Source: Sulfobacillus benefaciens (lineage in GTDB: Bacteria > Bacillota > Sulfobacillia > Sulfobacillales > Sulfobacillaceae). From it: 64,000 nt of DNA. The DNA lies in NCBI GenBank assembly GCA_003023725.1, contig PXYT01000006.1, forward strand, positions 1-64,000. The letters run 5' to 3'. The notes beneath the pieces are model-generated. The model was not told the DNA's origin and ran no database searches. It worked only from the letters and a program-made list of their open reading frames with translations. Positions 1-64,000 of this stretch are shown in pieces (the stretch's first letter is position 1; every line of letters begins with the position of its first letter). Made by a program: the position numbers and the translations under genes.

Positions 1-100
1 GTCACGCTAGAGCCCGTCCCGACGTCCTCCTAAATAGGGGGTCGGATCCCCGTTGGCAACACGGATCGGGAGTGTTACGAATTATTTTTCAAGGGAGGTT

Positions 101-406
101 CTAATCAAACACTTCATCACGATACAGCTCATGAACCAGGCTGTTTTCACGGAAAAACATTTGAGCGGCTACAGCACCGTACCCGGCATCCTTGCCAGAT
201 TCTCTTTCTTCTATTTCAATCTGATTGGCCGAAGCATACTCAAATTCCATGGAAACGTGGTTCATTGGTCCCGTCATTGCGATCCAAATTTTTGGCACCG
301 TCCACTGATGGTCTCTCCGGTATTTCAGCCACAAGCGTACACCCTCAAGAAATTCCTGAAAGTGACCATATTCGACTTCCCCTTGCACTCGTAGCAATAC
401 TGCCAT
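101..406 (-). CDS. Small hypothetical protein, possible dimeric alpha/beta-barrel fold
   Basis: I do not recognise a named family. The 101-residue product has a short beta-like start, then an amphipathic helix rich in aromatic residues (HFQEFLEGVRLW), a second strand (WIAMTGPMNH), and an acidic C-terminal part. This pattern resembles small ferredoxin-like or NIPSNAP-type dimeric alpha/beta-barrel proteins, but the likeness is weak. The start at 406 is chosen because GAGGAG lies nine bases upstream; the frame stays open to 553, where a second ATG follows GAAGG, so a 148-residue form is possible. No catalytic residues can be assigned. It lies downstream of and in the same direction as the ctaA-like gene, 300 bp away, so it is probably transcribed separately. 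Confidence 0.55.
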   Translation of the reverse strand: MAVLLRVQGEVEYGHFQEFLEGVRLWLKYRRDHQWTVPKIWIAMTGPMNHVSMEFEYASANQIEIEERESGKDAGYGAVAAQMFFRENSLVHELYRDEVFD

Positions 407-670
407 TATTTCCATCTCCTCTGTGCACAAGACACCCGGCGCTCTGAACCTGACTTGCCGGATTTGAACACGAACCACAAACAATTCCCCATCATTGAGT
501 CGGTTTCGCCCCGAGGAGAACCATCGGTACGCTTTACGCCCGGACATGCTCACAACCTTCTCAAATTCGTTGCTCTAAATGGGAGGACCCTTTGGTCCGG
601 CCCTTGCGGGAGTCCGTGGCATAACGATTGTCGAGTCCGTCTCTAAGTCGCCATTGGTTTTTACTCCCCT

Positions 671-717
671 CTTAATTGTTCTTAAGTTATCTTAAATTTA
701 CCTTAACCCTATCTTAT
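671..717. repeat. Helically phased CTTAA direct repeats
   Basis: CTTAA occurs at 671, 681, 691 and 702, with an imperfect fifth copy (CTTAT) at 713. The spacings are 10, 10, 11 and 11 bp, so all copies face the same side of the helix. The last copy overlaps the stop codon of the ctaA-like gene. On the minus strand the unit reads TTAAG plus 5-6 bases, an arrangement like that of operators for OmpR/PhoB-class response regulators. The rest of the 407-713 gap holds no gene that I can support. Binding function is inference. Confidence 0.4.
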
Positions 718-1559
718 TGTGGGGATTTTGAAGGAACAGGGCGGCGGTGCCGAAATTCAATGGTGCCCTCTTGGACTCTCGGGTCCAGGAGATAATAGAT
801 CACCACGGCGGTGCACCATGACAGCCAAATATAGATCGCCAGATCTCCTGCCACCGTCCGTGATTCGAAGCTGCTGACAAAGGGTGCGGCCACCAGAGGC
901 CATAGTCCATATCCCCGGCCCTTGCCCGTGCGTGCACGGGATCCAATCCAAAAGAGGACAGCCAGGGCCAGTAAAATTCCGGACACCAGGTAAACTGCGA
1001 CCAAGCTCGGGTGAGCGGGAGATATATAGGACTCCCATGCTCCGGTATAGAGATAGGCAAGAGATAAAATCCCGATGAGGTTCATAATCCTTGCAGATAT
1101 GTTTGCGTCTGCTCTGGCATTGCTACTGGGGTCAGTGAGCGGCGTCCGAATCATGACCCAAAGAATGCCTTGGGCAGCCAATCCAATGGGAGCGAGACAG
1201 GCCATAATGGGAGCCGGCACGTTCCACAGGACGCCGGCCGTGCAGATGACGGTTTCAATAAGGAGCAGGGTGATAAGGACCCAGGTTAGACGCTTGAGCG
1301 CCCCGAATTGACGGTGTTTTTTGAAGGCGCCGAATAAAAACATGACCAAGGCGGATACAAATACCAAAGTGAGCAGGCGGTGGACATATTCGATGATAAC
1401 CGCTTCATTGGAGAATGACGGGATTACTGAACCGTTGCATAGAGGCCAGTTGGCGCCGCATCCCATTCCCGACCGCGTATCATGGTCAATAAAACCCATG
1501 GCATTGACTGCCACAATTCCCATAAACGTGACAGAGCCGGCAATGCCGAAACCCCTCAC
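714..1559 (-). CDS. ctaA: CtaA/COX15-like heme A synthase homologue (divergent)
   Basis: Polytopic membrane protein of 281 residues. The N-terminal half carries the family signature: a short extracellular loop with paired cysteines (C34 and C41 in GMGCGANWPLCNG) and the heme-ligand helix EYVHR (E57, H60, R61). CtaA oxidises the C8 methyl of heme O to make heme A for aa3-type oxidases. The second half is poorly conserved: I find neither the second HR motif nor the paired helix histidines, so activity is uncertain. The start used is GTG at 1559, which has no good ribosome binding site. An in-frame ATT at 1598 lies four bases after AAAGGGG and would add a basic N-terminus, so the true start may be upstream. 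The gene lies 144 bp downstream of korC on the same strand. Confidence 0.7.
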   Translation of the reverse strand: MRGFGIAGSVTFMGIVAVNAMGFIDHDTRSGMGCGANWPLCNGSVIPSFSNEAVIIEYVHRLLTLVFVSALVMFLFGAFKKHRQFGALKRLTWVLITLLLIETVICTAGVLWNVPAPIMACLAPIGLAAQGILWVMIRTPLTDPSSNARADANISARIMNLIGILSLAYLYTGAWESYISPAHPSLVAVYLVSGILLALAVLFWIGSRARTGKGRGYGLWPLVAAPFVSSFESRTVAGDLAIYIWLSWCTAVVIYYLLDPRVQEGTIEFRHRRPVPSKSPQ

Positions 1560-1703
1560 TATTGAGGGGGTGTGCCGTATTGTCGTCCGCTTCGTAATAA
1601 TACCCCTTTCTTTTCGATTGTCAGCTCATGCATTTCTTCCTCCAGCACTTCGGGGAACATTGAGAGGGTGCGGGCCCAAGAAGTCCGCAGGGGCGTTTTG
1701 CCC

Positions 1704-2267
1704 TCACCCCGATGTCATAGCGCTGTGCGGAACGAGATTCAGTCCGGCTTCCAGAGCCCTGAGGTTAACATCCCGGAATTCCGGCTTGACCCATTCCCGG
1801 ATAGCCTTTTCTACACTGACGGGTTGCGCAATATGCGCCAGCCCGGTTAATGCCCCGATGCCCACGATATTCGCGGTCATTTCATTATCGAGATTCCGAG
1901 CCGTGCGCCGAAGTGGCAAAAAGATCTCACTGGGAAACCCGTCTTCGGCTACAATCAAATCATCGATGACGGACACGGCCCGAGGTGATATGGCCTTGTG
2001 GTACTTGAGATAGGCCTCGGAAGACAAGCACAAGAAAACATCCGCATGGATCACTTCCGGAAATGCAATCTCGAAGCGGGACACTACCACTTCGGACTTG
2101 GACGAACCCAAACGGGCCTCGGGACCATAGCTTTGCGTATGCACGACAAACAGTCCGTCATACATTGCCGCCTGAGCGATGATGACCCCGCCCAGAATGA
2201 TGCCCTGGCCCCCGCGGCCGGACAAACGAATGCAAAGCGGGTCGGGAGCGGAAAATTCTTCATACAC
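1704..2267 (-). CDS. korC: 2-oxoacid:ferredoxin oxidoreductase, gamma subunit
   Basis: This is the gamma subunit of a 2-oxoacid:acceptor oxidoreductase (KorC/PorG family), 187 residues, the part that helps bind coenzyme A. The glycine motif SGRGGQGIILGG at residues 16-27 is typical, as is the YGPEARLG segment near residue 70. Translation starts at GTG 2267: a perfect AAGGAGG lies eight bases upstream, and the start overlaps the end of korB by 8 bp, which points to translational coupling. It is the last gene of a four-gene minus-strand operon. Whether the substrate is 2-oxoglutarate, pyruvate or a branched-chain oxoacid cannot be told from sequence alone; kor is used as the most general label. 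Confidence 0.88.
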   Translation of the reverse strand: MYEEFSAPDPLCIRLSGRGGQGIILGGVIIAQAAMYDGLFVVHTQSYGPEARLGSSKSEVVVSRFEIAFPEVIHADVFLCLSSEAYLKYHKAISPRAVSVIDDLIVAEDGFPSEIFLPLRRTARNLDNEMTANIVGIGALTGLAHIAQPVSVEKAIREWVKPEFRDVNLRALEAGLNLVPHSAMTSG

Positions 2268-3093
2268 TGTAATTCCCTCCTTGTGCCTCACAGAGTTTTG
2301 CATATTCCTTGGTATATTCGGGACGAATTTCATTGCGGAATACGCCTAACGGCAGCTTCCCCACCATTTCTTCTTTGGTGAGAAGGGGGGCGTCCTCACG
2401 CAAAAACGTGTGGGTACGTTCATAGTCCAATAATTCCGGAGCTTCGCCCAGTCTGTTGAGACGGCCAAAATACGTGGGACACTGACTGAGAATCTCGACC
2501 ACGGAAAATCCGGGATGAGCAATAGCCTCTGCAATATACCGGGGCATGTCGGCGAAATCAAAGGTGGTGGTGCGGGCGACATAAGTGGCTCCCGCAGCCA
2601 GAGCCAATTCCACCGTATCGAACGCCGGTTCGATACTGCCGAAGGGGGAGGTTGTGGACCGAAATGCCAAGGGTGTGCTGGGAGCTTCTTGTCCTCCCGT
2701 CATGCCGTAAATACTGTTGTTATACAAAATGGCTGTCAAGTCGATATTGCGCCGGGCGGCGTGAACGAAGTGCCCAGCCCCAATAGCCAAGGCATCGCCA
2801 TCGCCCATAGTCACGACCACGGTTAAACCCGGATTGGCCAGCTTGAGGCCCGTCGCAAAGGCCAGCACTCGCCCGTGGGTTGTGTGCATGGCGTTGGTGT
2901 TGAAATAAAAAGGAGTGCGTCCGGAGCAACCAATACCTCCCAAAACCGCAATACGGGAAGGATCCAACTCCAGTTGTCGGAATGATTCAGTTATGGCGCG
3001 GAAAATATTTCCATGTCCGCATCCGGGACACCACACGGTGGGCATCATGTTTTGACGCAGATAGGATGTCAGATCTTCTCCAATCTTAGGCAT
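2260..3093 (-). CDS. korB: 2-oxoacid:ferredoxin oxidoreductase, beta (TPP/Fe-S) subunit
   Basis: Beta subunit of the oxidoreductase, 277 residues, holding thiamine pyrophosphate and one [4Fe-4S] cluster. The four expected cluster cysteines are visible: C22 and C25 (CPGCGHGN), C56 (GIGCSGR) and C206 (SQCPT). The TPP/Mg motif GDGDA begins at G98 and is followed by N126-N127 and IYGMTGGQ. The enzyme cleaves a 2-oxoacid with CoA to give acyl-CoA, CO2 and reduced ferredoxin. It overlaps korA by 8 bp upstream and korC by 8 bp downstream. No separate delta ferredoxin gene is present; the fused ferredoxin at the head of the operon probably fills that role. Confidence 0.93.
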   Translation of the reverse strand: MPKIGEDLTSYLRQNMMPTVWCPGCGHGNIFRAITESFRQLELDPSRIAVLGGIGCSGRTPFYFNTNAMHTTHGRVLAFATGLKLANPGLTVVVTMGDGDALAIGAGHFVHAARRNIDLTAILYNNSIYGMTGGQEAPSTPLAFRSTTSPFGSIEPAFDTVELALAAGATYVARTTTFDFADMPRYIAEAIAHPGFSVVEILSQCPTYFGRLNRLGEAPELLDYERTHTFLREDAPLLTKEEMVGKLPLGVFRNEIRPEYTKEYAKLCEAQGGNYSV

Positions 3094-4237
3094 GGTGTTT
3101 GCCTCCTCCTATCACCGAGGAAATGGCAGCGTTTCGATGATCCAGTCGGTTAATAGTCTGTACGATCTCTTCAGGCCGGAACAGTTCACCGTCCGCTCGT
3201 CCCATGGAGGACACGGGAGCCAGGCCTGCCACGGACGCTTTAAGCGGCCAAATCATCTGTCCCAAATTGAGTTCCGGCATGAGAATACCCTGAACCGAAG
3301 CGGCCAGTTCATGGATCGTTTGCTCGGGAAAGGGCCAGAGAGTAACGAGTTCCAAAAGGCCAACCCGAAGGCCGGATTCTCTTAAGCTGTTGACAGCGGC
3401 TCGGGCGGCTCGCGCGGTAATGCCATAAGCGACAATGGCCCAGGTGGCGTCATCCAGCCGGTAGCGGCGAAATTGCACAATCCGCTTGTAATCCCGGTCG
3501 ACCTCCGCCAGTTGATTACGAATAATCTGTTCGGCGTCCTGTCCGATTGCTCCCCGTGTCATGCCGCGCTCATCATGGGAGAGACCACTCACGATGGTCC
3601 GGGTGCTGCCGCTGAAAGGTATAAAGGGGTGGGATCCGAAGGCCGGTTGATCTTCCCGGACTGCCACTGGCTTGCGGGCAATGGGGTCCGGAACCGGCGG
3701 CAGCTCGACGTTTTCACGCATATGCGAGAGCACGGCATCGAGTAAAACGATGACCGGGAGCCGATAATCCTGGGCCCATTCGAAAGCCAAGCGGGTGACA
3801 TCGAACACATCCTTAACGGACGAAGCCGTCAGCACGATCGCTGCCCTATCGCCATGAGAACCCCATCGTGCCTGCATGACATCACCCTGGGCAGGCATGG
3901 TTGGCTGTCCGGTGGATGGGCCGACGCGCTGCGAGTCGATCACCACGCAAGGGGTTTGAGTCATAGCCGCGTAACCAATATGCTCTTGCATGAGAGAAAA
4001 CCCCGGTCCCGATGTTGCCGTCATGGCCCGCATACCGCCCCATGCGGCTCCGATAACGGCTCCTAATGCGGCGAGTTCGTCTTCCATTTGAATGAAGACA
4101 GCTCCTCGCGAAGGCAAAATGCGCGACATTTGTTCCATGATTTCCGTGGCGGGGGTGATGGGATAACCGGCGTAAAAATTGCAGCCTCCGGCCAACGCTC
4201 CCATTACCGCCGCTTCGTTTCCCTGCACGAGTCTCAT
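3086..4237 (-). CDS. korA: 2-oxoacid:ferredoxin oxidoreductase, alpha subunit
   Basis: Alpha subunit of 383 residues that forms the pyrimidine-binding TPP domain and the domain II needed for catalysis. The YPITP motif at residues 25-29 is the hallmark of the KorA/PorA family and sits near the TPP thiazolium; the acidic QMEDELAALG segment follows. Start chosen at ATG 4237 because AAGGAGG lies nine bases upstream. The gene lies 26 bp downstream of the flavoprotein-ferredoxin gene and overlaps korB by 8 bp, so the four genes are almost certainly cotranscribed. In aerobes, Kor enzymes can replace the 2-oxoglutarate dehydrogenase complex of the TCA cycle; that role here is inference. Confidence 0.93.
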   Translation of the reverse strand: MRLVQGNEAAVMGALAGGCNFYAGYPITPATEIMEQMSRILPSRGAVFIQMEDELAALGAVIGAAWGGMRAMTATSGPGFSLMQEHIGYAAMTQTPCVVIDSQRVGPSTGQPTMPAQGDVMQARWGSHGDRAAIVLTASSVKDVFDVTRLAFEWAQDYRLPVIVLLDAVLSHMRENVELPPVPDPIARKPVAVREDQPAFGSHPFIPFSGSTRTIVSGLSHDERGMTRGAIGQDAEQIIRNQLAEVDRDYKRIVQFRRYRLDDATWAIVAYGITARAARAAVNSLRESGLRVGLLELVTLWPFPEQTIHELAASVQGILMPELNLGQMIWPLKASVAGLAPVSSMGRADGELFRPEEIVQTINRLDHRNAAISSVIGGGKHHA

Positions 4238-4263
4238 AAACAACTCCCTCCTTCTCTTTTCCT

Positions 4264-6006
4264 TCAGTCAGCCAGCCCCGAATTCTGACGGATTCCTCCA
4301 GCCCAAAGGGCTACGGGCGCAATCGTGTCCGCAACATTCAGCGAAAAGACGAAGTCGGGGCAAAAGACAGCGCAAATACCGCACGCAATACACCGAGAGA
4401 TATCCGTCACATAGACCAACTGACTGTCGTCTAGCGCCAGGATGGATGTGGGGCAGTGTTCGACGCAAATATTACATCCTTTGCACCAGGACCTGTTGAC
4501 GGCAAGAATTACGTCCTCGTGTTGTTTGTAAAGCATCGTCGGTGAAAGAGGTGCGGGTGCAGAAGACGTTTGGGAGACAGAAGACGTCTGGGAGTCGTCG
4601 ATTGTCGGTCCGTCGGACAGTTCCAGAAAATGCTGGATTCCGACCGCGGCGATCTTGCCTTCTCGTACGGCTTGGACGACTGTGGTGCCTCCATTGACGG
4701 CATCACCGCCGGCAAAGAATTTGGGGTGGGAGGTTTGCCCGGTGTGGGGATTCACCCGGATGTGTTTACCGGACATGGTCAACCCCGGGACCCACTCCAC
4801 CCATTCGCGGCGAGGTTGTTGTCCTGCGGCCAATACAGCGGTGTCCACTTCGATCTCGAACTCACTGCCTTCAATGGGCTCAGGATAACGACGGCCGCTC
4901 TCGTCCGGGGATCCGAGACGCGCATAGCGGCACTCAATGGATTGCAGGCGGTCATGGCCGAGGAAGCGGAGGGGAACAGTAAGCCACAGGAAACGGATGC
5001 CTTCCATACGTGCCGCTTCCGTTTCAGCCCGGTATGCCGGCATCTCACTCTCCGTACGCCGGTAGACAATGGTTACTTCCTGAGCACCCATGCGTTTTGC
5101 TTCCCTAGCCACGTCGATGGCGGTATTACCGCCGCCTATGACCGCGACCCGGTTTCCGACAGAGGGAATTCGGCCTGTCTTGATGTGTTCGATAAACTGC
5201 AGGGACGCCCAAACACCCGGAAGCTGGGAGCCGGGATAACCGGCATTAATATCATTTCCCAGACCAACCCCTAAGAAGACGGCATCGGCATTTTTTTCTA
5301 TAGTTTCGAGATCTTCCTTGCAAGTAATAGGGTAATTAAACCGAAATGTCACTCCCATTTGGGCGATGCGTGCCATTTCTTCAGTCAAAGGCGTCTTCAT
5401 AATACGATAAGGGGCAATAGCAAACCGGACCAAACCTCCGGGTTCACTTCGGGCCTCATAAACCGTGACGCGATACCCTTGTTGAGCCAGTTGAGCTGCA
5501 CACGCCAGGCCTGCCGGGCCTGCACCGATTACCGCGACGCGGCCTGACTTTGCTTCCGGTAAAGGCCGCGTTTCACCGTGGCCCTCCGATAACAAAACCT
5601 TGTCGGTGGCGTACCGTTGAAGACGGCCAACAGAAACGGGTCTGCGTCCTCTTTCTTCTAATACGCAGGCCCCTTCGCACAGTTCTTCGGTAGGGCACAC
5701 TCTGGCGCAAGTGCCTCCCAGGGGATTTTCCGACATGATGATTTCGGCAGCATGCCGGGGATCGTTTCGGGCCAGGGCGGCAATGAATCCGGCCACGTCG
5801 ATGTCAGACGGGCATACCACAGTACAGGGCGCAGGGGCATCCTCACTTCCGCATTCAAGGCATCGCAAGGCTTCGGTGTAGGCCGCATCGGGGGTGAGCA
5901 AAGGATTAAGCTCGTCGAAGACTGTGACTCTTGAGGGGTGTATGTCCCGGTAGCTGGTCGTAAGAAAGGCGGATGATGAAGGCAATCCGTCGGTGTAATC
6001 ATTCAT
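4264..6006 (-). CDS. GltD-like FAD/NAD(P) oxidoreductase fused to 2x[4Fe-4S] ferredoxin
   Basis: A 580-residue, three-part redox protein. Residues 40-120 form an Fe-S domain like that of glutamate synthase small subunit and dihydropyrimidine dehydrogenase (cysteines 49, 52, 61, 65, 100, 104, 110, 114). Residues 155-470 form two Rossmann folds: GAGPAG at 161-166 for FAD and VIGGGNTAIDVA further on for NAD(P)H. A low-complexity Ser/Pro linker leads to a C-terminal 2x[4Fe-4S] ferredoxin (C508, C511, C514, C518 and C539, C542, C545, C549). It starts the operon with korABC, so it probably passes electrons between reduced ferredoxin made by KorAB and NAD(P). It lacks a GltB partner nearby, which argues against glutamate synthase. 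Start ATG 6006 follows GGAGAG. Confidence 0.85.
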   Translation of the reverse strand: MNDYTDGLPSSSAFLTTSYRDIHPSRVTVFDELNPLLTPDAAYTEALRCLECGSEDAPAPCTVVCPSDIDVAGFIAALARNDPRHAAEIIMSENPLGGTCARVCPTEELCEGACVLEERGRRPVSVGRLQRYATDKVLLSEGHGETRPLPEAKSGRVAVIGAGPAGLACAAQLAQQGYRVTVYEARSEPGGLVRFAIAPYRIMKTPLTEEMARIAQMGVTFRFNYPITCKEDLETIEKNADAVFLGVGLGNDINAGYPGSQLPGVWASLQFIEHIKTGRIPSVGNRVAVIGGGNTAIDVAREAKRMGAQEVTIVYRRTESEMPAYRAETEAARMEGIRFLWLTVPLRFLGHDRLQSIECRYARLGSPDESGRRYPEPIEGSEFEIEVDTAVLAAGQQPRREWVEWVPGLTMSGKHIRVNPHTGQTSHPKFFAGGDAVNGGTTVVQAVREGKIAAVGIQHFLELSDGPTIDDSQTSSVSQTSSAPAPLSPTMLYKQHEDVILAVNRSWCKGCNICVEHCPTSILALDDSQLVYVTDISRCIACGICAVFCPDFVFSLNVADTIAPVALWAGGIRQNSGLAD

Positions 6007-6640
6007 AACGGTCGCTCTCCTTCCCTAGCGCTTTTATTGTGATAATTTTACGATAATTACATCTAGGGCCGAATGGACCCCAATACTACGGCCAAATGAC
6101 CACAAGCTCGTGAACCCGTTGCGGTTCAAGAACGGAGCGCACGGCAACAAGCCTGCCATAGTGATTTCGGCGTTTTGGGGAGATACGGGCAAGGGCTGCG
6201 GAGTTGCGTCAAAGCACGATCAAAACGGTCGTTGGGGCCATGAGGATTACGGCAGCAAAACCTCGTTCGAACCAATGACACTCAAGTCCGAAAATAGACA
6301 TAATTTATCGGGAGATGGCGGGGAGCCGCAAACGACAGACCATATTATTCGTTATGAGGGACTGATAGCCTTTGTGGGCTTCTTTTGCAATTTGCTTGCT
6401 GCACATTGCAGGGCCAGTCTCCCGTTGAAATGAAGCCTTAGGGGCGATCACCACCGTGGCACCCTTGGCAGGGGTTCGAGTCCGTGGGCATTTTTGGCGA
6501 ACGCACAACACCAGTGCAATTCTTCCAGAACGAGAATTGCCGCGATGCAAAGGTTGTAGCCGCGGGGGTCCTACGTTGTCGGAGTGTCACAAGCCTGTAT
6601 TTACGCCATTCTTTTCCCCTTAATGAGACAATCGCGTAGA
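6007..6640. other. Intergenic region between divergent kor operon and NCS1 permease
   Basis: No gene is supported here. Near the kor start two GATAATT copies (6041-6047 and 6052-6058, 11 bp apart) sit in AT-rich DNA that may hold the kor operon promoter or an operator. Open frames within 6110-6650 have no ribosome binding sites and no recognisable family. A stretch near 6460 resembles a tRNA T-loop but does not fold. Confidence 0.5.
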
Positions 6641-6669
6641 TTGACACATGTCAAGACAGATGGTATAAG
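6641..6669 (+). promoter_or_regulatory. Near-consensus sigma-A promoter of the NCS1 permease, with palindrome
   Basis: TTGACA at 6641-6646 and TATAAG at 6664-6669 are separated by 17 bp. The -35 lies inside the inverted repeat TTGACA-CA-TGTCAA (6641-6654), a likely operator because a bound repressor would cover the -35 box. GGAGGTGAT (6679-6687) is the ribosome binding site. Confidence 0.8.
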
Positions 6670-6690
6670 AAACCGAATGGAGGTGATGTT

Positions 6691-8016
6691 GTGGCACAAA
6701 AGGAATTGGTGGAGCCGTTGGGAATTGAATGGGTTCCACCCGCGAAGCGGCACGGTAAGCCGACACAGCTTTTTTCTCTGTGGTTTTCCGCTAATTTAGG
6801 CATGCCAGCCTGGCTGGTAGGGGTATTGGGACCGGTTTTAGGGCTGAACCTCATGCAAACGATCATAGCCGTTATTCTCGGTAATATTATTGCGTCTGTC
6901 TTGGTGGGATTGACAGCTAAGGCCGGGAGCGGACAGGGATTGGCTCAATTGCCTCTGAGTCGGAGTATTTTCGGACGGCGGGGGAATTATTTGCCTGCGT
7001 TTCTCAATACTTTGTCAGCTATTGGCTGGTACACTGTGAACACAGCGGTTGGCGGCGAGGCCCTAGCACGTCTTTTCAACTGGCCCTTAGCCCTAGGGCT
7101 TCTGGTCGTGGCAGTGGGTCAAATTGCCTTGGGTTATCTGGGATATGATGTGATTCACCGCTTTGAGCACATCATGGTCTATGTGCAAGGACTGCTGTTT
7201 GTGTTAATGACTTACGAGGCTGTGCGCCATTTTTCATATCTACCCTATGTGCACGGCGGTTCTTACGGCGTGTTTCTTCTGGAACTGGCGGCAGTGGTTT
7301 CCTATTCCTTTAGCTGGTCTACTTATGCCTCAGATTACGGCCGTTATCTCCCTGAAAACACCTCGGGTCGCCATGTGTTCTGGTCAACATTTTGGGGAAC
7401 CTTTCTGGGAACCCTTTGGGTGGAGTTGGTCGGTGGTGTAGTGGGTGCCCTGGGCTGGGGAAATTTAAGCCCAGTCAGCATGGTGCAACATCTCATGGGC
7501 CCCTTAACCGGCTTTGCCTTGGTGGCCATTGTTTTCGGTACCATGACCGCGGATGCCGTCAATGGGTATACCGCCACATTGTCGGCGTTAACATTGGATA
7601 TTCCAGTTCGCCGGGCGTATGCTGCAGTATTCCTGGGGGCGGTGGGCTCGTTGGTGGCTTGGATGGCGAATGCCCATCTTCTAGCTGATTACGAGAATTT
7701 CTTGCTGATTCTGAGTTATTGGGTGGCTCCATGGGTTGGGATTGTGCTGGTTGCTGCCGCACGCGGAATCATTACCAAGGACCAGGCACTGTCGCGCCGC
7801 GGTGTTGATTTTGCGGCCCTGGGAGCCTTCATCATTGGAATACTGGCCGTCATTCCCTTCATGTCAACGACGTGGTTCGAAGGACCGGTGGCCAAAATAC
7901 TGGATAACGGCGATACAGGGTATTATGCTGGCATTATTGTCGGTTCTTTGGCCTATAGTGTGTTGTCGAGAAGGCGGGGGCGCTCGGCCTCTTCCCGTTC
8001 CGTATCGGGATTATAA
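6691..8016 (+). CDS. NCS1-family nucleobase:cation symporter
   Basis: A 441-residue protein with about twelve hydrophobic segments, of the nucleobase:cation symporter-1 family (cytosine permease CodB, purine and allantoin permeases). The cytoplasmic N-terminus (GIEWVPPAKRHGKPTQLF), the QLPLSRSIFGRRGNYLPA loop between helices 2 and 3, and the SYSFSWSTYASDYGRYLP segment are family hallmarks. Substrate cannot be told; cytosine, a purine, or a related ring compound is likely. Start is GTG 6691 with a strong GGAGGTGAT ribosome binding site. It stands alone, with its own strong promoter carrying a palindrome. No deaminase or other nucleobase enzyme lies next to it. Confidence 0.88.
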   Translation: MAQKELVEPLGIEWVPPAKRHGKPTQLFSLWFSANLGMPAWLVGVLGPVLGLNLMQTIIAVILGNIIASVLVGLTAKAGSGQGLAQLPLSRSIFGRRGNYLPAFLNTLSAIGWYTVNTAVGGEALARLFNWPLALGLLVVAVGQIALGYLGYDVIHRFEHIMVYVQGLLFVLMTYEAVRHFSYLPYVHGGSYGVFLLELAAVVSYSFSWSTYASDYGRYLPENTSGRHVFWSTFWGTFLGTLWVELVGGVVGALGWGNLSPVSMVQHLMGPLTGFALVAIVFGTMTADAVNGYTATLSALTLDIPVRRAYAAVFLGAVGSLVAWMANAHLLADYENFLLILSYWVAPWVGIVLVAAARGIITKDQALSRRGVDFAALGAFIIGILAVIPFMSTTWFEGPVAKILDNGDTGYYAGIIVGSLAYSVLSRRRGRSASSRSVSGL

Positions 8017-8818
8017 TTAGAGAAGAGACTGCCGGGCTAGGCGCGAGTTCTATCTGGCATTTTCTTTGGCGTCTTCCGCCGCCGAGCTAGCTGTGATATC
8101 ACGGTGGAACAAAGACATCAGACCACCGGGATCCATCGGCACGTGCTTCCTTGCTAGCAAAAAGGATCTCCAGTTTAGCCCCTTCGCCATAGCCCGCTCA
8201 GTTCCCATTCTCTGCCGCCAGGTGATGGCAGAGAACCAAACAGTGGCATAGGCTCGGCCTCAATGGCAAGCCAAACACGCCGAATTGCATGTGGACGATC
8301 TACGGCCTGAACCAGGGAAAATCGGGCCAACCCGTTTCCGCGCGTTAGGGTAGTTGACAGCATTTTCTACCCGCCGTGTGGAAAATGGGTACCATGCAAA
8401 TCCCAAGTAAAACCCAAATAAAACCAAAAAACGTGATGTCTTAGTGTTTTTCTCCCGCCGCGCAATCGGCGCGAGGAAAATAACTCCAGATTCGCATTGG
8501 TTCAGTCATTTGTTCAGTTTAGAACGAATTCCTGGATAAAATCAGGGAATATATCCTCGCCTAACCGGAACAAAAACACAATCTTAAGTCAAGGTGCAGG
8601 TTTCGAGAAGGCCCCTAAAACCTTCTAACTGGTCGATCGCTGCGTCGAGGATGTTGGCCCCAGTCGGATCATGCCGATTTCCCCCGACGCGGCTTGGAAC
8701 CGTGACGTCCAATTTGCTGGTGCGGAAGGCTTGGTATTGGGTGAATGGCGGATAAAGCTGATCCGAAGAGGCAGGAAAATCGGGACGATGCACGGTTTGT
8801 CCCGGTTTTCCGTCCCTT
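8017..8818. other. 802-bp gap, no gene recognised
   Basis: Short open frames exist on both strands, the longest minus-strand one near 8175-8363, but none has a convincing ribosome binding site or family match. The central part near 8390-8560 is A/T-rich. It may be decayed coding DNA, but I cannot name a source gene. Confidence 0.4.
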
Positions 8819-9469
8819 CTATGAATTTCGAGAGTCCGTGGCGGCAGAAAGCACCATGACAGACAAGGCCATAAGACTAGAGCCGGTGCCGTGGGAGGTG
8901 GGAACAACCCAAACCCTTACCGGCGAGCCGACTTTGAATTGGCTCCAATCTCCTTGGGGGACATAAATAGCCGTGTGTGATGTCAGTGCAATAGTGGCAG
9001 CCTCAGGTTGATGAGGCACGGTGACACTCAGCGCTGAAGGACTAAGTGCGCTGAGAGTGCCGGTAATGGGCGGAAAAGATACGTGAACGACATCCGCAAT
9101 CACGTGGTTGTCGGCCGTTCCGCGTCCCTTAACGAAAATCCGGTATCCTTTCTGAAGATATTTAAGTCCCGTGCTGCCGGTTAAAGGGGGTTCTCCGGGC
9201 ATGAGATACTGAGTTTTGTTGGTTAATTGGACCGTTCGCGACAGTGTTGTCAAATTTCCATGGGGATCTTCCAAGATTAAACCGACCGCGTCCGAATGGA
9301 GATGGGTAATTTCGCCCCTTAGAGCCACGTGGATGGCGGGCTGGCCCGTCACTGCGCGAGTCAAGGCGCCAGGTGCCTTCTGGTACGCATAATGTATCAC
9401 GACAAACGCCGCCAAAAGCGCCACGAACCATCCCGCTGTTCTGCGGGACATCGAAAATTTCTGTTTCAT
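8819..9469 (-). CDS. Membrane-anchored extracytoplasmic protein with two beta-rich (DUF5666-like) repeats
   Basis: A 216-residue protein. Residues about 12-30 form a single hydrophobic segment after a basic N-terminus, so the rest probably lies outside the membrane. The exterior part shows two successive beta-rich units, about 50-125 and 130-200, each with the order G-x-I/L...V-x-L...T-x-Y/I...G-x-x-V/I-x-V, the pattern of DUF5666-like OB-fold domains. No catalytic motif is visible. Start ATG 9469 is chosen over the ATG six bases upstream because AGGAGG is seven bases away. It is divergent from the membrane-protein gene at 9567, and the two may share a control region. Function is unknown. Confidence 0.6.
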   Translation of the reverse strand: MKQKFSMSRRTAGWFVALLAAFVVIHYAYQKAPGALTRAVTGQPAIHVALRGEITHLHSDAVGLILEDPHGNLTTLSRTVQLTNKTQYLMPGEPPLTGSTGLKYLQKGYRIFVKGRGTADNHVIADVVHVSFPPITGTLSALSPSALSVTVPHQPEAATIALTSHTAIYVPQGDWSQFKVGSPVRVWVVPTSHGTGSSLMALSVMVLSAATDSRNS

Positions 9470-9566
9470 GTCCATCCCTCCTGGTTAGGTGATATTCGAA
9501 AGCAGGATATTTTAGTCCCCATTGCGAACAACCAATATAAGAATATTTTTAGGAGTCCTGATAGCG

Positions 9567-10979
9567 ATGACACGAAGCGACCACCGGATCATGCATGCCG
9601 CATTGCTGTTTTTTGCGGCGAGTTTATTTTGGGCACAGAGTCTTCACAGCGGTCTCAGCGGGGATGTCTTTTGGCAGTGGACCGCAGGACGCTACATGAT
9701 TGATCACCATGTGATTCTGCACCGGGATGTTTTTTCTTACACCCTCTATCACAAACCCTGGGTCACCGAAGAATGGGGTTACGAAGTGATTTTGGCGGCC
9801 TTGGTTATGTTGACGGGCCCCCTGGGTTTTTGGCTGATGGCGGCCGGGTTAGGAACCGTTCTGGTGCTTTCCCTGTCATGGCTGTTGTCGTTGCGTGGGA
9901 TTACCGGCATTAAGAACGGACTTCTGGTTTTAGCAGCGGCCCCCGGTTTGCTACCCTTTGTCAAAGATCGGCCCCAGACCGTCAGTTACGTATTTATGAT
10001 TTGGATGCTCATCATTCTTTGGCAGGGGAAGACAGAGCCCAAGCGGTTGTGGCTGGCGGTACCCTTGCTGTGGGTCTGGACGAATATTCACGGCAGTTTT
10101 CTCTTAGGCTTTTTGCTTCTGTTGCTGGAAGGGATCTGGATGATTATTCCCGTTAACACCTCCAGAGTCAGCACTCCGAACACCCGGGTATCACCCAAAC
10201 AGTGGGCCAGTGTGTTTGGCACAGCCGTTCTCGCCTCCTTTGTCAACGCCAACGGTCCGGGCTTATGGGCGTATTCATGGCATGTCTCATTTTCCCGGAG
10301 AATAGCGCAGATCATAGCAGAGTGGCAGTCACCAAACTTTCATTACATGTTCTTCGTGATGGTAATCTTAGTGCCGTTGTTTGTCGTGATGTTATTCATG
10401 GTTTTTGGACATAAGAAAGTGATATGGCCGGATTTTTTCCTGGCCGCGGGGTTGTTTTATGCGACCATGAAGTCTGTCCGGTTTTTGCCGTATTACGCGA
10501 TTGAATGGCCTCTACTGCTGGGCACCATGACCAGCGACTGGCCTTTTCGGCGTATCAAAGGATTTTTGGTCGCTCCCATTCTCCTCGTATTGAGTGTGAT
10601 TCTCTTGGTTGACAAACCCCTGATTCCGGCGGGAAAACCCATAGGAGAACCTGTTTTGGCTGCGAATTACCTCGAGGCTCATCACGGTCGGGTCTTTAAT
10701 ATGTACTCGTGGGGCGGGTATCTCATTTCCCGTCACATCCCGGTCTTTATTGACGGACGCACTGACTTTTATTTGCAAGGGAATCAAATTAACCAATACA
10801 TGGCCGTTAAGCATTTGACCAAAAACCCTAATATAATCTGGAAACAGTATAATGTGCGCTATGTGTTGTGGGCTCCCAAGACAGCTGTGGCGACATATCT
10901 GCTGTCGCATTCCCAAGAGTGGATGCCGGTGGTGAGGACAAAGACAGCTATATTGTTTCAACACCGGGGAACGTGGTGA
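9567..10979 (+). CDS. Polytopic membrane protein, GT39/GT83-like
   Basis: A 470-residue integral membrane protein with roughly ten hydrophobic segments and an extracytoplasmic C-terminal part. The N-terminal region has LSGDVFWQWTAGRYMI, then a long loop (HRDVFSYTLYHKPWVTEEWGYE); acidic residues in this first loop followed by many helices is the layout of polyprenol-phosphate-dependent glycosyltransferases (GT39/GT83, PMT-like). The C-terminal HGRVFNMYSWGGYLI and PVFIDGRTDFY segments occur in such uncharacterised membrane proteins. Start ATG 9567 follows AGGAG with 11 bases; an upstream TTG-type start is possible. It ends about 60 bp before the decarboxylase-like gene. Substrate unknown. Confidence 0.65.
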   Translation: MTRSDHRIMHAALLFFAASLFWAQSLHSGLSGDVFWQWTAGRYMIDHHVILHRDVFSYTLYHKPWVTEEWGYEVILAALVMLTGPLGFWLMAAGLGTVLVLSLSWLLSLRGITGIKNGLLVLAAAPGLLPFVKDRPQTVSYVFMIWMLIILWQGKTEPKRLWLAVPLLWVWTNIHGSFLLGFLLLLLEGIWMIIPVNTSRVSTPNTRVSPKQWASVFGTAVLASFVNANGPGLWAYSWHVSFSRRIAQIIAEWQSPNFHYMFFVMVILVPLFVVMLFMVFGHKKVIWPDFFLAAGLFYATMKSVRFLPYYAIEWPLLLGTMTSDWPFRRIKGFLVAPILLVLSVILLVDKPLIPAGKPIGEPVLAANYLEAHHGRVFNMYSWGGYLISRHIPVFIDGRTDFYLQGNQINQYMAVKHLTKNPNIIWKQYNVRYVLWAPKTAVATYLLSHSQEWMPVVRTKTAILFQHRGTW

Positions 10980-11036
10980 TAGAAACCGATGGGCTACGAA
11001 GAAGAAATACCGGAGCAATGGAAAGGAGGGTCCACT

Positions 11037-12455
11037 TTGACCCCGATAATTCAGGCGCTGGACCATTACACGGCGCAAGGCCGGGCCCGCTGGCACACAC
11101 CGGGACATAAGGGCCGGTTTTCTTTGCCGTATCTTGTGTCCGAGTGGGACGTGACTGAAGTCCGCGAATTGACCCCGAAATCCATCGGAATGGATGTTAT
11201 TCGTCAATCCGAGGACCTCATGGCAGAATCGTTTGGGGTGCTAAAAAGCCGGTATTCGGTGCAAGGCGCGACGCTTCCGGTGATGGCGGCGGTGATGGCG
11301 GCCTCTCCCCCTCGATCCCGGGTTGTCGTGGACCGTATTGCACATCAGTCAGTGCATTCCGCGTTGGTTTTGGGGAATTTGGAACCGGTTTGGGCTTATT
11401 CGTCCCAGGGTCCAGGAGCTTACCCTTTACCGGTGGATGATAAAGAGCGCGCGCGTCTCATCATGGAGTCTCGTCCTCAGGCGGTTGTTGTGACGAATCC
11501 CACCTACGAAGGACTGTCTGCTCCCCTCGTGGAAACCCATCGGGTGTGCCGGGAGCTGAATATTGCCTTAATTGTCGATGAGGCTCATGGAACCCACTTT
11601 TTCGGGCATGAGGGATTTCCCGCGACCGCATTAATTCAAGGAGCAGACTTGGTCTGCCATGGAGCTCATAAAACCGAGGTGAGTCTCACCCAGACCGGAA
11701 TTCTCCACATCAACACCTCTGCCGGGTGGATTCCCCGGGTTCAGGAAGCCTGGGACATGCTGGCCACATCCAGCCCGTCCTACTTGTTGCTGGCTTCTCT
11801 AGACTATCTGCAATACTTGCGGCATCACGACAACTACCATCAGTCGTGGAACAGCTTGGCCAAGAATATGCGCAAAATGTGGCATACATGGGAAAATGAG
11901 GGTTTATTTATTCTCCAGAGTTGGTGGGAGCGTCAGGGAGGACAAGCTGATCCGGCGAAATTAACAGTCGTTGGCGACGGCCAGCGGTTGCTTGATGCCA
12001 TGGAACCCTTTGGGGTTGAAGAAAAGTCTGATCCGTTGGGAGTGACCTTGATTGTGACGCCGCAAGACGACACGGAGGTGATCGCCAGGGCTCTCGAACA
12101 CTGTGCCCGTACCTGCTCGGGCGGACGCCTCATTGGAGAACGGCGGAGATTGTGGCCGCACGCCCGACAGGTTGTTTCGCCTTACACGGCCTGGCACGCT
12201 GAACGGGAGTGGGTTCCCCTGTCTTTAGCCTCCAACCGGATTGCGGCTCGTTCCCTGATCCCCTATCCTCCGGGTATCCCCATAGTGGTGCCCGGTGAAC
12301 GGATTGATAGCGACGTGATATTATGGCTAGAAGAGAATCGGGCATGGTACCCAAGGAGAACGGGTGATCTCAGAGGCGTCGAGAAAGCTTTTGACCCGTT
12401 ATCTCCGGGAAGGGGCGAAGAGGGACTGTGGGTCGTGAAAGAGGCGGTATCCTGA
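11037..12455 (+). CDS. Orn/Lys/Arg decarboxylase-family PLP enzyme (YaaO-like)
   Basis: PLP-dependent enzyme of the Orn/Lys/Arg decarboxylase major-domain family, 472 residues. N-terminal HTPGHKGR (residues about 21-28) is the family start motif; VDEAHGTHF holds the PLP-pyridine aspartate, and HGAHKTEVSLTQ contains the Schiff-base lysine. The B. subtilis homologue YaaO lies at the same place next to tmk. Members make polyamine precursors by decarboxylating lysine, arginine or ornithine; the substrate here is not determinable. Start TTG 11037 is chosen because AAGGAGG lies seven bases upstream, although the frame is open earlier. The 3' end overlaps tmk by 28 bp. Confidence 0.87.
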   Translation: MTPIIQALDHYTAQGRARWHTPGHKGRFSLPYLVSEWDVTEVRELTPKSIGMDVIRQSEDLMAESFGVLKSRYSVQGATLPVMAAVMAASPPRSRVVVDRIAHQSVHSALVLGNLEPVWAYSSQGPGAYPLPVDDKERARLIMESRPQAVVVTNPTYEGLSAPLVETHRVCRELNIALIVDEAHGTHFFGHEGFPATALIQGADLVCHGAHKTEVSLTQTGILHINTSAGWIPRVQEAWDMLATSSPSYLLLASLDYLQYLRHHDNYHQSWNSLAKNMRKMWHTWENEGLFILQSWWERQGGQADPAKLTVVGDGQRLLDAMEPFGVEEKSDPLGVTLIVTPQDDTEVIARALEHCARTCSGGRLIGERRRLWPHARQVVSPYTAWHAEREWVPLSLASNRIAARSLIPYPPGIPIVVPGERIDSDVILWLEENRAWYPRRTGDLRGVEKAFDPLSPGRGEEGLWVVKEAVS

Positions 12456-13054
12456 TATCATTTGAAGGCATAGAGAAAGTGGGAAAAACGACGCAAATTG
12501 GTCGTTTGTCGGCCTGGCTAGGGGCCCAGGGATTCACACCTCGTGTCCTGAGAGAACCGGGAGGAACTATGCTGGGAGAATCTCTGCGTAGCCTGTTGTT
12601 ACACAGCGGGGAGATAAAGAATCCGGAAGCCGAGCTGTTGTTATTTGCGGCAGCTCGTGCCGAATTGGTGACGGAGGTCATCCGGCCCTCTTTAAGCCGG
12701 GGAGAAATTGTGATTTTAGACCGCTTTGCCGACTCGTCCGTCGCCTATCAGGGTTTTGGGCGCGGAATCGATGTAAAATGGATCCGAATACTCAATCAGC
12801 ATGTAACAGAAGGACTCCGACCCGATATAACGTTTTTGCTGCAAGGACCGTCCTTTTACCACGGGGACGATAACATTGAGAAATCCGGACAGGAATTTTT
12901 TCAACGCGTGGAGGCGGGCTATAATACAATGGTTGCGGAGGATCCTTCTCGTTGGCATGTTATTCCAAGCGCACGGCCCATTGATGAAGTGGCGAAAGTC
13001 ATTCAAAGCGTGGTGAAATCGTATTTGGTGGAGGATCGCAGCCGCCAAGGCTGA
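12428..13054 (+). CDS. tmk: Thymidylate kinase
   Basis: dTMP kinase, 208 residues, which converts dTMP to dTDP. P-loop EGIEKVGKTT at 13-22, the DR[F/Y] motif at D98-R99 (LDRFADSSVAYQG), and the C-terminal LID region near residue 150 are in place. The P-loop has lysine-valine where most Tmk proteins have G-A or G-S before GKTT, a mild oddity. GTG 12428 is the start, inside the preceding gene, after AGAGGG; coupling with the upstream gene is likely. The pairing with yaaO upstream and darA, holB downstream matches B. subtilis. Confidence 0.93.
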   Translation: MGRERGGILISFEGIEKVGKTTQIGRLSAWLGAQGFTPRVLREPGGTMLGESLRSLLLHSGEIKNPEAELLLFAAARAELVTEVIRPSLSRGEIVILDRFADSSVAYQGFGRGIDVKWIRILNQHVTEGLRPDITFLLQGPSFYHGDDNIEKSGQEFFQRVEAGYNTMVAEDPSRWHVIPSARPIDEVAKVIQSVVKSYLVEDRSRQG

Positions 13055-13140
13055 GTGAGTTGATCGGGGGTACCGGACGGGAGGATGAAATGGTTGGGAA
13101 ACGCAGTCGGTTGGCAATCTGTTGATGGGAGGGTTTCGCG

Positions 13141-13467
13141 GTGAAGCTGGTCATTGCCATTCTTCAAGACAAGGATGCGTCAGGGGCGGTTACGGAGCTT
13201 AACCGTCGTGGATTTCGGGCAACAAAGCTTGCTAGCACCGGCGGCTTTTTGCGCGAGGGCAACACGACGATTCTGGCAGGAATTGAAGAAAAGGATGTGG
13301 AGGCCGTGATTCATATTCTCAAGCGGACCTCTGCAGCCCGCCAAGAAACTTTAACGCCCCAGACGCCGTCTCACAGCGGGGAACCTTACATTCCTTTTCC
13401 CGTTGAGGTAACAGTAGGCGGCGCAACCATATTTGTCGTGGATATTGATCGTTATGAAAAGTTCTAA
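13141..13467 (+). CDS. darA: Cyclic di-AMP receptor DarA (PstA/YaaQ)
   Basis: PII-like c-di-AMP-binding protein, 108 residues, the usual size. The N-terminal MKLVIAILQDKDA strand, the RGFRATKLASTGGFLREGNTT segment that supplies nucleotide contacts (TKLASTGGFL is the most conserved part), and the AGIEEKDVEAVI segment identify the family. It probably works as a trimer in the cytosol; its target is unknown even in model species. GTG 13141 follows GGGAGGG. The position between tmk and holB is conserved in Bacillota. The B. subtilis neighbour yaaR is absent here. Confidence 0.92.
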   Translation: MKLVIAILQDKDASGAVTELNRRGFRATKLASTGGFLREGNTTILAGIEEKDVEAVIHILKRTSAARQETLTPQTPSHSGEPYIPFPVEVTVGGATIFVVDIDRYEKF

Positions 13468-14176
13468 AACTTATTTGAGTCCATGGCCGCTAACCGAGCA
13501 GGCTTGGCAGAGTGGCCATTTGGGTCACGCTTTAATTGTCGAGGGCACGGCGTCCAAAGCGTATGAACTGGCCGTGGCGCTGTGCCGCCAGCTTGTGTGC
13601 GAAGACGGCGGTGATATAGCTTGCCGCTGTCGATCCTGTTCTGGCGAGATGACCAAACACCCGGATGTGATGCGTCTGGAGCCCGAAAAAGACCGCATCC
13701 GCCGTGAGGCGCTGCAAATGATATTCCAGAATATCACCCGGCCTCCGTTATGGAGCCCCAGGCTTGTTATCTGGATAGAACAGGCTCATCGGCTAACCGA
13801 GGCGGCGCAAAACTACTTATTGAAAAATCTGGAGGAGCCGCCGGCTTATGTCGTGTTCCTTTTGACGACGGACCAAAGTCACGGGCTGTTGGCAACCGTG
13901 AAAAGTCGCTGTCAGCTATTGCGCTCTGAACCAGACTGGGAGGACGACGGATCGGACTTTGACCCGTATCGGTTCTTCGCGGAAAAGGAACTGACCCGCG
14001 ATCAAATCATTCGATTTTCCTATTGGGTACGTTCTCAATATCGCCACCGACAGAGCCCGTCATGGCTAGCGTTGTGGGAAGCCAGTTATCGTGCCTATGA
14101 ACATGTGAATGCAAATGGAGCTCAGGAATTGGTCAAGGAACTTCTCCGGGATGCATTTGATCATGCCCGTTCTTGA
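13454..14176 (+). CDS. holB: DNA polymerase III subunit delta prime
   Basis: Clamp-loader subunit, 240 residues, shorter than the usual 320-330 because the C-terminal collar domain looks reduced. Visible are the zinc-module cysteines (CRCRSC), the HPDVMRLEPEKDRIRREALQ strand-helix, LVIWIEQAHRLTEAAQN (degenerate Walker B, normal for delta prime) and LLKNLEEPPAYVVFLLTTD with SRCQLL (sensor 1 and the SRC motif). There is no Walker A, as expected for this subunit. The start ATG 13454 overlaps the end of darA by 14 bp and has no strong ribosome binding site, so coupling is likely. It overlaps the GIY-YIG gene by 14 bp. Confidence 0.9.
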   Translation: MKSSKTYLSPWPLTEQAWQSGHLGHALIVEGTASKAYELAVALCRQLVCEDGGDIACRCRSCSGEMTKHPDVMRLEPEKDRIRREALQMIFQNITRPPLWSPRLVIWIEQAHRLTEAAQNYLLKNLEEPPAYVVFLLTTDQSHGLLATVKSRCQLLRSEPDWEDDGSDFDPYRFFAEKELTRDQIIRFSYWVRSQYRHRQSPSWLALWEASYRAYEHVNANGAQELVKELLRDAFDHARS

Positions 14177-14417
14177 ACAGCGGTGGTGGGTCTATATTCT
14201 CAGATGCCAGGGAGATGTGTTTTACACCGGGATCACCACGGATATGGCCCGGCGGTTTAAAGCGCATCAAGAAGGCATGGGGGCGAGGTATACCCGTTCC
14301 CACAAACCCGTTGAGATTTGGTGTCAGTTTGGCCCCTACACCAAAAACCAGGCGCTGCGGGAAGAACGCCGCATTAAAAAACTGTCTCATCAGGCAAAGG
14401 AGGAATTGAGAGCTTAG
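14163..14417 (+). CDS. GIY-YIG nuclease-superfamily protein (YazA/UPF0213)
   Basis: An 84-residue single-domain GIY-YIG protein of the UPF0213 (YazA/YhbQ) type. The motif pair appears as VYILRC ... FYTGIT, followed by MARRFKAHQEG and the basic REERRIKKLSH tail that contains the catalytic glutamate region. Such proteins may cut DNA or RNA, but a cellular role is not settled. Start ATG 14163 lies inside the end of holB; an ATG at 14151 is also possible. The stop TAG overlaps the rsmI start by one base. The same yazA-rsmI order is found in B. subtilis; yaaT, yabA and yabB, which separate holB and yazA there, are missing. Confidence 0.87.
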   Translation: MPVLEQRWWVYILRCQGDVFYTGITTDMARRFKAHQEGMGARYTRSHKPVEIWCQFGPYTKNQALREERRIKKLSHQAKEELRA

Positions 14418-15280
14418 TGTTGCTATCTCCGGACCATTCGGGGGTCGAGCCCGGACACGTGTATTTCGTAGCCACGCCGATTGGAAATTTGGGGGATTTT
14501 TCTCCTCGCGGCCGCGATGTGTTACAACAGGTCGACCGGATATTGTGCGAAGATACGCGGCAAACCGATATTCTTTGCCGATCGTTCGATATTCACCGTC
14601 CTTTAGTATCTTTTCACGCCCACAATGCATATCGACGGCTGCAGCAAATATCCGAGTGGCTGGAACAGGGAGAAAGCCTAGCCCTCGTATCGGACCGGGG
14701 AATGCCTGCGGTTTCGGACCCGGGACAAGAACTCGTTGGATGGCTCTATGAGCACAAGCGGTCTTTTTCCGTCATCCCCGGACCCTCCGCGCAGGTGACA
14801 GCGTTTGCCGGCTCCGGATTCCCGCACCCCTATGTGTTCTGGGGTTTTCTTCCGCCTCCGGGAAAAGCCAGACATGCCCGTATCGAAGAAATAGGGGAGT
14901 GTTCCTATACGCAGATTCTCTACGAAGCCCCGCACCATATGGACAGGACGCTGAAGGACCTCGCAGCAGTGGTTGGCCAGGATCGGCCGCTCGTGTTAGG
15001 ACGAGAGCTGACCAAACATTTCGAGGAGTATTGGAAAGGGACGATCGGGATTCTTGTTGCCCAGAACCGTGACTGGAAGGGTGAGGCGGTTCTGGTTTTG
15101 GGACCCCCTGTCTCTTCGGAGGACCGGTCGGAACCGGATTGGAACGTGCTTATCGACGCGGTGGCAGAACTAGAGACACAGGGACATACAACGAAAGAGG
15201 CGATCCAGCTGATCGCCTCAAAACATCATATTTCCCGTAGGAAATTGTATAATCGCGTCCAAAAGAGTCGAATCGATTAA
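14417..15280 (+). CDS. rsmI: 16S rRNA (cytidine(1402)-2'-O)-methyltransferase
   Basis: RsmI, 287 residues, which 2'-O-methylates C1402 in the decoding centre of 16S rRNA using SAM. The tetrapyrrole-methylase fold motifs are clear: YFVATPIGNLGDFSPR near the N-terminus, CEDTRQT, LVSDRGMPAVSDPG (SAM-binding loop) and VIPGPSAQ. The C-terminal extension with a helix-turn-helix-like segment (KEAIQLIASKHHISRRKLYNRV) is usual for the long form. GTG 14417 overlaps the preceding TAG. The gene ends tail to tail with abrB, overlapping by 4 bp, so no separate terminator fits between them. Confidence 0.93.
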   Translation: MLLSPDHSGVEPGHVYFVATPIGNLGDFSPRGRDVLQQVDRILCEDTRQTDILCRSFDIHRPLVSFHAHNAYRRLQQISEWLEQGESLALVSDRGMPAVSDPGQELVGWLYEHKRSFSVIPGPSAQVTAFAGSGFPHPYVFWGFLPPPGKARHARIEEIGECSYTQILYEAPHHMDRTLKDLAAVVGQDRPLVLGRELTKHFEEYWKGTIGILVAQNRDWKGEAVLVLGPPVSSEDRSEPDWNVLIDAVAELETQGHTTKEAIQLIASKHHISRRKLYNRVQKSRID

Positions 15281-15525
15281 ACGGCTTCGATATGCAAACT
15301 CTTGAGGCAGTCCTGACAGATGTTTTTTCCCTTGAAGGTCTCGATATTTTCGGCATTACCGCAAAAAATGCAGGCCGGTTCATATTTTTTCAGGACGATT
15401 TTCTCCTCGTCTACATAAATTTCCAACGAATCCTTGTCTTCGATCTGTAAAGTTCTTCGCAACTCAATCGGCAAAACAACGCGTCCGAGCTCGTCGACCC
15501 GGCGAACGATTCCTGTTGATTTCAT
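15277..15525 (-). CDS. abrB: AbrB-family transition-state regulator with zinc-ribbon-like tail
   Basis: An 82-residue DNA-binding protein. The N-terminal swapped-hairpin barrel (MKSTGIVRRVDELGRVVLPI ... LEIYVDEEKIVLKKY) is the AbrB/SpoVT fold. The C-terminal part carries two CxxC pairs (CIFC and CQDC, residues about 54-75) that may bind zinc, as in many clostridial AbrB proteins. AbrB represses post-exponential genes during growth and usually represses itself. Start ATG 15525 follows GGGAG; an upstream in-frame ATG has no ribosome binding site. The same abrB position between rsmI and metG is found in B. subtilis. Confidence 0.9.
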   Translation of the reverse strand: MKSTGIVRRVDELGRVVLPIELRRTLQIEDKDSLEIYVDEEKIVLKKYEPACIFCGNAENIETFKGKNICQDCLKSLHIEAV

Positions 15526-15762
15526 CTCTCTCACTCCCTTATATTCGACAACCTTTTGGAAATATGGTACCAGAAATTCCAAAAACTAGTCAATAGGACT
15601 AAAAAAATTTGTCGACTAGAGCAATGGAAAAAAGAGGGAAGTTGGTGAGGAAAAACACGGATGGGAATGGCCCCTTTCGATTACACTGGGTTCACTGCAG
15701 GTTTAAGATGCCCGGGCCCGTGAAAGGTCCCCAACGCTGGCGGCGCGGGGGAGGACAATATT

Positions 15763-17322
15763 TTAGGGATCGGGTTCTGCTGAACTGGGGCTCAAGAGAG
15801 TCGGAGTGACTTCCTCGGTTCTGTGTGTCACAACATGGGCATAAAATAGGAAAAGCAGGCCCGAAACCAACACCAGGACACCCAGGATGTTGACCGAGGG
15901 ATGATGAACGATAAGAAGCCAGGTCACAATGACCCACACGGCTGCTCCGGCAAACGCCAGAAATGGCTTGCGGCTCCAAAGCTTAAAAGTGGAAAGGCAA
16001 ACAATGGTTGTGGTGGCCGCGGTCCACATGGGACTAATGCCGAGGATAAAATGAGTAGGAGAAAATCCGGCCATGGCGTTCAATCCCACTGCGACGGAAA
16101 CACCGCTCCCCATAGCCGCCACTACCGCCCGGGAAGAAAGATTTCTTCCCCATATTAATGCGGCTAAAGTGGGACCTACTACCGCCGCATTGCGCAGAGT
16201 CAAGCCGAAAACCCGCCACCACGCCAGCTGATCCGGACGCCACAGGGCGTAGAGGATCATCACGGCAGCCTCGATGATCAAGCTAAAACGCAACCAGGAT
16301 ACGCTAGAGGGCTTCCCCAACAAATCACCGGATACGCTGATGGCTCCGGAAAACAGCAACGGTCCGCACCACATCAAGGCTAGGGACCACATGGCCATTC
16401 CCATGATGCTGGCGATAGGCGCTTGGGTATGAGCCAGAACAAGGTGAAAAAACGCCTGCAACCCATTTAAACGGGAATTGTGCGTCAATTCACGGGTGCG
16501 CATACCGAGCCACGTGCTGAGTGCAATAATGAGGCCGAGCCACAAGGTTGATATCCATGTGGCCCAATTGGCATCGCGTTTGGTGCGGGCTGCGGCCAGT
16601 GTCTGGATCTCGGCTTGTGCAGATACCACATTAAGGATGTTCATGCCAAACCAGACCACAACCAGACCGTGATCAGTATTCCACCAGTGCCAGTACGATG
16701 GACTGAGTCCGGGTAAGGACGACGGTGGAGTTTTGCCGCCGATTTTCCATACGGCGAAGAGCATTCCGGTCATCACCATGATCAGATTAAATCCCTGAAG
16801 TCGTGCCAGGGACAGAATGCCCCCAAACTGGACACTGACGAGAAGAAGGGCGCTGATTAAAGTCATACTCACCCATAAGGGCCAGTGGAGAGCCGTATCG
16901 AGAAAAATCGCCGCGGCCAGGGCATTGGACAATGCAAAAATGGGGAAAGTTCCGCCAATCACCAAGGCGCTAAGGCGCCGAACCCCTGGTCCAAACACGC
17001 GCCCCAAAAGGTCGCTGTTGGAAATATAATGATAACGCTGGAATTGGGGCATAAGGCTAGCGACGAGTAGAGACATCACCGCTACGCTGACACCATACCA
17101 CATGGCGCTAACGCCATAGCGGTAGGCGGCGTCCAGTTCAACTACAATCAGAGAGGAAGACCATAATGCCGTAACCATAATAAAGATGGTCCAAAAACGG
17201 AATTGATGATTCCCGTCTCGAAAGGCCCGAAGTGTCGGAGTGGTCTTTTTTCTACCCAATATCAGAAGCAAGCAGACATAACCTGCTAACAGCGCAAGAG
17301 CCACAAGGACCGTCCTTTCCAC
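15763..17322 (-). CDS. Sodium:solute symporter (SSS) family transporter
   Basis: A 519-residue membrane protein with about thirteen hydrophobic segments, of the SSS family (proline, pantothenate, acetate, sialic acid symporters). Family features are the early LRAFRDGNHQFRFW loop, the ALWSSSLIVVELDAAYRYGVSAMWYG helix where the unwound helix 1 lies, and YHYISNSDLLGRVFGPGVRR. The substrate is not predictable. GTG 17322 begins only about 17 bases after the predicted transcription start, leaving a very short leader with no clear Shine-Dalgarno; translation of a nearly leaderless message is possible. It sits in the accessory insertion between abrB and metG. Confidence 0.82.
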   Translation of the reverse strand: MERTVLVALALLAGYVCLLLILGRKKTTPTLRAFRDGNHQFRFWTIFIMVTALWSSSLIVVELDAAYRYGVSAMWYGVSVAVMSLLVASLMPQFQRYHYISNSDLLGRVFGPGVRRLSALVIGGTFPIFALSNALAAAIFLDTALHWPLWVSMTLISALLLVSVQFGGILSLARLQGFNLIMVMTGMLFAVWKIGGKTPPSSLPGLSPSYWHWWNTDHGLVVVWFGMNILNVVSAQAEIQTLAAARTKRDANWATWISTLWLGLIIALSTWLGMRTRELTHNSRLNGLQAFFHLVLAHTQAPIASIMGMAMWSLALMWCGPLLFSGAISVSGDLLGKPSSVSWLRFSLIIEAAVMILYALWRPDQLAWWRVFGLTLRNAAVVGPTLAALIWGRNLSSRAVVAAMGSGVSVAVGLNAMAGFSPTHFILGISPMWTAATTTIVCLSTFKLWSRKPFLAFAGAAVWVIVTWLLIVHHPSVNILGVLVLVSGLLFLFYAHVVTHRTEEVTPTLLSPSSAEPDP

Positions 17323-17345
17323 AATACCCTATAAACACGATAGTA

Positions 17346-17374
17346 TTTATAACCTTAATGAGTTCACATGTCAA
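17346..17374 (-). promoter_or_regulatory. Sigma-A promoter of the SSS transporter, with ACATGT palindrome
   Basis: On the minus strand TTGACA (17374-17369) and TATAAA (17351-17346) are 17 bp apart. The -35 overlaps a 12-bp near-palindrome TTCACATGTCAA (plus strand 17363-17374), similar to the one at the NCS1 permease promoter. Confidence 0.75.
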
Positions 17375-17990
17375 CACACCTTCCTTTTGCAGAAGTGCTC
17401 TGCCTGATGTTAAGCTGCGCAGCGTCTGGGATTTTATTCACGGACAACTCCCAGAAGGCGAATGTCATGGCGTTCCCGCAGTTTACCGGGACAGGCACTC
17501 GGACGACCTTGGGAGAAAAGGGTCTTGGGGCCAGGGAGGGACCATGTGTTAGAAGGATTCAGTGGGATATTGCCGCTCGTTTTCCGGTACGGAAATTAAT
17601 GACGTATAGCCAGACTGCCAAGGTCAGATGACATGGAAGGACTCGGCATTCATCAGCCCCGGGAGGTGTGAGGACCGAAAGTGGGGGCATCTCTAATCGG
17701 TCCCAGATTAACGGTTGGCACTTTTTGCACGCGGGGAGTGGGATCATATGGATCTGATTGTCCCGTTGGCTGCTATGGCCCGGGTTACGTGCCCTTAAGC
17801 ATGTTCCAGAATACATCACGGTGAGGATAACTTTACAGCCCCTTTTGCCAACGAGAGTGAGAAAGCGAATCAAGATTTCCGGTCTGTGGATTGCTGCGTT
17901 TAAAACCTCACCGCATCGGGTTGGTTTCCAATTAAGGCGAAGTCCAACTCGGCTAAGGAGATATTATGTTTCCACAAATGATAACAAAGA
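17375..17990. other. 616-bp gap, no gene recognised
   Basis: Lies between the SSS promoter and the end of the MFS gene. Frames on both strands lack ribosome binding sites and recognisable motifs. I see nothing I can name. Confidence 0.4.
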
Positions 17991-19265
17991 TTAAATTTGG
18001 CGGTTGAGTCGGTTGTCTATGGCAGTGTCGCGAAATAATCCCATTCTAAGAACAATTACCACGACTACTATGCCAATGATTGCGGACAGAGCCGCTAGTA
18101 TCGTGCCCAGCATGGGCGCACCCAGTACCATAATTCCCCATCCGCCAATCAAGTATGAGCCTTGCATCAACAGGCCGTACAATCCGTCATGAAGGGAGAT
18201 TATCCGGCCTTGATATTGTTGCGGAACATTGCGCTGGAGCATTAGCCCGTCCAGGGTAACAACGATTCCCGATGCAATGCGCATCACAAGAAGCCAGACA
18301 ATCGCCATGTCTAGGTGGGAACTTCGCGCAAAAAAGACCAAAAATACACTTTGTAAGAGATACGCTGCAATCATTGCCATCCGACTAGTTTTGTCATGAG
18401 TTCCGAACCATTGACCCGCCACCCCGCCCCCTATCATGTATCCCACTCCATCTAATGCGTAAAAGAGACCAATGCCTGTCCCGTTTGCTGTGAGAGCACC
18501 AGATCCCACATAACTCAACAGAACATAATAACTCCCGCCAATAATGCCCCAACTAATACCGAGACCCAGCACGAGCATCGCCACAGGGTTAACCCAGGCA
18601 ATCCGAAGCCCTTCACGAAGATCCTTTAAATAAGCTAACAGACCCTTTTCTCTCCGATGATCGGGATGGTCTGCCCGTGCAGGCTGTGGTAACGTCACCG
18701 ACCACAAGGCATACCATAAATAGGACAGGGCCGTAAGAAGAAATCCTGTCGACACCGACGCGAGCGTCACAATAAACCCGCCAATGAGTGCACCCATTAC
18801 CATAATGACACCGCTTGTGACCACTTCGAATCCCCTCATGTTGGGTAGGTGTTCACGAGAAACCAACTGAGTCGTTAGGGCGGTTCGTGCGGGATTTGTA
18901 AAAGCACTGCCGGAGCTGAGTAAGGCTATCATGATAAAGTCGAGGACTACGACATGACGAAGATGCACTATGGCAAACAAAATCAGCGTGAGGGTAGCCA
19001 GTGATAAATTGACCATAATTAACAGCAGCCGCTTATCAAACCTATCGATTAACGGTCCGGTCCAGGGAGCCAGAATAACGGCGGGAAGGCCAGAGGCCAA
19101 TAAAATCCATGCAATCCCTACCCCTTGGGGGAGGGTGCGAACCGCATAGGTAATTAAAGTAATTCGGTAAATCCACCCGCCGAGAGAGCGTCCCGTGGTC
19201 CCAATCCACAAGTTTCGATAGGGAATATTATTCTTAAGAACTAGATAAAGGGGTGTTTTCGTCAC
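17991..19265 (-). CDS. MFS exporter (MFS_3/EntS-like)
   Basis: A 424-residue transporter with about twelve hydrophobic segments. The LAPWTGPLIDRFDKRLLLIM loop between helices 2 and 3 (the MFS motif A region, D-R-x-D-K-R), the FTNPARTALTTQLVSREHLPN segment and the second-half GWFGTHDKTSRMA-like loop place it with MFS_3 drug or siderophore exporters related to EntS. GTG 19265 is chosen because helix 1 (NLWIGTTGRSLGGW) starts soon after and AAAGGA lies upstream; the frame is open for 56 more codons with atypical composition. The GTGATTCAC repeats 290 bp upstream may belong to its control region. Substrate unknown. Confidence 0.82.
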   Translation of the reverse strand: MTKTPLYLVLKNNIPYRNLWIGTTGRSLGGWIYRITLITYAVRTLPQGVGIAWILLASGLPAVILAPWTGPLIDRFDKRLLLIMVNLSLATLTLILFAIVHLRHVVVLDFIMIALLSSGSAFTNPARTALTTQLVSREHLPNMRGFEVVTSGVIMVMGALIGGFIVTLASVSTGFLLTALSYLWYALWSVTLPQPARADHPDHRREKGLLAYLKDLREGLRIAWVNPVAMLVLGLGISWGIIGGSYYVLLSYVGSGALTANGTGIGLFYALDGVGYMIGGGVAGQWFGTHDKTSRMAMIAAYLLQSVFLVFFARSSHLDMAIVWLLVMRIASGIVVTLDGLMLQRNVPQQYQGRIISLHDGLYGLLMQGSYLIGGWGIMVLGAPMLGTILAALSAIIGIVVVVIVLRMGLFRDTAIDNRLNRQI

Positions 19266-20387
19266 GTTCTCGGGGTCCTTTTCAAAAGACTTTGTTAAAA
19301 AATAACTCCCTGGCTCAGTGAATGCGTTTTTTTGGTTGTTGCGGCTCGGGTAAACACCGGGTTTCCGTCTGCAGTTCGAAAATGATTGCTTGCGGACGAA
19401 TACCGTCTTTTGCCATCCGGTGCAACAGTTCAAAATGATTGAGCCCGCTTTTTTTTGAAGATCAGGCGAAGGCCACTGACCACGGCGAGCTGTCTAACCT
19501 ACAGTGAATTTGAACACCGGCAGAATGAACATGCTAATTGGGTTATGAATTTTTAGTGATTCACTGGAAAATAATGATTCACACTCTAAGATAAGTTTTC
19601 CAGCCTTACAAGGAAGCCGACATCATGTCTACACCTAACCGGTTAAGTATATCCGATTATCTCAGGTTGCCCAAGGCGTAATGCATAATTGACGTTCTCC
19701 AGCGCCAGCGGTTGACGTCATTGTGGGATTATTCGGTCCAAATTATATTGATTTAGTCCCACTTGATCTTCCGAACAGTCTGGCGTAATAATCCCTCCGC
19801 ATAAGCTGGGGATTCTCCTGTAACACAGATGATCCGCAATCCATTCGATCCTCGGTTGGATTGGGACGTTCATGACGAAGAGAATCTCCATTGCACTCGA
19901 ATTGCCTGATGAAGCAATGAGGAGGAGATGTGAAATGGGGATCACACCCGAACCGAGCACTAAAACCTCATCGGGCAGCCACGGTCACGGCCTCGACCAT
20001 GGCGTAAGGTGGCCTTGGCTCTATACAGTTCGCCGTCTCGTTACCCCGAGACTTGATCACCAAAATGAGGTGCATCTCGACCGGTAAGGATCTTGCGCGC
20101 GACGAAGTCATGGATTAAATTTGGTGCATACCCCGGGGCGTTTGTCGTGGCAGTAAAGGCCTGATGGAGGGAGGACAACTCTGGTTTAGTTTTTTTACGA
20201 CATCCATGTGCCGAGCAATCGCACTGTCCGCAAGGTTGCACCGGTGATTCGTCATGATCTTGTGGCATTAGTCATCTGAAGGCTAATGGGGACTGGCGGT
20301 GAAAAGACGGGGTTACGCGCCTTGGGCTGTCCATGGGAACTTTCTCAGCGAGACAATACGGGAAAATTGTTAAAGGGGATGTCAAAA
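19266..20387. other. 1.1-kb gap with probable decayed coding DNA
   Basis: On the minus strand, pieces near 20268-20041 and 19960-19718 show protein-like stretches in different frames (for example PNLIHDFVARKILTGRD and VLVLGSGVIPISHLLLI), as expected of a gene broken by frameshifts. The second piece has a glycine-rich GSGxxP turn seen in nucleotide-binding reductases, but the match is too short to name a family. GTGATTCAC-type repeats lie at 19556-19582. No intact gene is supported. Confidence 0.35.
19556..19582. promoter_or_regulatory. Repeated (G)TGATTCAC half-sites
   Basis: GTGATTCAC at 19556-19564 is nearly palindromic and TGATTCAC recurs at 19575-19582, 18 bp downstream. They lie in AT-rich DNA about 290 bp upstream of the MFS start. 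Operator function is a guess. Confidence 0.25.
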
Positions 20388-20684
20388 ATGACACTCGGAA
20401 CAAGCGATCATCCAATCATTGTTCGGACAACATCGGAAGAGAAAATGAAAAAGATTGTCGCATTGTGCGCGGAATATCATTGGCACTACATCATCGGATT
20501 CGAGGCTCCTGAAAACTTGGACCATCTTAAGACAGCTCTACGACAGCGATTGACACCGGATGATGTATATGCGCCGTGTTCCTGTGGAAGCGGCAAGAAA
20601 TTCAAGTTTTGCTGTGCAGAAAAGATACGACATTTGGATGTTAATCAAGTTCTCGAAGAGTTTGTGCCCCCAAAAGAAGCGTAA
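20388..20684 (+). CDS. SEC-C motif protein, PBPRA1643 family
   Basis: A 98-residue protein with a C-terminal SEC-C zinc motif (APCSCGSGKKFKFCC, residues about 63-77: C-x-C-x8-C-C). The N-terminal part (TSEEKMKKIVALCAEYHWHYIIGFE) matches the small SWIM/SEC-C family named after PBPRA1643, whose function is unknown; SEC-C domains elsewhere bind zinc and contact SecB or ribosomes. Start ATG 20388 has AAAGGGG nine bases upstream; the ATG at 20379 is too close to it. It stands alone between decayed DNA and the metG leader, transcribed in the metG direction. A frequently transferred gene of this kind fits an accessory region. Confidence 0.8.
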   Translation: MTLGTSDHPIIVRTTSEEKMKKIVALCAEYHWHYIIGFEAPENLDHLKTALRQRLTPDDVYAPCSCGSGKKFKFCCAEKIRHLDVNQVLEEFVPPKEA

Positions 20685-20963
20685 TCGGCATTTGTCATTG
20701 CGGCCGGTAAGAACCGCTTTATCCCGGCAAATGTGAGCTTGGGGTTGCGGCAGGGTCCGGGCTCTTGGGAACCATGAGAGATTTCATGCGAAATGTGGGA
20801 CGCGGACCAAAATCCTTCGCGCCGGAATTCGAATCCTGTGGCGAACCCTATCTCGCCCGACAAGATGTTTGCCTGAGGCAAGACAGGCTGCCTGTCGTCT
20901 TGCCGGGGAGAGACTTTAAGGCACCTACTGTCTCACCAAGGTGGCCCGGCGACCTGAGACACT

Positions 20964-20992
20964 TTGACGAACTCAGTTAACTCCTTTATAAT
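20964..20992 (+). promoter_or_regulatory. Sigma-A promoter of metG
   Basis: TTGACG (20964-20969) and a perfect TATAAT (20987-20992) are 17 bp apart. Transcription would start near 20999, just before the T-box leader. Confidence 0.85.
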
Positions 20993-20999
20993 CTTAATA

Positions 21000-21217
21000 A
21001 ATTGCGATGAGAGGGAGCATCCAAAGCCTAATCCGACGAAGCGAGTTGACGGTGGTGCGAAGTCAGCCGGAGGGGTTTGGGATTATGGCCCTTGAGCAGG
21101 GGTGCGAATGACGAGTAGTACTCACGGTGTCCCCGTTACCGGACTCAATGAGGCCCTACGGTGAACAAGGGTGGTACCGCGGTAAATGACCGCCCCTTGA
21201 CATGGGGCATTTTTTTA
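21000..21217 (+). promoter_or_regulatory. T-box leader, methionine-specific
   Basis: The diagnostic T-box sequence AACAAGGGTGGTACCGCG lies at 21164-21181 and the apical stem I elements (AGCGAG ... GGTGGTGCGAA) at about 21040-21062. I fold the base of stem I as GAGGG with CCCTT, enclosing an internal loop with AGCA on the 5' side (loop-E motif) opposite TTATGG, closed by TCC/GGA. This puts ATG at 21085-21087 in the specifier position, which fits methionine and the gene downstream. Uncharged tRNA-Met would stabilise the antiterminator and let transcription proceed into metG. Many Bacillota control methionine genes by S-box instead; a T-box on metG is less common. Confidence 0.92.
21192..21217 (+). 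terminator. Intrinsic terminator of the metG T-box
   Basis: GCCCC (21192-21196) pairs with GGGGC (21204-21208), followed by a T-run to 21217. It competes with the antiterminator formed by the T-box sequence. Confidence 0.88.
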
Positions 21218-21247
21218 TGGACGAAGTGACCTAGGAGGTTGAGAGGG

Positions 21248-23266
21248 ATGGTTGCAAACGACGATCAATGGGGGGCTCACACTCAAAAGAAAAAGACGTG
21301 GTACTTGACCACCCCCATCTATTATCCGAGTGACAACCTGCATATCGGCCATGCCTATACGACGGTGGCCGCGGATGCTCTGGCGCGATTTCACCGGCTT
21401 TATGGGGACGAAGTGCTGTTTGTGACCGGAACCGATGAACATGGGCAGAAGATCGCGCAAAAGGCGGCCGAAGCAGGAAAGACACCAAAGGATTTCGTAG
21501 ACGGAATTGTCGCTTTCATCCAGGATCCTTTATGGAAGACGCTGAAAGTGTCTTACGACCGGTTCATCCGCACCACTGATGCTGATCATATTGAGGTTGT
21601 GCAGCATGTGTTTAAACAGTTGTTAGATCAGGGAGATATTTACAAGGGCACTTATGAAGGATGGTACTGCCTGCCCGATGAGACCTTTTGGACCGAGTCG
21701 AAACTGGTAGATGGGAAATGTCCTGATTGTGGGCGCCCCGTGGAACGGGTGAGCCAGGAAAGTTATTTCTTTGCAATGGGCCGTTATCAGCAACGCATGA
21801 AAGAATATATTTTGTCTCATCCGCATTTTATTCAACCGCCGAGCCGCCGCAACGAAATGCTGAGTTTCTTGGACAGCGGGCTGGAGGACTTATCGATCTC
21901 CCGAACCGGTTTGAGCTGGGGCATTCCGGTGCCTGATGATCCGGCGCATGTGATCTATGTCTGGTTCGATGCATTGCTCAACTATTTGACTGCCGCCGGT
22001 TATTCTTCCCCCAGCGGGCAATTCGAGAACACTTGGCCGCCTGATGTGCAATTGGTGGGGAAAGAGATCGTGCGGTTTCATACCATTATCTGGCCGATCA
22101 TTTTAATGGCCTTGAACTTGCCGTTACCTGAGCGCGTCTTTGGACACGGATGGCTCTTAATTGGTGACACGAAAATGTCCAAATCTCGGGGCAATGCCGT
22201 TGACCCCCTGGAACTTGTCGAAAAGTACGGCGTGGATGCCGTCCGCTACTACTTATTGCGGGAAGTCCCATTCGGCGCCGATGGGAATTATACCGAAGAG
22301 TCTTTGAGACTTCGGATCAACGTGGATTTAGCCAATGACCTGGGAAACTTGTTGAGCCGCACCACTGCGATGATTAACCGTTTCGCTGAGGGACGTATTC
22401 CATCTTTGCATACCCAAAGGCGGGAGATCGACCGTTTACTGCCGGATTTGGCTGCCGAAGTTTATGAGGGTGTCGAGAATGCCATGCACCACTTGCTCAT
22501 TTCCGATGCCATCCAGCAGGTGTATCGGCTCATCCGCGCCGCCAACAAATATATTGAAGATCGGGCCCCGTGGAAGCTGGCGAAAGACCCGGCTTTCCGA
22601 GAGGACTTGGACAATGTGCTGTATAATCTGGCCGAGACCCTGCGGGTTGTTTCCGTACTGTTAACCCCCTTTCTTATTGACACGCCGGATAAGATCCGAA
22701 AGCAGCTTGGACTCACGGCACCGATAAAGTCGTACCGGGAAGCGATATTCGGTCAGCTTAAGGGCGGAGAAGAGATTGCCCGGGGCGAACCTTTGTTTCC
22801 GCGTTTAGACTTGCACGGCGATAAAGACGGTAGCGAGGTGCTGACCACTGGCGCTTTATTGCCGAACAATCCTGGCGCGAAAGCCGAGCCAAAACCCGAT
22901 GGCGGAACGCCCGGGACAGAACGGGAGGGAACAGGGACTGTGGAGGAAATTGGGATCGACGAATTTCAGAAGATAGATCTTAGAGTGGGAACGATTCGTC
23001 ACGCCGAAGTTGTGCCGTCGGCTGACCGTTTACTTAAACTGACAATATTTGACGGTGAACGTGATCGAACGGTGGTTTCTGGCATTCGCGCCCATTATGA
23101 TGCCGGCGAACTGATTGGACGGCAAGTCGTGTTGGTGGCTAATTTAAAGCCTGTCAAATTGCGCGGAATTGTAAGCGAGGGAATGCTTTTGGCGGGTTCT
23201 CACGGTGACTTGTTAAGCTTGATTGCTCCCTCGACACCTTTGCCCGAAGGAGCCCGGGTCAAATGA
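21248..23266 (+). CDS. metG: Methionyl-tRNA synthetase with C-terminal tRNA-binding domain
   Basis: Class I synthetase of 672 residues that charges tRNA-Met. HIGH is at 32-35, KMSKS at 309-313, and the WFDALLNYLTAAGY active-site strand lies before it. A CxxC pair (KCPDCGRP) belongs to the zinc knuckle of the connective domain. After a charged, Gly/Pro-rich linker (about 545-570) comes an EMAP-II/Trbp111-like domain (IDLRVGTIRHAEVVPSADRLLKL) that helps dimerise and bind tRNA, as in B. subtilis MetS. Start ATG 21248 has AGGAGG ten bases upstream. It is controlled by the Met T-box ahead of it and its stop overlaps the tatD start (ATGA). Confidence 0.96.
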   Translation: MVANDDQWGAHTQKKKTWYLTTPIYYPSDNLHIGHAYTTVAADALARFHRLYGDEVLFVTGTDEHGQKIAQKAAEAGKTPKDFVDGIVAFIQDPLWKTLKVSYDRFIRTTDADHIEVVQHVFKQLLDQGDIYKGTYEGWYCLPDETFWTESKLVDGKCPDCGRPVERVSQESYFFAMGRYQQRMKEYILSHPHFIQPPSRRNEMLSFLDSGLEDLSISRTGLSWGIPVPDDPAHVIYVWFDALLNYLTAAGYSSPSGQFENTWPPDVQLVGKEIVRFHTIIWPIILMALNLPLPERVFGHGWLLIGDTKMSKSRGNAVDPLELVEKYGVDAVRYYLLREVPFGADGNYTEESLRLRINVDLANDLGNLLSRTTAMINRFAEGRIPSLHTQRREIDRLLPDLAAEVYEGVENAMHHLLISDAIQQVYRLIRAANKYIEDRAPWKLAKDPAFREDLDNVLYNLAETLRVVSVLLTPFLIDTPDKIRKQLGLTAPIKSYREAIFGQLKGGEEIARGEPLFPRLDLHGDKDGSEVLTTGALLPNNPGAKAEPKPDGGTPGTEREGTGTVEEIGIDEFQKIDLRVGTIRHAEVVPSADRLLKLTIFDGERDRTVVSGIRAHYDAGELIGRQVVLVANLKPVKLRGIVSEGMLLAGSHGDLLSLIAPSTPLPEGARVK

Positions 23267-24027
23267 ATTTAATGGGATTTGATTCGCACTGTCATCTTCA
23301 GGATCCGGCATTTGATGCGGACCGGGAAGAAGTTTACGACCGGGCGCACACTCAGGAATTGGGAATTTTGGTACCGGGCTATGATATGGCGTCATCGGAC
23401 CGGGCGGTGAAAATGGCTCAAAGCCATGAGGCCGTCTGGGCTTTGGTGGGTTGTCACCCTCATGAGGCCAGGACATTCTCAGACACCGACCAAGAACAAC
23501 TGCGACAATGGGCAAACAATGATTGGGTGGTTGGCATCGGTGAAATCGGTCTGGACTATCATTATATGAATAGTCCGATGGAAATCCAGAGGAAAGTTTT
23601 CCGGGATCAGCTGGAGTTGGCCCGCGACATGAATTTGCCCGTTTCGGTGCATTCCCGCGAGGCCGAGGATGACACATGGGCTATTTTACGGGAATTTCCC
23701 GGTATTCGGGGCGTGCTCCACTGTTTTACGGGGAGTAGGGAATTTGCCGAAAAATTGCTGGATCTGGGACTTTACCTGTCATTCGCGGGGCCGGTGTCCT
23801 TTAAGAACGCCCATGACCTGAGAGCAATTGTGGCGTGGGCTCCTATGGACAGGATTTTGGTGGAAACGGACTCCCCTTATCTGTCGCCGGTTCCGTGGCG
23901 GGGCCGCCGCAATGAGCCACTGCGGGTCATTCGCGTGGCGGAGGTGATCGCGGCCCAAAAAAATTGTTCTACGAAGCAGGTGTTTGACGATACGACGTCG
24001 AATATAATACGTGTGTTTCGCGTCTGA
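23263..24027 (+). CDS. tatD: TatD-family metal-dependent DNase
   Basis: TIM-barrel hydrolase of 254 residues (TatD/YcfH). Metal ligands are visible: the HxH of DSHCHL near residue 8-10, the glutamate in GEIGLDYH, the histidine in SVHSREA, HCFTG, and the aspartate in VETDSPYLSP. TatD proteins act as 3'-5' exonucleases in DNA repair and possibly RNA decay, despite the historical Tat name. ATGA overlap with metG shows translational coupling. The metG-tatD-yabE-rsmA order is as in B. subtilis. Confidence 0.93.
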   Translation: MNLMGFDSHCHLQDPAFDADREEVYDRAHTQELGILVPGYDMASSDRAVKMAQSHEAVWALVGCHPHEARTFSDTDQEQLRQWANNDWVVGIGEIGLDYHYMNSPMEIQRKVFRDQLELARDMNLPVSVHSREAEDDTWAILREFPGIRGVLHCFTGSREFAEKLLDLGLYLSFAGPVSFKNAHDLRAIVAWAPMDRILVETDSPYLSPVPWRGRRNEPLRVIRVAEVIAAQKNCSTKQVFDDTTSNIIRVFRV

Positions 24028-24077
24028 GGGCCAGACTAACATTTTATGGAAGATATGGAGGCGAGTGGTAACGAAAC

Positions 24078-24097
24078 CAACGGCCAGATGGCCGTTG
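24078..24097. promoter_or_regulatory. Short perfect hairpin ahead of the 3D-domain gene
   Basis: CAACGGCC and GGCCGTTG form an 8-bp stem with the loop AGAT. There is no T-run after it, so it is not a typical intrinsic terminator; it may be a processing or stabilising element in the tatD-yabE spacer. Confidence 0.4.
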
Positions 24098-24142
24098 TAG
24101 TTCCGGAGAGCAAAACATACGAATAATAAAGGAGGACAGCTT

Positions 24143-25126
24143 TTGGCTAAATGGACGTTTAAAGCGGTGCGCCCTTGGTTATTTGGGGCACTTGCCGCTG
24201 CAACCATTGGCACGGGGCTGGCTAGTACACAATATCGCCCGGTAACTATCCATCTTTTCAGCCCAACAGGCAACCGATCGATAAACTTCTGGACGTTTAA
24301 AACCAAGGTTCGGAACATTTTAGCTCAGGCTCGTGTTCCCGTGAGCGCACGGGATAGGGTGCGTGTCATGAAGAGAAACGGCAACACGACCATTTTTGTG
24401 CGGGACGCTGTGCCCGTCTGGGTTAAAACGGCTCATCGCCATTTCAAATATTGGACGACGGAATACCATGTCGGAAGTATTCTATCTGCTCTGGGCATCA
24501 AGCTGGCACCGTTGGACAAGGTGAGACCGCCATTGACGGCCACGGTCGCCGCTGGCAACACGGTGGATGTCATCCGGCAATGGCTCGTAAAAAAATCGGT
24601 AACGTCAAGCCTCCCGTTTGCTGTTACGTACCGTCCCGATCCGCAACTTGCCAAAGGACGCAGGCAAGTGGTACAAAACGGCCGGCAAGGTGTGGAATCC
24701 ACAACGATTCAGTATCTCGTTCAAAATGGTAGTCCTTTAAGCGACAAAGTCGTCGCCAAGAAAGTGACGAAAGCCCCCTCCCCCGAAGTCATTGCTTATG
24801 GTACGGCGCCTGCCGTTACAGTAAACGGACAGGCCATGCCCATACAACGTCAACTTTACATGGTGAGCACCGGCTATTGGCCGAATCCCGCATGGTCCAC
24901 GGGACTGACCGCTAGCGGCACACCCGCCCATTATGGGGTTGTTGCAGTCGATCCAGCGGTTATCCCCTTGGGAACGCATCTGTACATTCCTGGATACGGA
25001 TACGCCGTGGCTCAGGACACCGGCTCCGCCATTATTGGGAACCGCATTGACTTATGCTTCAATGACCAAAGCCAGGCAATAAATTGGGGTGTGCGGCCGT
25101 TAGACGTCTATATTCTGGGCAATTAA
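24143..25126 (+). CDS. yabE: YabE-like cell-wall protein: DUF348, G5 and 3D domains
   Basis: A 327-residue exported protein. A hydrophobic segment at about 12-28 (signal or anchor) is followed by two DUF348-type ubiquitin-like units (about 33-75 and 85-150), a G5-like segment (about 150-215) and a C-terminal 3D domain (about 238-325). The three aspartates that name the 3D domain are present in AVDPAVIPLGT, AQDTGSA and NRIDLCF. Such Rpf/Sps-like proteins probably cleave peptidoglycan as lytic transglycosylases. Start TTG 24143 lies seven bases after AAAGGAGG. The B. subtilis counterpart yabE is at the same place; rnmV, next to it there, is absent here. Confidence 0.9.
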   Translation: MAKWTFKAVRPWLFGALAAATIGTGLASTQYRPVTIHLFSPTGNRSINFWTFKTKVRNILAQARVPVSARDRVRVMKRNGNTTIFVRDAVPVWVKTAHRHFKYWTTEYHVGSILSALGIKLAPLDKVRPPLTATVAAGNTVDVIRQWLVKKSVTSSLPFAVTYRPDPQLAKGRRQVVQNGRQGVESTTIQYLVQNGSPLSDKVVAKKVTKAPSPEVIAYGTAPAVTVNGQAMPIQRQLYMVSTGYWPNPAWSTGLTASGTPAHYGVVAVDPAVIPLGTHLYIPGYGYAVAQDTGSAIIGNRIDLCFNDQSQAINWGVRPLDVYILGN

Positions 25127-25148
25127 CCGAGGACGGTGCAATGTACAC

Positions 25149-26009
25149 TTGGATACTACTGATCCCAGAACGGCAGCCGGGCTTCAACGAGTGCTGGCGA
25201 TGGTTATGGCCCGTCCGAACAAACGACTCGGCCAAAACTTTCTAACCGGGCCCGAGGTATTTGAGAAAATTGCAACGGCAGTGGAGACAACGAAGCCTGC
25301 ATGGGTTCTGGAAATTGGTCCCGGTCCCGGGGGATTGACCCGGACTTTGTTGGAACGGGGACTAGAGGTCGTAGCGATGGAAATCGATCCCACATGGTCC
25401 AACTGGCTTTCGGCGTCTTTGTTGCCGGGCTATCCTAACGTGTTAAAAATCGTTCAGGGTGATGCCCTTAGGGTGCCTTGGCGGGAAATAGCGAGCGAAA
25501 GGGGAGGACCGTGGACTATTTGCGGCAACCTCCCTTATAACATTACGTCGCCGGTTTTGGCCAAACTGCTCGAGGATGTTACCTCTTGGTCGGCTGCAGT
25601 TTTGATGGTGCAAAAGGAGGTGGGCGTCCGGTTGTTGGCGGAGCCAGGGAACCGGGAAACATCGGCTTTAAGTGTTCTGCTGCGCTATGTGGCCTATGTG
25701 CAAGGGTTGGGGGAAGTCTCACGGGACCAATTTTACCCTGCTCCGGAAGTTGATTCATTTGTGATACAATTGACACGAATACCATCGCCCGCGGTGCCGT
25801 TTGAATCATTTCAATGGGTTGTGCGTGCGGCGTTTCTGCACCGGCGCAAGATGATCCGCCAATCTTTGGCGCAAGCTCCCGGGTCCCCATGGAGTGCGAG
25901 GAAGTGGGAAGGAATTTTGAGTGAGGGAGGAATTGACCCGCTGAAACGTGCGGAAGCTTTGTCGTGGGCGGAATGGATTCAGTTGGCGACACTAGCAGCG
26001 AAAAGGTGA
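25149..26009 (+). CDS. rsmA: 16S rRNA dimethyladenosine transferase (KsgA)
   Basis: RsmA, 286 residues, which dimethylates A1518 and A1519 in 16S rRNA. Motifs: KRLGQNFL at the N-terminal clamp, EIGPGPGGLT for SAM, AMEID, GDAL, the catalytic NLPYNITSP, and FYPAPEVDSFV. The C-terminal domain is complete. The start is TTG 25149, preceded only by a weak GAGGACGG; it gives the usual N-terminal length. The gene follows the yabE-like gene by 22 bp and is probably in the same transcript. Confidence 0.94.
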   Translation: MDTTDPRTAAGLQRVLAMVMARPNKRLGQNFLTGPEVFEKIATAVETTKPAWVLEIGPGPGGLTRTLLERGLEVVAMEIDPTWSNWLSASLLPGYPNVLKIVQGDALRVPWREIASERGGPWTICGNLPYNITSPVLAKLLEDVTSWSAAVLMVQKEVGVRLLAEPGNRETSALSVLLRYVAYVQGLGEVSRDQFYPAPEVDSFVIQLTRIPSPAVPFESFQWVVRAAFLHRRKMIRQSLAQAPGSPWSARKWEGILSEGGIDPLKRAEALSWAEWIQLATLAAKR

Positions 26010-26020
26010 GGTGATGGAGC

Positions 26021-26491
26021 ATGCTTTTCGAAAGCCCTTCCAAAGGGCGTTTAACCCTGGAAAGTATGTTTGGGGAAATCCTTGCATACATCTCGGACTC
26101 TCCAAACGCGCACTACAAACTGATTATTGGATCCGATTCCCACACCAGGCATACAACGATTTTCGTGACGGCGGTGGTCATTCACCGGCTCGGCAAAGGG
26201 GGACGATATTTCTTTTCAAAATCTCAACGCCGGGCAATAAAAAGCTTGCGGCAAAAAATTATGTACGAAACTTCCCTGAGCTTAAACGTGGCCGCACAAC
26301 TCACGGATTTGCTGCAAAAGTCCGGTCATCCCGATTTGGATGTGGAAATTCACATTGATGTCGGCCAGCAAGGGGACACCAAGGATTTGATTCGGGAAAT
26401 TGTCGGCATGGTGACGGGGAGTGGTTATCACGCAGCGATTAAGCCGTTTTCTTTCGGCGCGTCCAAAGTTGCCGATAAATACACGAAATAG
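26021..26491 (+). CDS. YkuK-family (DUF458) RNase H-like protein
   Basis: A 156-residue protein of the YkuK/DUF458 family. IIGSDSHTRHTTIFVTAVVIH is the RNase H-like first strand pair with an aspartate at the usual catalytic place, and EIHIDVGQQGDTKDLIREIVGMV carries the second acidic strand. An RNase H-like fold has been proposed for the family, but no activity is known. ATG 26021 overlaps a GGTGATGGAG ribosome binding site and starts 11 bp after rsmA. At this point B. subtilis has yabG; that protease gene is missing here. Confidence 0.78.
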   Translation: MLFESPSKGRLTLESMFGEILAYISDSPNAHYKLIIGSDSHTRHTTIFVTAVVIHRLGKGGRYFFSKSQRRAIKSLRQKIMYETSLSLNVAAQLTDLLQKSGHPDLDVEIHIDVGQQGDTKDLIREIVGMVTGSGYHAAIKPFSFGASKVADKYTK

Positions 26492-27088
26492 CGCACCACG
26501 TCTCGGCGGAAACTGTATCCGACCGCGAAAGACTCTTGGGCTGAATGGTCGTCACGAGGAACACAGGACTTCAATGGTCATGTTCTTCACATCAGTCGAA
26601 TCCAATCGATGAAGAACTTCCCTTCTGGCGTGTGACAACATGAGGCTTGTGAACCAGGTTTGGAGATGGGGTCTCGTGACAGGGTCTTGTCAACTAATCT
26701 ACCGGACACATTCTGGCTCTTTATCACGGAGAATAGCCGTGCTCTTTGACGCCCCAGCTATTACCATCCCAAATGAAATGGCCGCAATGATTGTTCCTGT
26801 CCTTCGCAGTGGAAGGTAGAGAGATTGGCCTCGAAAAACCTGGGACCCATACAAGACATAACTCTCTAGCTCCCCTCAATCTCCTTGTCCTTATCCCAGA
26901 AACGGCAGATTCTCCCTCTTGATATAAAGAGACATTATTCGCGAAATTCTGCGGACGGGACAGGTTGCGTTTGCCGGAAAGATCTCTTGTGACGGCTGTT
27001 TGTAGGTAGGACGGCCTTATTTTCTCATCGACTGTGAAAATCCTATTGACCAACGCTATATGGACTTGGTAGAATAAATGTCTTTAAC
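26492..27088. other. 597-bp gap before veg, no gene recognised
   Basis: A minus-strand frame at 26724-27053 is open but has no ribosome binding site and no family resemblance. Nothing else is visible apart from the veg promoter at the right edge. Confidence 0.4.
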
Positions 27089-27117
27089 TTGACAGGAATA
27101 GAAATGAATGCTAATCT
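27089..27117 (+). promoter_or_regulatory. Promoter of veg
   Basis: Perfect TTGACA (27089-27094), 17-bp spacer, TAATCT (27112-27117). The B. subtilis veg promoter is one of the strongest known. A second weaker pair, TTGACC at about 27046 with TAGAAT near 27070, lies just upstream. Confidence 0.65.
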
Positions 27118-27158
27118 AATCACGTTGCCCTTCATCAGTAGAGGAAGGAAGTGAGCGT

Positions 27159-27422
27159 GTGGCCGCTAAGAGCATTCTCGAGGATATAAAAAAAGAACTC
27201 GAATCCCACGTCGGAGAGAAAATTCGACTCAAAGCCAATAAAGGCCGGAAAAAGGTTGACGAAAAAGAGGGGATTTTGGAGAAAACCTATCCCCATATTT
27301 TTGTCGTTAAAATTGAAGAAGAACATCTTTCCGAAAGAAGTGAACGGCGCGTATCGTATTCATATACGGATGTGCTGACTGAAACGGTTGAGCTTATCCT
27401 TCCTGAATCTCTGTCGAATTAA
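27159..27422 (+). CDS. veg: Veg protein
   Basis: An 87-residue Veg family protein, complete. The SILEDIKKELESHVGEKI start, RLKANKGRKK, and the PHIFVVKI and RRVSYSYTDVLTETVEL strands are typical of this small SH3-like barrel. In B. subtilis Veg stimulates biofilm genes by inhibiting SinR; that regulator is not seen here, so the role is open. GTG 27159 follows GGAAGGAAGTG. It has its own promoter and a terminator behind it and is a single-gene unit. Confidence 0.93.
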   Translation: MAAKSILEDIKKELESHVGEKIRLKANKGRKKVDEKEGILEKTYPHIFVVKIEEEHLSERSERRVSYSYTDVLTETVELILPESLSN

Positions 27423-27482
27423 CGGGCTCGGTCAATAAGATGACCTTGTCTGTATAAAAGAGCCCCTGTCCGAACACACTGA

Positions 27483-27505
27483 GAACGCCTTGTGGCGTTC
27501 TTTTT
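27483..27505 (+). terminator. Intrinsic terminator behind veg
   Basis: GAACGCC (27483-27489), loop TTGT, GGCGTTC (27494-27500), then TTTTT. The cphB reading frame remains open back through this hairpin, which shows that its first possible TTG (27490) is not the real start. Confidence 0.88.
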
Positions 27506-27567
27506 CGTTGCGTACTGCTCGGTATTTAGGTTTGCGTACGATTATTCAGGACAGGAGGCCGGTAGCC

Positions 27568-28392
27568 ATCGGACCGCTTCTCATTATTGGCGGCAAAGAA
27601 GATAAAGTCCACACTCCGGACATTTTGCTGCAATTAGTCCGCTTCATCCACAAGACGAATCGGGCCAACCGCATCGGGATTGTCACGACAGCGTCTCGCC
27701 AGGACCACCTGGCATTTCGTACGTATCAGCAGGTTTTTACCCGAATGGGAATAGACACAGTGGATGCTCTGACGATTCAGTCGCGTCAAGAAGCCAATCG
27801 CATGGCCTGGGCTAATCAACTCAAGGATTTGGCCGCTCTCTTTTTCGTGGGCGGAAACCAGTTGCGTGTCACGAGCCTTCTGGGCGGAACGCAGTTTAAT
27901 CAGGCGCTAAATCAAGCCTTTCGGCAGGGGCTCATTGTGGTGGGCACGTCGGCGGGTGCTGCCATGATGTCGGCCACGATGATTGTTGAAGGTGCTCAGG
28001 ATGATATTCCCACACGTAATGCCGTGCAAACGGTCACGGGGCTGGGCTTGTGGCCCCATGCAGTAATCGACCAGCATTTTACGCAAAGAGGACGTTTGGG
28101 ACGGTTGTTGGCGGTTTTAGCACAAAATCCGGCCGTTCTGGGTGTAGGCATTGACGAAGACACCGCCATTTTCGTCGATCAGGAACAAGAGTGGCTGGAA
28201 GTCTGGGGATCTCAGACCGTCAGCCTTGTCGACGGCTGGAGTATCACCGAGACCAATGCCGCAGAAAGTGTTCCTGGACAGCCTCTGATTCTGTCTCATG
28301 TCACCCTGCATGTTTTGTCAAAAGGATATGGGTTTCATTTGCGGACAAGACAACCTATTCGCATCGAGGAGGAAACCGTGCGCAATGATTGA
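27568..28392 (+). CDS. cphB: Cyanophycinase (peptidase S51), possible ATC start
   Basis: A serine exopeptidase of 274 residues that cleaves cyanophycin to beta-Asp-Arg dipeptides. The N-terminal IGPLLIIGGKEDK strand, FVGGNQLR, the nucleophile elbow GTSAGAAMMS, and the GLGLWPHAVIDQHFTQRGRLGRL segment are family hallmarks. The start is unusual: AGGAGG at 27553-27558 is nine bases from ATC 27568, and the only in-frame TTG codons upstream (27490, 27508, 27532) lack ribosome binding sites and the first lies in the veg terminator. The family N-terminus fits ATC or a codon very near it. It overlaps cphA by 8 bp and forms an operon with it. Confidence 0.85.
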   Translation: MGPLLIIGGKEDKVHTPDILLQLVRFIHKTNRANRIGIVTTASRQDHLAFRTYQQVFTRMGIDTVDALTIQSRQEANRMAWANQLKDLAALFFVGGNQLRVTSLLGGTQFNQALNQAFRQGLIVVGTSAGAAMMSATMIVEGAQDDIPTRNAVQTVTGLGLWPHAVIDQHFTQRGRLGRLLAVLAQNPAVLGVGIDEDTAIFVDQEQEWLEVWGSQTVSLVDGWSITETNAAESVPGQPLILSHVTLHVLSKGYGFHLRTRQPIRIEEETVRND

Positions 28393-31018
28393 AATACGTT
28401 CAAGCCGTTTTTACCCTGGGCCCAACCGCTATACTTTGCATAGCGCTTTTGAAGCCATTGTCCGTTTGGGTTCCTATCGGCTTATTCATACCGGCCAGCG
28501 TCCGGATGTCGTAAACCGGTTGCTGGATGATTTTCCCGGACTCAAAAAGCACGTATGTTCCCTGGGACACGCCGGTGGTTTTGTGGAGCGGTTGCGGGAA
28601 GGAACCTACATGGGACATGTCATCGAACATGTTGCTTTGGAATTGCTGTACTTATCCGGAGAGGACGGTCATTATGGCAGAACCCGAGAGATATCCGGAA
28701 CAGAAGACCTTTTGATCGTATTTGAGAGCGAGACCGACACCGGTGGTGAAACGGCTTTTAGAGTGGCTTGCCAACGGGTTGAGCAGTTGTGGAATAATCA
28801 ACCTGGGAAGAAATGGTCCGAGTGCTGCCAGGATGTGCTGAACATCATTCGCGAAAAGCATCTGGGACCATCAACCCAGGCGATAGTTCAGGCGGCCCGG
28901 GCTCGCGGCATTCCTGTGTGGCGGATAAACGACGGCAGTTTAGTGCGTTTAGGCCAAGGGATTCATCAAAAAAGAATTGCAGCGGCCACAAGCGACGAAA
29001 CGTCGGTCATTGCTGTCGATATTTGCCAAGACAAAGTTTTCACCAAAAATTACTTGGCACGAAACGGAATTCGGGTCCCTGAAAGCCGCACGGTAGAGTC
29101 ACGGCAGGAGGCCTTAAGAGCCGCCAGGGAGCTCGAATTTCCTGTAGTTATCAAGCCACAACGGGGTCATCAGGGGCAAGGGGTCAGCGTCAATGTCGAT
29201 ACGCCTGAGAAATTGTTTCGTGCCTTTGATTGGGCCTGGGAAAATCGGGGGGACGGAACGGTTATGGTGGAGGAACAGATTCGGGGAAAGCCTTACCGCA
29301 TTTTAGTGGTTGGAGACCAGATCGCCGCAGCGAGCCTCAGGATGCCTCCATTTGTGTCGGGCGATGGGATTCATACCATTAATCAGCTGATTGACGAAGA
29401 GAATCGGAATCCGGTACGGGGTCCGCGGCATTCTTTGCCCTTGAGTCCGATTGAGAGAGGTCCGGCTCTGATGATGGCCCTGGAACGTCAGAACAGAACG
29501 CTGGAGACGGTTCCGGCGCGGGGAGAAATCGTCTTTTTGCGGGATACGGCTAATTTATCTTGTGGAGGGGAAGCGATGGACGTGAGTAACGAGCTTTCCC
29601 CGGATCTGGCCTTGGACATGGTTCGGGCTGCAAAACTGGTGGGTCTGGACATCGCCGGCATTGATATCGTCGTGCCGTCATTGAGCTCCTCACTGAGGGA
29701 GGGAGGGGGAGCCGTCATTGAAATCAATGCTTCGCCGGGATTGCGCATGCATCTCTTTCCCTCAAAAGGCCAGCCAAGACCGGTAGGCGAGATCATTGTA
29801 CAACGACTGTTTCCTCGGCACGACGGCCGGATTCCCGTATCGGGGATTACCGGGACAAACGGAAAAACGACTGTAACAAGGATGTTGGCTCACATTTGGC
29901 AAGAGACGGGTCGCTGCGTGGGCATGACGTCTACCGACGGCATTACCATAGGCGGGCGGGTGGTGGAAGAAGGTGATTTGACGGGGCCCTGGGCTGCTCA
30001 AGTTGTGTTGGGGGATCCCAGTGTGGAAGTTGCTGTTTTGGAAACTGCACGGGGCGGTATGGCACGGCACGGGTTAGGTTTTTCTGATCTCGACGTGGCG
30101 GTTGTAACCAATATTGGGGCGGATCATCTAGGTCAGGACGGTGTCGACACACTGGATGATTTGACCCGCTTAAAGGCTTTATTGGTCGATGTAGTGCGTC
30201 CAGAGGGCGTTGCCGTCCTCAATGCGGACGATCCCTATGTTGTTCCCATGGCTAAACGCACAAACAGCCGCATTATTTGGTTCTCGGCACAAAAAGACAG
30301 TCAGTTTTTGCAAGAGGAATTATCGAAAGGTCAGGGTGCGGTGGTTTTGCGTCACGGATATTTAACCTACCAGGATAAACGCGGCAGCCGTAGAATTATT
30401 GGCGCCAGGGCCTTACCGGTTAGCTGGCGGGGCCGGGCGGACATCAATATCAAGAATGCGATGGCTGCGGCCGGTGCAGCCATTGCTATGGGACTGGATC
30501 CGGCATTTGTCGGAAAAAGTCTCGGACATTTCGCCCTTGACAGTGTGGCCAACCCGGGACGTCTGGAAATGATCCGCGGGAGGCGGGTGGATGTGATGTT
30601 GGACTACGCGCACAACGCACCGGCCCTGGAGGCTCTGGGCAAGATCGTATCGCGGTTGGGTTACCGACACATACGAACGGTTCTTGGGCTTCCGGGGGAT
30701 CGAAGGACCCAGGACTTGGCGTGCTCGGTGAAGCAGGCCGTATTGTTTTCGGATGATTTTGTAGTCCGGGAGGATGCAGATCCGAGAGGGCGAAAGCCCG
30801 GCGAAGTGGCGGAATTGATTGTGCATAGTCTAAGCCATTCCGGAGTCAAGGCGGACCAGATACAGGTCATACACCAGGAAGCCGAGGCGGTGGCTCACGC
30901 TGTGGCCACCTCTCCGGACTCGTCTTTGGTGGTGGTTTTGTTTGAAAGCTACCAGACGGTCAAAAATACGGTCGAAGAGGTATTAAGCAGTCGAAACAAT
31001 GATATGGAAGTGTCCTGA
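28385..31018 (+). CDS. cphA: Cyanophycin synthetase
   Basis: CphA, 877 residues, the usual length, which makes the storage polymer of Asp and Arg without a ribosome. N-terminal domain 1-160; ATP-grasp domain about 200-475 (FPVVIKPQRGHQGQGVSV, VMVEEQIRGKPYRILVV, EINASPGLRMH), which adds Asp; then a Mur-ligase-like domain from about 485 (VSGITGTNGKTTVTRM, ADHLGQDGV, LDYAHNAPALEAL), which adds Arg. ATG 28385 lies after GAGGAGG and overlaps cphB by 8 bp. It fills the space between veg and ispE that holds sspF in B. subtilis. The pair suggests that nitrogen can be stored as cyanophycin. Confidence 0.94.
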   Translation: MIEIRSSRFYPGPNRYTLHSAFEAIVRLGSYRLIHTGQRPDVVNRLLDDFPGLKKHVCSLGHAGGFVERLREGTYMGHVIEHVALELLYLSGEDGHYGRTREISGTEDLLIVFESETDTGGETAFRVACQRVEQLWNNQPGKKWSECCQDVLNIIREKHLGPSTQAIVQAARARGIPVWRINDGSLVRLGQGIHQKRIAAATSDETSVIAVDICQDKVFTKNYLARNGIRVPESRTVESRQEALRAARELEFPVVIKPQRGHQGQGVSVNVDTPEKLFRAFDWAWENRGDGTVMVEEQIRGKPYRILVVGDQIAAASLRMPPFVSGDGIHTINQLIDEENRNPVRGPRHSLPLSPIERGPALMMALERQNRTLETVPARGEIVFLRDTANLSCGGEAMDVSNELSPDLALDMVRAAKLVGLDIAGIDIVVPSLSSSLREGGGAVIEINASPGLRMHLFPSKGQPRPVGEIIVQRLFPRHDGRIPVSGITGTNGKTTVTRMLAHIWQETGRCVGMTSTDGITIGGRVVEEGDLTGPWAAQVVLGDPSVEVAVLETARGGMARHGLGFSDLDVAVVTNIGADHLGQDGVDTLDDLTRLKALLVDVVRPEGVAVLNADDPYVVPMAKRTNSRIIWFSAQKDSQFLQEELSKGQGAVVLRHGYLTYQDKRGSRRIIGARALPVSWRGRADINIKNAMAAAGAAIAMGLDPAFVGKSLGHFALDSVANPGRLEMIRGRRVDVMLDYAHNAPALEALGKIVSRLGYRHIRTVLGLPGDRRTQDLACSVKQAVLFSDDFVVREDADPRGRKPGEVAELIVHSLSHSGVKADQIQVIHQEAEAVAHAVATSPDSSLVVVLFESYQTVKNTVEEVLSSRNNDMEVS

Positions 31019-31486
31019 TTCCCTAATGCCGGCCGTTAAGGCCTTTAGTATGACGGCGCTTTGGTGTTAAGATAGGCGGGAGCGGTGAGGACAGCAAGCA
31101 TGAGATTGCGGCAGGTTATCTTCCTCTTGCGGGATTGCGGGCGCATGGCGCTCGAGAGTGGGAGATTTCCTGCTTGTTTGTGAAATCCGGAATGTGCTGC
31201 AACCCCGTTGCCGCCTCAGGCGGCTGGGATGCTAAACACATATTGCTTCCAAGAGAATTCTCGGCACTAGGCCGCCCAAACGCGAGACGGGGGTTCGTTA
31301 GCGGATGGTCGTGACCCGAAGAACGAGAGCTGATGGACGGCAGGCGAATCGAAGACGATGCCCGACGTTTGTGAAAACTTTGGCGAAATAGCTGATGCCA
31401 GGCGGGAGGTTGACTGGGAGCCAAAGCTCTTGCAGCAAATTGAGCCCAAGGCCTCTTCTGAGCATGAAACCGCGGAGTGTGGCACT
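31019..31486. other. 468-bp gap between cphA and ispE
   Basis: No gene is supported. A 27-codon frame starts at ATG 31100 and the ispE frame stays open to 31358, but neither has convincing signals. An ispE promoter is expected here but I cannot point to one. A spore SASP gene (sspF in B. subtilis) would be expected in this spot and is not visible. Confidence 0.4.
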
Positions 31487-32434
31487 ATGAATGAAGCCGC
31501 GACGATCCGGAATTTTTCAATATGCATTCAGGAAGCAGGGATAGGTACGCAATTAGCACAATGGCAAGAGGCCGCGTATGCCAAGATCAACCTGGGACTC
31601 TGGGTGGGAGCTCGCGACAACCGCGGCTATCATCCGGTATCGAGTATTTTGCAATCGATTAGCATGGCCGATGATATCCTGATCACGGAATCTTCCCATT
31701 ATCATGTCGAGATGATCATGCCCCCGGAATTGCACGCGCCTGTGCTGTCTCCGGCAGACAATCTGATAACCCGGGCTTATCATTTGCTCAAGTCCCGGTA
31801 TCCTGAGATCCCCACGGTTCAAATCCGCGTGACCAAACGTATTCCCTTTGGTGCCGGACTTGGTGGGGGGAGCGCCGATGCAGCGGCCATAATCCGTTGG
31901 ACCCAAAGGGTTATCAACCAACGGATTGATGGGAGACTCGCCTCGACTCTTGGGGTTGACATTCCATTTCTGGTGTGTGGGGGAACGGCTCAAGCCACCG
32001 GATATGGTGATGATCTCCAATATTTGCGTCCTGTGACGGGGTGGCACCTGGTGTTGGTTACTCCCCAATTTGGTCTTTCCACCGCTCGCGTCTATCAGGC
32101 GTTTGATACCTTGTCACCTGCTTTTCAGCATCCTCTGGACTCCGTGGGAAATATCGTTCGCGCGCTTGAACAAGGACGGACACCTCCAGAGCTGTTGAAT
32201 GCCCTGGAGCGGGCGGCATGGAAAGTGGAACCCAAACTGCGGGGCCTTAAAGCGGATCTGCAGCACTTAACTGACAGGCCGTGGTTTCTGACGGGGAGCG
32301 GAGCAACCTACTTTGCGCTTTTACGCTCGGATGATGAGGCGAGGAATTTACAAGCTCACTTGCGCAATAGCCGCCTCGACAATGTCGCCAGAGTCGAGAT
32401 TGCCGAATTTTTGGGGCCGTATTGTTCTGCATAG
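31487..32434 (+). CDS. ispE: 4-diphosphocytidyl-2-C-methyl-D-erythritol kinase
   Basis: GHMP kinase of 315 residues in the MEP isoprenoid pathway. AYAKINLGLWV near residue 32 is the family start, and PFGAGLGGGSADAAA is the ATP-binding GHMP motif; the C-terminal LTGSGATYFAL matches motif 3. A start at ATG 31487 (GGAG nine bases upstream) leaves about 30 residues before the usual N-terminus; a shorter start is not available with ATG, GTG or TTG, so this extension seems real. In B. subtilis ispE is followed directly by purR; here a nucleotidyltransferase gene is inserted. Confidence 0.9.
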   Translation: MNEAATIRNFSICIQEAGIGTQLAQWQEAAYAKINLGLWVGARDNRGYHPVSSILQSISMADDILITESSHYHVEMIMPPELHAPVLSPADNLITRAYHLLKSRYPEIPTVQIRVTKRIPFGAGLGGGSADAAAIIRWTQRVINQRIDGRLASTLGVDIPFLVCGGTAQATGYGDDLQYLRPVTGWHLVLVTPQFGLSTARVYQAFDTLSPAFQHPLDSVGNIVRALEQGRTPPELLNALERAAWKVEPKLRGLKADLQHLTDRPWFLTGSGATYFALLRSDDEARNLQAHLRNSRLDNVARVEIAEFLGPYCSA

Positions 32435-32619
32435 CTGCCGGTAGTTTAGAAAATATACTGGAGATGGAAAAGCTGTGGTGAAAAGTTCCGTTTATGCGGT
32501 AAGATGACTACAATTCACAAACGTGTTGTGCAGACATCTCGATGTGAGGACAGGCGAGGACCGGACACGTTGAATGAGGACAGCGTTTCACCAAAGAAGA
32601 ACGCGACAGAGAAAGGTTG

Positions 32620-33393
32620 ATGGATTCCTTGAACCAGCACCCAGCGATTGTGCTGGCAGGTCAGCACAATGACGGGAAATTGCGAACGATCTCGGATAAG
32701 GAATGGGAAGCGGAAATTTTGGTACAGGGTCGGCCCATGGTCGAGTATGTGGTTGATGCCTTGCGGCAGTCGGGACGAGTCAGCCCCATAGTCGTGGTGG
32801 GACCGCCCCAATTGGCCTTGCATGATGTCATTTGGGCGGATTTACATGATGACATGTTGGAGAATGTGATAAGCGGTCTGGGGGCCGTGGAGGATCCGGC
32901 GGTCTTGATCGCCACGGCAGATATTCCGTTGTTGACGGCATATATTGTGAATGCCTTTCTTGATCACGCCGATCCCCATTACGACGTTCTTTATCCGGTG
33001 ATAGAACGCTCAGTGATTGAGGCAAAATTTCCGGAGGCACGCAGGACTTATGTTCGACTGACAGACGGCACCTTTACCGGGGGAAACTTGTTCATGGTGC
33101 GCAAGGAAGCTGTGATTCGCAGCCAATGGACCGTAAGAGAACTGCTCAGCCACCGCAAGTCTCCGATGAGACTGGCCTCCGATATTGGGATCATGACACT
33201 CGTCCGCTGGCTTGTGGGGAAATTAAGTTTAGGGGATGCCGAGCGCCGGATGAAGGCACTGCTGGGCATCGAAGGAAAGGCTCTGCCTTTTCAATATCCT
33301 GAGGTCGGAGTCGACGTGGATAAGCCCGAAGACTGGATCTTAGCGAATAAATGGCTGAGTCAGACAGATCAAAGTTCGTTTCTGGTGCCCTAA
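32620..33393 (+). CDS. MobA-like nucleotidyltransferase family protein
   Basis: A 257-residue protein with the fold of NTP transferases (GT-A type). AIVLAGQ opens the first strand but the usual GGxGxRMG loop is degenerate (HNDGKLRT). It keeps the strand-helix VEYVVDAL, VVVGP, the metal-site IATADIPLLT, GGNLFMV, and D-V-D-K-P-E-D near the C-terminus, typical of a nucleotidyltransferase. Whether it still transfers nucleotides is uncertain, because the loss of the GG loop affects NTP binding. ATG 32620 is preceded by GAGAAAGG at a short distance. It lies between ispE and purR and overlaps the open frame of purR. Confidence 0.75.
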   Translation: MDSLNQHPAIVLAGQHNDGKLRTISDKEWEAEILVQGRPMVEYVVDALRQSGRVSPIVVVGPPQLALHDVIWADLHDDMLENVISGLGAVEDPAVLIATADIPLLTAYIVNAFLDHADPHYDVLYPVIERSVIEAKFPEARRTYVRLTDGTFTGGNLFMVRKEAVIRSQWTVRELLSHRKSPMRLASDIGIMTLVRWLVGKLSLGDAERRMKALLGIEGKALPFQYPEVGVDVDKPEDWILANKWLSQTDQSSFLVP

Positions 33394-33482
33394 GAGTTCT
33401 AAACACAGCACAGAAGGATGATTTCGGGGCGGAATCGGGAGGAAGGGAGGTAGACGCCACGGATATCAAGTCATCCGGACGC

Positions 33483-34310
33483 ATGCGCGAGCGTTATAAA
33501 CGGTTGATCGTTTTGGCTGCGTATCTGCTCGATCACCCGCGGGATCAATTGAGCTTAACGGAATTGAGCAGTTTACTGCAAGTTGCGAAGTCCACCTTGT
33601 CCGAGGATCTCATGTTTGTCAAAGGAGTTCTGGAGGCGGCCGGCCACGGCACGGTGCTGACACAGGTTGGGGTTCAAGGGGGCGTGGTATACATTCCGGG
33701 TCTGGACCGGGTTCGGGCCCGCAATTCGCTGCAGAAATGGGTGGATCGGTTGGTCGAACCGGACCGGCTGACTCCGGACGGGTTTCTTTATATGACAGAT
33801 TTGCTGTTTGATCCGGATCTGGTTGACCCGTTGGGTGAACTGCTGGCTTTTCCTTTTACCAATTTGCATGTGGATTCCGTAGCCACTGTCGAAACCAAGG
33901 GGATTCCCTTGGCTATGGCGTGTGCCCGGGCCCTGGGCACGGAAGTGGTGTTGATCCGGCGCGACAGCCGTTTGTCTGAGGGCTCTGCCGTGTCTATCAA
34001 TTATTTGTCCGGTTCGTCCCGCCGCATCCAGTCGATGTCTTTAAGCCGGCGGGCGCTGAAGCCCGGCAGTTCGGTGTTGTTTGTCGACGATTTTATGAAG
34101 GCCGGGGGAACGGCACGGGCAGCGGCGGACCTTCTCGGTGAATTCGGTGCCACCGTGGTTGGAGTAGGAGTATTGGTGGCGACAAAAGATCCCGCCAATA
34201 AACTTATTGACAGATTTTGGAGTCTGTTAGAGTGGCATGAAAATGCTCCGTCTCATGTCGTTCCCAGCGAATGGGCCAATGCTCTGTGCCGAGTGAGAGA
34301 GGAGTCATAA
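33483..34310 (+). CDS. purR: Purine operon repressor PurR
   Basis: Bacillus-type PurR, 275 residues: an N-terminal winged helix (RERYKRLIVLAAYLLDHP ... VAKSTLSEDL) and a phosphoribosyltransferase domain with the PRPP loop VLFVDDFMKAGGTA. It represses purine genes and is released by PRPP. The start is uncertain. ATG 33483 matches the family N-terminus but has no ribosome binding site. The frame is open to ATG 33351, inside the gene before. A strong AAGGGAGG at 33443-33450 is followed after eight bases by in-frame ACG 33459 and then ATC 33465, so a rare start codon is possible. The site between ispE and spoVG is conserved. Confidence 0.92.
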   Translation: MRERYKRLIVLAAYLLDHPRDQLSLTELSSLLQVAKSTLSEDLMFVKGVLEAAGHGTVLTQVGVQGGVVYIPGLDRVRARNSLQKWVDRLVEPDRLTPDGFLYMTDLLFDPDLVDPLGELLAFPFTNLHVDSVATVETKGIPLAMACARALGTEVVLIRRDSRLSEGSAVSINYLSGSSRRIQSMSLSRRALKPGSSVLFVDDFMKAGGTARAAADLLGEFGATVVGVGVLVATKDPANKLIDRFWSLLEWHENAPSHVVPSEWANALCRVREES

Positions 34311-34311
34311 A

Positions 34312-35535
34312 ATGAGTGTCGGTTTAACAGTTACTTTGGAGGATGTCAGGCAGGCGGCTAGTGCGTTGCAGGGCGTTACGGTCATGACCCCTCTGCAGGA
34401 ATCGGTATATATCAACGATTTATTAGGGGCGCGGATATTTTTTAAACTGGAAAATCTTCAACGCGCCGGTTCTTTTAAACTGCGGGGCGCTTATAATCGC
34501 ATACGGCAGCTGACGACGGACGAATTAAAATCCGGCGTCATTGCGGCGTCCGCCGGGAACCATGCTCAGGGAGTGGCGCTAGCGGCAGGCTTAGTGGGAA
34601 CCACGTCGTTGATTTATATGCCGGAAGGGGCATCTCTCACCAAAGTCGAGGCTACCCGAGCATATGGGGCTGATATCTGTTTATTTGGCGGAACGTTCGA
34701 CGACGCCTACGAAGAAGCGCAGCGGGTTGCCGCGAAAACCGGACGGGTCATGATCCCGGCATTTAATGACCCTGCTATTATCGCGGGTCAGGGGACCATT
34801 GCCTTGGAGATGCTTGATGAAAGGCCTCATCTTGACGTTTTGGTGGTGCCTCTCGGAGGCGGAGGGTTAATTGCCGGCATCGCTTTGGCTGCCAAGGAAC
34901 GGAATTCCCGGATCAAAGTCATTGGAGTCCAGGCGGATTCGGTTCCGGCCTTTGTGTTGTCGCGACAGGCGCACCGCATTGTGGAGGCCCGAGGGGCGCG
35001 AACCATTGCGGACGGCATTGCGGTGAAAAAGCCCGGTGATCTCACCTTTGGACTGGTAGAACGCTATGTAGATGATCTTGTCACGGTTTCGGAACATGAC
35101 ATCTCTCGAGCCATACTGATATTTCTGGAACGGACCAAATTGGTCGTGGAAGGCGCCGGAGCCGTGGGATTAGCGGCTATGCTGGCAGGGAAAATTCCTC
35201 TTGGCTTGGGCACAGTGGGGGTGGTGGTCAGCGGAGGAAACATTGACGTAACGCTATTGAACCGTATCATAGAAAAGGGCCTGGTAGAAGAAGGACGTCA
35301 GATCCACCTGAAGACCATAGTGGGGGACAGGCCAGGGCAACTGGCCCGGTTGTTGCAAACCGTGGGAGAACTCAAGGCTAACGTGATCCGGGTTGAACAT
35401 GAACGCTGGAATCCGCGCCTGTCCCCAGCGGAAGTCGGTATTCAGATGGTCCTTGAGACGCGCAATGCCGCTCATGTAGAGCAAATCATAACCCGGTTGC
35501 ATGATGATGGATATGATGTGGAGATTCAGAATTAA
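34312..35535 (+). CDS. ilvA: Threonine ammonia-lyase (ACT domain type)
   Basis: PLP enzyme of 407 residues that turns threonine into 2-oxobutyrate and ammonia. The catalytic lysine is in GSFKLRGAYNRI (about residue 59), the phosphate-binding loop is PLGGGGLIAG, and residues 330-407 form one ACT domain (TIVGDRPGQLARLLQTVGEL). This one-ACT form matches the 400-residue IlvA/TdcB class, which may be biosynthetic or catabolic. ATG 34312 follows GAGAGAGGAG, two bases after purR. In B. subtilis this place holds yabJ (ridA), the deaminase that removes the reactive enamine released by IlvA, a striking functional link. Confidence 0.92.
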   Translation: MSVGLTVTLEDVRQAASALQGVTVMTPLQESVYINDLLGARIFFKLENLQRAGSFKLRGAYNRIRQLTTDELKSGVIAASAGNHAQGVALAAGLVGTTSLIYMPEGASLTKVEATRAYGADICLFGGTFDDAYEEAQRVAAKTGRVMIPAFNDPAIIAGQGTIALEMLDERPHLDVLVVPLGGGGLIAGIALAAKERNSRIKVIGVQADSVPAFVLSRQAHRIVEARGARTIADGIAVKKPGDLTFGLVERYVDDLVTVSEHDISRAILIFLERTKLVVEGAGAVGLAAMLAGKIPLGLGTVGVVVSGGNIDVTLLNRIIEKGLVEEGRQIHLKTIVGDRPGQLARLLQTVGELKANVIRVEHERWNPRLSPAEVGIQMVLETRNAAHVEQIITRLHDDGYDVEIQN

Positions 35536-35564
35536 GAGATTCGCAACAAAAATTTTGACAATAT

Positions 35565-35592
35565 AGAGGACTTATTGCCATCAATGGCGAAT
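35565..35592 (+). promoter_or_regulatory. Putative sigma-H promoter of spoVG
   Basis: AGAGGACTT (35565-35573), 12 bases, GGCGAAT (35586-35592) fits the sigma-H pattern RnAGGAwWW-N11-12-RnnGAAT with one mismatch. B. subtilis spoVG is a classic sigma-H gene, which makes the match more credible. Confidence 0.7.
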
Positions 35593-35646
35593 AAATTAAT
35601 CCCCGGATGTCCGGGCCGCCAACTTGGCTACAAGGAGGATTTCAGC

Positions 35647-35901
35647 GTGGAAATTACAGATGTGCGGTTACGCCGAATGACAACAGAGGGAAAAATGAAG
35701 GCTGTTGCTTCGGTGACCTTGGATGGGGAATTCGTCATTCATGATGTGAAGGTAGTAGAAGGTCTCAAAGGTCTGTTCGTGGCGATGCCCAGCCGAAAAA
35801 CACCGGACGGTGAATTTCGAGATGTTGCGCACCCTATTACGCAAGAAGCTCGTGAACGCATTCAACGGGCAGTATTAGAGGTGTTTCATGGAGGTGTTTA
35901 A
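35647..35901 (+). CDS. spoVG: Septation/sporulation regulator SpoVG
   Basis: SpoVG, 84 residues, a dimeric nucleic-acid-binding protein. [33 protein letters not shown] and the signature [23 protein letters not shown] are all present. It affects asymmetric division and binds DNA and RNA. GTG 35647 is chosen because AAGGAGG is eight bases upstream; the open frame before it is untranslated leader. It has its own sigma-H-like promoter and terminator. Confidence 0.95.
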
Positions 35902-35933
35902 CCAATCGACATAGTTATCGTAGGGGATAAAAA

Positions 35934-35961
35934 GGGTCTGCCTCCGGGCGGGCTCTTTTTT
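35934..35961 (+). terminator. Intrinsic terminator behind spoVG
   Basis: GGGTCTGCC and GGCGGGCTC form a stem with G-T pairs around the loop TCCG, followed by TTTTTT. Confidence 0.85.
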
Positions 35962-36053
35962 GTCGCGGGCAAAGTCATTCATCCCAAGGCGAAATTTTGG
36001 TATGCTAACCATGGTATAGGGAAGGCAACGGCCCAGAAATCGGAGGGATCGGT

Positions 36054-37424
36054 TTGGCAGAGACGGTAGCCGTTATTTTGGCCGCGGGGCGCGGTACAAG
36101 AATGCACTCGGGTGTGGCGAAGGCATTGCATGAGTTGGGCGGAGTGCCCATGGCCGAACACGTGGTGCGCGCCGTCAGGGCAGCGGGCCTGGGGAAGCCG
36201 TGGCTGGTTGTCGGTTACCAGGCTGACCGCGTGGAGGAAACACTGGAAGGCCTGGCACAATTTGTTGTGCAGCCCGAAATGCACGGGACCGGCGATGCGT
36301 TGGCCCAGGCCCTGGCTGCTATGGACACCAATGTTGACGAGGTGGTGGTGCTGGTCGCGGATAGTCCTTTGGTCCCCCCCTCTCTGATTACTCAAGTCTT
36401 GGAGGCTCATCACCATTCCGGAGCCAGCGCGACGATTGTGACCACGATTGTTTCCGACCCGGCGGGATACGGTCGTATTATCCGCGGAGAGGATGACAGC
36501 GTCCGGGCTATTGTCGAAGACAAAGATGCCATGAATAATCCTTCGTTTTATCAAATTAACGAAATCAATACCGGACTGGGTGTCTGGTCTGTCCGGGGGT
36601 TGGCCAAGATTCTGAGTACATTGCCGTGGCACGATGAGGAAAGATATTTAACGGATGCCGTGGCCCGGTTGATAGCCTCGGGGCAGCGGGTCGAGGCGTA
36701 TGTGGCTCCGGATCCTGTTCGTGTCATGGGCATTAATACCCGGCGCGACTTGGCGCATGCCGAAGCCTATCTTCGCGAACTGACGCTGAACCGCCTGTTT
36801 GATCAGGGCGTGACGATTGTGGACCCCGCATCAACGTTCGTGGATGTGGACGTCGAAGTGGGGCAAGATAGCATCATTTATCCCATGACTTTTTTGCGGG
36901 GGAAAACCCGTATCGGACGGGAATGTCACCTGGGTCCGATGACGTCTATTATATCCAGCCGTTTGGGCGATGGAGTCAAAGTGGATCGCTCCGTAGTGGA
37001 GCAAAGCGCCTTGGCCAGCCATTCGTCGGTGGGGCCCTTTAGTCATTTGCGTCCCGGAACGTCGCTGGATCATAATGTGAAAATCGGAAATTTTGTCGAG
37101 TTAAAGAATACGCGGGTGGGAACAGGGACAAAGGCGGGGCATCATTCATATATGGGCGATGCCACCATTGGCGGAGGCGTGAATATTGGAGCGGGAACCG
37201 TGATCGTTAATTTTGACGGTAAGGCCAAACACCCGACTTTCATCGGGGATGGAGCGTTCATCGGCTGTAACGTCAATTTGGTCGCACCGGTAGAAGTGGG
37301 CCCGGGAGCCTACGTTGCCGCAGGATCGACGATAACGCAGAATGTGCCGCCCGATGCCCTGGCCATAGCCAGGAGCCGACAGGACAATAAGCCCGAGTGG
37401 GCGCGTCAAAGACGAAAAACGTAG
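36054..37424 (+). CDS. glmU: Bifunctional GlmU (GlcNAc-1-P uridyltransferase/GlcN-1-P acetyltransferase)
   Basis: A 456-residue two-domain enzyme making UDP-GlcNAc. N-terminal pyrophosphorylase: LAAGRGTRMHS at 9-19, HGTGDALAQAL, VADSPLV. C-terminal left-handed beta-helix with hexapeptide repeats from about 250, including the acetyltransferase residues in KIGNFVELKNTRVG and GHHSYMGDATIG. TTG 36054 lies six bases after GGAGGG. Position before prs is as in B. subtilis (gcaD). Confidence 0.96.
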   Translation: MAETVAVILAAGRGTRMHSGVAKALHELGGVPMAEHVVRAVRAAGLGKPWLVVGYQADRVEETLEGLAQFVVQPEMHGTGDALAQALAAMDTNVDEVVVLVADSPLVPPSLITQVLEAHHHSGASATIVTTIVSDPAGYGRIIRGEDDSVRAIVEDKDAMNNPSFYQINEINTGLGVWSVRGLAKILSTLPWHDEERYLTDAVARLIASGQRVEAYVAPDPVRVMGINTRRDLAHAEAYLRELTLNRLFDQGVTIVDPASTFVDVDVEVGQDSIIYPMTFLRGKTRIGRECHLGPMTSIISSRLGDGVKVDRSVVEQSALASHSSVGPFSHLRPGTSLDHNVKIGNFVELKNTRVGTGTKAGHHSYMGDATIGGGVNIGAGTVIVNFDGKAKHPTFIGDGAFIGCNVNLVAPVEVGPGAYVAAGSTITQNVPPDALAIARSRQDNKPEWARQRRKT

Positions 37425-37468
37425 AATGGAGCCGAATTAGGGCAGACAGGAAGGGGACCATTGTTCCA

Positions 37469-38413
37469 ATGAGCTTTGAGCGCGAGGGAGAACTCAAGAT
37501 CTTTACCGGCACAGCCAATAGGGCACTGGCCGAAAAAATTGTGACACATCTGGGTCTCTCCTTGGGACAGGCTGACGTTGGCAGATTTTCTAATGGCGAG
37601 ATTCGGGTTCGCCTTCTGGAGAATGTGCGAGGAGCCGATGTATTTATTGTGCAGCCCACTTCGCAACCCGTGAACGACAATTTGCTGGAACTGCTGCTTT
37701 TGATCGACGCAGCGCGTCGTGCCTCAGCAAGGCGGGTGACAGCGGTGATTCCGTTTTATGGCTATGCCAGACAGGATCGGAAGGAACAGGGACGGGAACC
37801 TATTTCTGCTAAACTGGTTGCCAATTTGATTACGGTCGCTGGTGCCAGACGAGTCTTGACGATGGATTTGCATGCTCCGCAAATCCAAGGATTTTTTGAC
37901 ATTCCCGTGGACAACTTACAGGGAGTCAGAATCTTGTCCGAGGCTATCCATGAAAAGCACCTGGAAAACCTGATGATTTTTTCCCCCGATGCGGGCGGTG
38001 TTTACCGGGCGCGCAAGATGGCCAAGTACCTGGAAGCTCCCTTGGGCTTTATCGATAAGCGAAGGCCAGGCCCCAACGTCTCCGAGGTGGTAAATGTGAT
38101 CGGCAAAGTGCGGGACAAAACCGTGGTTATTGTGGACGATATGATTGACACAGGAGGGACGGTGGCTCTGGCATCACAGGCGATCATGGACTTGGGGGCG
38201 CGAGCAGTCTATGCCGCTGGTACACACCCCGTGTTTTCGGGACGGGCTTCACAGTTGTTGAGGGATTCGGCCATAGTGGAATTTTTTGTCACCGACACCA
38301 TACCATTACAGGAGCCGATGGCGCGGACCACTGTTATCTCCGTCGCCGCCTTGCTGGCGGAAGCCATTATGCGGGTACATGAAGATTTGTCGGTGTCCAA
38401 GCTGTTTGAATGA
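37469..38413 (+). CDS. prs: Ribose-phosphate pyrophosphokinase
   Basis: PRPP synthetase, 314 residues, class I. GRFSNGEIRVRLLENVRGADVF, YGYARQDRK (ATP site), DLHAPQIQGFFDIPVDNL and the PRPP loop VVIVDDMIDTGGT are all intact. Product PRPP feeds purines, pyrimidines, His and Trp and is the PurR effector, so this cluster links supply and control. ATG 37469 lies downstream of AGGAAGGGGA. The gene ctc, which follows prs in B. subtilis, is absent; the stop overlaps pth (ATGA). Confidence 0.96.
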   Translation: MSFEREGELKIFTGTANRALAEKIVTHLGLSLGQADVGRFSNGEIRVRLLENVRGADVFIVQPTSQPVNDNLLELLLLIDAARRASARRVTAVIPFYGYARQDRKEQGREPISAKLVANLITVAGARRVLTMDLHAPQIQGFFDIPVDNLQGVRILSEAIHEKHLENLMIFSPDAGGVYRARKMAKYLEAPLGFIDKRRPGPNVSEVVNVIGKVRDKTVVIVDDMIDTGGTVALASQAIMDLGARAVYAAGTHPVFSGRASQLLRDSAIVEFFVTDTIPLQEPMARTTVISVAALLAEAIMRVHEDLSVSKLFE

Positions 38414-38973
38414 TGACGAACGAAATTCGTGCCATCGTCGGACTGGGGAATCCGGGACTGGATTACGCGAAAACACGGCATAATGCCGGGTTCATGGCCT
38501 TGGACCGGCTGGCCTCTAAAAAGGGCGGTCAGTTTGTGCGTAACCGCTTTGGGCTCATTGGCAAATGGGGAAACATTGTGTTGCTTAAACCTTTGACTTA
38601 TATGAACCTAAGCGGCGAAGCCGTGGGATCTTTACAAAGATTCTACAAAATCCCGACCGAGAGCATTTTGGTGATTGCGGATGATTTGGACTTGCCGCTG
38701 GGGAAATTGAGGATACGCCAACACGGGTCGAGTGGTGGCCACAACGGACTGAAATCTATTGTGAAGGCGCTGGGGACGGACCAATTTCCCCGCATAAAAA
38801 TCGGTATTTCGCATCCTCCCGACCAGGTGCGTGTAATCGACTGGGTCCTGGGACGGTTCAGCCGCGAGGAATGGAAAATTCTCGATCCGGTTTTGGATCA
38901 AGTTGTGGAGGCTTGCGAGTGCGTCGTGGTCGAAGGGATTACGGAAGCCATGAATCGTTTCAATGGCCTTTAA
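38410..38973 (+). CDS. pth: Peptidyl-tRNA hydrolase
   Basis: Pth, 187 residues, frees tRNA from dropped-off peptidyl-tRNA. The N10-type asparagine in VGLGNPGLDYAKTRHNAGF, catalytic H of TRHNAGF, MNLSGEAV and HGSSGGHNGLKSI are typical. ATG 38410 overlaps the prs stop; the next ATG (38413) would do as well. The B. subtilis name is spoVC. Confidence 0.95.
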   Translation: MMTNEIRAIVGLGNPGLDYAKTRHNAGFMALDRLASKKGGQFVRNRFGLIGKWGNIVLLKPLTYMNLSGEAVGSLQRFYKIPTESILVIADDLDLPLGKLRIRQHGSSGGHNGLKSIVKALGTDQFPRIKIGISHPPDQVRVIDWVLGRFSREEWKILDPVLDQVVEACECVVVEGITEAMNRFNGL

Positions 38974-39058
38974 CGAGGCGCATTTTCGGGTAACGTCACG
39001 GCATATGGGCAACCCTAACGGTATCTTTCGCGATGTCATATGCGAGGAGGAGGCCGTA

Positions 39059-39265
39059 ATGGTTATATACCTATGCCGGCGTTGCCGACAGATTATCGGG
39101 CGGTATGAGGGAAATTGGGACGAACCCATTCTGGGGCTGTCAAAGCTTCGGCCCGAATGGCAAAAGGAATTGATGGAAGGAACCAATACGGACTGGGTTC
39201 AGGTCAACATCTTGTGTGACGACTGCCTTCCGATCCCCTTTGACGAAGGGTTATGGTATAACTAA
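39059..39265 (+). CDS. fin: Fin-like anti-sigma-F factor
   Basis: A 68-residue protein with two CxxC pairs (CRRC near residue 6 and CDDC near 60), the layout of Fin (YabK), which binds RNA polymerase core and turns off sigma-F to let sigma-G take over. The middle, GLSKLRPEWQKELM, matches the region between the zinc pairs in B. subtilis Fin. ATG 39059 lies seven bases after GAGGAGG; the upstream open frame overlaps pth and is not needed. The position between pth and mfd is conserved. Slightly shorter than the 76-residue Bacillus protein. Confidence 0.85.
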   Translation: MVIYLCRRCRQIIGRYEGNWDEPILGLSKLRPEWQKELMEGTNTDWVQVNILCDDCLPIPFDEGLWYN

Positions 39266-39359
39266 AAGAAGGTTTGCCTCCGATTCCCTCAGAGCGTCAG
39301 GGAAGTCACTTTGCGCATTCATCCTGATAGGCCAATGCCGGGATACGAAAGGACTTTAG

Positions 39360-42300
39360 ATGGCTGATTTAAGTTCACTGATAAGCTTGTGGTCTAACTT
39401 GGCTCCCTATCGCAATTTAGTGGAGATGTTGAAACAAGGCAAGACGACTCAGGTTTTTGGGTTGTCGGGATCATTGCCGTCGTTTTTGACGGCAGCCGCG
39501 GCTCAAGATTTGCCAGGCCCCTGTTTGGTGGTTACGGTGGGATTTCAGGAGGCTCGGGCCTTCGAAGCTGAATTAAGCCAGTTTCTCCCCGACGCTCCCA
39601 TTTATCTTCTCCCGCCCAGGCCCCACATCGTGGGCGAAGTGCAGGCCCATAGTCATGACTGGAGTTTAATGCGTCTGGAGGCATTGACTCAGGCTGCCCA
39701 CAATCCCCGCGCCATTCTGATTGCTTCTGTTGAGTCTTGTCGGCAACTTGTGCCACCAATGAGTGCTGAACCCTTGACCGTGCAAGTCGGGCAACAGACG
39801 TCCCTAGAGGACGTGGTTCAACACTTGACGGACCTGGGATACCGGCGGGAAGGGGAAGCGACCGAACAGGGCGTTTATGCCGTTCGCGGGGGTCTGGTAG
39901 ATGTATTTGTACCGGGTGGGCCCGCTTACCGTATGGAATGGTTTGACGACGAAATTGATTCTCTGCGGGTGTTTGACGTAGAAAGCCAAAAAACCGTGGA
40001 GATGGTTCCTAACACACGAATTGGACCAGCTTCGGAAATGCTGATCACGACTGAGCAACGACAACGCGGGATGGATCGAATCGCCCGGGAAGCCGATTTG
40101 CTTATCCGCAATCTTGAGTCCATGGGCCAATTTGACACGGCGCAAAAAGCCAGGGAGCGTGTTGGACGATGGCTGGGCGATCTGGCCGACGGGCGTTTGT
40201 TTGCCGGTGTCGAACGCTTTGGGCAAGCGTTTCAGAATTTGAAACCGATAACTCAGGTATTTTCACGGAAGCCGCTTGTGGTGTTTCATGATCTGCCGCG
40301 GATTGGCGAAGCACTTTTGGGCCGGGACGCCGATGACCGGGAGGAACGCCTGAGACGGCTAGAACGCGGCGACTTTTTGCCCGTGGAAGCAGAAACTGTT
40401 CTTGACCACGACCAATTTTTCTCGCGGATTAAAGGATATGGGGAATTGAGTCTGTCGTTAATGCCGCATAATCGCCGCGAGAGTGAGTTGCATTTGAATC
40501 TGACGGGCCGACCCGCCCCCCGTATGCACGGGCAGGCGGAATTGTTGAAAGCTGAAATTTTGCGGCTCAGAAAATCCCGCATGCGGGTTGGACTGGTGCT
40601 GCGTGACGATGAGGCGCTGCGGGTGATGCAGAGCCAACTGCTGGATATGGGGATTGCGTGCCGGGAGGGATTGGGGGAGAGAGGTGAAGTTGGCCTTCTC
40701 ACGGGTCACTTGGGACACGGCTTTATTTTGTCGGAACTGTCTCTGGCGTTGTTGGGGGAAACCGAGCTATCCGGGCGTGAACCGAAGAACACACCCAAAA
40801 GAAGCGGCCGGGAGAAGAAACAGACGGTCCGTCTCGGGGATTTGCGCCCCGGGGATTATGTAGTGCATATTACGCACGGCATAGGACGTTACCTTGGAAT
40901 TAAGACACTCACCATTCAAGACCAGCACAAAGACTATTTACATGTGCAATATGCGGGTCAGGATACCCTGTATGTGCCGACCGATCAGCTCGGGCTCATA
41001 CAGAAGTACATCGGGGTCGAAGGTCAGGAGCCCAAGTTGTCCAAAATGGGGGGCCAGGAATGGTCTCGGGTAAAAGACAAGGTGCGGGCCTCGGTTCGCG
41101 AGATGGCCGAAGAGCTCATTCGCCTTTATGCAATCAGAGAGTCCCGTCCCGGTTTTGGTTTTGTTCCCGACACGCCCTGGCAACGGGAATTCGAGGCTGC
41201 TTTCGGCTATGATGAAACTGAGGACCAGTTGCGTTCGATTGACGACATTAAACGTGATATGGAAAAACCCCGGCCCATGGATAGGCTGTTATGCGGCGAC
41301 GTCGGCTACGGGAAAACGGAGGTGGCCTTCCGATCGGCTTTCAAAGCCATTATGTCGGGGAAACAGGTGGCTTTTTTGGTGCCTACCACGTTGTTGGCGG
41401 ATCAGCATTATACGACAGCCAAGGCGCGATTCTCAGGATTCCCGGTTGTGGTTGACGTGTTAAGCCGTTTTCGCACCGGAAAACAACAGCGCGATATTAT
41501 TGAACGATTAGGCAAAGGGCAAATCGATCTGATTATCGGCACCCATCGGCTTTTAGGGAAAGACGTAAAATTCAGCGACCTCGGTTTGTTGATCGTGGAT
41601 GAAGAACACCGTTTTGGTGTGGCTCACAAAGAACGGATCAAGGAAATTCGCGCGAATATTGATGTGTTGACGCTTTCGGCCACGCCGATACCGCGTACCC
41701 TGCACATGGCTATGGCGGGAGTGAGGGACATGAGTCTAATCGAAACCCCGCCTTTGGACAGGTTGCCCGTCGAAACAGTTGTAGCCGAGTTTGACGAGGA
41801 TTTGGTTCGAGAAGCGATTCGCCGCGAACTGGATCGGGGCGGACAAGTCTTCTATGTCCAAAACAGAATTTTAGCAATTGATCAGACCGTATCCCGGTTA
41901 ATGAAAATGTTTCCCGATGCTGCCATCGGCGTGGTTCACGGAAGAATGGACGAAACGCGGATCGAGGATGTGATGGCCCGATTTGTCGAACAAGAATACG
42001 ATATTCTGGTGGCAACGAGCATCATCGAATCGGGACTGGACATTCCTAATGCCAATACTCTGATAGTGGAGGATGCCGATAAGCTCGGACTAGCGCAGCT
42101 ATACCAGTTACGGGGGCGGGTGGGACGTTCGGCCCGTCTGGCTTATGCATATTTTACTTATAAACGCGATAAGGTCTTGTCGCCTCCGGCGGAAAAACGC
42201 CTCGAAGCCATTCGGGAGTTTACGGAGCTCGGAGCCGGGTATCAGATTGCACTCAGGGACCTGGAAATTCGTGGAGCCGGGAACTTATTAGGAGCCGAGC

Positions 42301-42872
42301 AACACGGGTTCATTGCCTCGGTGGGGTTTGATCTTTATACTCAATTGCTTGCTGAAGCCGTGAGAGAATTAAAGGGCGAGGCTGTCCCAACCGTGATCGA
42401 ACCGCAGATTGATATTGCCGTGGACGCCTATCTTCCGGATTTGTTTATTAATGTGCCCAGCGTCAAGGTTGAATTGTATAAGCGGCTGGTGTCGTGCAAG
42501 AATCTTGACGAAATCGAGGAATTGGCCGAAGAGATCGAGGATCGGTTTGGCCCCATGCCTTCGCCCGTAACGCGTCTTTTGCAACTGTCGCGGGTACGGG
42601 TTATGGCCAAAGAACTGAAGATCGGACAATTGAGTCACAAAAATGACCGTATTGTGATAACAACGTTGCCTCAAACTCCGATGGGTGCGGACGTCATTCG
42701 CATTCTGGCCCACCACTATCCGGGGCGGTTGATTCCCTCGCCGGGGAAGGCTCCTGAATTGGGTGTAAAACTCCCGGTGCGCCACACCACAGAGCAGGCG
42801 TTGGACGTGGCCGAAGATATTCTCTTGATGATGAAGGAGGCTTTGAGCGGGATGAAGCAGGAAAGTGGATAA
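39360..42872 (+). CDS. mfd: Transcription-repair coupling factor
   Basis: Mfd, 1170 residues, removes stalled RNA polymerase and recruits UvrA. UvrB-homology region about 1-350, RNA polymerase-interacting domain about 495-570 (GDYVVHITHGIGRYLGI), translocase from about 600 with CGDVGYGKTEVA (Walker A), VDEEHRFGV (DEEH), SATPIPRTLHMAM (motif III), QLRGRVGRS (motif VI), and the C-terminal TRCF domain. ATG 39360 follows AAAGGA. Unusually GC-rich hairpins follow the stop. Confidence 0.97.
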   Translation: MADLSSLISLWSNLAPYRNLVEMLKQGKTTQVFGLSGSLPSFLTAAAAQDLPGPCLVVTVGFQEARAFEAELSQFLPDAPIYLLPPRPHIVGEVQAHSHDWSLMRLEALTQAAHNPRAILIASVESCRQLVPPMSAEPLTVQVGQQTSLEDVVQHLTDLGYRREGEATEQGVYAVRGGLVDVFVPGGPAYRMEWFDDEIDSLRVFDVESQKTVEMVPNTRIGPASEMLITTEQRQRGMDRIAREADLLIRNLESMGQFDTAQKARERVGRWLGDLADGRLFAGVERFGQAFQNLKPITQVFSRKPLVVFHDLPRIGEALLGRDADDREERLRRLERGDFLPVEAETVLDHDQFFSRIKGYGELSLSLMPHNRRESELHLNLTGRPAPRMHGQAELLKAEILRLRKSRMRVGLVLRDDEALRVMQSQLLDMGIACREGLGERGEVGLLTGHLGHGFILSELSLALLGETELSGREPKNTPKRSGREKKQTVRLGDLRPGDYVVHITHGIGRYLGIKTLTIQDQHKDYLHVQYAGQDTLYVPTDQLGLIQKYIGVEGQEPKLSKMGGQEWSRVKDKVRASVREMAEELIRLYAIRESRPGFGFVPDTPWQREFEAAFGYDETEDQLRSIDDIKRDMEKPRPMDRLLCGDVGYGKTEVAFRSAFKAIMSGKQVAFLVPTTLLADQHYTTAKARFSGFPVVVDVLSRFRTGKQQRDIIERLGKGQIDLIIGTHRLLGKDVKFSDLGLLIVDEEHRFGVAHKERIKEIRANIDVLTLSATPIPRTLHMAMAGVRDMSLIETPPLDRLPVETVVAEFDEDLVREAIRRELDRGGQVFYVQNRILAIDQTVSRLMKMFPDAAIGVVHGRMDETRIEDVMARFVEQEYDILVATSIIESGLDIPNANTLIVEDADKLGLAQLYQLRGRVGRSARLAYAYFTYKRDKVLSPPAEKRLEAIREFTELGAGYQIALRDLEIRGAGNLLGAEQHGFIASVGFDLYTQLLAEAVRELKGEAVPTVIEPQIDIAVDAYLPDLFINVPSVKVELYKRLVSCKNLDEIEELAEEIEDRFGPMPSPVTRLLQLSRVRVMAKELKIGQLSHKNDRIVITTLPQTPMGADVIRILAHHYPGRLIPSPGKAPELGVKLPVRHTTEQALDVAEDILLMMKEALSGMKQESG

Positions 42873-42886
42873 CTGGAGGAAATTGG

Positions 42887-42936
42887 CCGTGAATCACAAA
42901 GGATTCACGGGGGCCCTCCTTTTGGGGAGGGCCCCC
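42887..42936 (+). repeat. Two tandem perfect hairpins behind mfd
   Basis: CCGTGAATC (42887-42895) pairs with GATTCACGG (42902-42910); the final GG also begins GGGGGCCCTCC (42909-42919), which pairs with GGAGGGCCCCC (42926-42936). The second stem is 11 bp, all G-C but one. No T-run follows, so it is not a standard intrinsic terminator. The remaining gap to spoVT (42937-43390) has no gene. Confidence 0.7.
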
Positions 42937-43393
42937 GGACTGTGTCATCAGCTAAGTCGGGGGATGTTCCGGAAGATCTAAAAACCACAAACCGATTCAC
43001 AGGCACTGCGATTCCTTTGGGGCCGTTGGGGCAAGGTGTGTTCGAGACGCGTTAAGGATGACAATACCCCATTGGTTCCGGATTGTCGTGAAGAGACGGT
43101 TGGGCGTGAATGCCCCAGCGGTTTTATGACGCGAAGTTGTCTTCTTAAAAGGTTGTTTGAATTATTTGACAGACGGTGGGAAGAATAACTTTTGGATTTT
43201 TGTGCAAGGACATTGGAAAGAGTATAGGACAAGAAAATTTGGGCTACGCTATCAGCGACGTTTCAGTCCAAAACGATGAATCTGATGAGGGAAATCGCCA
43301 AAGTCACGGGCAACATATGCATGAGCCCTAGTCCGAACGAGGGCCGAAGGCGAGTCAGGTGTTTTCCTACCATCCGGTATATTTGGAAAAAAT

Positions 43394-43423
43394 GCATAAA
43401 CACTGCGGTTCATCGATATACTA
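43394..43423 (+). promoter_or_regulatory. Putative sigma-G promoter of spoVT
   Basis: GCATA (43394-43398), 18 bases, TATACTA (43417-43423) resembles the sigma-G pattern GMATR-N17-18-CATWMTA, with the first -10 base differing. SpoVT is made under sigma-G in B. subtilis. Confidence 0.6.
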
Positions 43424-43458
43424 CCCCTGAAAGGCCGCAGGCGAAAGGAGGGCCATCC

Positions 43459-44013
43459 ATGAAAGCTACCGGCATTGTGCGCCGAATAGATGACTTGGGT
43501 CGGGTTGTTATACCCAAAGAAATACGCCGAACTTTGAGGATTCGGGAAGGCGATCCCCTAGAGATTTTCGTTGATCGCGACGGAGAAGTGATCCTCAAAA
43601 AGTATTCCCCGATAGGCGAATTGGGAGATTTCGCTAAAGAATATGCGGATTCATTGCACGAGGCAGTGCAACACATTGCGCTCATTGCGGATCGGGATGC
43701 GATTATTGCGGTGTCTGGAACCCCTAAAAAAGAATTCCTCAACAAATCTTTAGGGGTCTTTGTGGAAAAAGCTATGGAAGAACGAAAGACTTTATTCTAT
43801 AACCGCGGTGATCACAAGCCCAAGGGAAGTCTTATTGGGGATGATGAAGACGACAAATTTGTTGCCGAAGTGATAGCACCGATTGTTTCGGAAGGGGATC
43901 CCATCGGTGCGGTCATTATTTGCAGCCGCGAACCAGACGTGCGTATGGGAGAAATGGAGATTAAACTGGCAGAAACGGCAGCGGGCTTCCTGGCGAAGCA
44001 GATGGAACAATAA
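43459..44013 (+). CDS. spoVT: Stage V sporulation protein T
   Basis: SpoVT, 184 residues: an AbrB-like N-terminal DNA-binding barrel (MKATGIVRRIDDLGRVVIP ... GEVILKKY, 1-53) and a C-terminal GAF-like domain (56-184). It controls sigma-G-dependent genes in the forespore. ATG 43459 lies after AAAGGAGG by eight bases. It resembles the AbrB at 15.3 kb only over the DNA-binding part. The gene follows mfd, as in B. subtilis. Confidence 0.95.
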   Translation: MKATGIVRRIDDLGRVVIPKEIRRTLRIREGDPLEIFVDRDGEVILKKYSPIGELGDFAKEYADSLHEAVQHIALIADRDAIIAVSGTPKKEFLNKSLGVFVEKAMEERKTLFYNRGDHKPKGSLIGDDEDDKFVAEVIAPIVSEGDPIGAVIICSREPDVRMGEMEIKLAETAAGFLAKQMEQ

Positions 44014-44063
44014 CAGCTTATCCCCTCACCCTCCCGTATCCTCTCTCTTATTCGGTAGGAAGT

Positions 44064-44106
44064 CCGCAATGGTCGTAAGGTTAGCCGATCATTGCGGTTT
44101 TCTTTG
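44064..44106. terminator. Intrinsic terminator between spoVT and the convergent gene
   Basis: CCGCAATG (44064-44071) pairs with CATTGCGG (44090-44097), with three more pairs TCG/CGA inside, followed by TTTTCTTT. It terminates spoVT. Confidence 0.8.
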
Positions 44107-44141
44107 CAGGTCCCTGCACTTACGGATTGATCATCAGCATG

Positions 44142-44714
44142 CTAAACGCCATGCGGCAGTGACGGAGCCGGTTTCAGATGCCAGACATCATAACTCTCGG
44201 AGGGAGGAAGGCCAGGAAAATCAATTGGATCAAAGTTGAAACGGATGGCGTAGACTTTCCACCGCTCTCGGAAATTTTCGGGAGATTTCTGCCTGGTAAG
44301 CCATAGTGTAACAACCTCGGTTGTCGTCACCCGGGACAGGGGACGAAAGACATGAGTGACACTCAACCGGTAGTCAATCACCGCGCGAGTTGCCGTTTGA
44401 GAAAACACAGACTCATTGGCGATATGAATTGTGGTTGCCGCCAGACGGGTCTTACTGCCCTGGGATTGCGAGGTGAGTTGTCCCGCTAGCCACCGGGCGA
44501 AGAAATCGGCCTGGCTGCCTGAAACGACGTAGCGGTTGAGAACGGTCAATTGCCGGGGTGCCGTGTGTGCATTGAAATTTAAGACCGTGTCCAGTACCCG
44601 GCCGCTAATTTGCATAAGGGGTTTAGAGTTGGTTTGAAAACGGTGGTAGCCTAGAATTCCCCCCGGAATCAACAGGGCAAGACTAAAAGAGCCGATAAGC
44701 CACCTGTGCCGCAT
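44142..44714 (-). CDS. Hypothetical membrane-anchored exported protein
   Basis: A 190-residue protein that I cannot place in a family. An N-terminal RHRW start is followed by a hydrophobic helix at about 6-22, so residues beyond are probably outside the cell or lipid-anchored face; there is no lipobox cysteine. The exterior part is mostly beta-strand and Ser/Thr-rich, with a VVTLWLTRQK strand and a Pro-rich C-terminus. ATG 44714 follows AAAGGCGG. It is antiparallel to spoVT and hemL and has its own promoter-like site, and seems an insertion between conserved spoVT and spoVB-like genes. Confidence 0.6.
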   Translation of the reverse strand: MRHRWLIGSFSLALLIPGGILGYHRFQTNSKPLMQISGRVLDTVLNFNAHTAPRQLTVLNRYVVSGSQADFFARWLAGQLTSQSQGSKTRLAATTIHIANESVFSQTATRAVIDYRLSVTHVFRPLSRVTTTEVVTLWLTRQKSPENFRERWKVYAIRFNFDPIDFPGLPPSESYDVWHLKPAPSLPHGV

Positions 44715-44739
44715 TACGCTGTCCGCCTTTCTTTTTCTC

Positions 44740-44767
44740 AGTATAGGGATTTATGATACAAAGGCAA
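44740..44767 (-). promoter_or_regulatory. Promoter of the exported-protein gene
   Basis: On the minus strand TTGCCT (44767-44762), a 16-bp spacer and TATACT (44745-44740). Confidence 0.5.
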
Positions 44768-44891
44768 GGATGAGGAAAATGAAAAACCTCAACAGGTTTA
44801 TGGCAGAAGACAAACGGGCGGTGTGTCAGGGTAGAAACAGGTTGACGCGGAACCTTGGTCACCCCCGATTTGAGGACAGGAGGAGAATTTT

Positions 44892-46196
44892 ATGACACTC
44901 GCGATAACAGGGTCGTCTAAATCATGGTTTGAGCGGGCTGCGCGCGTAATTCCGGGAGGGGTGAATTCACCGGCCCGGTCATTCCGCGCCGTAGGTGGCG
45001 ACCCCCCCGTGGTCATGGCACGCGGATTCGGTCCGTACTTTGAGGATGTCGACGGAAATGTCTACATTGACTATCTGGCCGCTTTTGGACCTCTGATATT
45101 AGGCCACGCGCACTCTCGGGTGGTGGAGGCCTTAAAAGACTACGTCGATAAAGGAACGGTGTGGGGAACACCTGCTGTGAAGGAAATCGAATTGGCGGAA
45201 ACTCTGGTTGAGTGTATTGATGGATTGGACCAAGTTCGCTTCACCTCGACCGGAACCGAGGCTGTGATGTCAGCTATCCGGTTGGCACGCGCTTTTACCG
45301 GACGCCCCCTCGTCATCAAATTCGAAGGGGCGTATCACGGCCACAGTGATGGAATGCTGGTCAAAGCCGGATCGGGTGCTTCGACAGTTGGCACCCAGGA
45401 CAGCCTCGGTGTTCCGCCGGGGGTGGTGAACGATGTGATCAGCCTGCCCTATAACGATATCTCAGTTTTGGAAGACACACTCAACAAAATTGGGGACCGG
45501 GTCGCATGTGTCTTGGCTGAACCCATCGTTGGAAACATGGGCATCGTGCCTCCGCGAGAAGGTTACCTAGAACGTATGAAGGAGCTGGCGCACCAGGCTG
45601 GAGCACTATTAATCTTCGACGAAGTGATTACCGCTTTTCGGTTCCATTATGGATCGGCCGGTTCATGGCTCGGGGTTATTCCGGATCTCTATGCTCTGGG
45701 TAAAGCGATAGGGGGCGGATTGCCGCAAGGGGCCTATGGAGGTCGTTTTGATGTCATGCAGTACGTCTCTCCTCTGGGAGGGATGTTTCAGGCCGGTACT
45801 CTGGCAGGCAACCCATTATCTGCGGTGGCCGGGCTGACAACCCTAAACGTGCTCCGCCAGGAGGCGCCGTATGACAGAATGGATCATCTGGCGGGCATCC
45901 TGTCGGATAGTATTATGGATATCGCCCGAGAGTATGGGCAGCAGGTGACTATCAATCGTGTGGGCTCTGCATTTACCGTGTTTTTCCAACAAGGCCCGGT
46001 GTACGATTTCACAACGGCCAAACAGTCTGACGCCGTTCTATTTGCCAAATTTCATCACTTGATGTTGGAACAGGGAATTTATCTGGCGCCCAGCCGTTTT
46101 GAAGCCTGGTTTGTTTCGGCGGCCCATACCGACCAGGACATTGAAAGAACGCTGGAGGCATGCCGTGAAAGTTTCAGGCGGCTGAGCCCGGCCTGA
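44892..46196 (+). CDS. hemL: Glutamate-1-semialdehyde 2,1-aminomutase
   Basis: HemL, 434 residues, PLP-dependent, makes 5-aminolevulinate for heme. VIPGGVNSPARSFRAVGG at the N-terminus, ERFTSTGTEAVMSAIRLAR-like region (RFTSTGTEAVMSAIR), FEGAYHGHSDG, IFDEVITAFR, and the lysine in ALGKAIGGGLP are all typical. ATG 44892 follows GGAGGAG. It is inserted between spoVT and the spoVB-like gene; other heme-pathway genes are not in this window, so this may be a second copy or a relocated single copy. Confidence 0.94.
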   Translation: MTLAITGSSKSWFERAARVIPGGVNSPARSFRAVGGDPPVVMARGFGPYFEDVDGNVYIDYLAAFGPLILGHAHSRVVEALKDYVDKGTVWGTPAVKEIELAETLVECIDGLDQVRFTSTGTEAVMSAIRLARAFTGRPLVIKFEGAYHGHSDGMLVKAGSGASTVGTQDSLGVPPGVVNDVISLPYNDISVLEDTLNKIGDRVACVLAEPIVGNMGIVPPREGYLERMKELAHQAGALLIFDEVITAFRFHYGSAGSWLGVIPDLYALGKAIGGGLPQGAYGGRFDVMQYVSPLGGMFQAGTLAGNPLSAVAGLTTLNVLRQEAPYDRMDHLAGILSDSIMDIAREYGQQVTINRVGSAFTVFFQQGPVYDFTTAKQSDAVLFAKFHHLMLEQGIYLAPSRFEAWFVSAAHTDQDIERTLEACRESFRRLSPA

Positions 46197-46232
46197 ACTC
46201 GCCTGAATCTCTTTCTCTCTTTATGGCGACTT

Positions 46233-46267
46233 AAAATGAACAGCTCTTGTGCAGGCTTGTTCATTTT
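46233..46267. terminator. Terminator-like hairpin behind hemL
   Basis: AAAATGAACA (46233-46242) and TGTTCATTTT (46258-46267) form a perfect 10-bp stem with a 15-base loop; the T-run is part of the stem, so it can act in either direction. Confidence 0.65.
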
Positions 46268-46324
46268 GTGGTCCTGGGATGAATATCCTCGAGGGAAAGG
46301 ATAAAGCAGGGCAGGTGGGCGGGT

Positions 46325-47836
46325 ATGAACAAGAGATCATTGTGGAGGGGTGCTTTTTGGCTGTCCGTCGGCGCACTTGTCTCGAAGTTAATAGGAGCCG
46401 TGTATCGTATTTTTCTGCCCAGAATTCTGGGAGATTACGGTGTGGGACTGTTTCAGATGGCGTACCCTTTGTATGCTTTGTTATTGGCAATTTCGGTGAA
46501 CGGAATACCCACTGCTTTATCCAAAGAAACGGCAGAAAAACTGTCCCACGACGAGATTACAGCAGCGGAACACTTGGCGGCCTGGACGCAAGTGTTTCTT
46601 GCCGGCGTTGGTTTGGTCGTGGCTGCCACTCTGGAGATCCTGGCTCCGTGGGTAGCACGTTACGTTTTCCATGAACCCGCAGCGACGCTTTCCATCCGGG
46701 CCCTGGCTCCGGCATTGGTTTTCGTGGCCTCGGAAGCCGGGTTGCGAGGGTATTTTCAGGGATACCAGGAAATGGCGCCGACGGCCTTGTCGCAAATCTT
46801 TGAACAAATCACCCGGGTTGCGGTGATGTTTCCGCTGGCTATGTTATGGTTGCCCAGGGGAACCGCATGGGGCGCTGCCGGAGCAACTTTGGGAGCCCCG
46901 GTTGGCGCAATGGCCGGGTTGCTGTTTTTGCTGATAGCCCGGTTGAGAAAAGGTTCTATTGTGCTGACCAGGCCGGTTCCCTGGCGGAGCATGGGCAGAC
47001 TGATTCGGGTGGCCGTGCCCATGTCTTTGTCTGGGCTGTTGTTTCCCTTGATGTTTCTTGCTGACTCCATGTTTGTTCCGCAGAGACTGATGAAAAATTC
47101 TTTGAGCTTGCACCGCGCCACTGCTTTGTTTGGGCGACTGAGCGGTGAAGCAATGCCACTCATTAATTTAACCATGGTAGTGGGAGCCGCGCTGGCGGTG
47201 TCATTGGTTCCCGCCATTGCTCAGGCGATGGCGGGTGGTGAGCGCGCTTTGGCCGACAGACGGGTAAATTTGGCACTGCATCTGATTTGGTTGTTCGCTC
47301 TACCCATGTCCGGGGGATTAATCATCATGGCAAGACCTCTGACTCGAATTTTGTATGGTGGCAGCGGCGCCGCTCATGCTCTCCAGATTCTGGCCATAGG
47401 GAGTTCCGTGCTTGCTGTACAACAAGTCCTGGGTTCATCGCTTCAGGCCAGCGGATATGGGTGGATTCCCGTAAAAAATTTACTGTATGGAACCTTGGTA
47501 AAATTTTCGTTGACCTGGTGGCTCACGTCCTTGCCCTCCCTGGGTATTCGTGGTGCGGCCCTGGGCACGGTTGCCGCGAGTATCCTTACAGCCTGGCTGA
47601 ATTGGAAGGATTGGGCGCAAATTGTGCATTCGCTGGAGAGTCCATTGAAAACCGCGGCCTGGCCCTTTGTGGGAACTGTTGTCATGGCTATGGCAATTCA
47701 GACATGGATCGGGTATGATCCCTTTTCGAGGGGGATGTGGACGACAATCAGTGCGATTTTTGTGGGGATTGCCGTATATTTTATATTAATGGCAGCTTTA
47801 GGGGAGTTAAAAGTGTTAAAGGGCTTGCGGGACTAG
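46325..47836 (+). CDS. SpoVB/YabM-like MOP-family flippase
   Basis: A 503-residue membrane protein with about fourteen hydrophobic segments of the MurJ/Wzx/SpoVB (MVF) superfamily. FWLSVGALVSKLIGAVYRIFLPRILGDYGVG is split by a helix break typical of SpoVB-like proteins, and FQGYQEMAPTALSQIFEQITRV is the mid-protein signature. It likely flips a lipid-linked wall or spore-cortex precursor. ATG 46325 comes after AGGTGGGCGGG. The place between spoVT and mazG corresponds to yabM in B. subtilis. Confidence 0.9.
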   Translation: MNKRSLWRGAFWLSVGALVSKLIGAVYRIFLPRILGDYGVGLFQMAYPLYALLLAISVNGIPTALSKETAEKLSHDEITAAEHLAAWTQVFLAGVGLVVAATLEILAPWVARYVFHEPAATLSIRALAPALVFVASEAGLRGYFQGYQEMAPTALSQIFEQITRVAVMFPLAMLWLPRGTAWGAAGATLGAPVGAMAGLLFLLIARLRKGSIVLTRPVPWRSMGRLIRVAVPMSLSGLLFPLMFLADSMFVPQRLMKNSLSLHRATALFGRLSGEAMPLINLTMVVGAALAVSLVPAIAQAMAGGERALADRRVNLALHLIWLFALPMSGGLIIMARPLTRILYGGSGAAHALQILAIGSSVLAVQQVLGSSLQASGYGWIPVKNLLYGTLVKFSLTWWLTSLPSLGIRGAALGTVAASILTAWLNWKDWAQIVHSLESPLKTAAWPFVGTVVMAMAIQTWIGYDPFSRGMWTTISAIFVGIAVYFILMAALGELKVLKGLRD

Positions 47837-47854
47837 GCTAAAACCCTATATTCT

Positions 47855-47883
47855 TTGGTATGTCAGGGATAACCTGGTATACT
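47855..47883 (+). promoter_or_regulatory. Promoter of mazG
   Basis: TTGGTA (47855-47860), 17-bp spacer, TATACT (47878-47883), between the flippase stop and the mazG start. Confidence 0.55.
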
Positions 47884-47916
47884 GAGATATCGCTTTGAGG
47901 AAAGGAGCCGGGAACG

Positions 47917-48762
47917 TTGCCCAAATGGACATTTCGCCCGTCATCCGGGGGGGAGGACCATTTTATTATCGAAGGCCCAGCTCTGGGAAGCAATTTGTAT
48001 CGCCACTTTGGTGCCTGTTTCCCCGGGAATTCTCGAGCGATTGTTTTTCCCCATGAGGGAACCCCTACAGAATTAGATTGGCGGGAACTCAAAGAGATAG
48101 AGCTGCAACCGGGCGATCGCCTGGAACTTCCCGGCAATCCGACATCCATCGGGCCATTGGAGCATGTGATGGCACGCCTCTTGGATGAAGACGGCTGTCC
48201 CTGGGATCGTGAACAGACTCCTTTGTCGTTGGTGCGCTATTTGCTCGACGAGAGTTACGAAGCGGGTGAGGCGCTGGTTGCGGGAGATGAAGCTGGTCTA
48301 GCCGATGAACTGGGAGATGTTCTGTTGCAAGTTGTGTTTCACAGTGCAATCGCCGAACGGTTTTCCATGACTGATGTTGTTGCGAGCCAGGTCGACAAAC
48401 TGATTAGACGTCACCCCCACGTGTTTTCAGGCGAACACTGGACGGCGTCAGCGGTGAATGAACAGTGGGAGCGATTGAAAGCATTGGATCCTCCCAGAGA
48501 ACAATCGGCGGAATGGGTTTACCCTAGCCTAGCCTGGGCTAGGCGGCTTAGCAAACGGGGTATTGTTCCATCGAGTGACGTTTTTGAGGCCGTTTCCGAG
48601 TTCCTGAAGGTTTATATTGGAAATAATGAGGGAAAACTGGAAGAAACGCTAGCCGACGCAGCCTGGGCCGTCGCTGATGTAAGCCGACAGCATCATCAGG
48701 ATGTGGAGTGGTCATTGTGGAAACGTCTCGCGTTTTTCAACAGGGGCAACACTTTTTCCTAA
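47917..48762 (+). CDS. mazG: MazG-family NTP pyrophosphohydrolase (YabN-like, reduced N-terminus)
   Basis: A 281-residue protein whose middle holds the MazG core: DEDGCPWDREQTPLSLVRYL, LDESYEAGEAL, DELGDVLLQVVFHS (metal ligands E, E and D), and the RRHPHVF segment. It hydrolyses NTPs to NMP and pyrophosphate. B. subtilis YabN has a large N-terminal SAM-methylase-like domain; here only about 90 residues precede MazG, so the methylase part is missing or replaced. A degenerate second MazG half follows. TTG 47917 lies after AAGGAG. Confidence 0.88.
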   Translation: MPKWTFRPSSGGEDHFIIEGPALGSNLYRHFGACFPGNSRAIVFPHEGTPTELDWRELKEIELQPGDRLELPGNPTSIGPLEHVMARLLDEDGCPWDREQTPLSLVRYLLDESYEAGEALVAGDEAGLADELGDVLLQVVFHSAIAERFSMTDVVASQVDKLIRRHPHVFSGEHWTASAVNEQWERLKALDPPREQSAEWVYPSLAWARRLSKRGIVPSSDVFEAVSEFLKVYIGNNEGKLEETLADAAWAVADVSRQHHQDVEWSLWKRLAFFNRGNTFS

Positions 48763-48846
48763 AGGACAGAGGATTTTTTCTTGATCTTGGCGAATAACGA
48801 GCATGAACCGCAACAAATTTGAGTGAATGATACAGGAGGGATGGTC

Positions 48847-49122
48847 TTGAATAAAGCGGATTTGGTGTCAAGCGTGGCGGATCGGGCTGGAATGAGCAAG
48901 AAGGATGCGGAACGAGCGGTGAACGCGATGGTCGAAGCGATTGAAGAAGCCTTGACCAAAGGGGACAAGGTTTCTCTCGTGGGTTTTGGGACGTTCGAAG
49001 TGCGTGAAAGGGCTGCTCGAATTGGACGTAATCCCCGGACAGGTGACACCCTGGAAATTGCGGGAGGCAAGGTGCCTGCGTTTAAAGCTGGCAAAGCCCT
49101 GAAGGAGTCCGTAGCCAAATAA
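48847..49122 (+). CDS. hup: HU-family DNA-binding protein
   Basis: HU, 91 residues, a histone-like DNA-bending dimer. NKADLVSSVADRAG at the N-terminus, the VGFGTFEVRERAARIGRNP beta-arm base, and KVPAFKAGKALKE at the end are standard. TTG 48847 lies exactly seven bases after AGGAGG and gives the family N-terminus MNKADL; two upstream in-frame starts would give unusual N-terminal tails. A strong terminator follows. In B. subtilis no HU gene lies between mazG and rqcP, but this is common in clostridia. Confidence 0.95.
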   Translation: MNKADLVSSVADRAGMSKKDAERAVNAMVEAIEEALTKGDKVSLVGFGTFEVRERAARIGRNPRTGDTLEIAGGKVPAFKAGKALKESVAK

Positions 49123-49136
49123 TTTGGCAATACGTA

Positions 49137-49162
49137 GCCCTGCACTCTGCAGGGCTTTTTTT
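49137..49162 (+). terminator. Intrinsic terminator behind hup
   Basis: GCCCTGCA (49137-49144), loop CTC, TGCAGGGC (49148-49155), then seven T. Confidence 0.93.
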
Positions 49163-49309
49163 AGTGGAAAACGTCCAGTCAAGACAAGGGAAGGCAAGGG
49201 GGAATCGTGCTCCGTGACAAATATGCCGAAACGACCGGCTCGATTACCCAGGGCATTACTCAACAATATTGCCGAGTCTTGCAATGATAAGGAGAGGGTG
49301 GGGGGCAGT

Positions 49310-49417
49310 ATGAACAAATACATGGTTCGGCTTGACGACGGCAGCCCGCTTTTCTCTTCATTCCGAAAAACAGGGGATTGTTGCGAGCATTCAGAGAGAG
49401 AAGAGGGATTTATTTGA
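49310..49417 (+). CDS. Possible 35-codon small ORF coupled to rqcP
   Basis: ATG 49310 opens a frame of 35 codons whose TGA (49415-49417) overlaps the rqcP TTG start (49414) in a TTGA arrangement, the same type of overlap that couples real genes here. A purine-rich AAGGAGAGGGTGG lies upstream but ten or more bases too far. The peptide (beginning MNKYMVRLDDGSP) has no known match that I recognise. It may be a leader peptide or chance. Confidence 0.3.
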   Translation: MNKYMVRLDDGSPLFSSFRKTGDCCEHSEREEGFI

Positions 49418-49653
49418 GGATTGATAAGTTTTTAAAGGTGAGCCGCATGATCAAACGCAGGACTCTAGCCAATGAGATCTGTGACAAGGGGCGGGTTTTC
49501 GTCAATGGCAAAGTAGTCAAAGCAGGTTATGAGGTTCATGTCGGTGATCAGATAGAGGTGCACTTGCCCGCTGGAACCAGGCGTGTGGTTATCGACCGGA
49601 TTGCGGAAAACATTCCTGCCAACCGGGCTTCAGAACTCTTTCACGAGGTCTAG
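49414..49653 (+). CDS. rqcP: S4-domain ribosome quality control factor RqcP (YabO)
   Basis: A 79-residue S4 RNA-binding protein: LRIDKFLKVSRMIKRRTLAN ... GRVFVNGKVVKAGYEVHVGDQIEV. RqcP binds the tRNA-side of split 50S subunits and helps RqcH add alanine tails to stalled chains. TTG 49414 is chosen because GAGGG lies seven bases upstream and it gives the normal family start (M-R-L/I-D-K). The site between mazG and yabP is as in B. subtilis. Confidence 0.9.
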   Translation: MRIDKFLKVSRMIKRRTLANEICDKGRVFVNGKVVKAGYEVHVGDQIEVHLPAGTRRVVIDRIAENIPANRASELFHEV

Positions 49654-49708
49654 CTCAAAGATTTTTGGCATAGTCTTCTATGACATCCCAGGAAAGTGAG
49701 GCCATGTC

Positions 49709-49993
49709 ATGGCGGACGAAAAACGTGAAAGAGCGCGCCATCACGCGCTTACACTGACGAACCGGGCGCAATTGTCCATTGAAGGGGTGCAGCATGTTGA
49801 GAATTTTGATGACGACGTGATTTTGCTGTCTACAGATATGGGAATTCTGACGATCAAAGGGCATAAATTACGTATTCAGCAACTCGATTTGGATTCAGGC
49901 AGTTTTATCGCCGAGGGTGACATCGACTCACTTATCTATTCCCGGAAAAGGTCTGCTAAAGCCGAGGGAACCTGGGCCCGGTTGTGGCGTTAG
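49709..49993 (+). CDS. yabP: Sporulation protein YabP
   Basis: A 94-residue YabP family protein, complete. HHALTLTNRAQLSIEGVQHVENFDDDVILLST and MGILTIKGHKLRIQQLDLDSG are the family core; it shares fold and partners with YqfC. In B. subtilis it is made under sigma-E in the mother cell and needed for spore cortex/coat steps. ATG 49709 follows GTGAGG. It ends 14 bp before the yabQ start, and the two are one unit. Confidence 0.92.
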   Translation: MADEKRERARHHALTLTNRAQLSIEGVQHVENFDDDVILLSTDMGILTIKGHKLRIQQLDLDSGSFIAEGDIDSLIYSRKRSAKAEGTWARLWR

Positions 49994-50007
49994 GAGGGAG
50001 GGGTGTG

Positions 50008-50454
50008 ATGTTGCCCCTGGTGAGCATCCAGGCCTGGGTTTTAACCGGAATGGCACTAGGCTTTTTTTCGACGTTATATGGCGCTATGCGGTCTGAATGG
50101 CACATATGGCGGATTTGTGCACATATTTTGGACTGGTTGTGGTTTGTGTTTGCTGCGATCTTTATTCTTGGGGTTTATTTCTGGACAGGCTGGGGTGCCT
50201 TTCGCATGTGGAGCATGCCAATCATGGCCTTGGGATACGGCCTGTGGGTCTGGATGGCAGCACCATTGGCCTTTCGCGCCGTGTCGAAATTGTTGTCTAT
50301 GGAAGCCCGTGTAGTGTTTTATATCACATACCCGCTTCGTGGATTCACTCTAGGTATCCGAGGCATCTATAACAAATTCCGGGATGGTATAACCAGAAGA
50401 CTCCACACGACCAAAAAACCCCCGTCTCCTCCTCCAAATTCTCCCCAAATGTAG
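50008..50454 (+). CDS. yabQ: Spore cortex biosynthesis protein YabQ
   Basis: A 148-residue membrane protein with four hydrophobic segments (about 8-28, 40-60, 65-90, 95-115) and a basic, proline-rich cytoplasmic tail. The MALGFFSTLYGAMR and LDWLWFVFAAIFILGVYFW segments match the YabQ family, required for cortex formation. ATG 50008 follows AGGAGGGAGGGG. It lies between yabP and the HTH/divIC genes. Confidence 0.87.
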   Translation: MLPLVSIQAWVLTGMALGFFSTLYGAMRSEWHIWRICAHILDWLWFVFAAIFILGVYFWTGWGAFRMWSMPIMALGYGLWVWMAAPLAFRAVSKLLSMEARVVFYITYPLRGFTLGIRGIYNKFRDGITRRLHTTKKPPSPPPNSPQM

Positions 50455-50483
50455 TGACGAACACTTGGAGAGTCCTTTATAAT
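50454..50483 (+). promoter_or_regulatory. Promoter ahead of the HTH-divIC pair
   Basis: A perfect TATAAT (50478-50483) has GTGACG (50454-50459) 18 bp upstream, overlapping the yabQ stop. Transcription would start near 50490, just before the DnaA-box-like cluster. Confidence 0.5.
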
Positions 50484-50514
50484 GAAAAGGTCATGTAGTC
50501 ATTTTGTCATAATT

Positions 50515-50546
50515 TTGTACACAGGTTGTACACAGTCTGTGGATAA
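50515..50546. promoter_or_regulatory. Cluster of three DnaA-box-like 9-mers
   Basis: TTGTACACA occurs at 50515-50523 and again at 50526-50534 (11-bp period), and TGTGGATAA at 50538-50546 is the exact complement of the consensus DnaA box TTATCCACA. The first two differ from consensus only at position 3. All three lie in the leader of the HTH gene, between its probable transcription start and ribosome binding site. Confidence 0.55.
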
Positions 50547-50558
50547 CCGGGAGAAACC

Positions 50559-50792
50559 ATGCAAATTGAAATTCGGGGTCTGGAGAAACTCTCGTTCCGG
50601 GAACGGCAAGTGGTGGCGTTAAAGGAAACTGGCGTTTCCAGTGACGCAGTGGCTAAACGATTGGGGCTCTCTCCGGCTACCGTTGCGACTCTTTACAGTC
50701 GGGCCAAAACGAAAGGTTATCAGGTTGTACTGGTGATAAGCGGGGATCCATTGGGGGTCATGGCTGAAGAGGAGGAAGGGGAGGACATTTAG
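50559..50792 (+). CDS. Small sigma-70 region 4/LuxR-type HTH protein
   Basis: A 77-residue protein. Residues 8-50 (LSFRERQVVALKETGVSSDAVAKRLGLSPATVATLYSRAK, given here in parts: RERQVVALKE, AKRLGLSPATV) form a helix-turn-helix like sigma factor region 4 or the LuxR/GerE domain; the rest is a short beta-like stretch and an acidic tail. Such short lone HTH proteins may be regulators that act with RNA polymerase. ATG 50559 follows GGGAGA. Its stop overlaps the divIC start by one base, so the two are coupled. B. subtilis has no such gene at this place. Confidence 0.75.
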   Translation: MQIEIRGLEKLSFRERQVVALKETGVSSDAVAKRLGLSPATVATLYSRAKTKGYQVVLVISGDPLGVMAEEEEGEDI

Positions 50793-51085
50793 TGGCGGTT
50801 GAGAAAAAAGTGGCCTTGGAGAAAAAGAAGAGATTTCGCTGGCGTTGGAAGTGGAAGCGGCTTATTACTCTCTTTGCGCTGGCCTACCTAGGATTTTGGA
50901 GCATCCAGTCTGGGCTGCATATTTGGGTTTTGAGTCATGATGAGGCGAGCTTGACTCACAATATCCAAGTGGTGCAATCACAAGATACGCGGCTAAATCA
51001 GGATATTAGAGAACTCCGGAATCCGGCCATGGTCAAAAAAATGATTACGGGGCAAATACCCGTTCCTAATGCCAACGTACCGTAA
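50792..51085 (+). CDS. divIC: Septum formation initiator DivIC (FtsB-like)
   Basis: A 97-residue bitopic protein: a very basic cytoplasmic N-terminus, one transmembrane helix (about 28-46), then a short outside coiled-coil (about 50-80, NIQVVQSQDTRLNQDIRELR) and a tail. This is the FtsB/DivIC layout; the protein works with FtsL and DivIB in the divisome. The match is by architecture and gene position rather than strong sequence identity. GTG 50792 overlaps the previous TAG and has GGAGG seven bases upstream. Confidence 0.78.
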   Translation: MAVEKKVALEKKKRFRWRWKWKRLITLFALAYLGFWSIQSGLHIWVLSHDEASLTHNIQVVQSQDTRLNQDIRELRNPAMVKKMITGQIPVPNANVP

Positions 51086-51159
51086 TCAAGCTGGATTAGC
51101 CATGATGGGTGATATTTCCTATGTCTGGAGCTAACCGAGGTGAGCGGCTTTATCGACGA

Positions 51160-51188
51160 TTGACAGGTGCGCCGCCGGCATTTATAAT
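51160..51188 (+). promoter_or_regulatory. Perfect-consensus sigma-A promoter of yabR
   Basis: TTGACA (51160-51165), 17 bp, TATAAT (51183-51188). This is the only promoter in the window that matches consensus at all twelve positions. Confidence 0.93.
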
Positions 51189-51239
51189 ATTCACAACGTG
51201 AGGCTAGTTATGTTTTAGTAGGAGGACTATATAAGACGT

Positions 51240-51665
51240 ATGCCGTCTGAACTTGAAGTTGGGCAGGTCGTTGAAGGAACTATAAGCGGTATAGCGCCTT
51301 TTGGTGCTTTTGTTGTTTTGCCCACAGGAAAGACTGGGCTGGTTCATATCTCGGAAGTGGCAGATGCATACGTTAAAGACATCAAGGATTACCTGAAAGA
51401 AAGCGATAAGGTTACCGTGAAGGTTTTATCGATGGATCCTTCCGGTAAAATTGCGCTTTCTATTCGTCAGGCTTTGCCCAAAGCACAGCGAGAAGGCACG
51501 TCAACGCGCGAAACCCCGCATCGCGAACGCCGGTCTGGCGGATCTTCTTCTCAACCGTCATTTGAAGACAAAATGCAGCGGTTTATGAAAGACAGTGAGG
51601 ACCGATTGCAGGATTTGCGGAGAAATACGGAATCGAAACGGGGCGGCCGTGGAGCGAGCCGCTGA
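51240..51665 (+). CDS. yabR: S1 RNA-binding domain protein YabR
   Basis: A 141-residue protein with one S1 domain (residues 5-78: GQVVEGTISGIAPFGAFV, GKTGLVHISEVAD, GKIALSIRQA) and a basic, Ser/Arg-rich, likely disordered tail. It probably binds RNA, perhaps on ribosomes. ATG 51240 is 14 bases from AGGAGG; an in-frame ATA at 51231 is five bases away, so the real start may be there. The gene after divIC is the same in B. subtilis. A consensus promoter suggests high expression. Confidence 0.9.
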   Translation: MPSELEVGQVVEGTISGIAPFGAFVVLPTGKTGLVHISEVADAYVKDIKDYLKESDKVTVKVLSMDPSGKIALSIRQALPKAQREGTSTRETPHRERRSGGSSSQPSFEDKMQRFMKDSEDRLQDLRRNTESKRGGRGASR

Positions 51666-51674
51666 ATAGTATTT

Positions 51675-51763
51675 GCCGGGATGGCGGAATAGGCAGACGC
51701 AGAGGACTTAAAATCCTCCGGGCAGGAATGCTCGTACCGGTTCAAGTCCGGTTCCCGGCACCA
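51675..51763 (+). tRNA. tRNA-Leu (anticodon TAA)
   Basis: An 89-base tRNA with encoded CCA. Acceptor GCCGGGA pairs with TCCCGGC; anticodon TAA lies at 51709-51711 in the loop CTTAAAA between GAGGA and TCCTC; a long class II variable arm (GGGCAGGAATGCTC) marks Leu; the T-loop is GGTTCAAGTCC. Confidence 0.97.
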
Positions 51764-51767
51764 AAAT

Positions 51768-51794
51768 TTACGCGTTAATTACGCGTAATTTTTT
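51768..51794 (+). terminator. Intrinsic terminator behind tRNA-Leu
   Basis: TTACGCGT (51768-51775), loop TAATT, ACGCGTAA (51781-51788), then TTTTTT. Confidence 0.88.
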
Positions 51795-51973
51795 CTGCTT
51801 CTTAAGATTTTTCTCATGTTCCCCTCGTAATGTTTATAACGTTAAGAACGATCAGCCAGACAGACAAACGGCAATGAATGACCGTGGTAAACCTTCTGGG
51901 TTATTTCCGAAAGAAACTCCCCGGACGCTGCGAAACATTTATTATGGGTATAGAGATATCGAGGGGGATTTGA

Positions 51974-53917
51974 ATGATTAACCGCCAAACCCGCAACCGG
52001 AGTATTGTGTTGATGACGGTTGTCACGGCCGCTTTTGCGGCCGTGGGAACCCGTTTCTGGTACCTTCAAGTGAAAAACGGGAGTCACTACCAGGCGTTAG
52101 CGCAGGCCGACACCTTGCGCAAACTGCCGCTTCCCGCGCCCCGGGGCAACATCGTGACGTCGAACGGCACCGTCGTGGCCACATCCAAACCATCATGGAC
52201 CTTATATTATCTCGCCAATGGACAAAATATGCCCCAGTCCGAACTAGATTTACTGGGCCAGGAATTGGGTGAGTCTCCGTCGTATCTGAAAAGTCTGATT
52301 GCCAAGCAAATTGGGCAAATGCCTGCTTATGAACCGGTGTTGATTACTTCCGGCTTGACGGCGGCTGAGATGACGAAAATTGAGGAAAATATCAACAAAT
52401 TACCCAACTTGCGAATTCAGGCGACGGCAGTGCGCTCTTACCCTTACGGGAGCATGATGGGCAACATCATTGGCTACACCCAGCGCATTAATGCCCAAGA
52501 GTACCAGCAACTCAAGAACAAAGGGTTTTCAATGAACTCGATTGTCGGTGCGGCAGGCTTGGAGTATCAATATAATCAGTACTTGCATGGGCATGCTGGC
52601 GGCGAGTATGCCGAAGTGAACCGTCAAGGCCAATTGGTCAAATTGTTAAGCCGATCCGGGCCTACGCCCGGCGATACACTGCATTTGACCATCAACTGGC
52701 GTTTGGAGCAAACCGCGCAAAATTCCTTGGCCTATGTGATGAAGGCGATGCGGCATTCGACGGTGGGCTTCTCCCACAGCAGCGGAGCTGTGCAGGGGGC
52801 GGTGATTGCCATGAATCCGAATAATGGGGACATCTTGGCCATGGCCAGCCTGCCGACCTACAATCCCAACAAGCTGGTCCCCACCAATCGCCAAGAATAC
52901 AGCAATTATTATTCTCAGCTCATGTCGAATCCATTGATTAAGCAAGGCATCAGTCCTTTCACGAATGAAGCCATTTCCGGCTGGTTTGCTCCCGGATCCG
53001 TGTTCAAGCCGATCATGGCTGTTGCAGCACTGGCGTCGAAAGTGGTGACCCCGACTTCGGAAATTTTTGATCCCGGTTATTTTCCCAAAGACCCGGCGTT
53101 CGGCAACTGGTACGCTCCCGGGTTTGGCTGGTTGAACATTGAGCAAGCCATCGGCCTCTCCGACGACGTCTTTTTCTATACGCTGGGTTACCGCATGGGC
53201 ATCAACACGATGGACCACTGGATGCGGAAGTTTTTGATCAATCAGCCCACTCACATTGATTTGCCCGACGAATGGACCAGCCAGATTCCGACGCCGGCAC
53301 GCCTTAATGCCTCGGGCCAAGGGCCTTGGACTTGGGGATGGAATCTCAATACGGTGATTGGTCAGGGGATAGGCCGCTACACGATGATTGCACTGGCGCG
53401 GGCCGACTCGGCGATTGCCAATGGAGGAACCTTGTACTGGCCTCATCTGGTCAGCTCCATCACCACCCCTTCGGGTAAATTGGTCAAAAAGGTCAATCCC
53501 CAGGTGCAGGGACGAATTCATCTGCCGTCTTGGGTGTGGCATACGGTGCATAAAGGGATGGAACTGTCTGCCCAGGATCCCAACATCGCCAAGGGCATAT
53601 CCGGAACAGGTTATGGCGCCTTAGCCGGACTGCCGGTGCCGGTTGCCTCGAAGACCGGGACAGCTCAGGTGATCTCGCAAAATAAGTACAACGCTTTTTT
53701 CCTGACCTATGGTCCTATGCCCCATCCCAAAATTCTGGTTCTGGTTTATATTCGGGAAGGGAACTGGGGGGCAGATTCCGGGTTTGTAGCTCGGGCCATT
53801 TACGATCAGTACTTCAAAATCCAGGATCCCAAGGCCCAGCCTTTGTTTGATCAAGTCTATGGCCTAAACTGGAAATGGCCTTTTAGTTACCACAAGCCGG
53901 CAGCACCAAAATATTAG
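51974..53917 (+). CDS. mrdA: Class B penicillin-binding protein 2 (MrdA type)
   Basis: A 647-residue transpeptidase: cytoplasmic N-terminus, one transmembrane helix (about 10-30), pedestal domain and transpeptidase domain. The active-site tetrad S342-V-F-K345 sits in APGSVFKP, the second motif is S396-D-D398 (SxD in place of SxN, as is normal for MrdA-type PBP2, shown by the FFYTLGYRMGI context) and K560-T-G562. MrdA acts in the rod-shape elongation complex. ATG 51974 follows GAGGGGG. B. subtilis has other genes (spoIIE) near here, so the synteny block ends. Confidence 0.9.
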   Translation: MINRQTRNRSIVLMTVVTAAFAAVGTRFWYLQVKNGSHYQALAQADTLRKLPLPAPRGNIVTSNGTVVATSKPSWTLYYLANGQNMPQSELDLLGQELGESPSYLKSLIAKQIGQMPAYEPVLITSGLTAAEMTKIEENINKLPNLRIQATAVRSYPYGSMMGNIIGYTQRINAQEYQQLKNKGFSMNSIVGAAGLEYQYNQYLHGHAGGEYAEVNRQGQLVKLLSRSGPTPGDTLHLTINWRLEQTAQNSLAYVMKAMRHSTVGFSHSSGAVQGAVIAMNPNNGDILAMASLPTYNPNKLVPTNRQEYSNYYSQLMSNPLIKQGISPFTNEAISGWFAPGSVFKPIMAVAALASKVVTPTSEIFDPGYFPKDPAFGNWYAPGFGWLNIEQAIGLSDDVFFYTLGYRMGINTMDHWMRKFLINQPTHIDLPDEWTSQIPTPARLNASGQGPWTWGWNLNTVIGQGIGRYTMIALARADSAIANGGTLYWPHLVSSITTPSGKLVKKVNPQVQGRIHLPSWVWHTVHKGMELSAQDPNIAKGISGTGYGALAGLPVPVASKTGTAQVISQNKYNAFFLTYGPMPHPKILVLVYIREGNWGADSGFVARAIYDQYFKIQDPKAQPLFDQVYGLNWKWPFSYHKPAAPKY

Positions 53918-54272
53918 GCTGTATCTTTCATACGTTCCGTTCGGGCGAGGGAGGTTTTCGTACAGAGGGCACAGCGGCGGGCCAGTATGTCTGCCTGTTA
54001 ATTGCTCCGGGGTTTTGTATGGGGATCGGTCAAAAAACGAGGCGACGCGGCCGAAGACATCGGCGGGTTTATGGCGAAATGCGGGATAGATCGTAACACG
54101 AGATCTTACCCAAGAGGGAAGATAAGGAAAGAGGCGTGTCGCGGCTACACTTCCTAATTCCGTGCTGCTACGCTTTCCTGCCTAATCGAGATCTTATGCC
54201 CAGAGTGGGGAAATCCCGGGCTTTCCAAGGATCCACAGAAGAGTTCACAAGAACCGGTTCACAAGGCAGATT
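53918..54272. other. 355-bp gap between convergent mrdA and thioesterase genes
   Basis: No gene is seen. The 10-mer CGAGATCTTA occurs twice (near 54100 and 54188) and a GAACCGGTTC palindrome lies near 54252. There is no clear terminator. Confidence 0.4.
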
Positions 54273-54725
54273 TTAGGGATCAGCCTCTTCATTCAGTAAG
54301 CCGCGCACGCCGTCACGGAAGCTCTCGGGCCATGCGCGGTTTTTTTGTGCGTCCTGATCCATGAGAACGACGGTGCTGTCCTGGTTCGCAATGAGGGTGC
54401 CATGTTCCTTTTCGATAATAAGATGATATAAATTCAAGGAAGACCGTCCAATGGAGGCAATGCCCGTAAAAATCTTCAGAGATTGGCGGAAAAATGCCGG
54501 AGCCAAATAGCTGAGCGATTGCCGGGCCAAGACCAGTGAATAGTTTTGGGACCACCAGTCGAAGCTCTCACCTGCGAGCGTATCGATCAATTCCGTGCGG
54601 GCTTGTTCAAAATAGATGACATAAGAGAGCTGACTGACATGTTTATTGGCGTCCGTCTCGCTAAAGCGAACGCGGATTTCCGTTTCATGCACGAAGCGTT
54701 TGCCGCCAATGAGAATACCTTTCAT
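54273..54725 (-). CDS. Hot-dog fold acyl-CoA thioesterase (4HBT/YbgC-like)
   Basis: A 150-residue single hot-dog domain. VRFSETDANKHVSQLSYVIYFEQARTELI is the family signature: the catalytic aspartate region D-x-N/D-x-H followed by the YFEQAR helix. It hydrolyses acyl-CoA thioesters; the substrate is unknown. ATG 54725 overlaps the stop of the HAD gene upstream (ATGA), so the two are coupled. A 40-codon upstream extension of the open frame is rejected because it lies within the HAD gene. Confidence 0.87.
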   Translation of the reverse strand: MKGILIGGKRFVHETEIRVRFSETDANKHVSQLSYVIYFEQARTELIDTLAGESFDWWSQNYSLVLARQSLSYLAPAFFRQSLKIFTGIASIGRSSLNLYHLIIEKEHGTLIANQDSTVVLMDQDAQKNRAWPESFRDGVRGLLNEEADP

Positions 54726-55432
54726 ACCCAACCTGCCTTTCCGTGTCGAGTGGTACAAATCCGTTGCGTCAGAAGTTCCGGGAGCTGGCGCAGCGTCGTA
54801 ATCGTCAGATCGGCGTGGCACCCGGCGGGAGACAGGGGATCCCATCCCCTGTTATCCTCTTTTTGCCACGGGCGTTGGAGATGTACTGCCAGTACGGATG
54901 CGCGCTTGGCCCCCAGCACGTCATGGGCCAGCCGATCACCGACATGAACCGCTAAGCCCGATATCCGTTGAAAAATACGCGGATCGGGCTTGGCAAATCC
55001 GCTATCCGCTCCAATCCATGATGTCAATATCTTATCCCATCCCAGCGCCTGGAGGTAGGGCCATTGGTTTCGTATAAGGCCATTGGTGACAACATGCAGA
55101 GACACGCGGTGGCGAAACGACCAGGTTAAAAAATCCCAAACGTCCGGATAAACGAGAGCGAGGACGTCTTTCCGGGACGGCGGATCCGGATCAGGCAACG
55201 ACGCATGGAGAATCTCGCCGGCGATGTTCTTCCAGTCGTAGGCTCCGGTGTGATCGCCATGTAGACGGCGCCAATCGCTCTCTTGTGCCATGAGCTCCCA
55301 CAAGTCCTGCCAGGATTTGTTTTCTCCCGGGCTCTGCGATAAAAGCCACGGTTTGAGGTGAAGCGACCAATACGGGTTGCGGATCAGGGTCCCGTCAAAA
55401 TCAATGCTAATGACAGGTGGATGCGTCGGCAA
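54722..55432 (-). CDS. HAD-superfamily hydrolase
   Basis: A 236-residue HAD phosphatase. Motif I is SIDFDGTLI (D11 nucleophile, D13), motif II VVTNG, motif III the lysine in FAKPDPRIF, and motif IV HVGDRLAHDVLGAK with the Mg-binding aspartates. The inserted helical cap (about 20-95) fits the type C1 cap. Substrate unknown; haloacid dehalogenases and phosphoglycolate phosphatase are similar. TTG 55432 follows AGGAGTGA. It is divergent from lysC with about 96 bp between the starts. Confidence 0.87.
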   Translation of the reverse strand: MPTHPPVISIDFDGTLIRNPYWSLHLKPWLLSQSPGENKSWQDLWELMAQESDWRRLHGDHTGAYDWKNIAGEILHASLPDPDPPSRKDVLALVYPDVWDFLTWSFRHRVSLHVVTNGLIRNQWPYLQALGWDKILTSWIGADSGFAKPDPRIFQRISGLAVHVGDRLAHDVLGAKRASVLAVHLQRPWQKEDNRGWDPLSPAGCHADLTITTLRQLPELLTQRICTTRHGKAGWV

Positions 55433-55528
55433 TCACTCCTCTTCGCGGATAATTTCACAAACTTTGTGGGAAGCGGCTGTAATTTTGTTATTATAGACGA
55501 AAAGTTATTAAAGGATGACGAGAACATC

Positions 55529-56764
55529 ATGCTGATAGTGCAAAAATATGGAGGCAGCTCTCTAGGCTCAGCCGACCATGTCCGAAACGTGGCGCGAAAA
55601 ATCCAGCGAACCGTTGAGCAAGGTCATCAGGTTGTAGTGGTGGTCTCCGCCATGGGAGATAGCACGGACGACTTATTGGAATTGGCCATGCAACTGGCTC
55701 CAACTCCCTCAGCCAGGGAATTGGACCAGTTATTGTCAACCGGCGAGACGCAATCGAGTGCTCTCATGGCCATGACGCTCGAGCACTCGGGCGTGCCGGC
55801 AAAATCCTTTTCAGGACGGCAGGCAGGTATTATCACCAGCTATGACTTCGGAAAAGCACGGATAGAACACGTCGAGCCCAGAGAGCTCCGTAATGCTCTG
55901 GCAGTGGGAATCACTCCGGTTGTGGCCGGATTCCAGGGTGTAACCCGATCGGGAGAGGTAGCCACTCTGGGAAGAGGCGGATCGGATTTGACCGCGATTG
56001 CGATTGCGAATGCTTTAGGTGCCGATCGCTGCGAAATTTATTCGGATGTGGCCGGGGTATACACGGCAGACCCCCGAATCATTCCGTCGGCCTCTCCTTT
56101 GGGCATGTTAAACTACGACGAAATGCTGGAGCTGTCCAGTCAAGGTGCCCAGGTGCTGCAAACCCAGGCCGTGGAATTTGCCAAAGGACAACAAGTGCCG
56201 ATTTATGCCCGGTCAACTTTTAGTGATGATCCCGGCACCGTGATCCGTGAAGTGAAAAAAGAAAATATCGAAAAACCGCCGGTGACGGCCATCGCTCTGA
56301 ATCGCCATATTGCCAAAATCGGTCTCATCGGGGTGCCGGATGCCCCCGGTGTGGCGGCTTTGCTCTTTGGGGAACTGGGCCAGAGCGGCATCAACGTGGA
56401 ATTGATTATTCAGGCCTTGTCCCACAATCAGTTGAATGACATTGCTTTTACCATCGAAGAAGAGGATGTGAACAGAGCAGAGCCGATCGTCAAAGAGTGC
56501 TTGCGGAAATTGGGCGGCAACTCTCTAACCATAGATACCCAAGTCGCCAAAGTTTCCGCTATCGGCTCAGGGATGTTAGGCCGTCCCGGGGTGGCCGCAC
56601 GGGTGTTTCAAGCCCTGGCCAACGGCAATATTAATATTCAAATGATCGGCACGTCAGAGATAAAAATTTCGTGTATCATCGACAGGAAGGACGCCGAACG
56701 GGCAATGAGGCTGATCCATGATGAATTTCAGCTGGGCATGTCCCAGGAAATGATTGAGGACTAG
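55529..56764 (+). CDS. lysC: Aspartate kinase
   Basis: A 411-residue aspartokinase, the alpha subunit form. VQKYGGSSLG (about 3-12) binds the substrate, GFQG and TLGRGGSDLTA (about 150-160) bind ATP, and two ACT domains follow (about 265-340 and 345-411; GVPDAPGVAALLF, MLGRPGVAARVFQAL). It phosphorylates aspartate at the start of lysine, methionine, threonine and DAP synthesis, usually under Lys and Thr feedback. ATG 55529 lies 11 bases after AAAGGATGA. No L-box riboswitch fits into the short upstream space. Confidence 0.95.
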   Translation: MLIVQKYGGSSLGSADHVRNVARKIQRTVEQGHQVVVVVSAMGDSTDDLLELAMQLAPTPSARELDQLLSTGETQSSALMAMTLEHSGVPAKSFSGRQAGIITSYDFGKARIEHVEPRELRNALAVGITPVVAGFQGVTRSGEVATLGRGGSDLTAIAIANALGADRCEIYSDVAGVYTADPRIIPSASPLGMLNYDEMLELSSQGAQVLQTQAVEFAKGQQVPIYARSTFSDDPGTVIREVKKENIEKPPVTAIALNRHIAKIGLIGVPDAPGVAALLFGELGQSGINVELIIQALSHNQLNDIAFTIEEEDVNRAEPIVKECLRKLGGNSLTIDTQVAKVSAIGSGMLGRPGVAARVFQALANGNINIQMIGTSEIKISCIIDRKDAERAMRLIHDEFQLGMSQEMIED

Positions 56765-57049
56765 TCGGATGCATGGAACCGGACAGGCCTTTTCTCCTTT
56801 CTTCGCCTTGGCGGGAGTCGCGGGCTGCACCCCAGCGAGGTGAGCAGATTGGCTCCCTCGAATCGTCTTTCCGGGGCCACAATGTTATGCGTCCTCGTTC
56901 TGTTCCACGGAGAAGAGGGGGGATTTTTTCGAGCAGCCGGAGAGACCCCGGGCAAAGGTTCTGTCCAGTGAATCCTGTCGGCGTGTTTGACGCCACTCGC
57001 GGCTTTTGGGCTGCGGTATTATCATAATAGAGAAAGGAGGTGACAGTCA

Positions 57050-57475
57050 CTGACCGTCACGAACGTTATTTTCCGAATTGTTTTGGTTCTTCACGTGGCT
57101 GCGGCCTTGCTGGGATTTGTCGCGGCATTGGTTTTGTCCATTGTCGCATATCGTTACAGGCGGCAGCGGGAATTGCCCGATACGTTTTGGAAATATCAAG
57201 CGTATTTGCAGATTAATACCGTTCTTTTAGGCGTATTTGGCACGGCGCTGTATTTAATGGGCGGACGGCCCAAAGTAGAATTGCATATGTTATATGGGGT
57301 TCTGGCTCTGCTGACGGTGTTGGCGCAACGAGGGCTGGGACGAGGCGGGCAATTGCGGCAAGTGCTGGCGGAAGATTATGGCCGGTTTCACGAGGTCTGG
57401 GTTTATTTTGGACTGAACTTGTTTTTATGGGCCATGTACGGACGAGGGCTGACCACAGGATTCTTTGGCTTTTAA
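57050..57475 (+). CDS. Small four-helix membrane protein, probable CTG start
   Basis: A 141-residue protein with four hydrophobic segments (about 5-30, 45-65, 70-90, 115-140). The family is not one that I can name; a histidine in the first helix (VLVLHVAAALLGF) and a Tyr/His-rich third loop may be functional. The start appears to be CTG 57050: AAAGGAGG (57033-57040) is nine bases away, an in-frame TGA (57041-57043) lies directly before, and the first ATG/GTG/TTG in frame is TTG 57083, 43 bases from the ribosome binding site and inside helix 1. The CTG start puts a short T-V-T-N-V leader before a complete helix. Confidence 0.72.
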   Translation: MTVTNVIFRIVLVLHVAAALLGFVAALVLSIVAYRYRRQRELPDTFWKYQAYLQINTVLLGVFGTALYLMGGRPKVELHMLYGVLALLTVLAQRGLGRGGQLRQVLAEDYGRFHEVWVYFGLNLFLWAMYGRGLTTGFFGF

Positions 57476-57527
57476 GTGGTGCCTTTCCCACGGTGGGATC
57501 TATCGAAAAATGACTGTGGAGTAGTTG

Positions 57528-57745
57528 CTGTTCTCCCCGAAAAGACGGTTTCTGGGCCCCGAGAGAAGAAATCGGAGCGACGTTTTAGGAGAACAGTGTG
57601 GATCGGCGACTTCGGCTGATTTTTTCGGGAAGACACGGAACGTACCGAATTTTCGGCTGACGTGGGGGGAGTGGGAGGCCAGGATGATAATTTTTGCCCA
57701 ATCTCGTCTCCATGAAAAAACAGTTTGATGGATCGTCAGCCGAAA
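57528..57745. repeat. Structured intergenic region with nested inverted repeats
   Basis: CTGTTCTCC (57528-57536) pairs with GGAGAACAG (57588-57596). ATCGGC with GCTGAT (57602-57620) and a T-run forms a terminator-like hairpin. TTTCGGCTGACG (57651-57662) is the exact complement of CGTCAGCCGAAA (57734-57745). TTCGGCTGA occurs three times. No gene lies in 57476-57831; the region may encode an RNA or hold a repeat element. Confidence 0.55.
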
Positions 57746-57831
57746 TCTAATGTTTGCCTGAATTGCCGGGAACGAGACCAAGCCGGAAAACCGCAACGGG
57801 TCCTGAATGAAAAACGGAAAGGGGAATGACT

Positions 57832-58239
57832 ATGATGTCAATGCATGATCAGGTGGCACTGTTATCACAAGAGCATAGCAACGTGGAAAGCCGTTTGTTT
57901 CTTTTGTCAGATGCCCTGGAGGAATCAGATGACGGCGATGTGCGGTGGCGCGAGGAAACGGTGCGAGACGTTCTGCAGTACATGGCCGTTCACTTGCTGG
58001 AACACATGAAAACGGAAGAAGAGACCGTCTTTCCATATGGCACGCGCATGGGCCTGGCCAATTTGGTGACGGATCTGACGAATCAGCATGACACGTTGCG
58101 TCATGACCTCTCTCATCTTCTTGAAGAATTGGCGCGGAACTGGCCGGGAATGAAGGAAGGCGGCAATGCGTTTGTCGCGCTGTTACAGGATCACATTGCC
58201 CAAGAGGAGACCGCATTTTTTCCGCTGATTGACGCGTGA
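57832..58239 (+). CDS. Hemerythrin HHE-domain protein
   Basis: A 135-residue protein with a four-helix hemerythrin-like HHE domain. Likely di-iron ligands are H15 (QEHSNVE), H54, H58 and E62 (HLLEHMKTEEE), H86 (QHDTLRHDL), H121 and E125 (DHIAQEE). Such proteins bind O2 or NO or store iron. ATG 57832 is chosen because GGAAAGGGGA lies seven bases upstream; an ATG six bases earlier is too close. It converges with the globin-coupled cyclase, so a gas-sensing theme links them. Confidence 0.87.
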   Translation: MMSMHDQVALLSQEHSNVESRLFLLSDALEESDDGDVRWREETVRDVLQYMAVHLLEHMKTEEETVFPYGTRMGLANLVTDLTNQHDTLRHDLSHLLEELARNWPGMKEGGNAFVALLQDHIAQEETAFFPLIDA

Positions 58240-58364
58240 TTGTCCTGCCTTCCGGAGGATAGTGTGCGGTGTGCCGGCCGCAAATGGCAACACCAAGAAG
58301 CCACAAAACCTGTGGGTGTTCCAAGGCCGGATGTGTAACCACGGGACGAATGCTCTTAGGCAAG

Positions 58365-58421
58365 AACCCCCGAACACTGTTACGGGAGTACCGCATCCCG
58401 TCAGGCGGTTCAGGGGTTTTT
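58365..58421 (+). terminator. Nested terminator behind hemerythrin gene
   Basis: AACCCC-c-GAAC (58365-58375) pairs with GTTC-a-GGGGTT (58408-58418), with an inner ACGGG/CCCGT stem (58382-58401), followed by TTTTT. It lies 126 bp past the stop. Confidence 0.65.
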
Positions 58422-58466
58422 GATTAGGCCCCCGGAAAACAGTATTGGCGGATGAGAACATGGCAA

Positions 58467-59444
58467 TCATGGGTTTGGGGAGGAGGACAGGGCAAAACGG
58501 TAAACCTTTTCGGCTTTTGACACGGCACAACAAAACCTCCCGGATTCCTTGGCATGGTAGAGGGACATGTCGGCGGCATGATATAACGGATCCGGGTGCG
58601 TGCCGTCGCGGGGATACCAGGCTACGCCCGCCGAGAATTTCACATGGTGCTCACGGAAAAATGATTCTGCGAGAGATTTGAGGCGTTCCATGAGCGGCTT
58701 TATGGTAGGAATATCAGCCACCCACCACGCGAATTCATCTCCCCCCAGCCTTCCAAACGCATCCCCGGTACGCGCCAGGGATTGCTGGAAACGGCCGAAG
58801 GATTGTAGGACGCGGTCCCCATAGGGGTGTCCTTGGGAATCGTTCATATCCTTAAAGCGATCCAAATCCATTAACACGAAAGCGGCAGAGTTCAGCCCGT
58901 GATCGATGTCCATTTGTACTCGGGTCCAAAATCCGCGGCGGTTGAGTAGGCCGGTTAAGGGATCAGTGAGCGCAATATCGTTGAGTTGTTTGATTTGCAA
59001 ATTCAAAGCCACGTCATAGGTATCGAGCGTGATTTTAATGTCGTTGACCCATCTTCGGCGGACTGTAAGCATGCTGGGCAGCGGCGGGTGAGACGGGTTG
59101 TTGGCCGTGGCGTGGTAGGCGGAAAAGAGGAGATTATATAATCCAACATACCATGACGGCAAAACATGCGCTCTAATATGTGAGAATCCGACACGCCTGG
59201 CCGCATCGGCATTTTCCTGATCGCGGGGAGATCCGCAATACACCGGACGGTAGGCTTCCAAATGAGAGCGGAACCATGTTTTGGGGTCTGTATCCGGAGG
59301 GAGAACGGTAAGCATCTGTGGCTCGGAACACACGGTTTCGGCGGCCATCTCACACCACGATGAGAACATCAAGTGAATGCCTTCCTGGCAGCTTTGCCAC
59401 TGACGTTCGTCGTCATCCGTCCAAATCCACAGCAGGTCGACCAT
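58467..59444 (-). CDS. Globin-coupled diguanylate cyclase
   Basis: A 325-residue sensor. Residues about 10-150 look like a globin-coupled sensor (protoglobin-like): RRVGFSHIRAHVLPSWYVGLYN matches the segment with the proximal heme histidine, here H89. Residues 160-320 are a GGDEF domain: TDPLTGLLNRRG, DLDRFKDMND, and an intact G234-G-D-E-F238. The inhibitory I-site R225-x-x-D228 is present at the right distance, so the cyclase should be product-inhibited. It makes c-di-GMP in response to O2 or other gases. ATG 59444 follows GGAGGGG. There is no EAL or PilZ gene in this window. Confidence 0.85.
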   Translation of the reverse strand: MVDLLWIWTDDDERQWQSCQEGIHLMFSSWCEMAAETVCSEPQMLTVLPPDTDPKTWFRSHLEAYRPVYCGSPRDQENADAARRVGFSHIRAHVLPSWYVGLYNLLFSAYHATANNPSHPPLPSMLTVRRRWVNDIKITLDTYDVALNLQIKQLNDIALTDPLTGLLNRRGFWTRVQMDIDHGLNSAAFVLMDLDRFKDMNDSQGHPYGDRVLQSFGRFQQSLARTGDAFGRLGGDEFAWWVADIPTIKPLMERLKSLAESFFREHHVKFSAGVAWYPRDGTHPDPLYHAADMSLYHAKESGRFCCAVSKAEKVYRFALSSSPNP

Positions 59445-59662
59445 GACCCCCCACCCCTCCCAAAGTTATCCGAAATGCTGACCATATAATCCTTAATATT
59501 CGGTTTGTTTTGGTAAAGTCCTGCTACAGATGTGCCCAAAGAAGGGGAAAATGCTCCTTTGGCACAGTGACAATCCGATGTCGGCCGAGGCGGAGGGCCC
59601 AGGAGTTCAGACGACAAGACGGGGCGGCCTCTCATGGAATGGGGCGGGTTTTCTGCCGGGAT

Positions 59663-59712
59663 CCCGCAGTGACCGGTACTTGCATCGCTCGCTCATTACC
59701 GGTCACTGCGGG
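59663..59712. repeat. Perfect 16-bp inverted repeat
   Basis: CCCGCAGTGACCGGTA (59663-59678) and TACCGGTCACTGCGGG (59697-59712) are exact complements around 18 bases. No T-run lies on either side, so it is not a typical intrinsic terminator. It lies 27 bp beyond the beta-propeller gene. Confidence 0.8.
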
Positions 59713-59738
59713 ACAAACACTCTGCGAAGAAGTTATTG

Positions 59739-61064
59739 TCATGAAGCAGAAGATGCGGCTTGGGACGTCGGAACCGCAATGGTGCTCAGAGGAATGGCGG
59801 TCAAAGATGGCGACCGGGTCCCGAAAATTAAAGTATGGCCCAAGAGTTGCGGTTCACTGGGCATAAAGCTGCCGCCCTGGGGACTTTGATTGAGCACTTG
59901 TCCTGTCTTGGCGTTCACATCCCACAACGTCCCCTTACCGTCGCCGACCAAGAGCTGCCCGTGATAAAACAAAGGAGCCTGGGTGATTTGTTGATGATTA
60001 AGGGGAGTTTGCCATATCACCTGGCCCCCTCGCGCGTTTAAGGCGTAAAGTGATTTGGTGATGGGACTGCCGACGTAGAGTATGCCCTTATGATAGGTGG
60101 GAATACCGGACTCGTTGCTGGCGCGTCCGCTGGCGGAATAGGGTAAAGGCCCCGTGCCAAGGGGCTTCTGCCAGATGATCCGCCCGTTTGTTTTATTGAG
60201 ATCGACCACACTGAATAAATTGCCGGATTTAGTGGTCCGGACGGTCTCAGTGTAAATGTTTTGGCCGACTATCAAGGGAGGGCAGTCATCCAAGGCTCCA
60301 CTCACTCCGACAAAGCGGGTTTTCCAGGTGATGTCCCATTTCTTGAGATTGACGGCGTAGAAATCATAGGGGTAAGCTCCGCCAAAATAGAGGGTATGGC
60401 CTGACAGAGCGGGAGAGGCCATGCTCACATAACTGGCAATGGGCATTTCTCGCACAATATGGCCCGTATCGGGAGAAACATCCAACAACTGGTCCGATCC
60501 CCCGACCGAATACAGCTGACCATGCCAATAGACTGGAGTCGGCATATTTTCTCCGACGGTATTGTCTTGCCAGAGAACGTGTCCGGTTGTGGCGGAAAGG
60601 GCGATCAAGCTGCTGCTCCTTGTGCCTCTTATTGCCGAATGGCCGGGAACCGGGACGGAGGGGAAAAGGCTATTGCCGGTCCCGACAAACACCTTGCCGC
60701 CGACGACGACGGGTTTGGTCATAACTTGATTGTTTACGGGGGTTTGCCATAAAATTTTGCCGGTGGTAGCGTTAATGGCGACCACCATATAAGGATTGGT
60801 CACTGTGCCTCCGTACACGACTCCTCGAACGACCACGGGATTCATGACGGCACCGCCATTATAGGTCCAGGAAACGGACAAGGGAGGGGAGTGATGGGCC
60901 CGGGCCGCGTGCGTGCGAAACATGGTGGACGACGTCAGACCTAGAGCCGGGTCGGTGACAGAGCCGGTATTGTGCAAAGGCCATGATATGCTGGCTACCA
61001 GGGCTGCCACCGCAGCGCTATACCACGGCCATTTGATTCGTGCGGTTCCGATTTGCACACCCAT
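59739..61064 (-). CDS. PQQ-type beta-propeller protein, exported
   Basis: A 441-residue protein with a hydrophobic N-terminal segment (about 12-30, signal or anchor) and then repeated PQQ-like propeller blades, about six to seven, with the motif A-x-x-x-x-T/K-G-x-I/V-x-W-Q (for example ATTGKILWQTP, ATTGHVLWQDN, LNKTNGRIIWQKP, ARGGQVIWQTP). These folds act as scaffolds (BamB-like) or dehydrogenases; catalytic PQQ or metal residues cannot be confirmed here, so a scaffold role outside the cell is more likely. ATG 61064 follows AGGAGAG. Four 11-bp phased repeats lie upstream. Confidence 0.82.
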   Translation of the reverse strand: MGVQIGTARIKWPWYSAAVAALVASISWPLHNTGSVTDPALGLTSSTMFRTHAARAHHSPPLSVSWTYNGGAVMNPVVVRGVVYGGTVTNPYMVVAINATTGKILWQTPVNNQVMTKPVVVGGKVFVGTGNSLFPSVPVPGHSAIRGTRSSSLIALSATTGHVLWQDNTVGENMPTPVYWHGQLYSVGGSDQLLDVSPDTGHIVREMPIASYVSMASPALSGHTLYFGGAYPYDFYAVNLKKWDITWKTRFVGVSGALDDCPPLIVGQNIYTETVRTTKSGNLFSVVDLNKTNGRIIWQKPLGTGPLPYSASGRASNESGIPTYHKGILYVGSPITKSLYALNARGGQVIWQTPLNHQQITQAPLFYHGQLLVGDGKGTLWDVNAKTGQVLNQSPQGGSFMPSEPQLLGHTLIFGTRSPSLTAIPLSTIAVPTSQAASSAS

Positions 61065-61122
61065 ATAGGATTGCTCTCCTTAGCATGCAGACTAATATTG
61101 CGAATTGAAGTCTATCAACCAA

Positions 61123-61162
61123 GGCTGAAGCGTGGCTGAAGGCCAACTGAAAGTTGGCTGAA
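61123..61162 (-). promoter_or_regulatory. Four 11-bp-phased direct repeats (response-regulator box)
   Basis: On the plus strand GGCTGAA lies at 61123, 61134 and 61156 and a variant AACTGAA at 61145, each exactly 11 bp apart; on the minus strand the unit is TTCAGCC plus four bases. This 7+4 layout is that of PHO-box direct repeat units bound by PhoP/OmpR-class regulators. It lies 59-98 bp upstream of the beta-propeller start, where an activator site would be. Confidence 0.6.
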
Positions 61163-61778
61163 AAGACAAAGATAAGCTGCCCATGGACCCCGAAAAATTC
61201 TCTATCTTGCGGTATCATTTTCACGAAGGGGCAGGAAAGTGCGGACGGGAGATTACCTGTCTTCTTCAAGTGGTGTGTCGAGCCGAGACTGAGTGGTCCT
61301 GAAAGGTCGAATGACACGGCGTCTGAATGGACGGGGCGCTAAAGCCGCGAGGACAAGCGAGCAATACGCGTATGCCTTGGGCAACGGCTGCCGACAGCTG
61401 CTTCGCAGGCTTCCAACGGGGACGGGTATGACGGACTGTTAATTCAGCAAGCCTCTCAGTACAGTCCCGGCAAACCGGGGATGGGGAGGAATCTTTGGGG
61501 TGACGGGATTGTGAATGAGAAACGTTCCTTCCGCAGTATTGTCTCACCCGGTTGTGTGGGGCTTATGTGTAGGCAGTGCGGTTATAGCTTTCAGAGCGGC
61601 TGGAAACGCCAGAGTCCGGTAGATAAAGGGCAAGGATTTGGGCGCCGGGCTGGTTCTCACCCGTACGGTGTGGCAAATGTGGTAAATTAACTAAGTAGCA
61701 TTGGACACGCCAAGAACCTTGTCTGAGATCATGGGGCGTTATGTCGCACCTGGACACACATAAGGAGTCACAAATACT
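61163..61778. other. 616-bp gap before manC
   Basis: No intact gene is found. A plus-strand stretch near 61325-61442 can be read as a short basic peptide ending at TAA, with composition like the tail of a decayed ORF, but no family fits. The manC promoter is not evident. Confidence 0.35.
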
Positions 61779-62825
61779 ATGGCACGATGGCTGGTAATTT
61801 TAGCGGGGGGACGGGGAGAACGGTTTTGGCCGTTGTCACGGATGATGCATCCCAAACAGTTCCTGACCCTCATGGGGAACCACAGTATGATTCGAACCAC
61901 CCGCGACCGGGTCCGTTCACTCATCGGACCGGAAAACACGTGGGTGGTGACGGGTCAGGACTATGTCGAAAAAGTGAAAGCCAATTTGCCTGATGTCCCA
62001 CCATCGCACATTTTGGGTGAGCCTGTCGGAAGGAATACGGCGCCGTCCATCACATGGGCTGCGATATCAATTTATCGGAGGGATCCGGACGCGGTCATAT
62101 TGATCTTGCCGTCGGATCATCTGATTAAATATCAGAAACGCTTTCAGAAGCTAGCCGATTTATCGTTACGAGCCGCTGAAGAGCGCGGCGGATTTTATAC
62201 ATTCGGTATTGTTCCGACTCATGCGGAAACGGGTTACGGTTATATTGAGAATGGGGTGGAAGTAGAGCACGGCATTTTGCGGGTCAAACGGTTTGTGGAA
62301 AAGCCGCCTGTGGAAGAGGCCCAAGTTATGGTGGAATCCGGGCGATTCTTTTGGAACTCAGGAATGTTTGCGTTTAGAGCCAACGAGTATTTATCGGCCG
62401 TAAAACGTTTTATTCCTGATTTGTTTGACGGCATGACGGCTCTAATGCGTGATCCTTATCGAGTAGACGTGATTTTCCCTGAACTTCCACAGGTCTCTGT
62501 CGACCACGGGATCATGGAAAAAGCGGAAGACGTCTATGTATTGCCGGCGGATATCGGGTGGGATGACGTGGGCACTTTTGCTGCCTTGGCTCGGCACCTG
62601 CCTCGCAACGACGAACAGAATGCAGCCCGGGGACACGCGATTTTCGTGGACAGCCAAAATGTTACGGCCATCAGCGAAGGACCTGTGGTGTCGTTTATTG
62701 GCGTGAAAGACTTGTTCGTTGTGGCAACAAAAGATGCTGTTCTCATTCTGTCTCCGGACCGCAGCCAGGATGTGCGTCAAGTGGTTCAGGCTCTTAAAGA
62801 AGGGCAGCATGAACATTTGTTGTAG
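61779..62825 (+). CDS. manC: Mannose-1-phosphate guanylyltransferase
   Basis: A 348-residue GDP-mannose pyrophosphorylase. LAGGRGERFWPLSR (8-21) is the nucleotide loop, and QFLTL, HAETGYGYIE, VKRFVEKP and FFWNSGMFAF follow in the family order. The phosphomannose isomerase domain of bifunctional ManC is absent, so it is the short form. It makes GDP-mannose for polysaccharides. ATG 61779 follows AAGGAG by about 12 bases. galU follows in the same direction, and the two may serve exopolysaccharide or wall glycan synthesis. Confidence 0.93.
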   Translation: MARWLVILAGGRGERFWPLSRMMHPKQFLTLMGNHSMIRTTRDRVRSLIGPENTWVVTGQDYVEKVKANLPDVPPSHILGEPVGRNTAPSITWAAISIYRRDPDAVILILPSDHLIKYQKRFQKLADLSLRAAEERGGFYTFGIVPTHAETGYGYIENGVEVEHGILRVKRFVEKPPVEEAQVMVESGRFFWNSGMFAFRANEYLSAVKRFIPDLFDGMTALMRDPYRVDVIFPELPQVSVDHGIMEKAEDVYVLPADIGWDDVGTFAALARHLPRNDEQNAARGHAIFVDSQNVTAISEGPVVSFIGVKDLFVVATKDAVLILSPDRSQDVRQVVQALKEGQHEHLL

Positions 62826-62921
62826 GCAGATTTATTTGGGAAGCATCATCTAGCGACCCGGAACTAAGCGATGGCTGAAGGACCTTTTCGCGCATGCACA
62901 CGAAAGGCAGGAACCAGATCT

Positions 62922-63815
62922 ATGAGAACTATCAGCAAAGCAGTTATACCGGCAGCGGGGCTGGGCACGCGGTTTCTGCCCGCCACAAAAGCTCAACCCA
63001 AAGAAATGATTTCTCTAATCGATAAACCCACGATCCAGTATATTGTTGAAGAGGCCGTGTCATCGGGCATTGATGATCTCTTGGTTGTGATCGGACGGGA
63101 TAAAGGGAGCATCGAAGATCATTTCGACCGAGCTCCCGAGCTCGAGGAGTTTCTTCGCAGCCGGGGCAAGACCGACTTACTGGAAGTGGTCATGAATGTG
63201 TCCCGTTTAGCCAATCTTCACTTTATCAGGCAGAAAGAGCCCCTGGGTTTGGGGCACGCTGTGCTGTCTGCCCGGCTTCATGTGGGCCGGGAGCCGTTTG
63301 CCGTGCTATTAGGGGATGATGTCATGCAGGCCCATCCTCCGGTTCTCAAACAACTCATGAATTTCTGGCGTCCCGATTATTCTGTTGTTGCCGTTCAGCC
63401 GGTGAGTCGGGAAGAAGCAAACCGCTATGGCATTGTCTACGGGAAATGGACATCTCAAGAATCTTTTCAGGTCTCCCATCTCGTGGAAAAGCCATCGGAG
63501 TCCGAGGCTCCGGAAAACCCTTTGGCCATCATGGGACGATATATTTTGTCACCGGCAGTGTTTTCTGTTCTGGAAGATATTTCGCCTGGCTCGGGAGGAG
63601 AGATCCAATTGACCGATGCGCTGGATGTCTTGGCCCGCCAGGGGCGGCTCATCGCCGTGCCGTACCGAGGCAAGCGGTTTGATGTCGGAGAAAAGCTCGG
63701 ATTTGTTAAGGCGACAATTGAGGCGGCACTGGACCGGGATGATTTGCGCGACGACGTTATCGTCTACCTTAAAAGTCTGGTTTCCCAATTGGAAATCGAA
63801 GATCCTTCGTTATAA
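62922..63815 (+). CDS. galU: UTP-glucose-1-phosphate uridylyltransferase
   Basis: A 297-residue GalU making UDP-glucose. PAAGLGTRFLPATKAQPKEM (about 9-28) is the UTP loop and substrate contact, with DKPTIQYIVEEA, GLGHAVLSA, VLLGDDVM and the VEKP and GGEIQLTDAL segments. ATG 62922 is chosen over the earlier in-frame ATG because the family N-terminus begins there; a weak GGCAGGAA precedes it. It is about 96 bp downstream of manC. A strong hairpin terminates it. Confidence 0.95.
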   Translation: MRTISKAVIPAAGLGTRFLPATKAQPKEMISLIDKPTIQYIVEEAVSSGIDDLLVVIGRDKGSIEDHFDRAPELEEFLRSRGKTDLLEVVMNVSRLANLHFIRQKEPLGLGHAVLSARLHVGREPFAVLLGDDVMQAHPPVLKQLMNFWRPDYSVVAVQPVSREEANRYGIVYGKWTSQESFQVSHLVEKPSESEAPENPLAIMGRYILSPAVFSVLEDISPGSGGEIQLTDALDVLARQGRLIAVPYRGKRFDVGEKLGFVKATIEAALDRDDLRDDVIVYLKSLVSQLEIEDPSL

Positions 63816-63874
63816 GGGTGTCCCGGGACCCCGACGCCAGGTCTTTCCATCCCCTGCGCCTACACTGTCTCGGT

Positions 63875-63910
63875 AGCGGCATACTGCCCCGTCGGCAGTG
63901 TGCCGCTTTT
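63875..63910 (+). terminator. Intrinsic terminator behind galU
   Basis: AGCGGCATACTGCC (63875-63888) and GGCAGTGTGCCGCT (63894-63907) form a 14-bp stem with one G-T pair, followed by a T-run. Confidence 0.9.
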
Positions 63911-63947
63911 CTCGTGACCAAGAACGTCTGGCACCGTGGAGGGTCTT

Positions 63948-64000
63948 GTGGCGGCAGGCCGTGTCTTAATTTTGGATGTGGTTTGCAGCCGGTGTCGAGA
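63948..64000 (+). CDS. Possible start of a further gene, cut by the window edge
   Basis: GTG 63948 lies four bases after GGAGGG and opens a frame of 17 codons to the window end (MAAGRVLILDVVCSRCR). The strand-like VLILDVV could begin a Rossmann or glycosyltransferase fold, but this is too little to judge. Confidence 0.3.
   Translation, partial: MAAGRVLILDVVCSRCR

Follow-up and report, generated by a model that had tools for sequence, protein, structure and literature searches.

The leader of a two-gene unit of Sulfobacillus benefaciens, in which a small helix-turn-helix (HTH) gene is coupled to divIC, contains a five-unit array of DnaA-box-like sites in 11-bp phase. Comparison of the array among related genomes makes it probable that it is the DnaA operator of the HTH–divIC operon, and this is the best-supported reading of the element. 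DnaA is the protein that starts chromosome copying, and its control of promoters is already known. The deep conservation of the array points to direct control of the HTH and divIC genes by chromosome copying, and a DnaA operator before a division gene in most of about 40 families would be a direct, testable candidate link to chromosome copying. We found no description in the open-access library searched of such an element for DnaA with divIC or for Sulfobacillus, and the sequence-only reading of this DNA had likewise known of no DnaA control of divIC at the locus. Nor was an oriC-style anchored array of this conservation before HTH–divIC found described there.

The array and its genomic setting

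The window, the whole stretch of DNA that was analysed, is 64,000 nucleotides long. A promoter-like sequence on its plus strand, GTGACG-18 nt-TATAAT (50454–50483), adjoins the 3' side of the yabQ stop codon and is followed on the same strand by the HTH gene (50559–50792; 77 residues, sigma-70 region 4/GerE-like by Pfam) and the divIC-like gene (50792–51085), whose start codon overlaps the HTH stop codon. The likely promoter before the sites and the coupling of a small HTH gene to divIC, both claimed from the sequence alone, are borne out by these positions. Upstream of the promoter lie yabP (Pfam E 2e-19) and then the yabQ-like gene, and 3' of the divIC-like gene are an S1-domain gene, a tRNA and a penicillin-binding protein gene. 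DivIC is the top-ranking Pfam match of the window ORF at a sub-threshold E of 0.005, and the gene in the same position in other families matches DivIC at E 4e-13 to 2e-17. We call the window ORF divIC because of this match, the clear matches of its relatives and the gene order, with yabP–yabQ before it and the S1-domain gene and tRNA after it.

The five units of the array are separated, in 5' to 3' order, by gaps of 2, 2, 2 and 3 bp, which is the 2–3 bp spacing of boxes that cooperative DnaA binding requires (PMC11317965). Units 1 (ATGTAGTCA, 50493–50501) and 2 (TTGTCATAA, 50504–50512), both on the plus strand, are degenerate; unit 1 has its TGT in the 11-bp phase and is conserved in phase with a degenerate sequence, and unit 2 is a candidate low-affinity site. 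Units 3 (50515–50523) and 4 (50526–50534), also on the plus strand and 2 bp apart, are both the DnaA-box-like TTGTACACA, and most leaders have TTGT[A/C]CACA at unit 3. Unit 5 (50538–50546), 3 bp after unit 4, reads TGTGGATAA on the plus strand, which is the perfect DnaA box TTATCCACA on the minus strand, and is the putative inverted anchor of the array. The sequence-only reading had described two 11-bp-phased copies and an inverted perfect DnaA box within 32 bp, with one mismatch in each tandem site. These three sites lie exactly as placed and span exactly 32 bp, and each TTGTACACA differs from TTATNCACA at one position (from TTATCCACA at two); the cluster is, however, a larger phased array, of which the two upstream units (50493 and 50504) had been missed.

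The array begins directly 3' of the TATAAT promoter and covers approximately +3 to +57 of the predicted transcript. Its sites are therefore in the predicted 5' UTR, where the inverted pair can fold into a hairpin, and they might be read as part of a structured or protein-bound RNA leader. We consider this barely credible, as the stability of the leader is not above that of shuffled sequences (z +0.86); an Rfam scan of the window gave no family match besides tRNA.

A genome-wide count of the sites, proposed earlier as a check, places their clustering above chance but not the number of single boxes in the window. Single TTRTNCACA boxes are not enriched there (5 versus 3.4 in shuffles), whereas five close tandem TTRTNCACA pairs occur in the whole 4.56-Mb genome versus none for a reversed control pattern. 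The 11-bp tandem TTGTRCACA-NN-TTGTRCACA, with one mismatch allowed, was found in 28 of the 34 family genomes, never more than once in each, and gave no control matches; it sits at the HTH gene start wherever the HTH gene was located.

Conservation of the array and drift of its units

The HTH gene was found in 29 of the 34 family genomes; the five without a match are mostly incomplete, and one of them, G025, has the array at a contig end. All 29 leaders, from 11 genera, have TATAAT followed by 11-bp-phased units with TGTGGATAA last, and their alignment reveals that the array is kept although the spacer and flanks diverge. Absence of the sites from close relatives had been named at the outset as what would speak against DnaA; every one of the 29 HTH-bearing family genomes keeps them, and the array is present in most of about 40 families. 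Unit 4 has turned round in two genera, to TTATTCACA or TTATGCACA in inverted orientation; in L058 and L062 it has changed from TTGTACACA to TGTGAATAA and TGTGCATAA, inverted and still in exact DnaA consensus.

An HTH orthologue is present in 131 of the 151 class genomes. Adding the leaders of another 60 genomes to those of the family brought the coverage to 41 families. Leaders from named genomes (Sulfobacillus, Desulforudis, Pelotomaculum, Carboxydocella, Fermentithermobacillus and Candidatus Formimonas, among others) were also included, and the resulting set has 116 distinct leaders, drawn from the 41 class families and from related Bacillota. Of these, 94 have three or more TGT in exact 11-bp phase, versus 0.11 expected from dinucleotide shuffles, and 85 have at least two TTRTNCACA boxes, versus 0.07 expected; the leaders are kin, and these counts are not of independent events. 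The arrays comprise 3–7 phased sites, and the TGT–TGT distances have sharp peaks at 11, 22, 33, 44 and 55, with nothing comparable at other distances. The boxes outlive the surrounding sequence across the 116 leaders. At the HTH–divIC promoter they are both beyond chance and conserved, as is expected of a DnaA-regulated promoter. Two leaders (L134 and L241) have the HTH gene, and the array was not found in them.

The sequences of the units point to DnaA. Exact DnaA consensus, in either orientation, is seen in 190 of 381 phased units (0.3% of random units with TGT), and 69 further units are one base off. TGTGGATAA predominates at the last unit and TTGT[A/C]CACA at the two preceding it, and the units farther upstream are degenerate and TTGTANTAAT-like. 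Many of the changes stay in consensus: position 5 varies among A, C and G, both TTGT and TTAT are seen, and units flip orientation in place. In L100, L113, L153 and L256 a TTGT to TTAT exchange has lost the TGT and kept the box. Box drift thus appears to run mostly along lines that the DnaA consensus permits.

These observations bear on a rival explanation, in which the small HTH protein regulates its own gene by binding the array as head-to-tail 11-bp TGT repeats and the likeness of the array to DnaA boxes is secondary. The protein is indeed a DNA-binding HTH, the array is essentially unique to the locus, minisatellites aside, and the TGT phase persists where boxes are lost. We nevertheless consider autoregulation unlikely, given the exact consensus in those 190 units and the TTGT/TTAT exchanges and flips, which are tolerable to DnaA and should not all be tolerated by a TGT-reading factor. 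Furthermore, the usual binding sites of GerE-type domains are inverted and 20 bp long. A comparison with 100 boxes counted around dnaA/oriC in 37 class genomes also argues against autoregulation and for DnaA, as the commonest close pair there, forward–reverse at 12 bp (10 cases), is likewise the commonest in the leaders (45 cases).

The same comparison revealed two differences. Same-strand pairs are 11 bp apart in the leaders and mostly 12 bp apart near dnaA, and forward leader units are nearly always TTGT, whereas the dnaA/oriC boxes are mostly TTAT (71 of 100) and include TTGTACACA only once. The preference of the leaders for TTGT points to an extra constraint, a top-strand TGT, beyond plain DnaA binding. 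The 11-bp TGT phase is kept without a consensus box in L120, L133, L137, L217 and L236, and with only two units in L147; all six of these box-less arrays precede the same HTH gene, and such arrays are seen in Pelotomaculum and family f34. Low-affinity DnaA sites are often at least two bases off consensus (PMC4451416), and such deviation may account for the box-less arrays. The main alternative for them is a second TGT-reading protein, perhaps the HTH protein itself, and an additional reader of the 11-bp repeat, in line with the other factor that the sequence-only reading had offered as an alternative, is conceivable given the lineages in which the TGT phase has outlasted the consensus boxes.

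A different candidate reader is an OmpR-type response regulator, WalR- or PhoP-like, controlling the operon alone or with DnaA. Such regulators bind 11-bp-spaced direct repeats, the WalR half-site being TGTWAH and its operator TGTWAH-N5-TGTWAH. The 11-bp TGT direct repeat with degenerate members is of this kind, upstream units such as TTGTAATAA resemble the half-site, and the box-less arrays retain the phase. However, WalR requires A at the fifth base of its half-site, where the conserved TGT[A/C]CACA and TGTGGATAA have C or G; no more than 4% of units −1 to −3 have A at this base. Nor is such an array found at other promoters of these genomes, unlike what a regulon would present. The full TGTWAH-N5-TGTWAH operator is not matched by the array, only the upstream degenerate units fitting it in part, and we regard control by such a regulator as very unlikely.

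Association with the HTH gene and the promoter

The HTH protein matches the Pfam families Sigma70_r4_2 (E 1.6e-8) and GerE (E 1.8e-6), and its AlphaFold model (mean pLDDT 87) has three helices between two short β strands. A search of the PDB with this model returned only generic GerE/sigma-4 HTH matches over 40–50 residues, none with E < 0.001. The protein is 58–95% identical across about 41 families, with 22 residues invariant in 20 diverse members, and the naming of its family stops at generic HTH domains. The locus hence draws attention to a conserved small HTH protein.

Ten HTH-less class genomes from five families have divIC with no box or array upstream, some of the contigs being short; one further match (G072) is doubtful. 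We take the absence of the array from divIC where the HTH gene is missing to mean that the array belongs to the HTH gene. The earlier suggestion that the sites tie divIC to DnaA holds only in part, as the array tracks the HTH gene and not divIC, which would be controlled, if at all, as the second gene of the operon. The occurrence of the array with the HTH gene, and its absence from the divIC leaders of HTH-less genomes, agrees with HTH autoregulation, but the joint loss is equally expected if DnaA controls the HTH gene.

The promoter before the array differs among lineages. TATAAT is present in all 27 distinct Sulfobacillaceae leaders, none of which has a sigma-H-like match, whereas a sigma-H-like promoter (AGGAA-GNNGAA) precedes the array in 40 of the 89 non-Sulfobacillaceae leaders, versus 0.5 expected. 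In L112, L250 and L217, for example, a sigma-H-like AGGAATT-GNNGAAT stands before the array where the Sulfobacillaceae have TATAAT. The promoter type differs between groups, and the array has stayed, directly downstream of the promoter. This position bears on the suggestion, also made in the sequence-only reading, that the cluster is a DnaA titration site, here one that lies in the HTH–divIC leader by chance. The DnaA-box clusters of B. subtilis and datA of E. coli are comparators for such sites, and the array has several boxes and is origin-proximal in 11 genomes. Pure titration nevertheless seems highly improbable: the array is fixed directly 3' of the HTH promoter even across promoter types, and genomes that have divIC but no HTH gene lack it, a tie that a titration site would not need.

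A link to sporulation was considered and set aside. Spo0A is found in 141 of the 151 class genomes, including most of those without the HTH gene, and it is missing in family f9, which nonetheless keeps the HTH gene and the boxes.

Relation to known DnaA systems and a putative mechanism

The array is not itself an origin. It does not lie at dnaA–dnaN; dnaA is on contig C102 and the array on C112, and in 11 relatives with complete or near-complete contigs the HTH–divIC unit is 57–234 kb from dnaA. Its layout does, however, resemble that of the right half of E. coli oriC (R4, C1, I3, C2 and C3), which has the same 3-2-2-2 bp gaps, an 11-bp period and one strong box; there a 3-bp gap separates the strong R4 from C1, and the low-affinity sites, 2 bp apart, are filled cooperatively from this anchor (PMC4451416). 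The E. coli element is part of an origin, whereas the present array is operator-like, 57–234 kb from dnaA, and has its anchor on the strand opposite the array. E. coli DnaA also favours box pairs 2–3 bp apart in vivo, and double boxes of this spacing occur near target genes such as polA and purH (PMC11317965); those sites have two boxes and other target genes, and the arrays here have three to seven phased units.

Two other comparable systems are from Bacillota. DnaA was located by ChIP at the B. subtilis ftsL promoter (Goranov et al. 2005, as cited in PMC8203912), which likewise serves a gene for the divisome's FtsL/DivIC membrane component. Here the gene is divIC with an HTH gene in front, the locus is another, and a phased array of 3–7 sites is present in most of about 40 families. 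The B. subtilis sda promoter is DnaA-controlled and likewise serves a small regulatory protein, Sda, which inhibits the sporulation phosphorelay (PMC8203912), whereas the present unit encodes an HTH protein and DivIC.

If the array is a DnaA operator, DnaA would bind the perfect inverted box at 50538–50546 as an anchor and would then fill the array cooperatively towards the promoter, first at 50526 and 50515 and then at the degenerate 50504 and 50493. Since the array is directly downstream of the promoter, we favour repression by occlusion or roadblock, in the manner of other DnaA-repressed promoters. The filled array would block RNA polymerase, so that HTH and divIC would be repressed at high ATP-DnaA, and repression would be released after initiation as DnaA turns over to ADP-DnaA. 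The weaker sites would make the operator respond to ATP-DnaA, which it probably senses. A broader proposal is that of an ancient replication-to-division switch, an oriC-style anchored, ATP-DnaA-sensing operator over HTH and divIC across much of Bacillota, at which a second TGT reader, perhaps the HTH protein, competes with DnaA and accounts for the strict top-strand TGT phase; this is possible, but less likely than not. The arrays of 3–7 sites would form a natural series in which the cooperativity of DnaA on double-stranded DNA outside oriC can be studied.

A DnaA regulon using the same array elsewhere was not recovered, as the five-unit TGT pattern led mainly to HTH–divIC leaders and minisatellites, with two unclear sites and one oriC as the remaining matches. 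In G084, a genome in which the HTH gene was not found, the origin region itself has a five-unit 11-bp TGT array, in the dnaA–dnaN gap (L278, about 1500–1550). Two loci of the S. benefaciens genome itself (C94:959–989 and C123:58147–58177; L002 and L004) have the same DnaA-box pair, TTGTCCACAGACTTATCCACA and ATATCCACA, in both cases directly behind a copy of one secreted-protein gene. Finally, in L281 (G148:C14, 1495–1547) a PHP-type phosphoesterase gene and a NUDIX-like gene flank an intergenic stretch with three DnaA boxes, of which two are in 11-bp phase.
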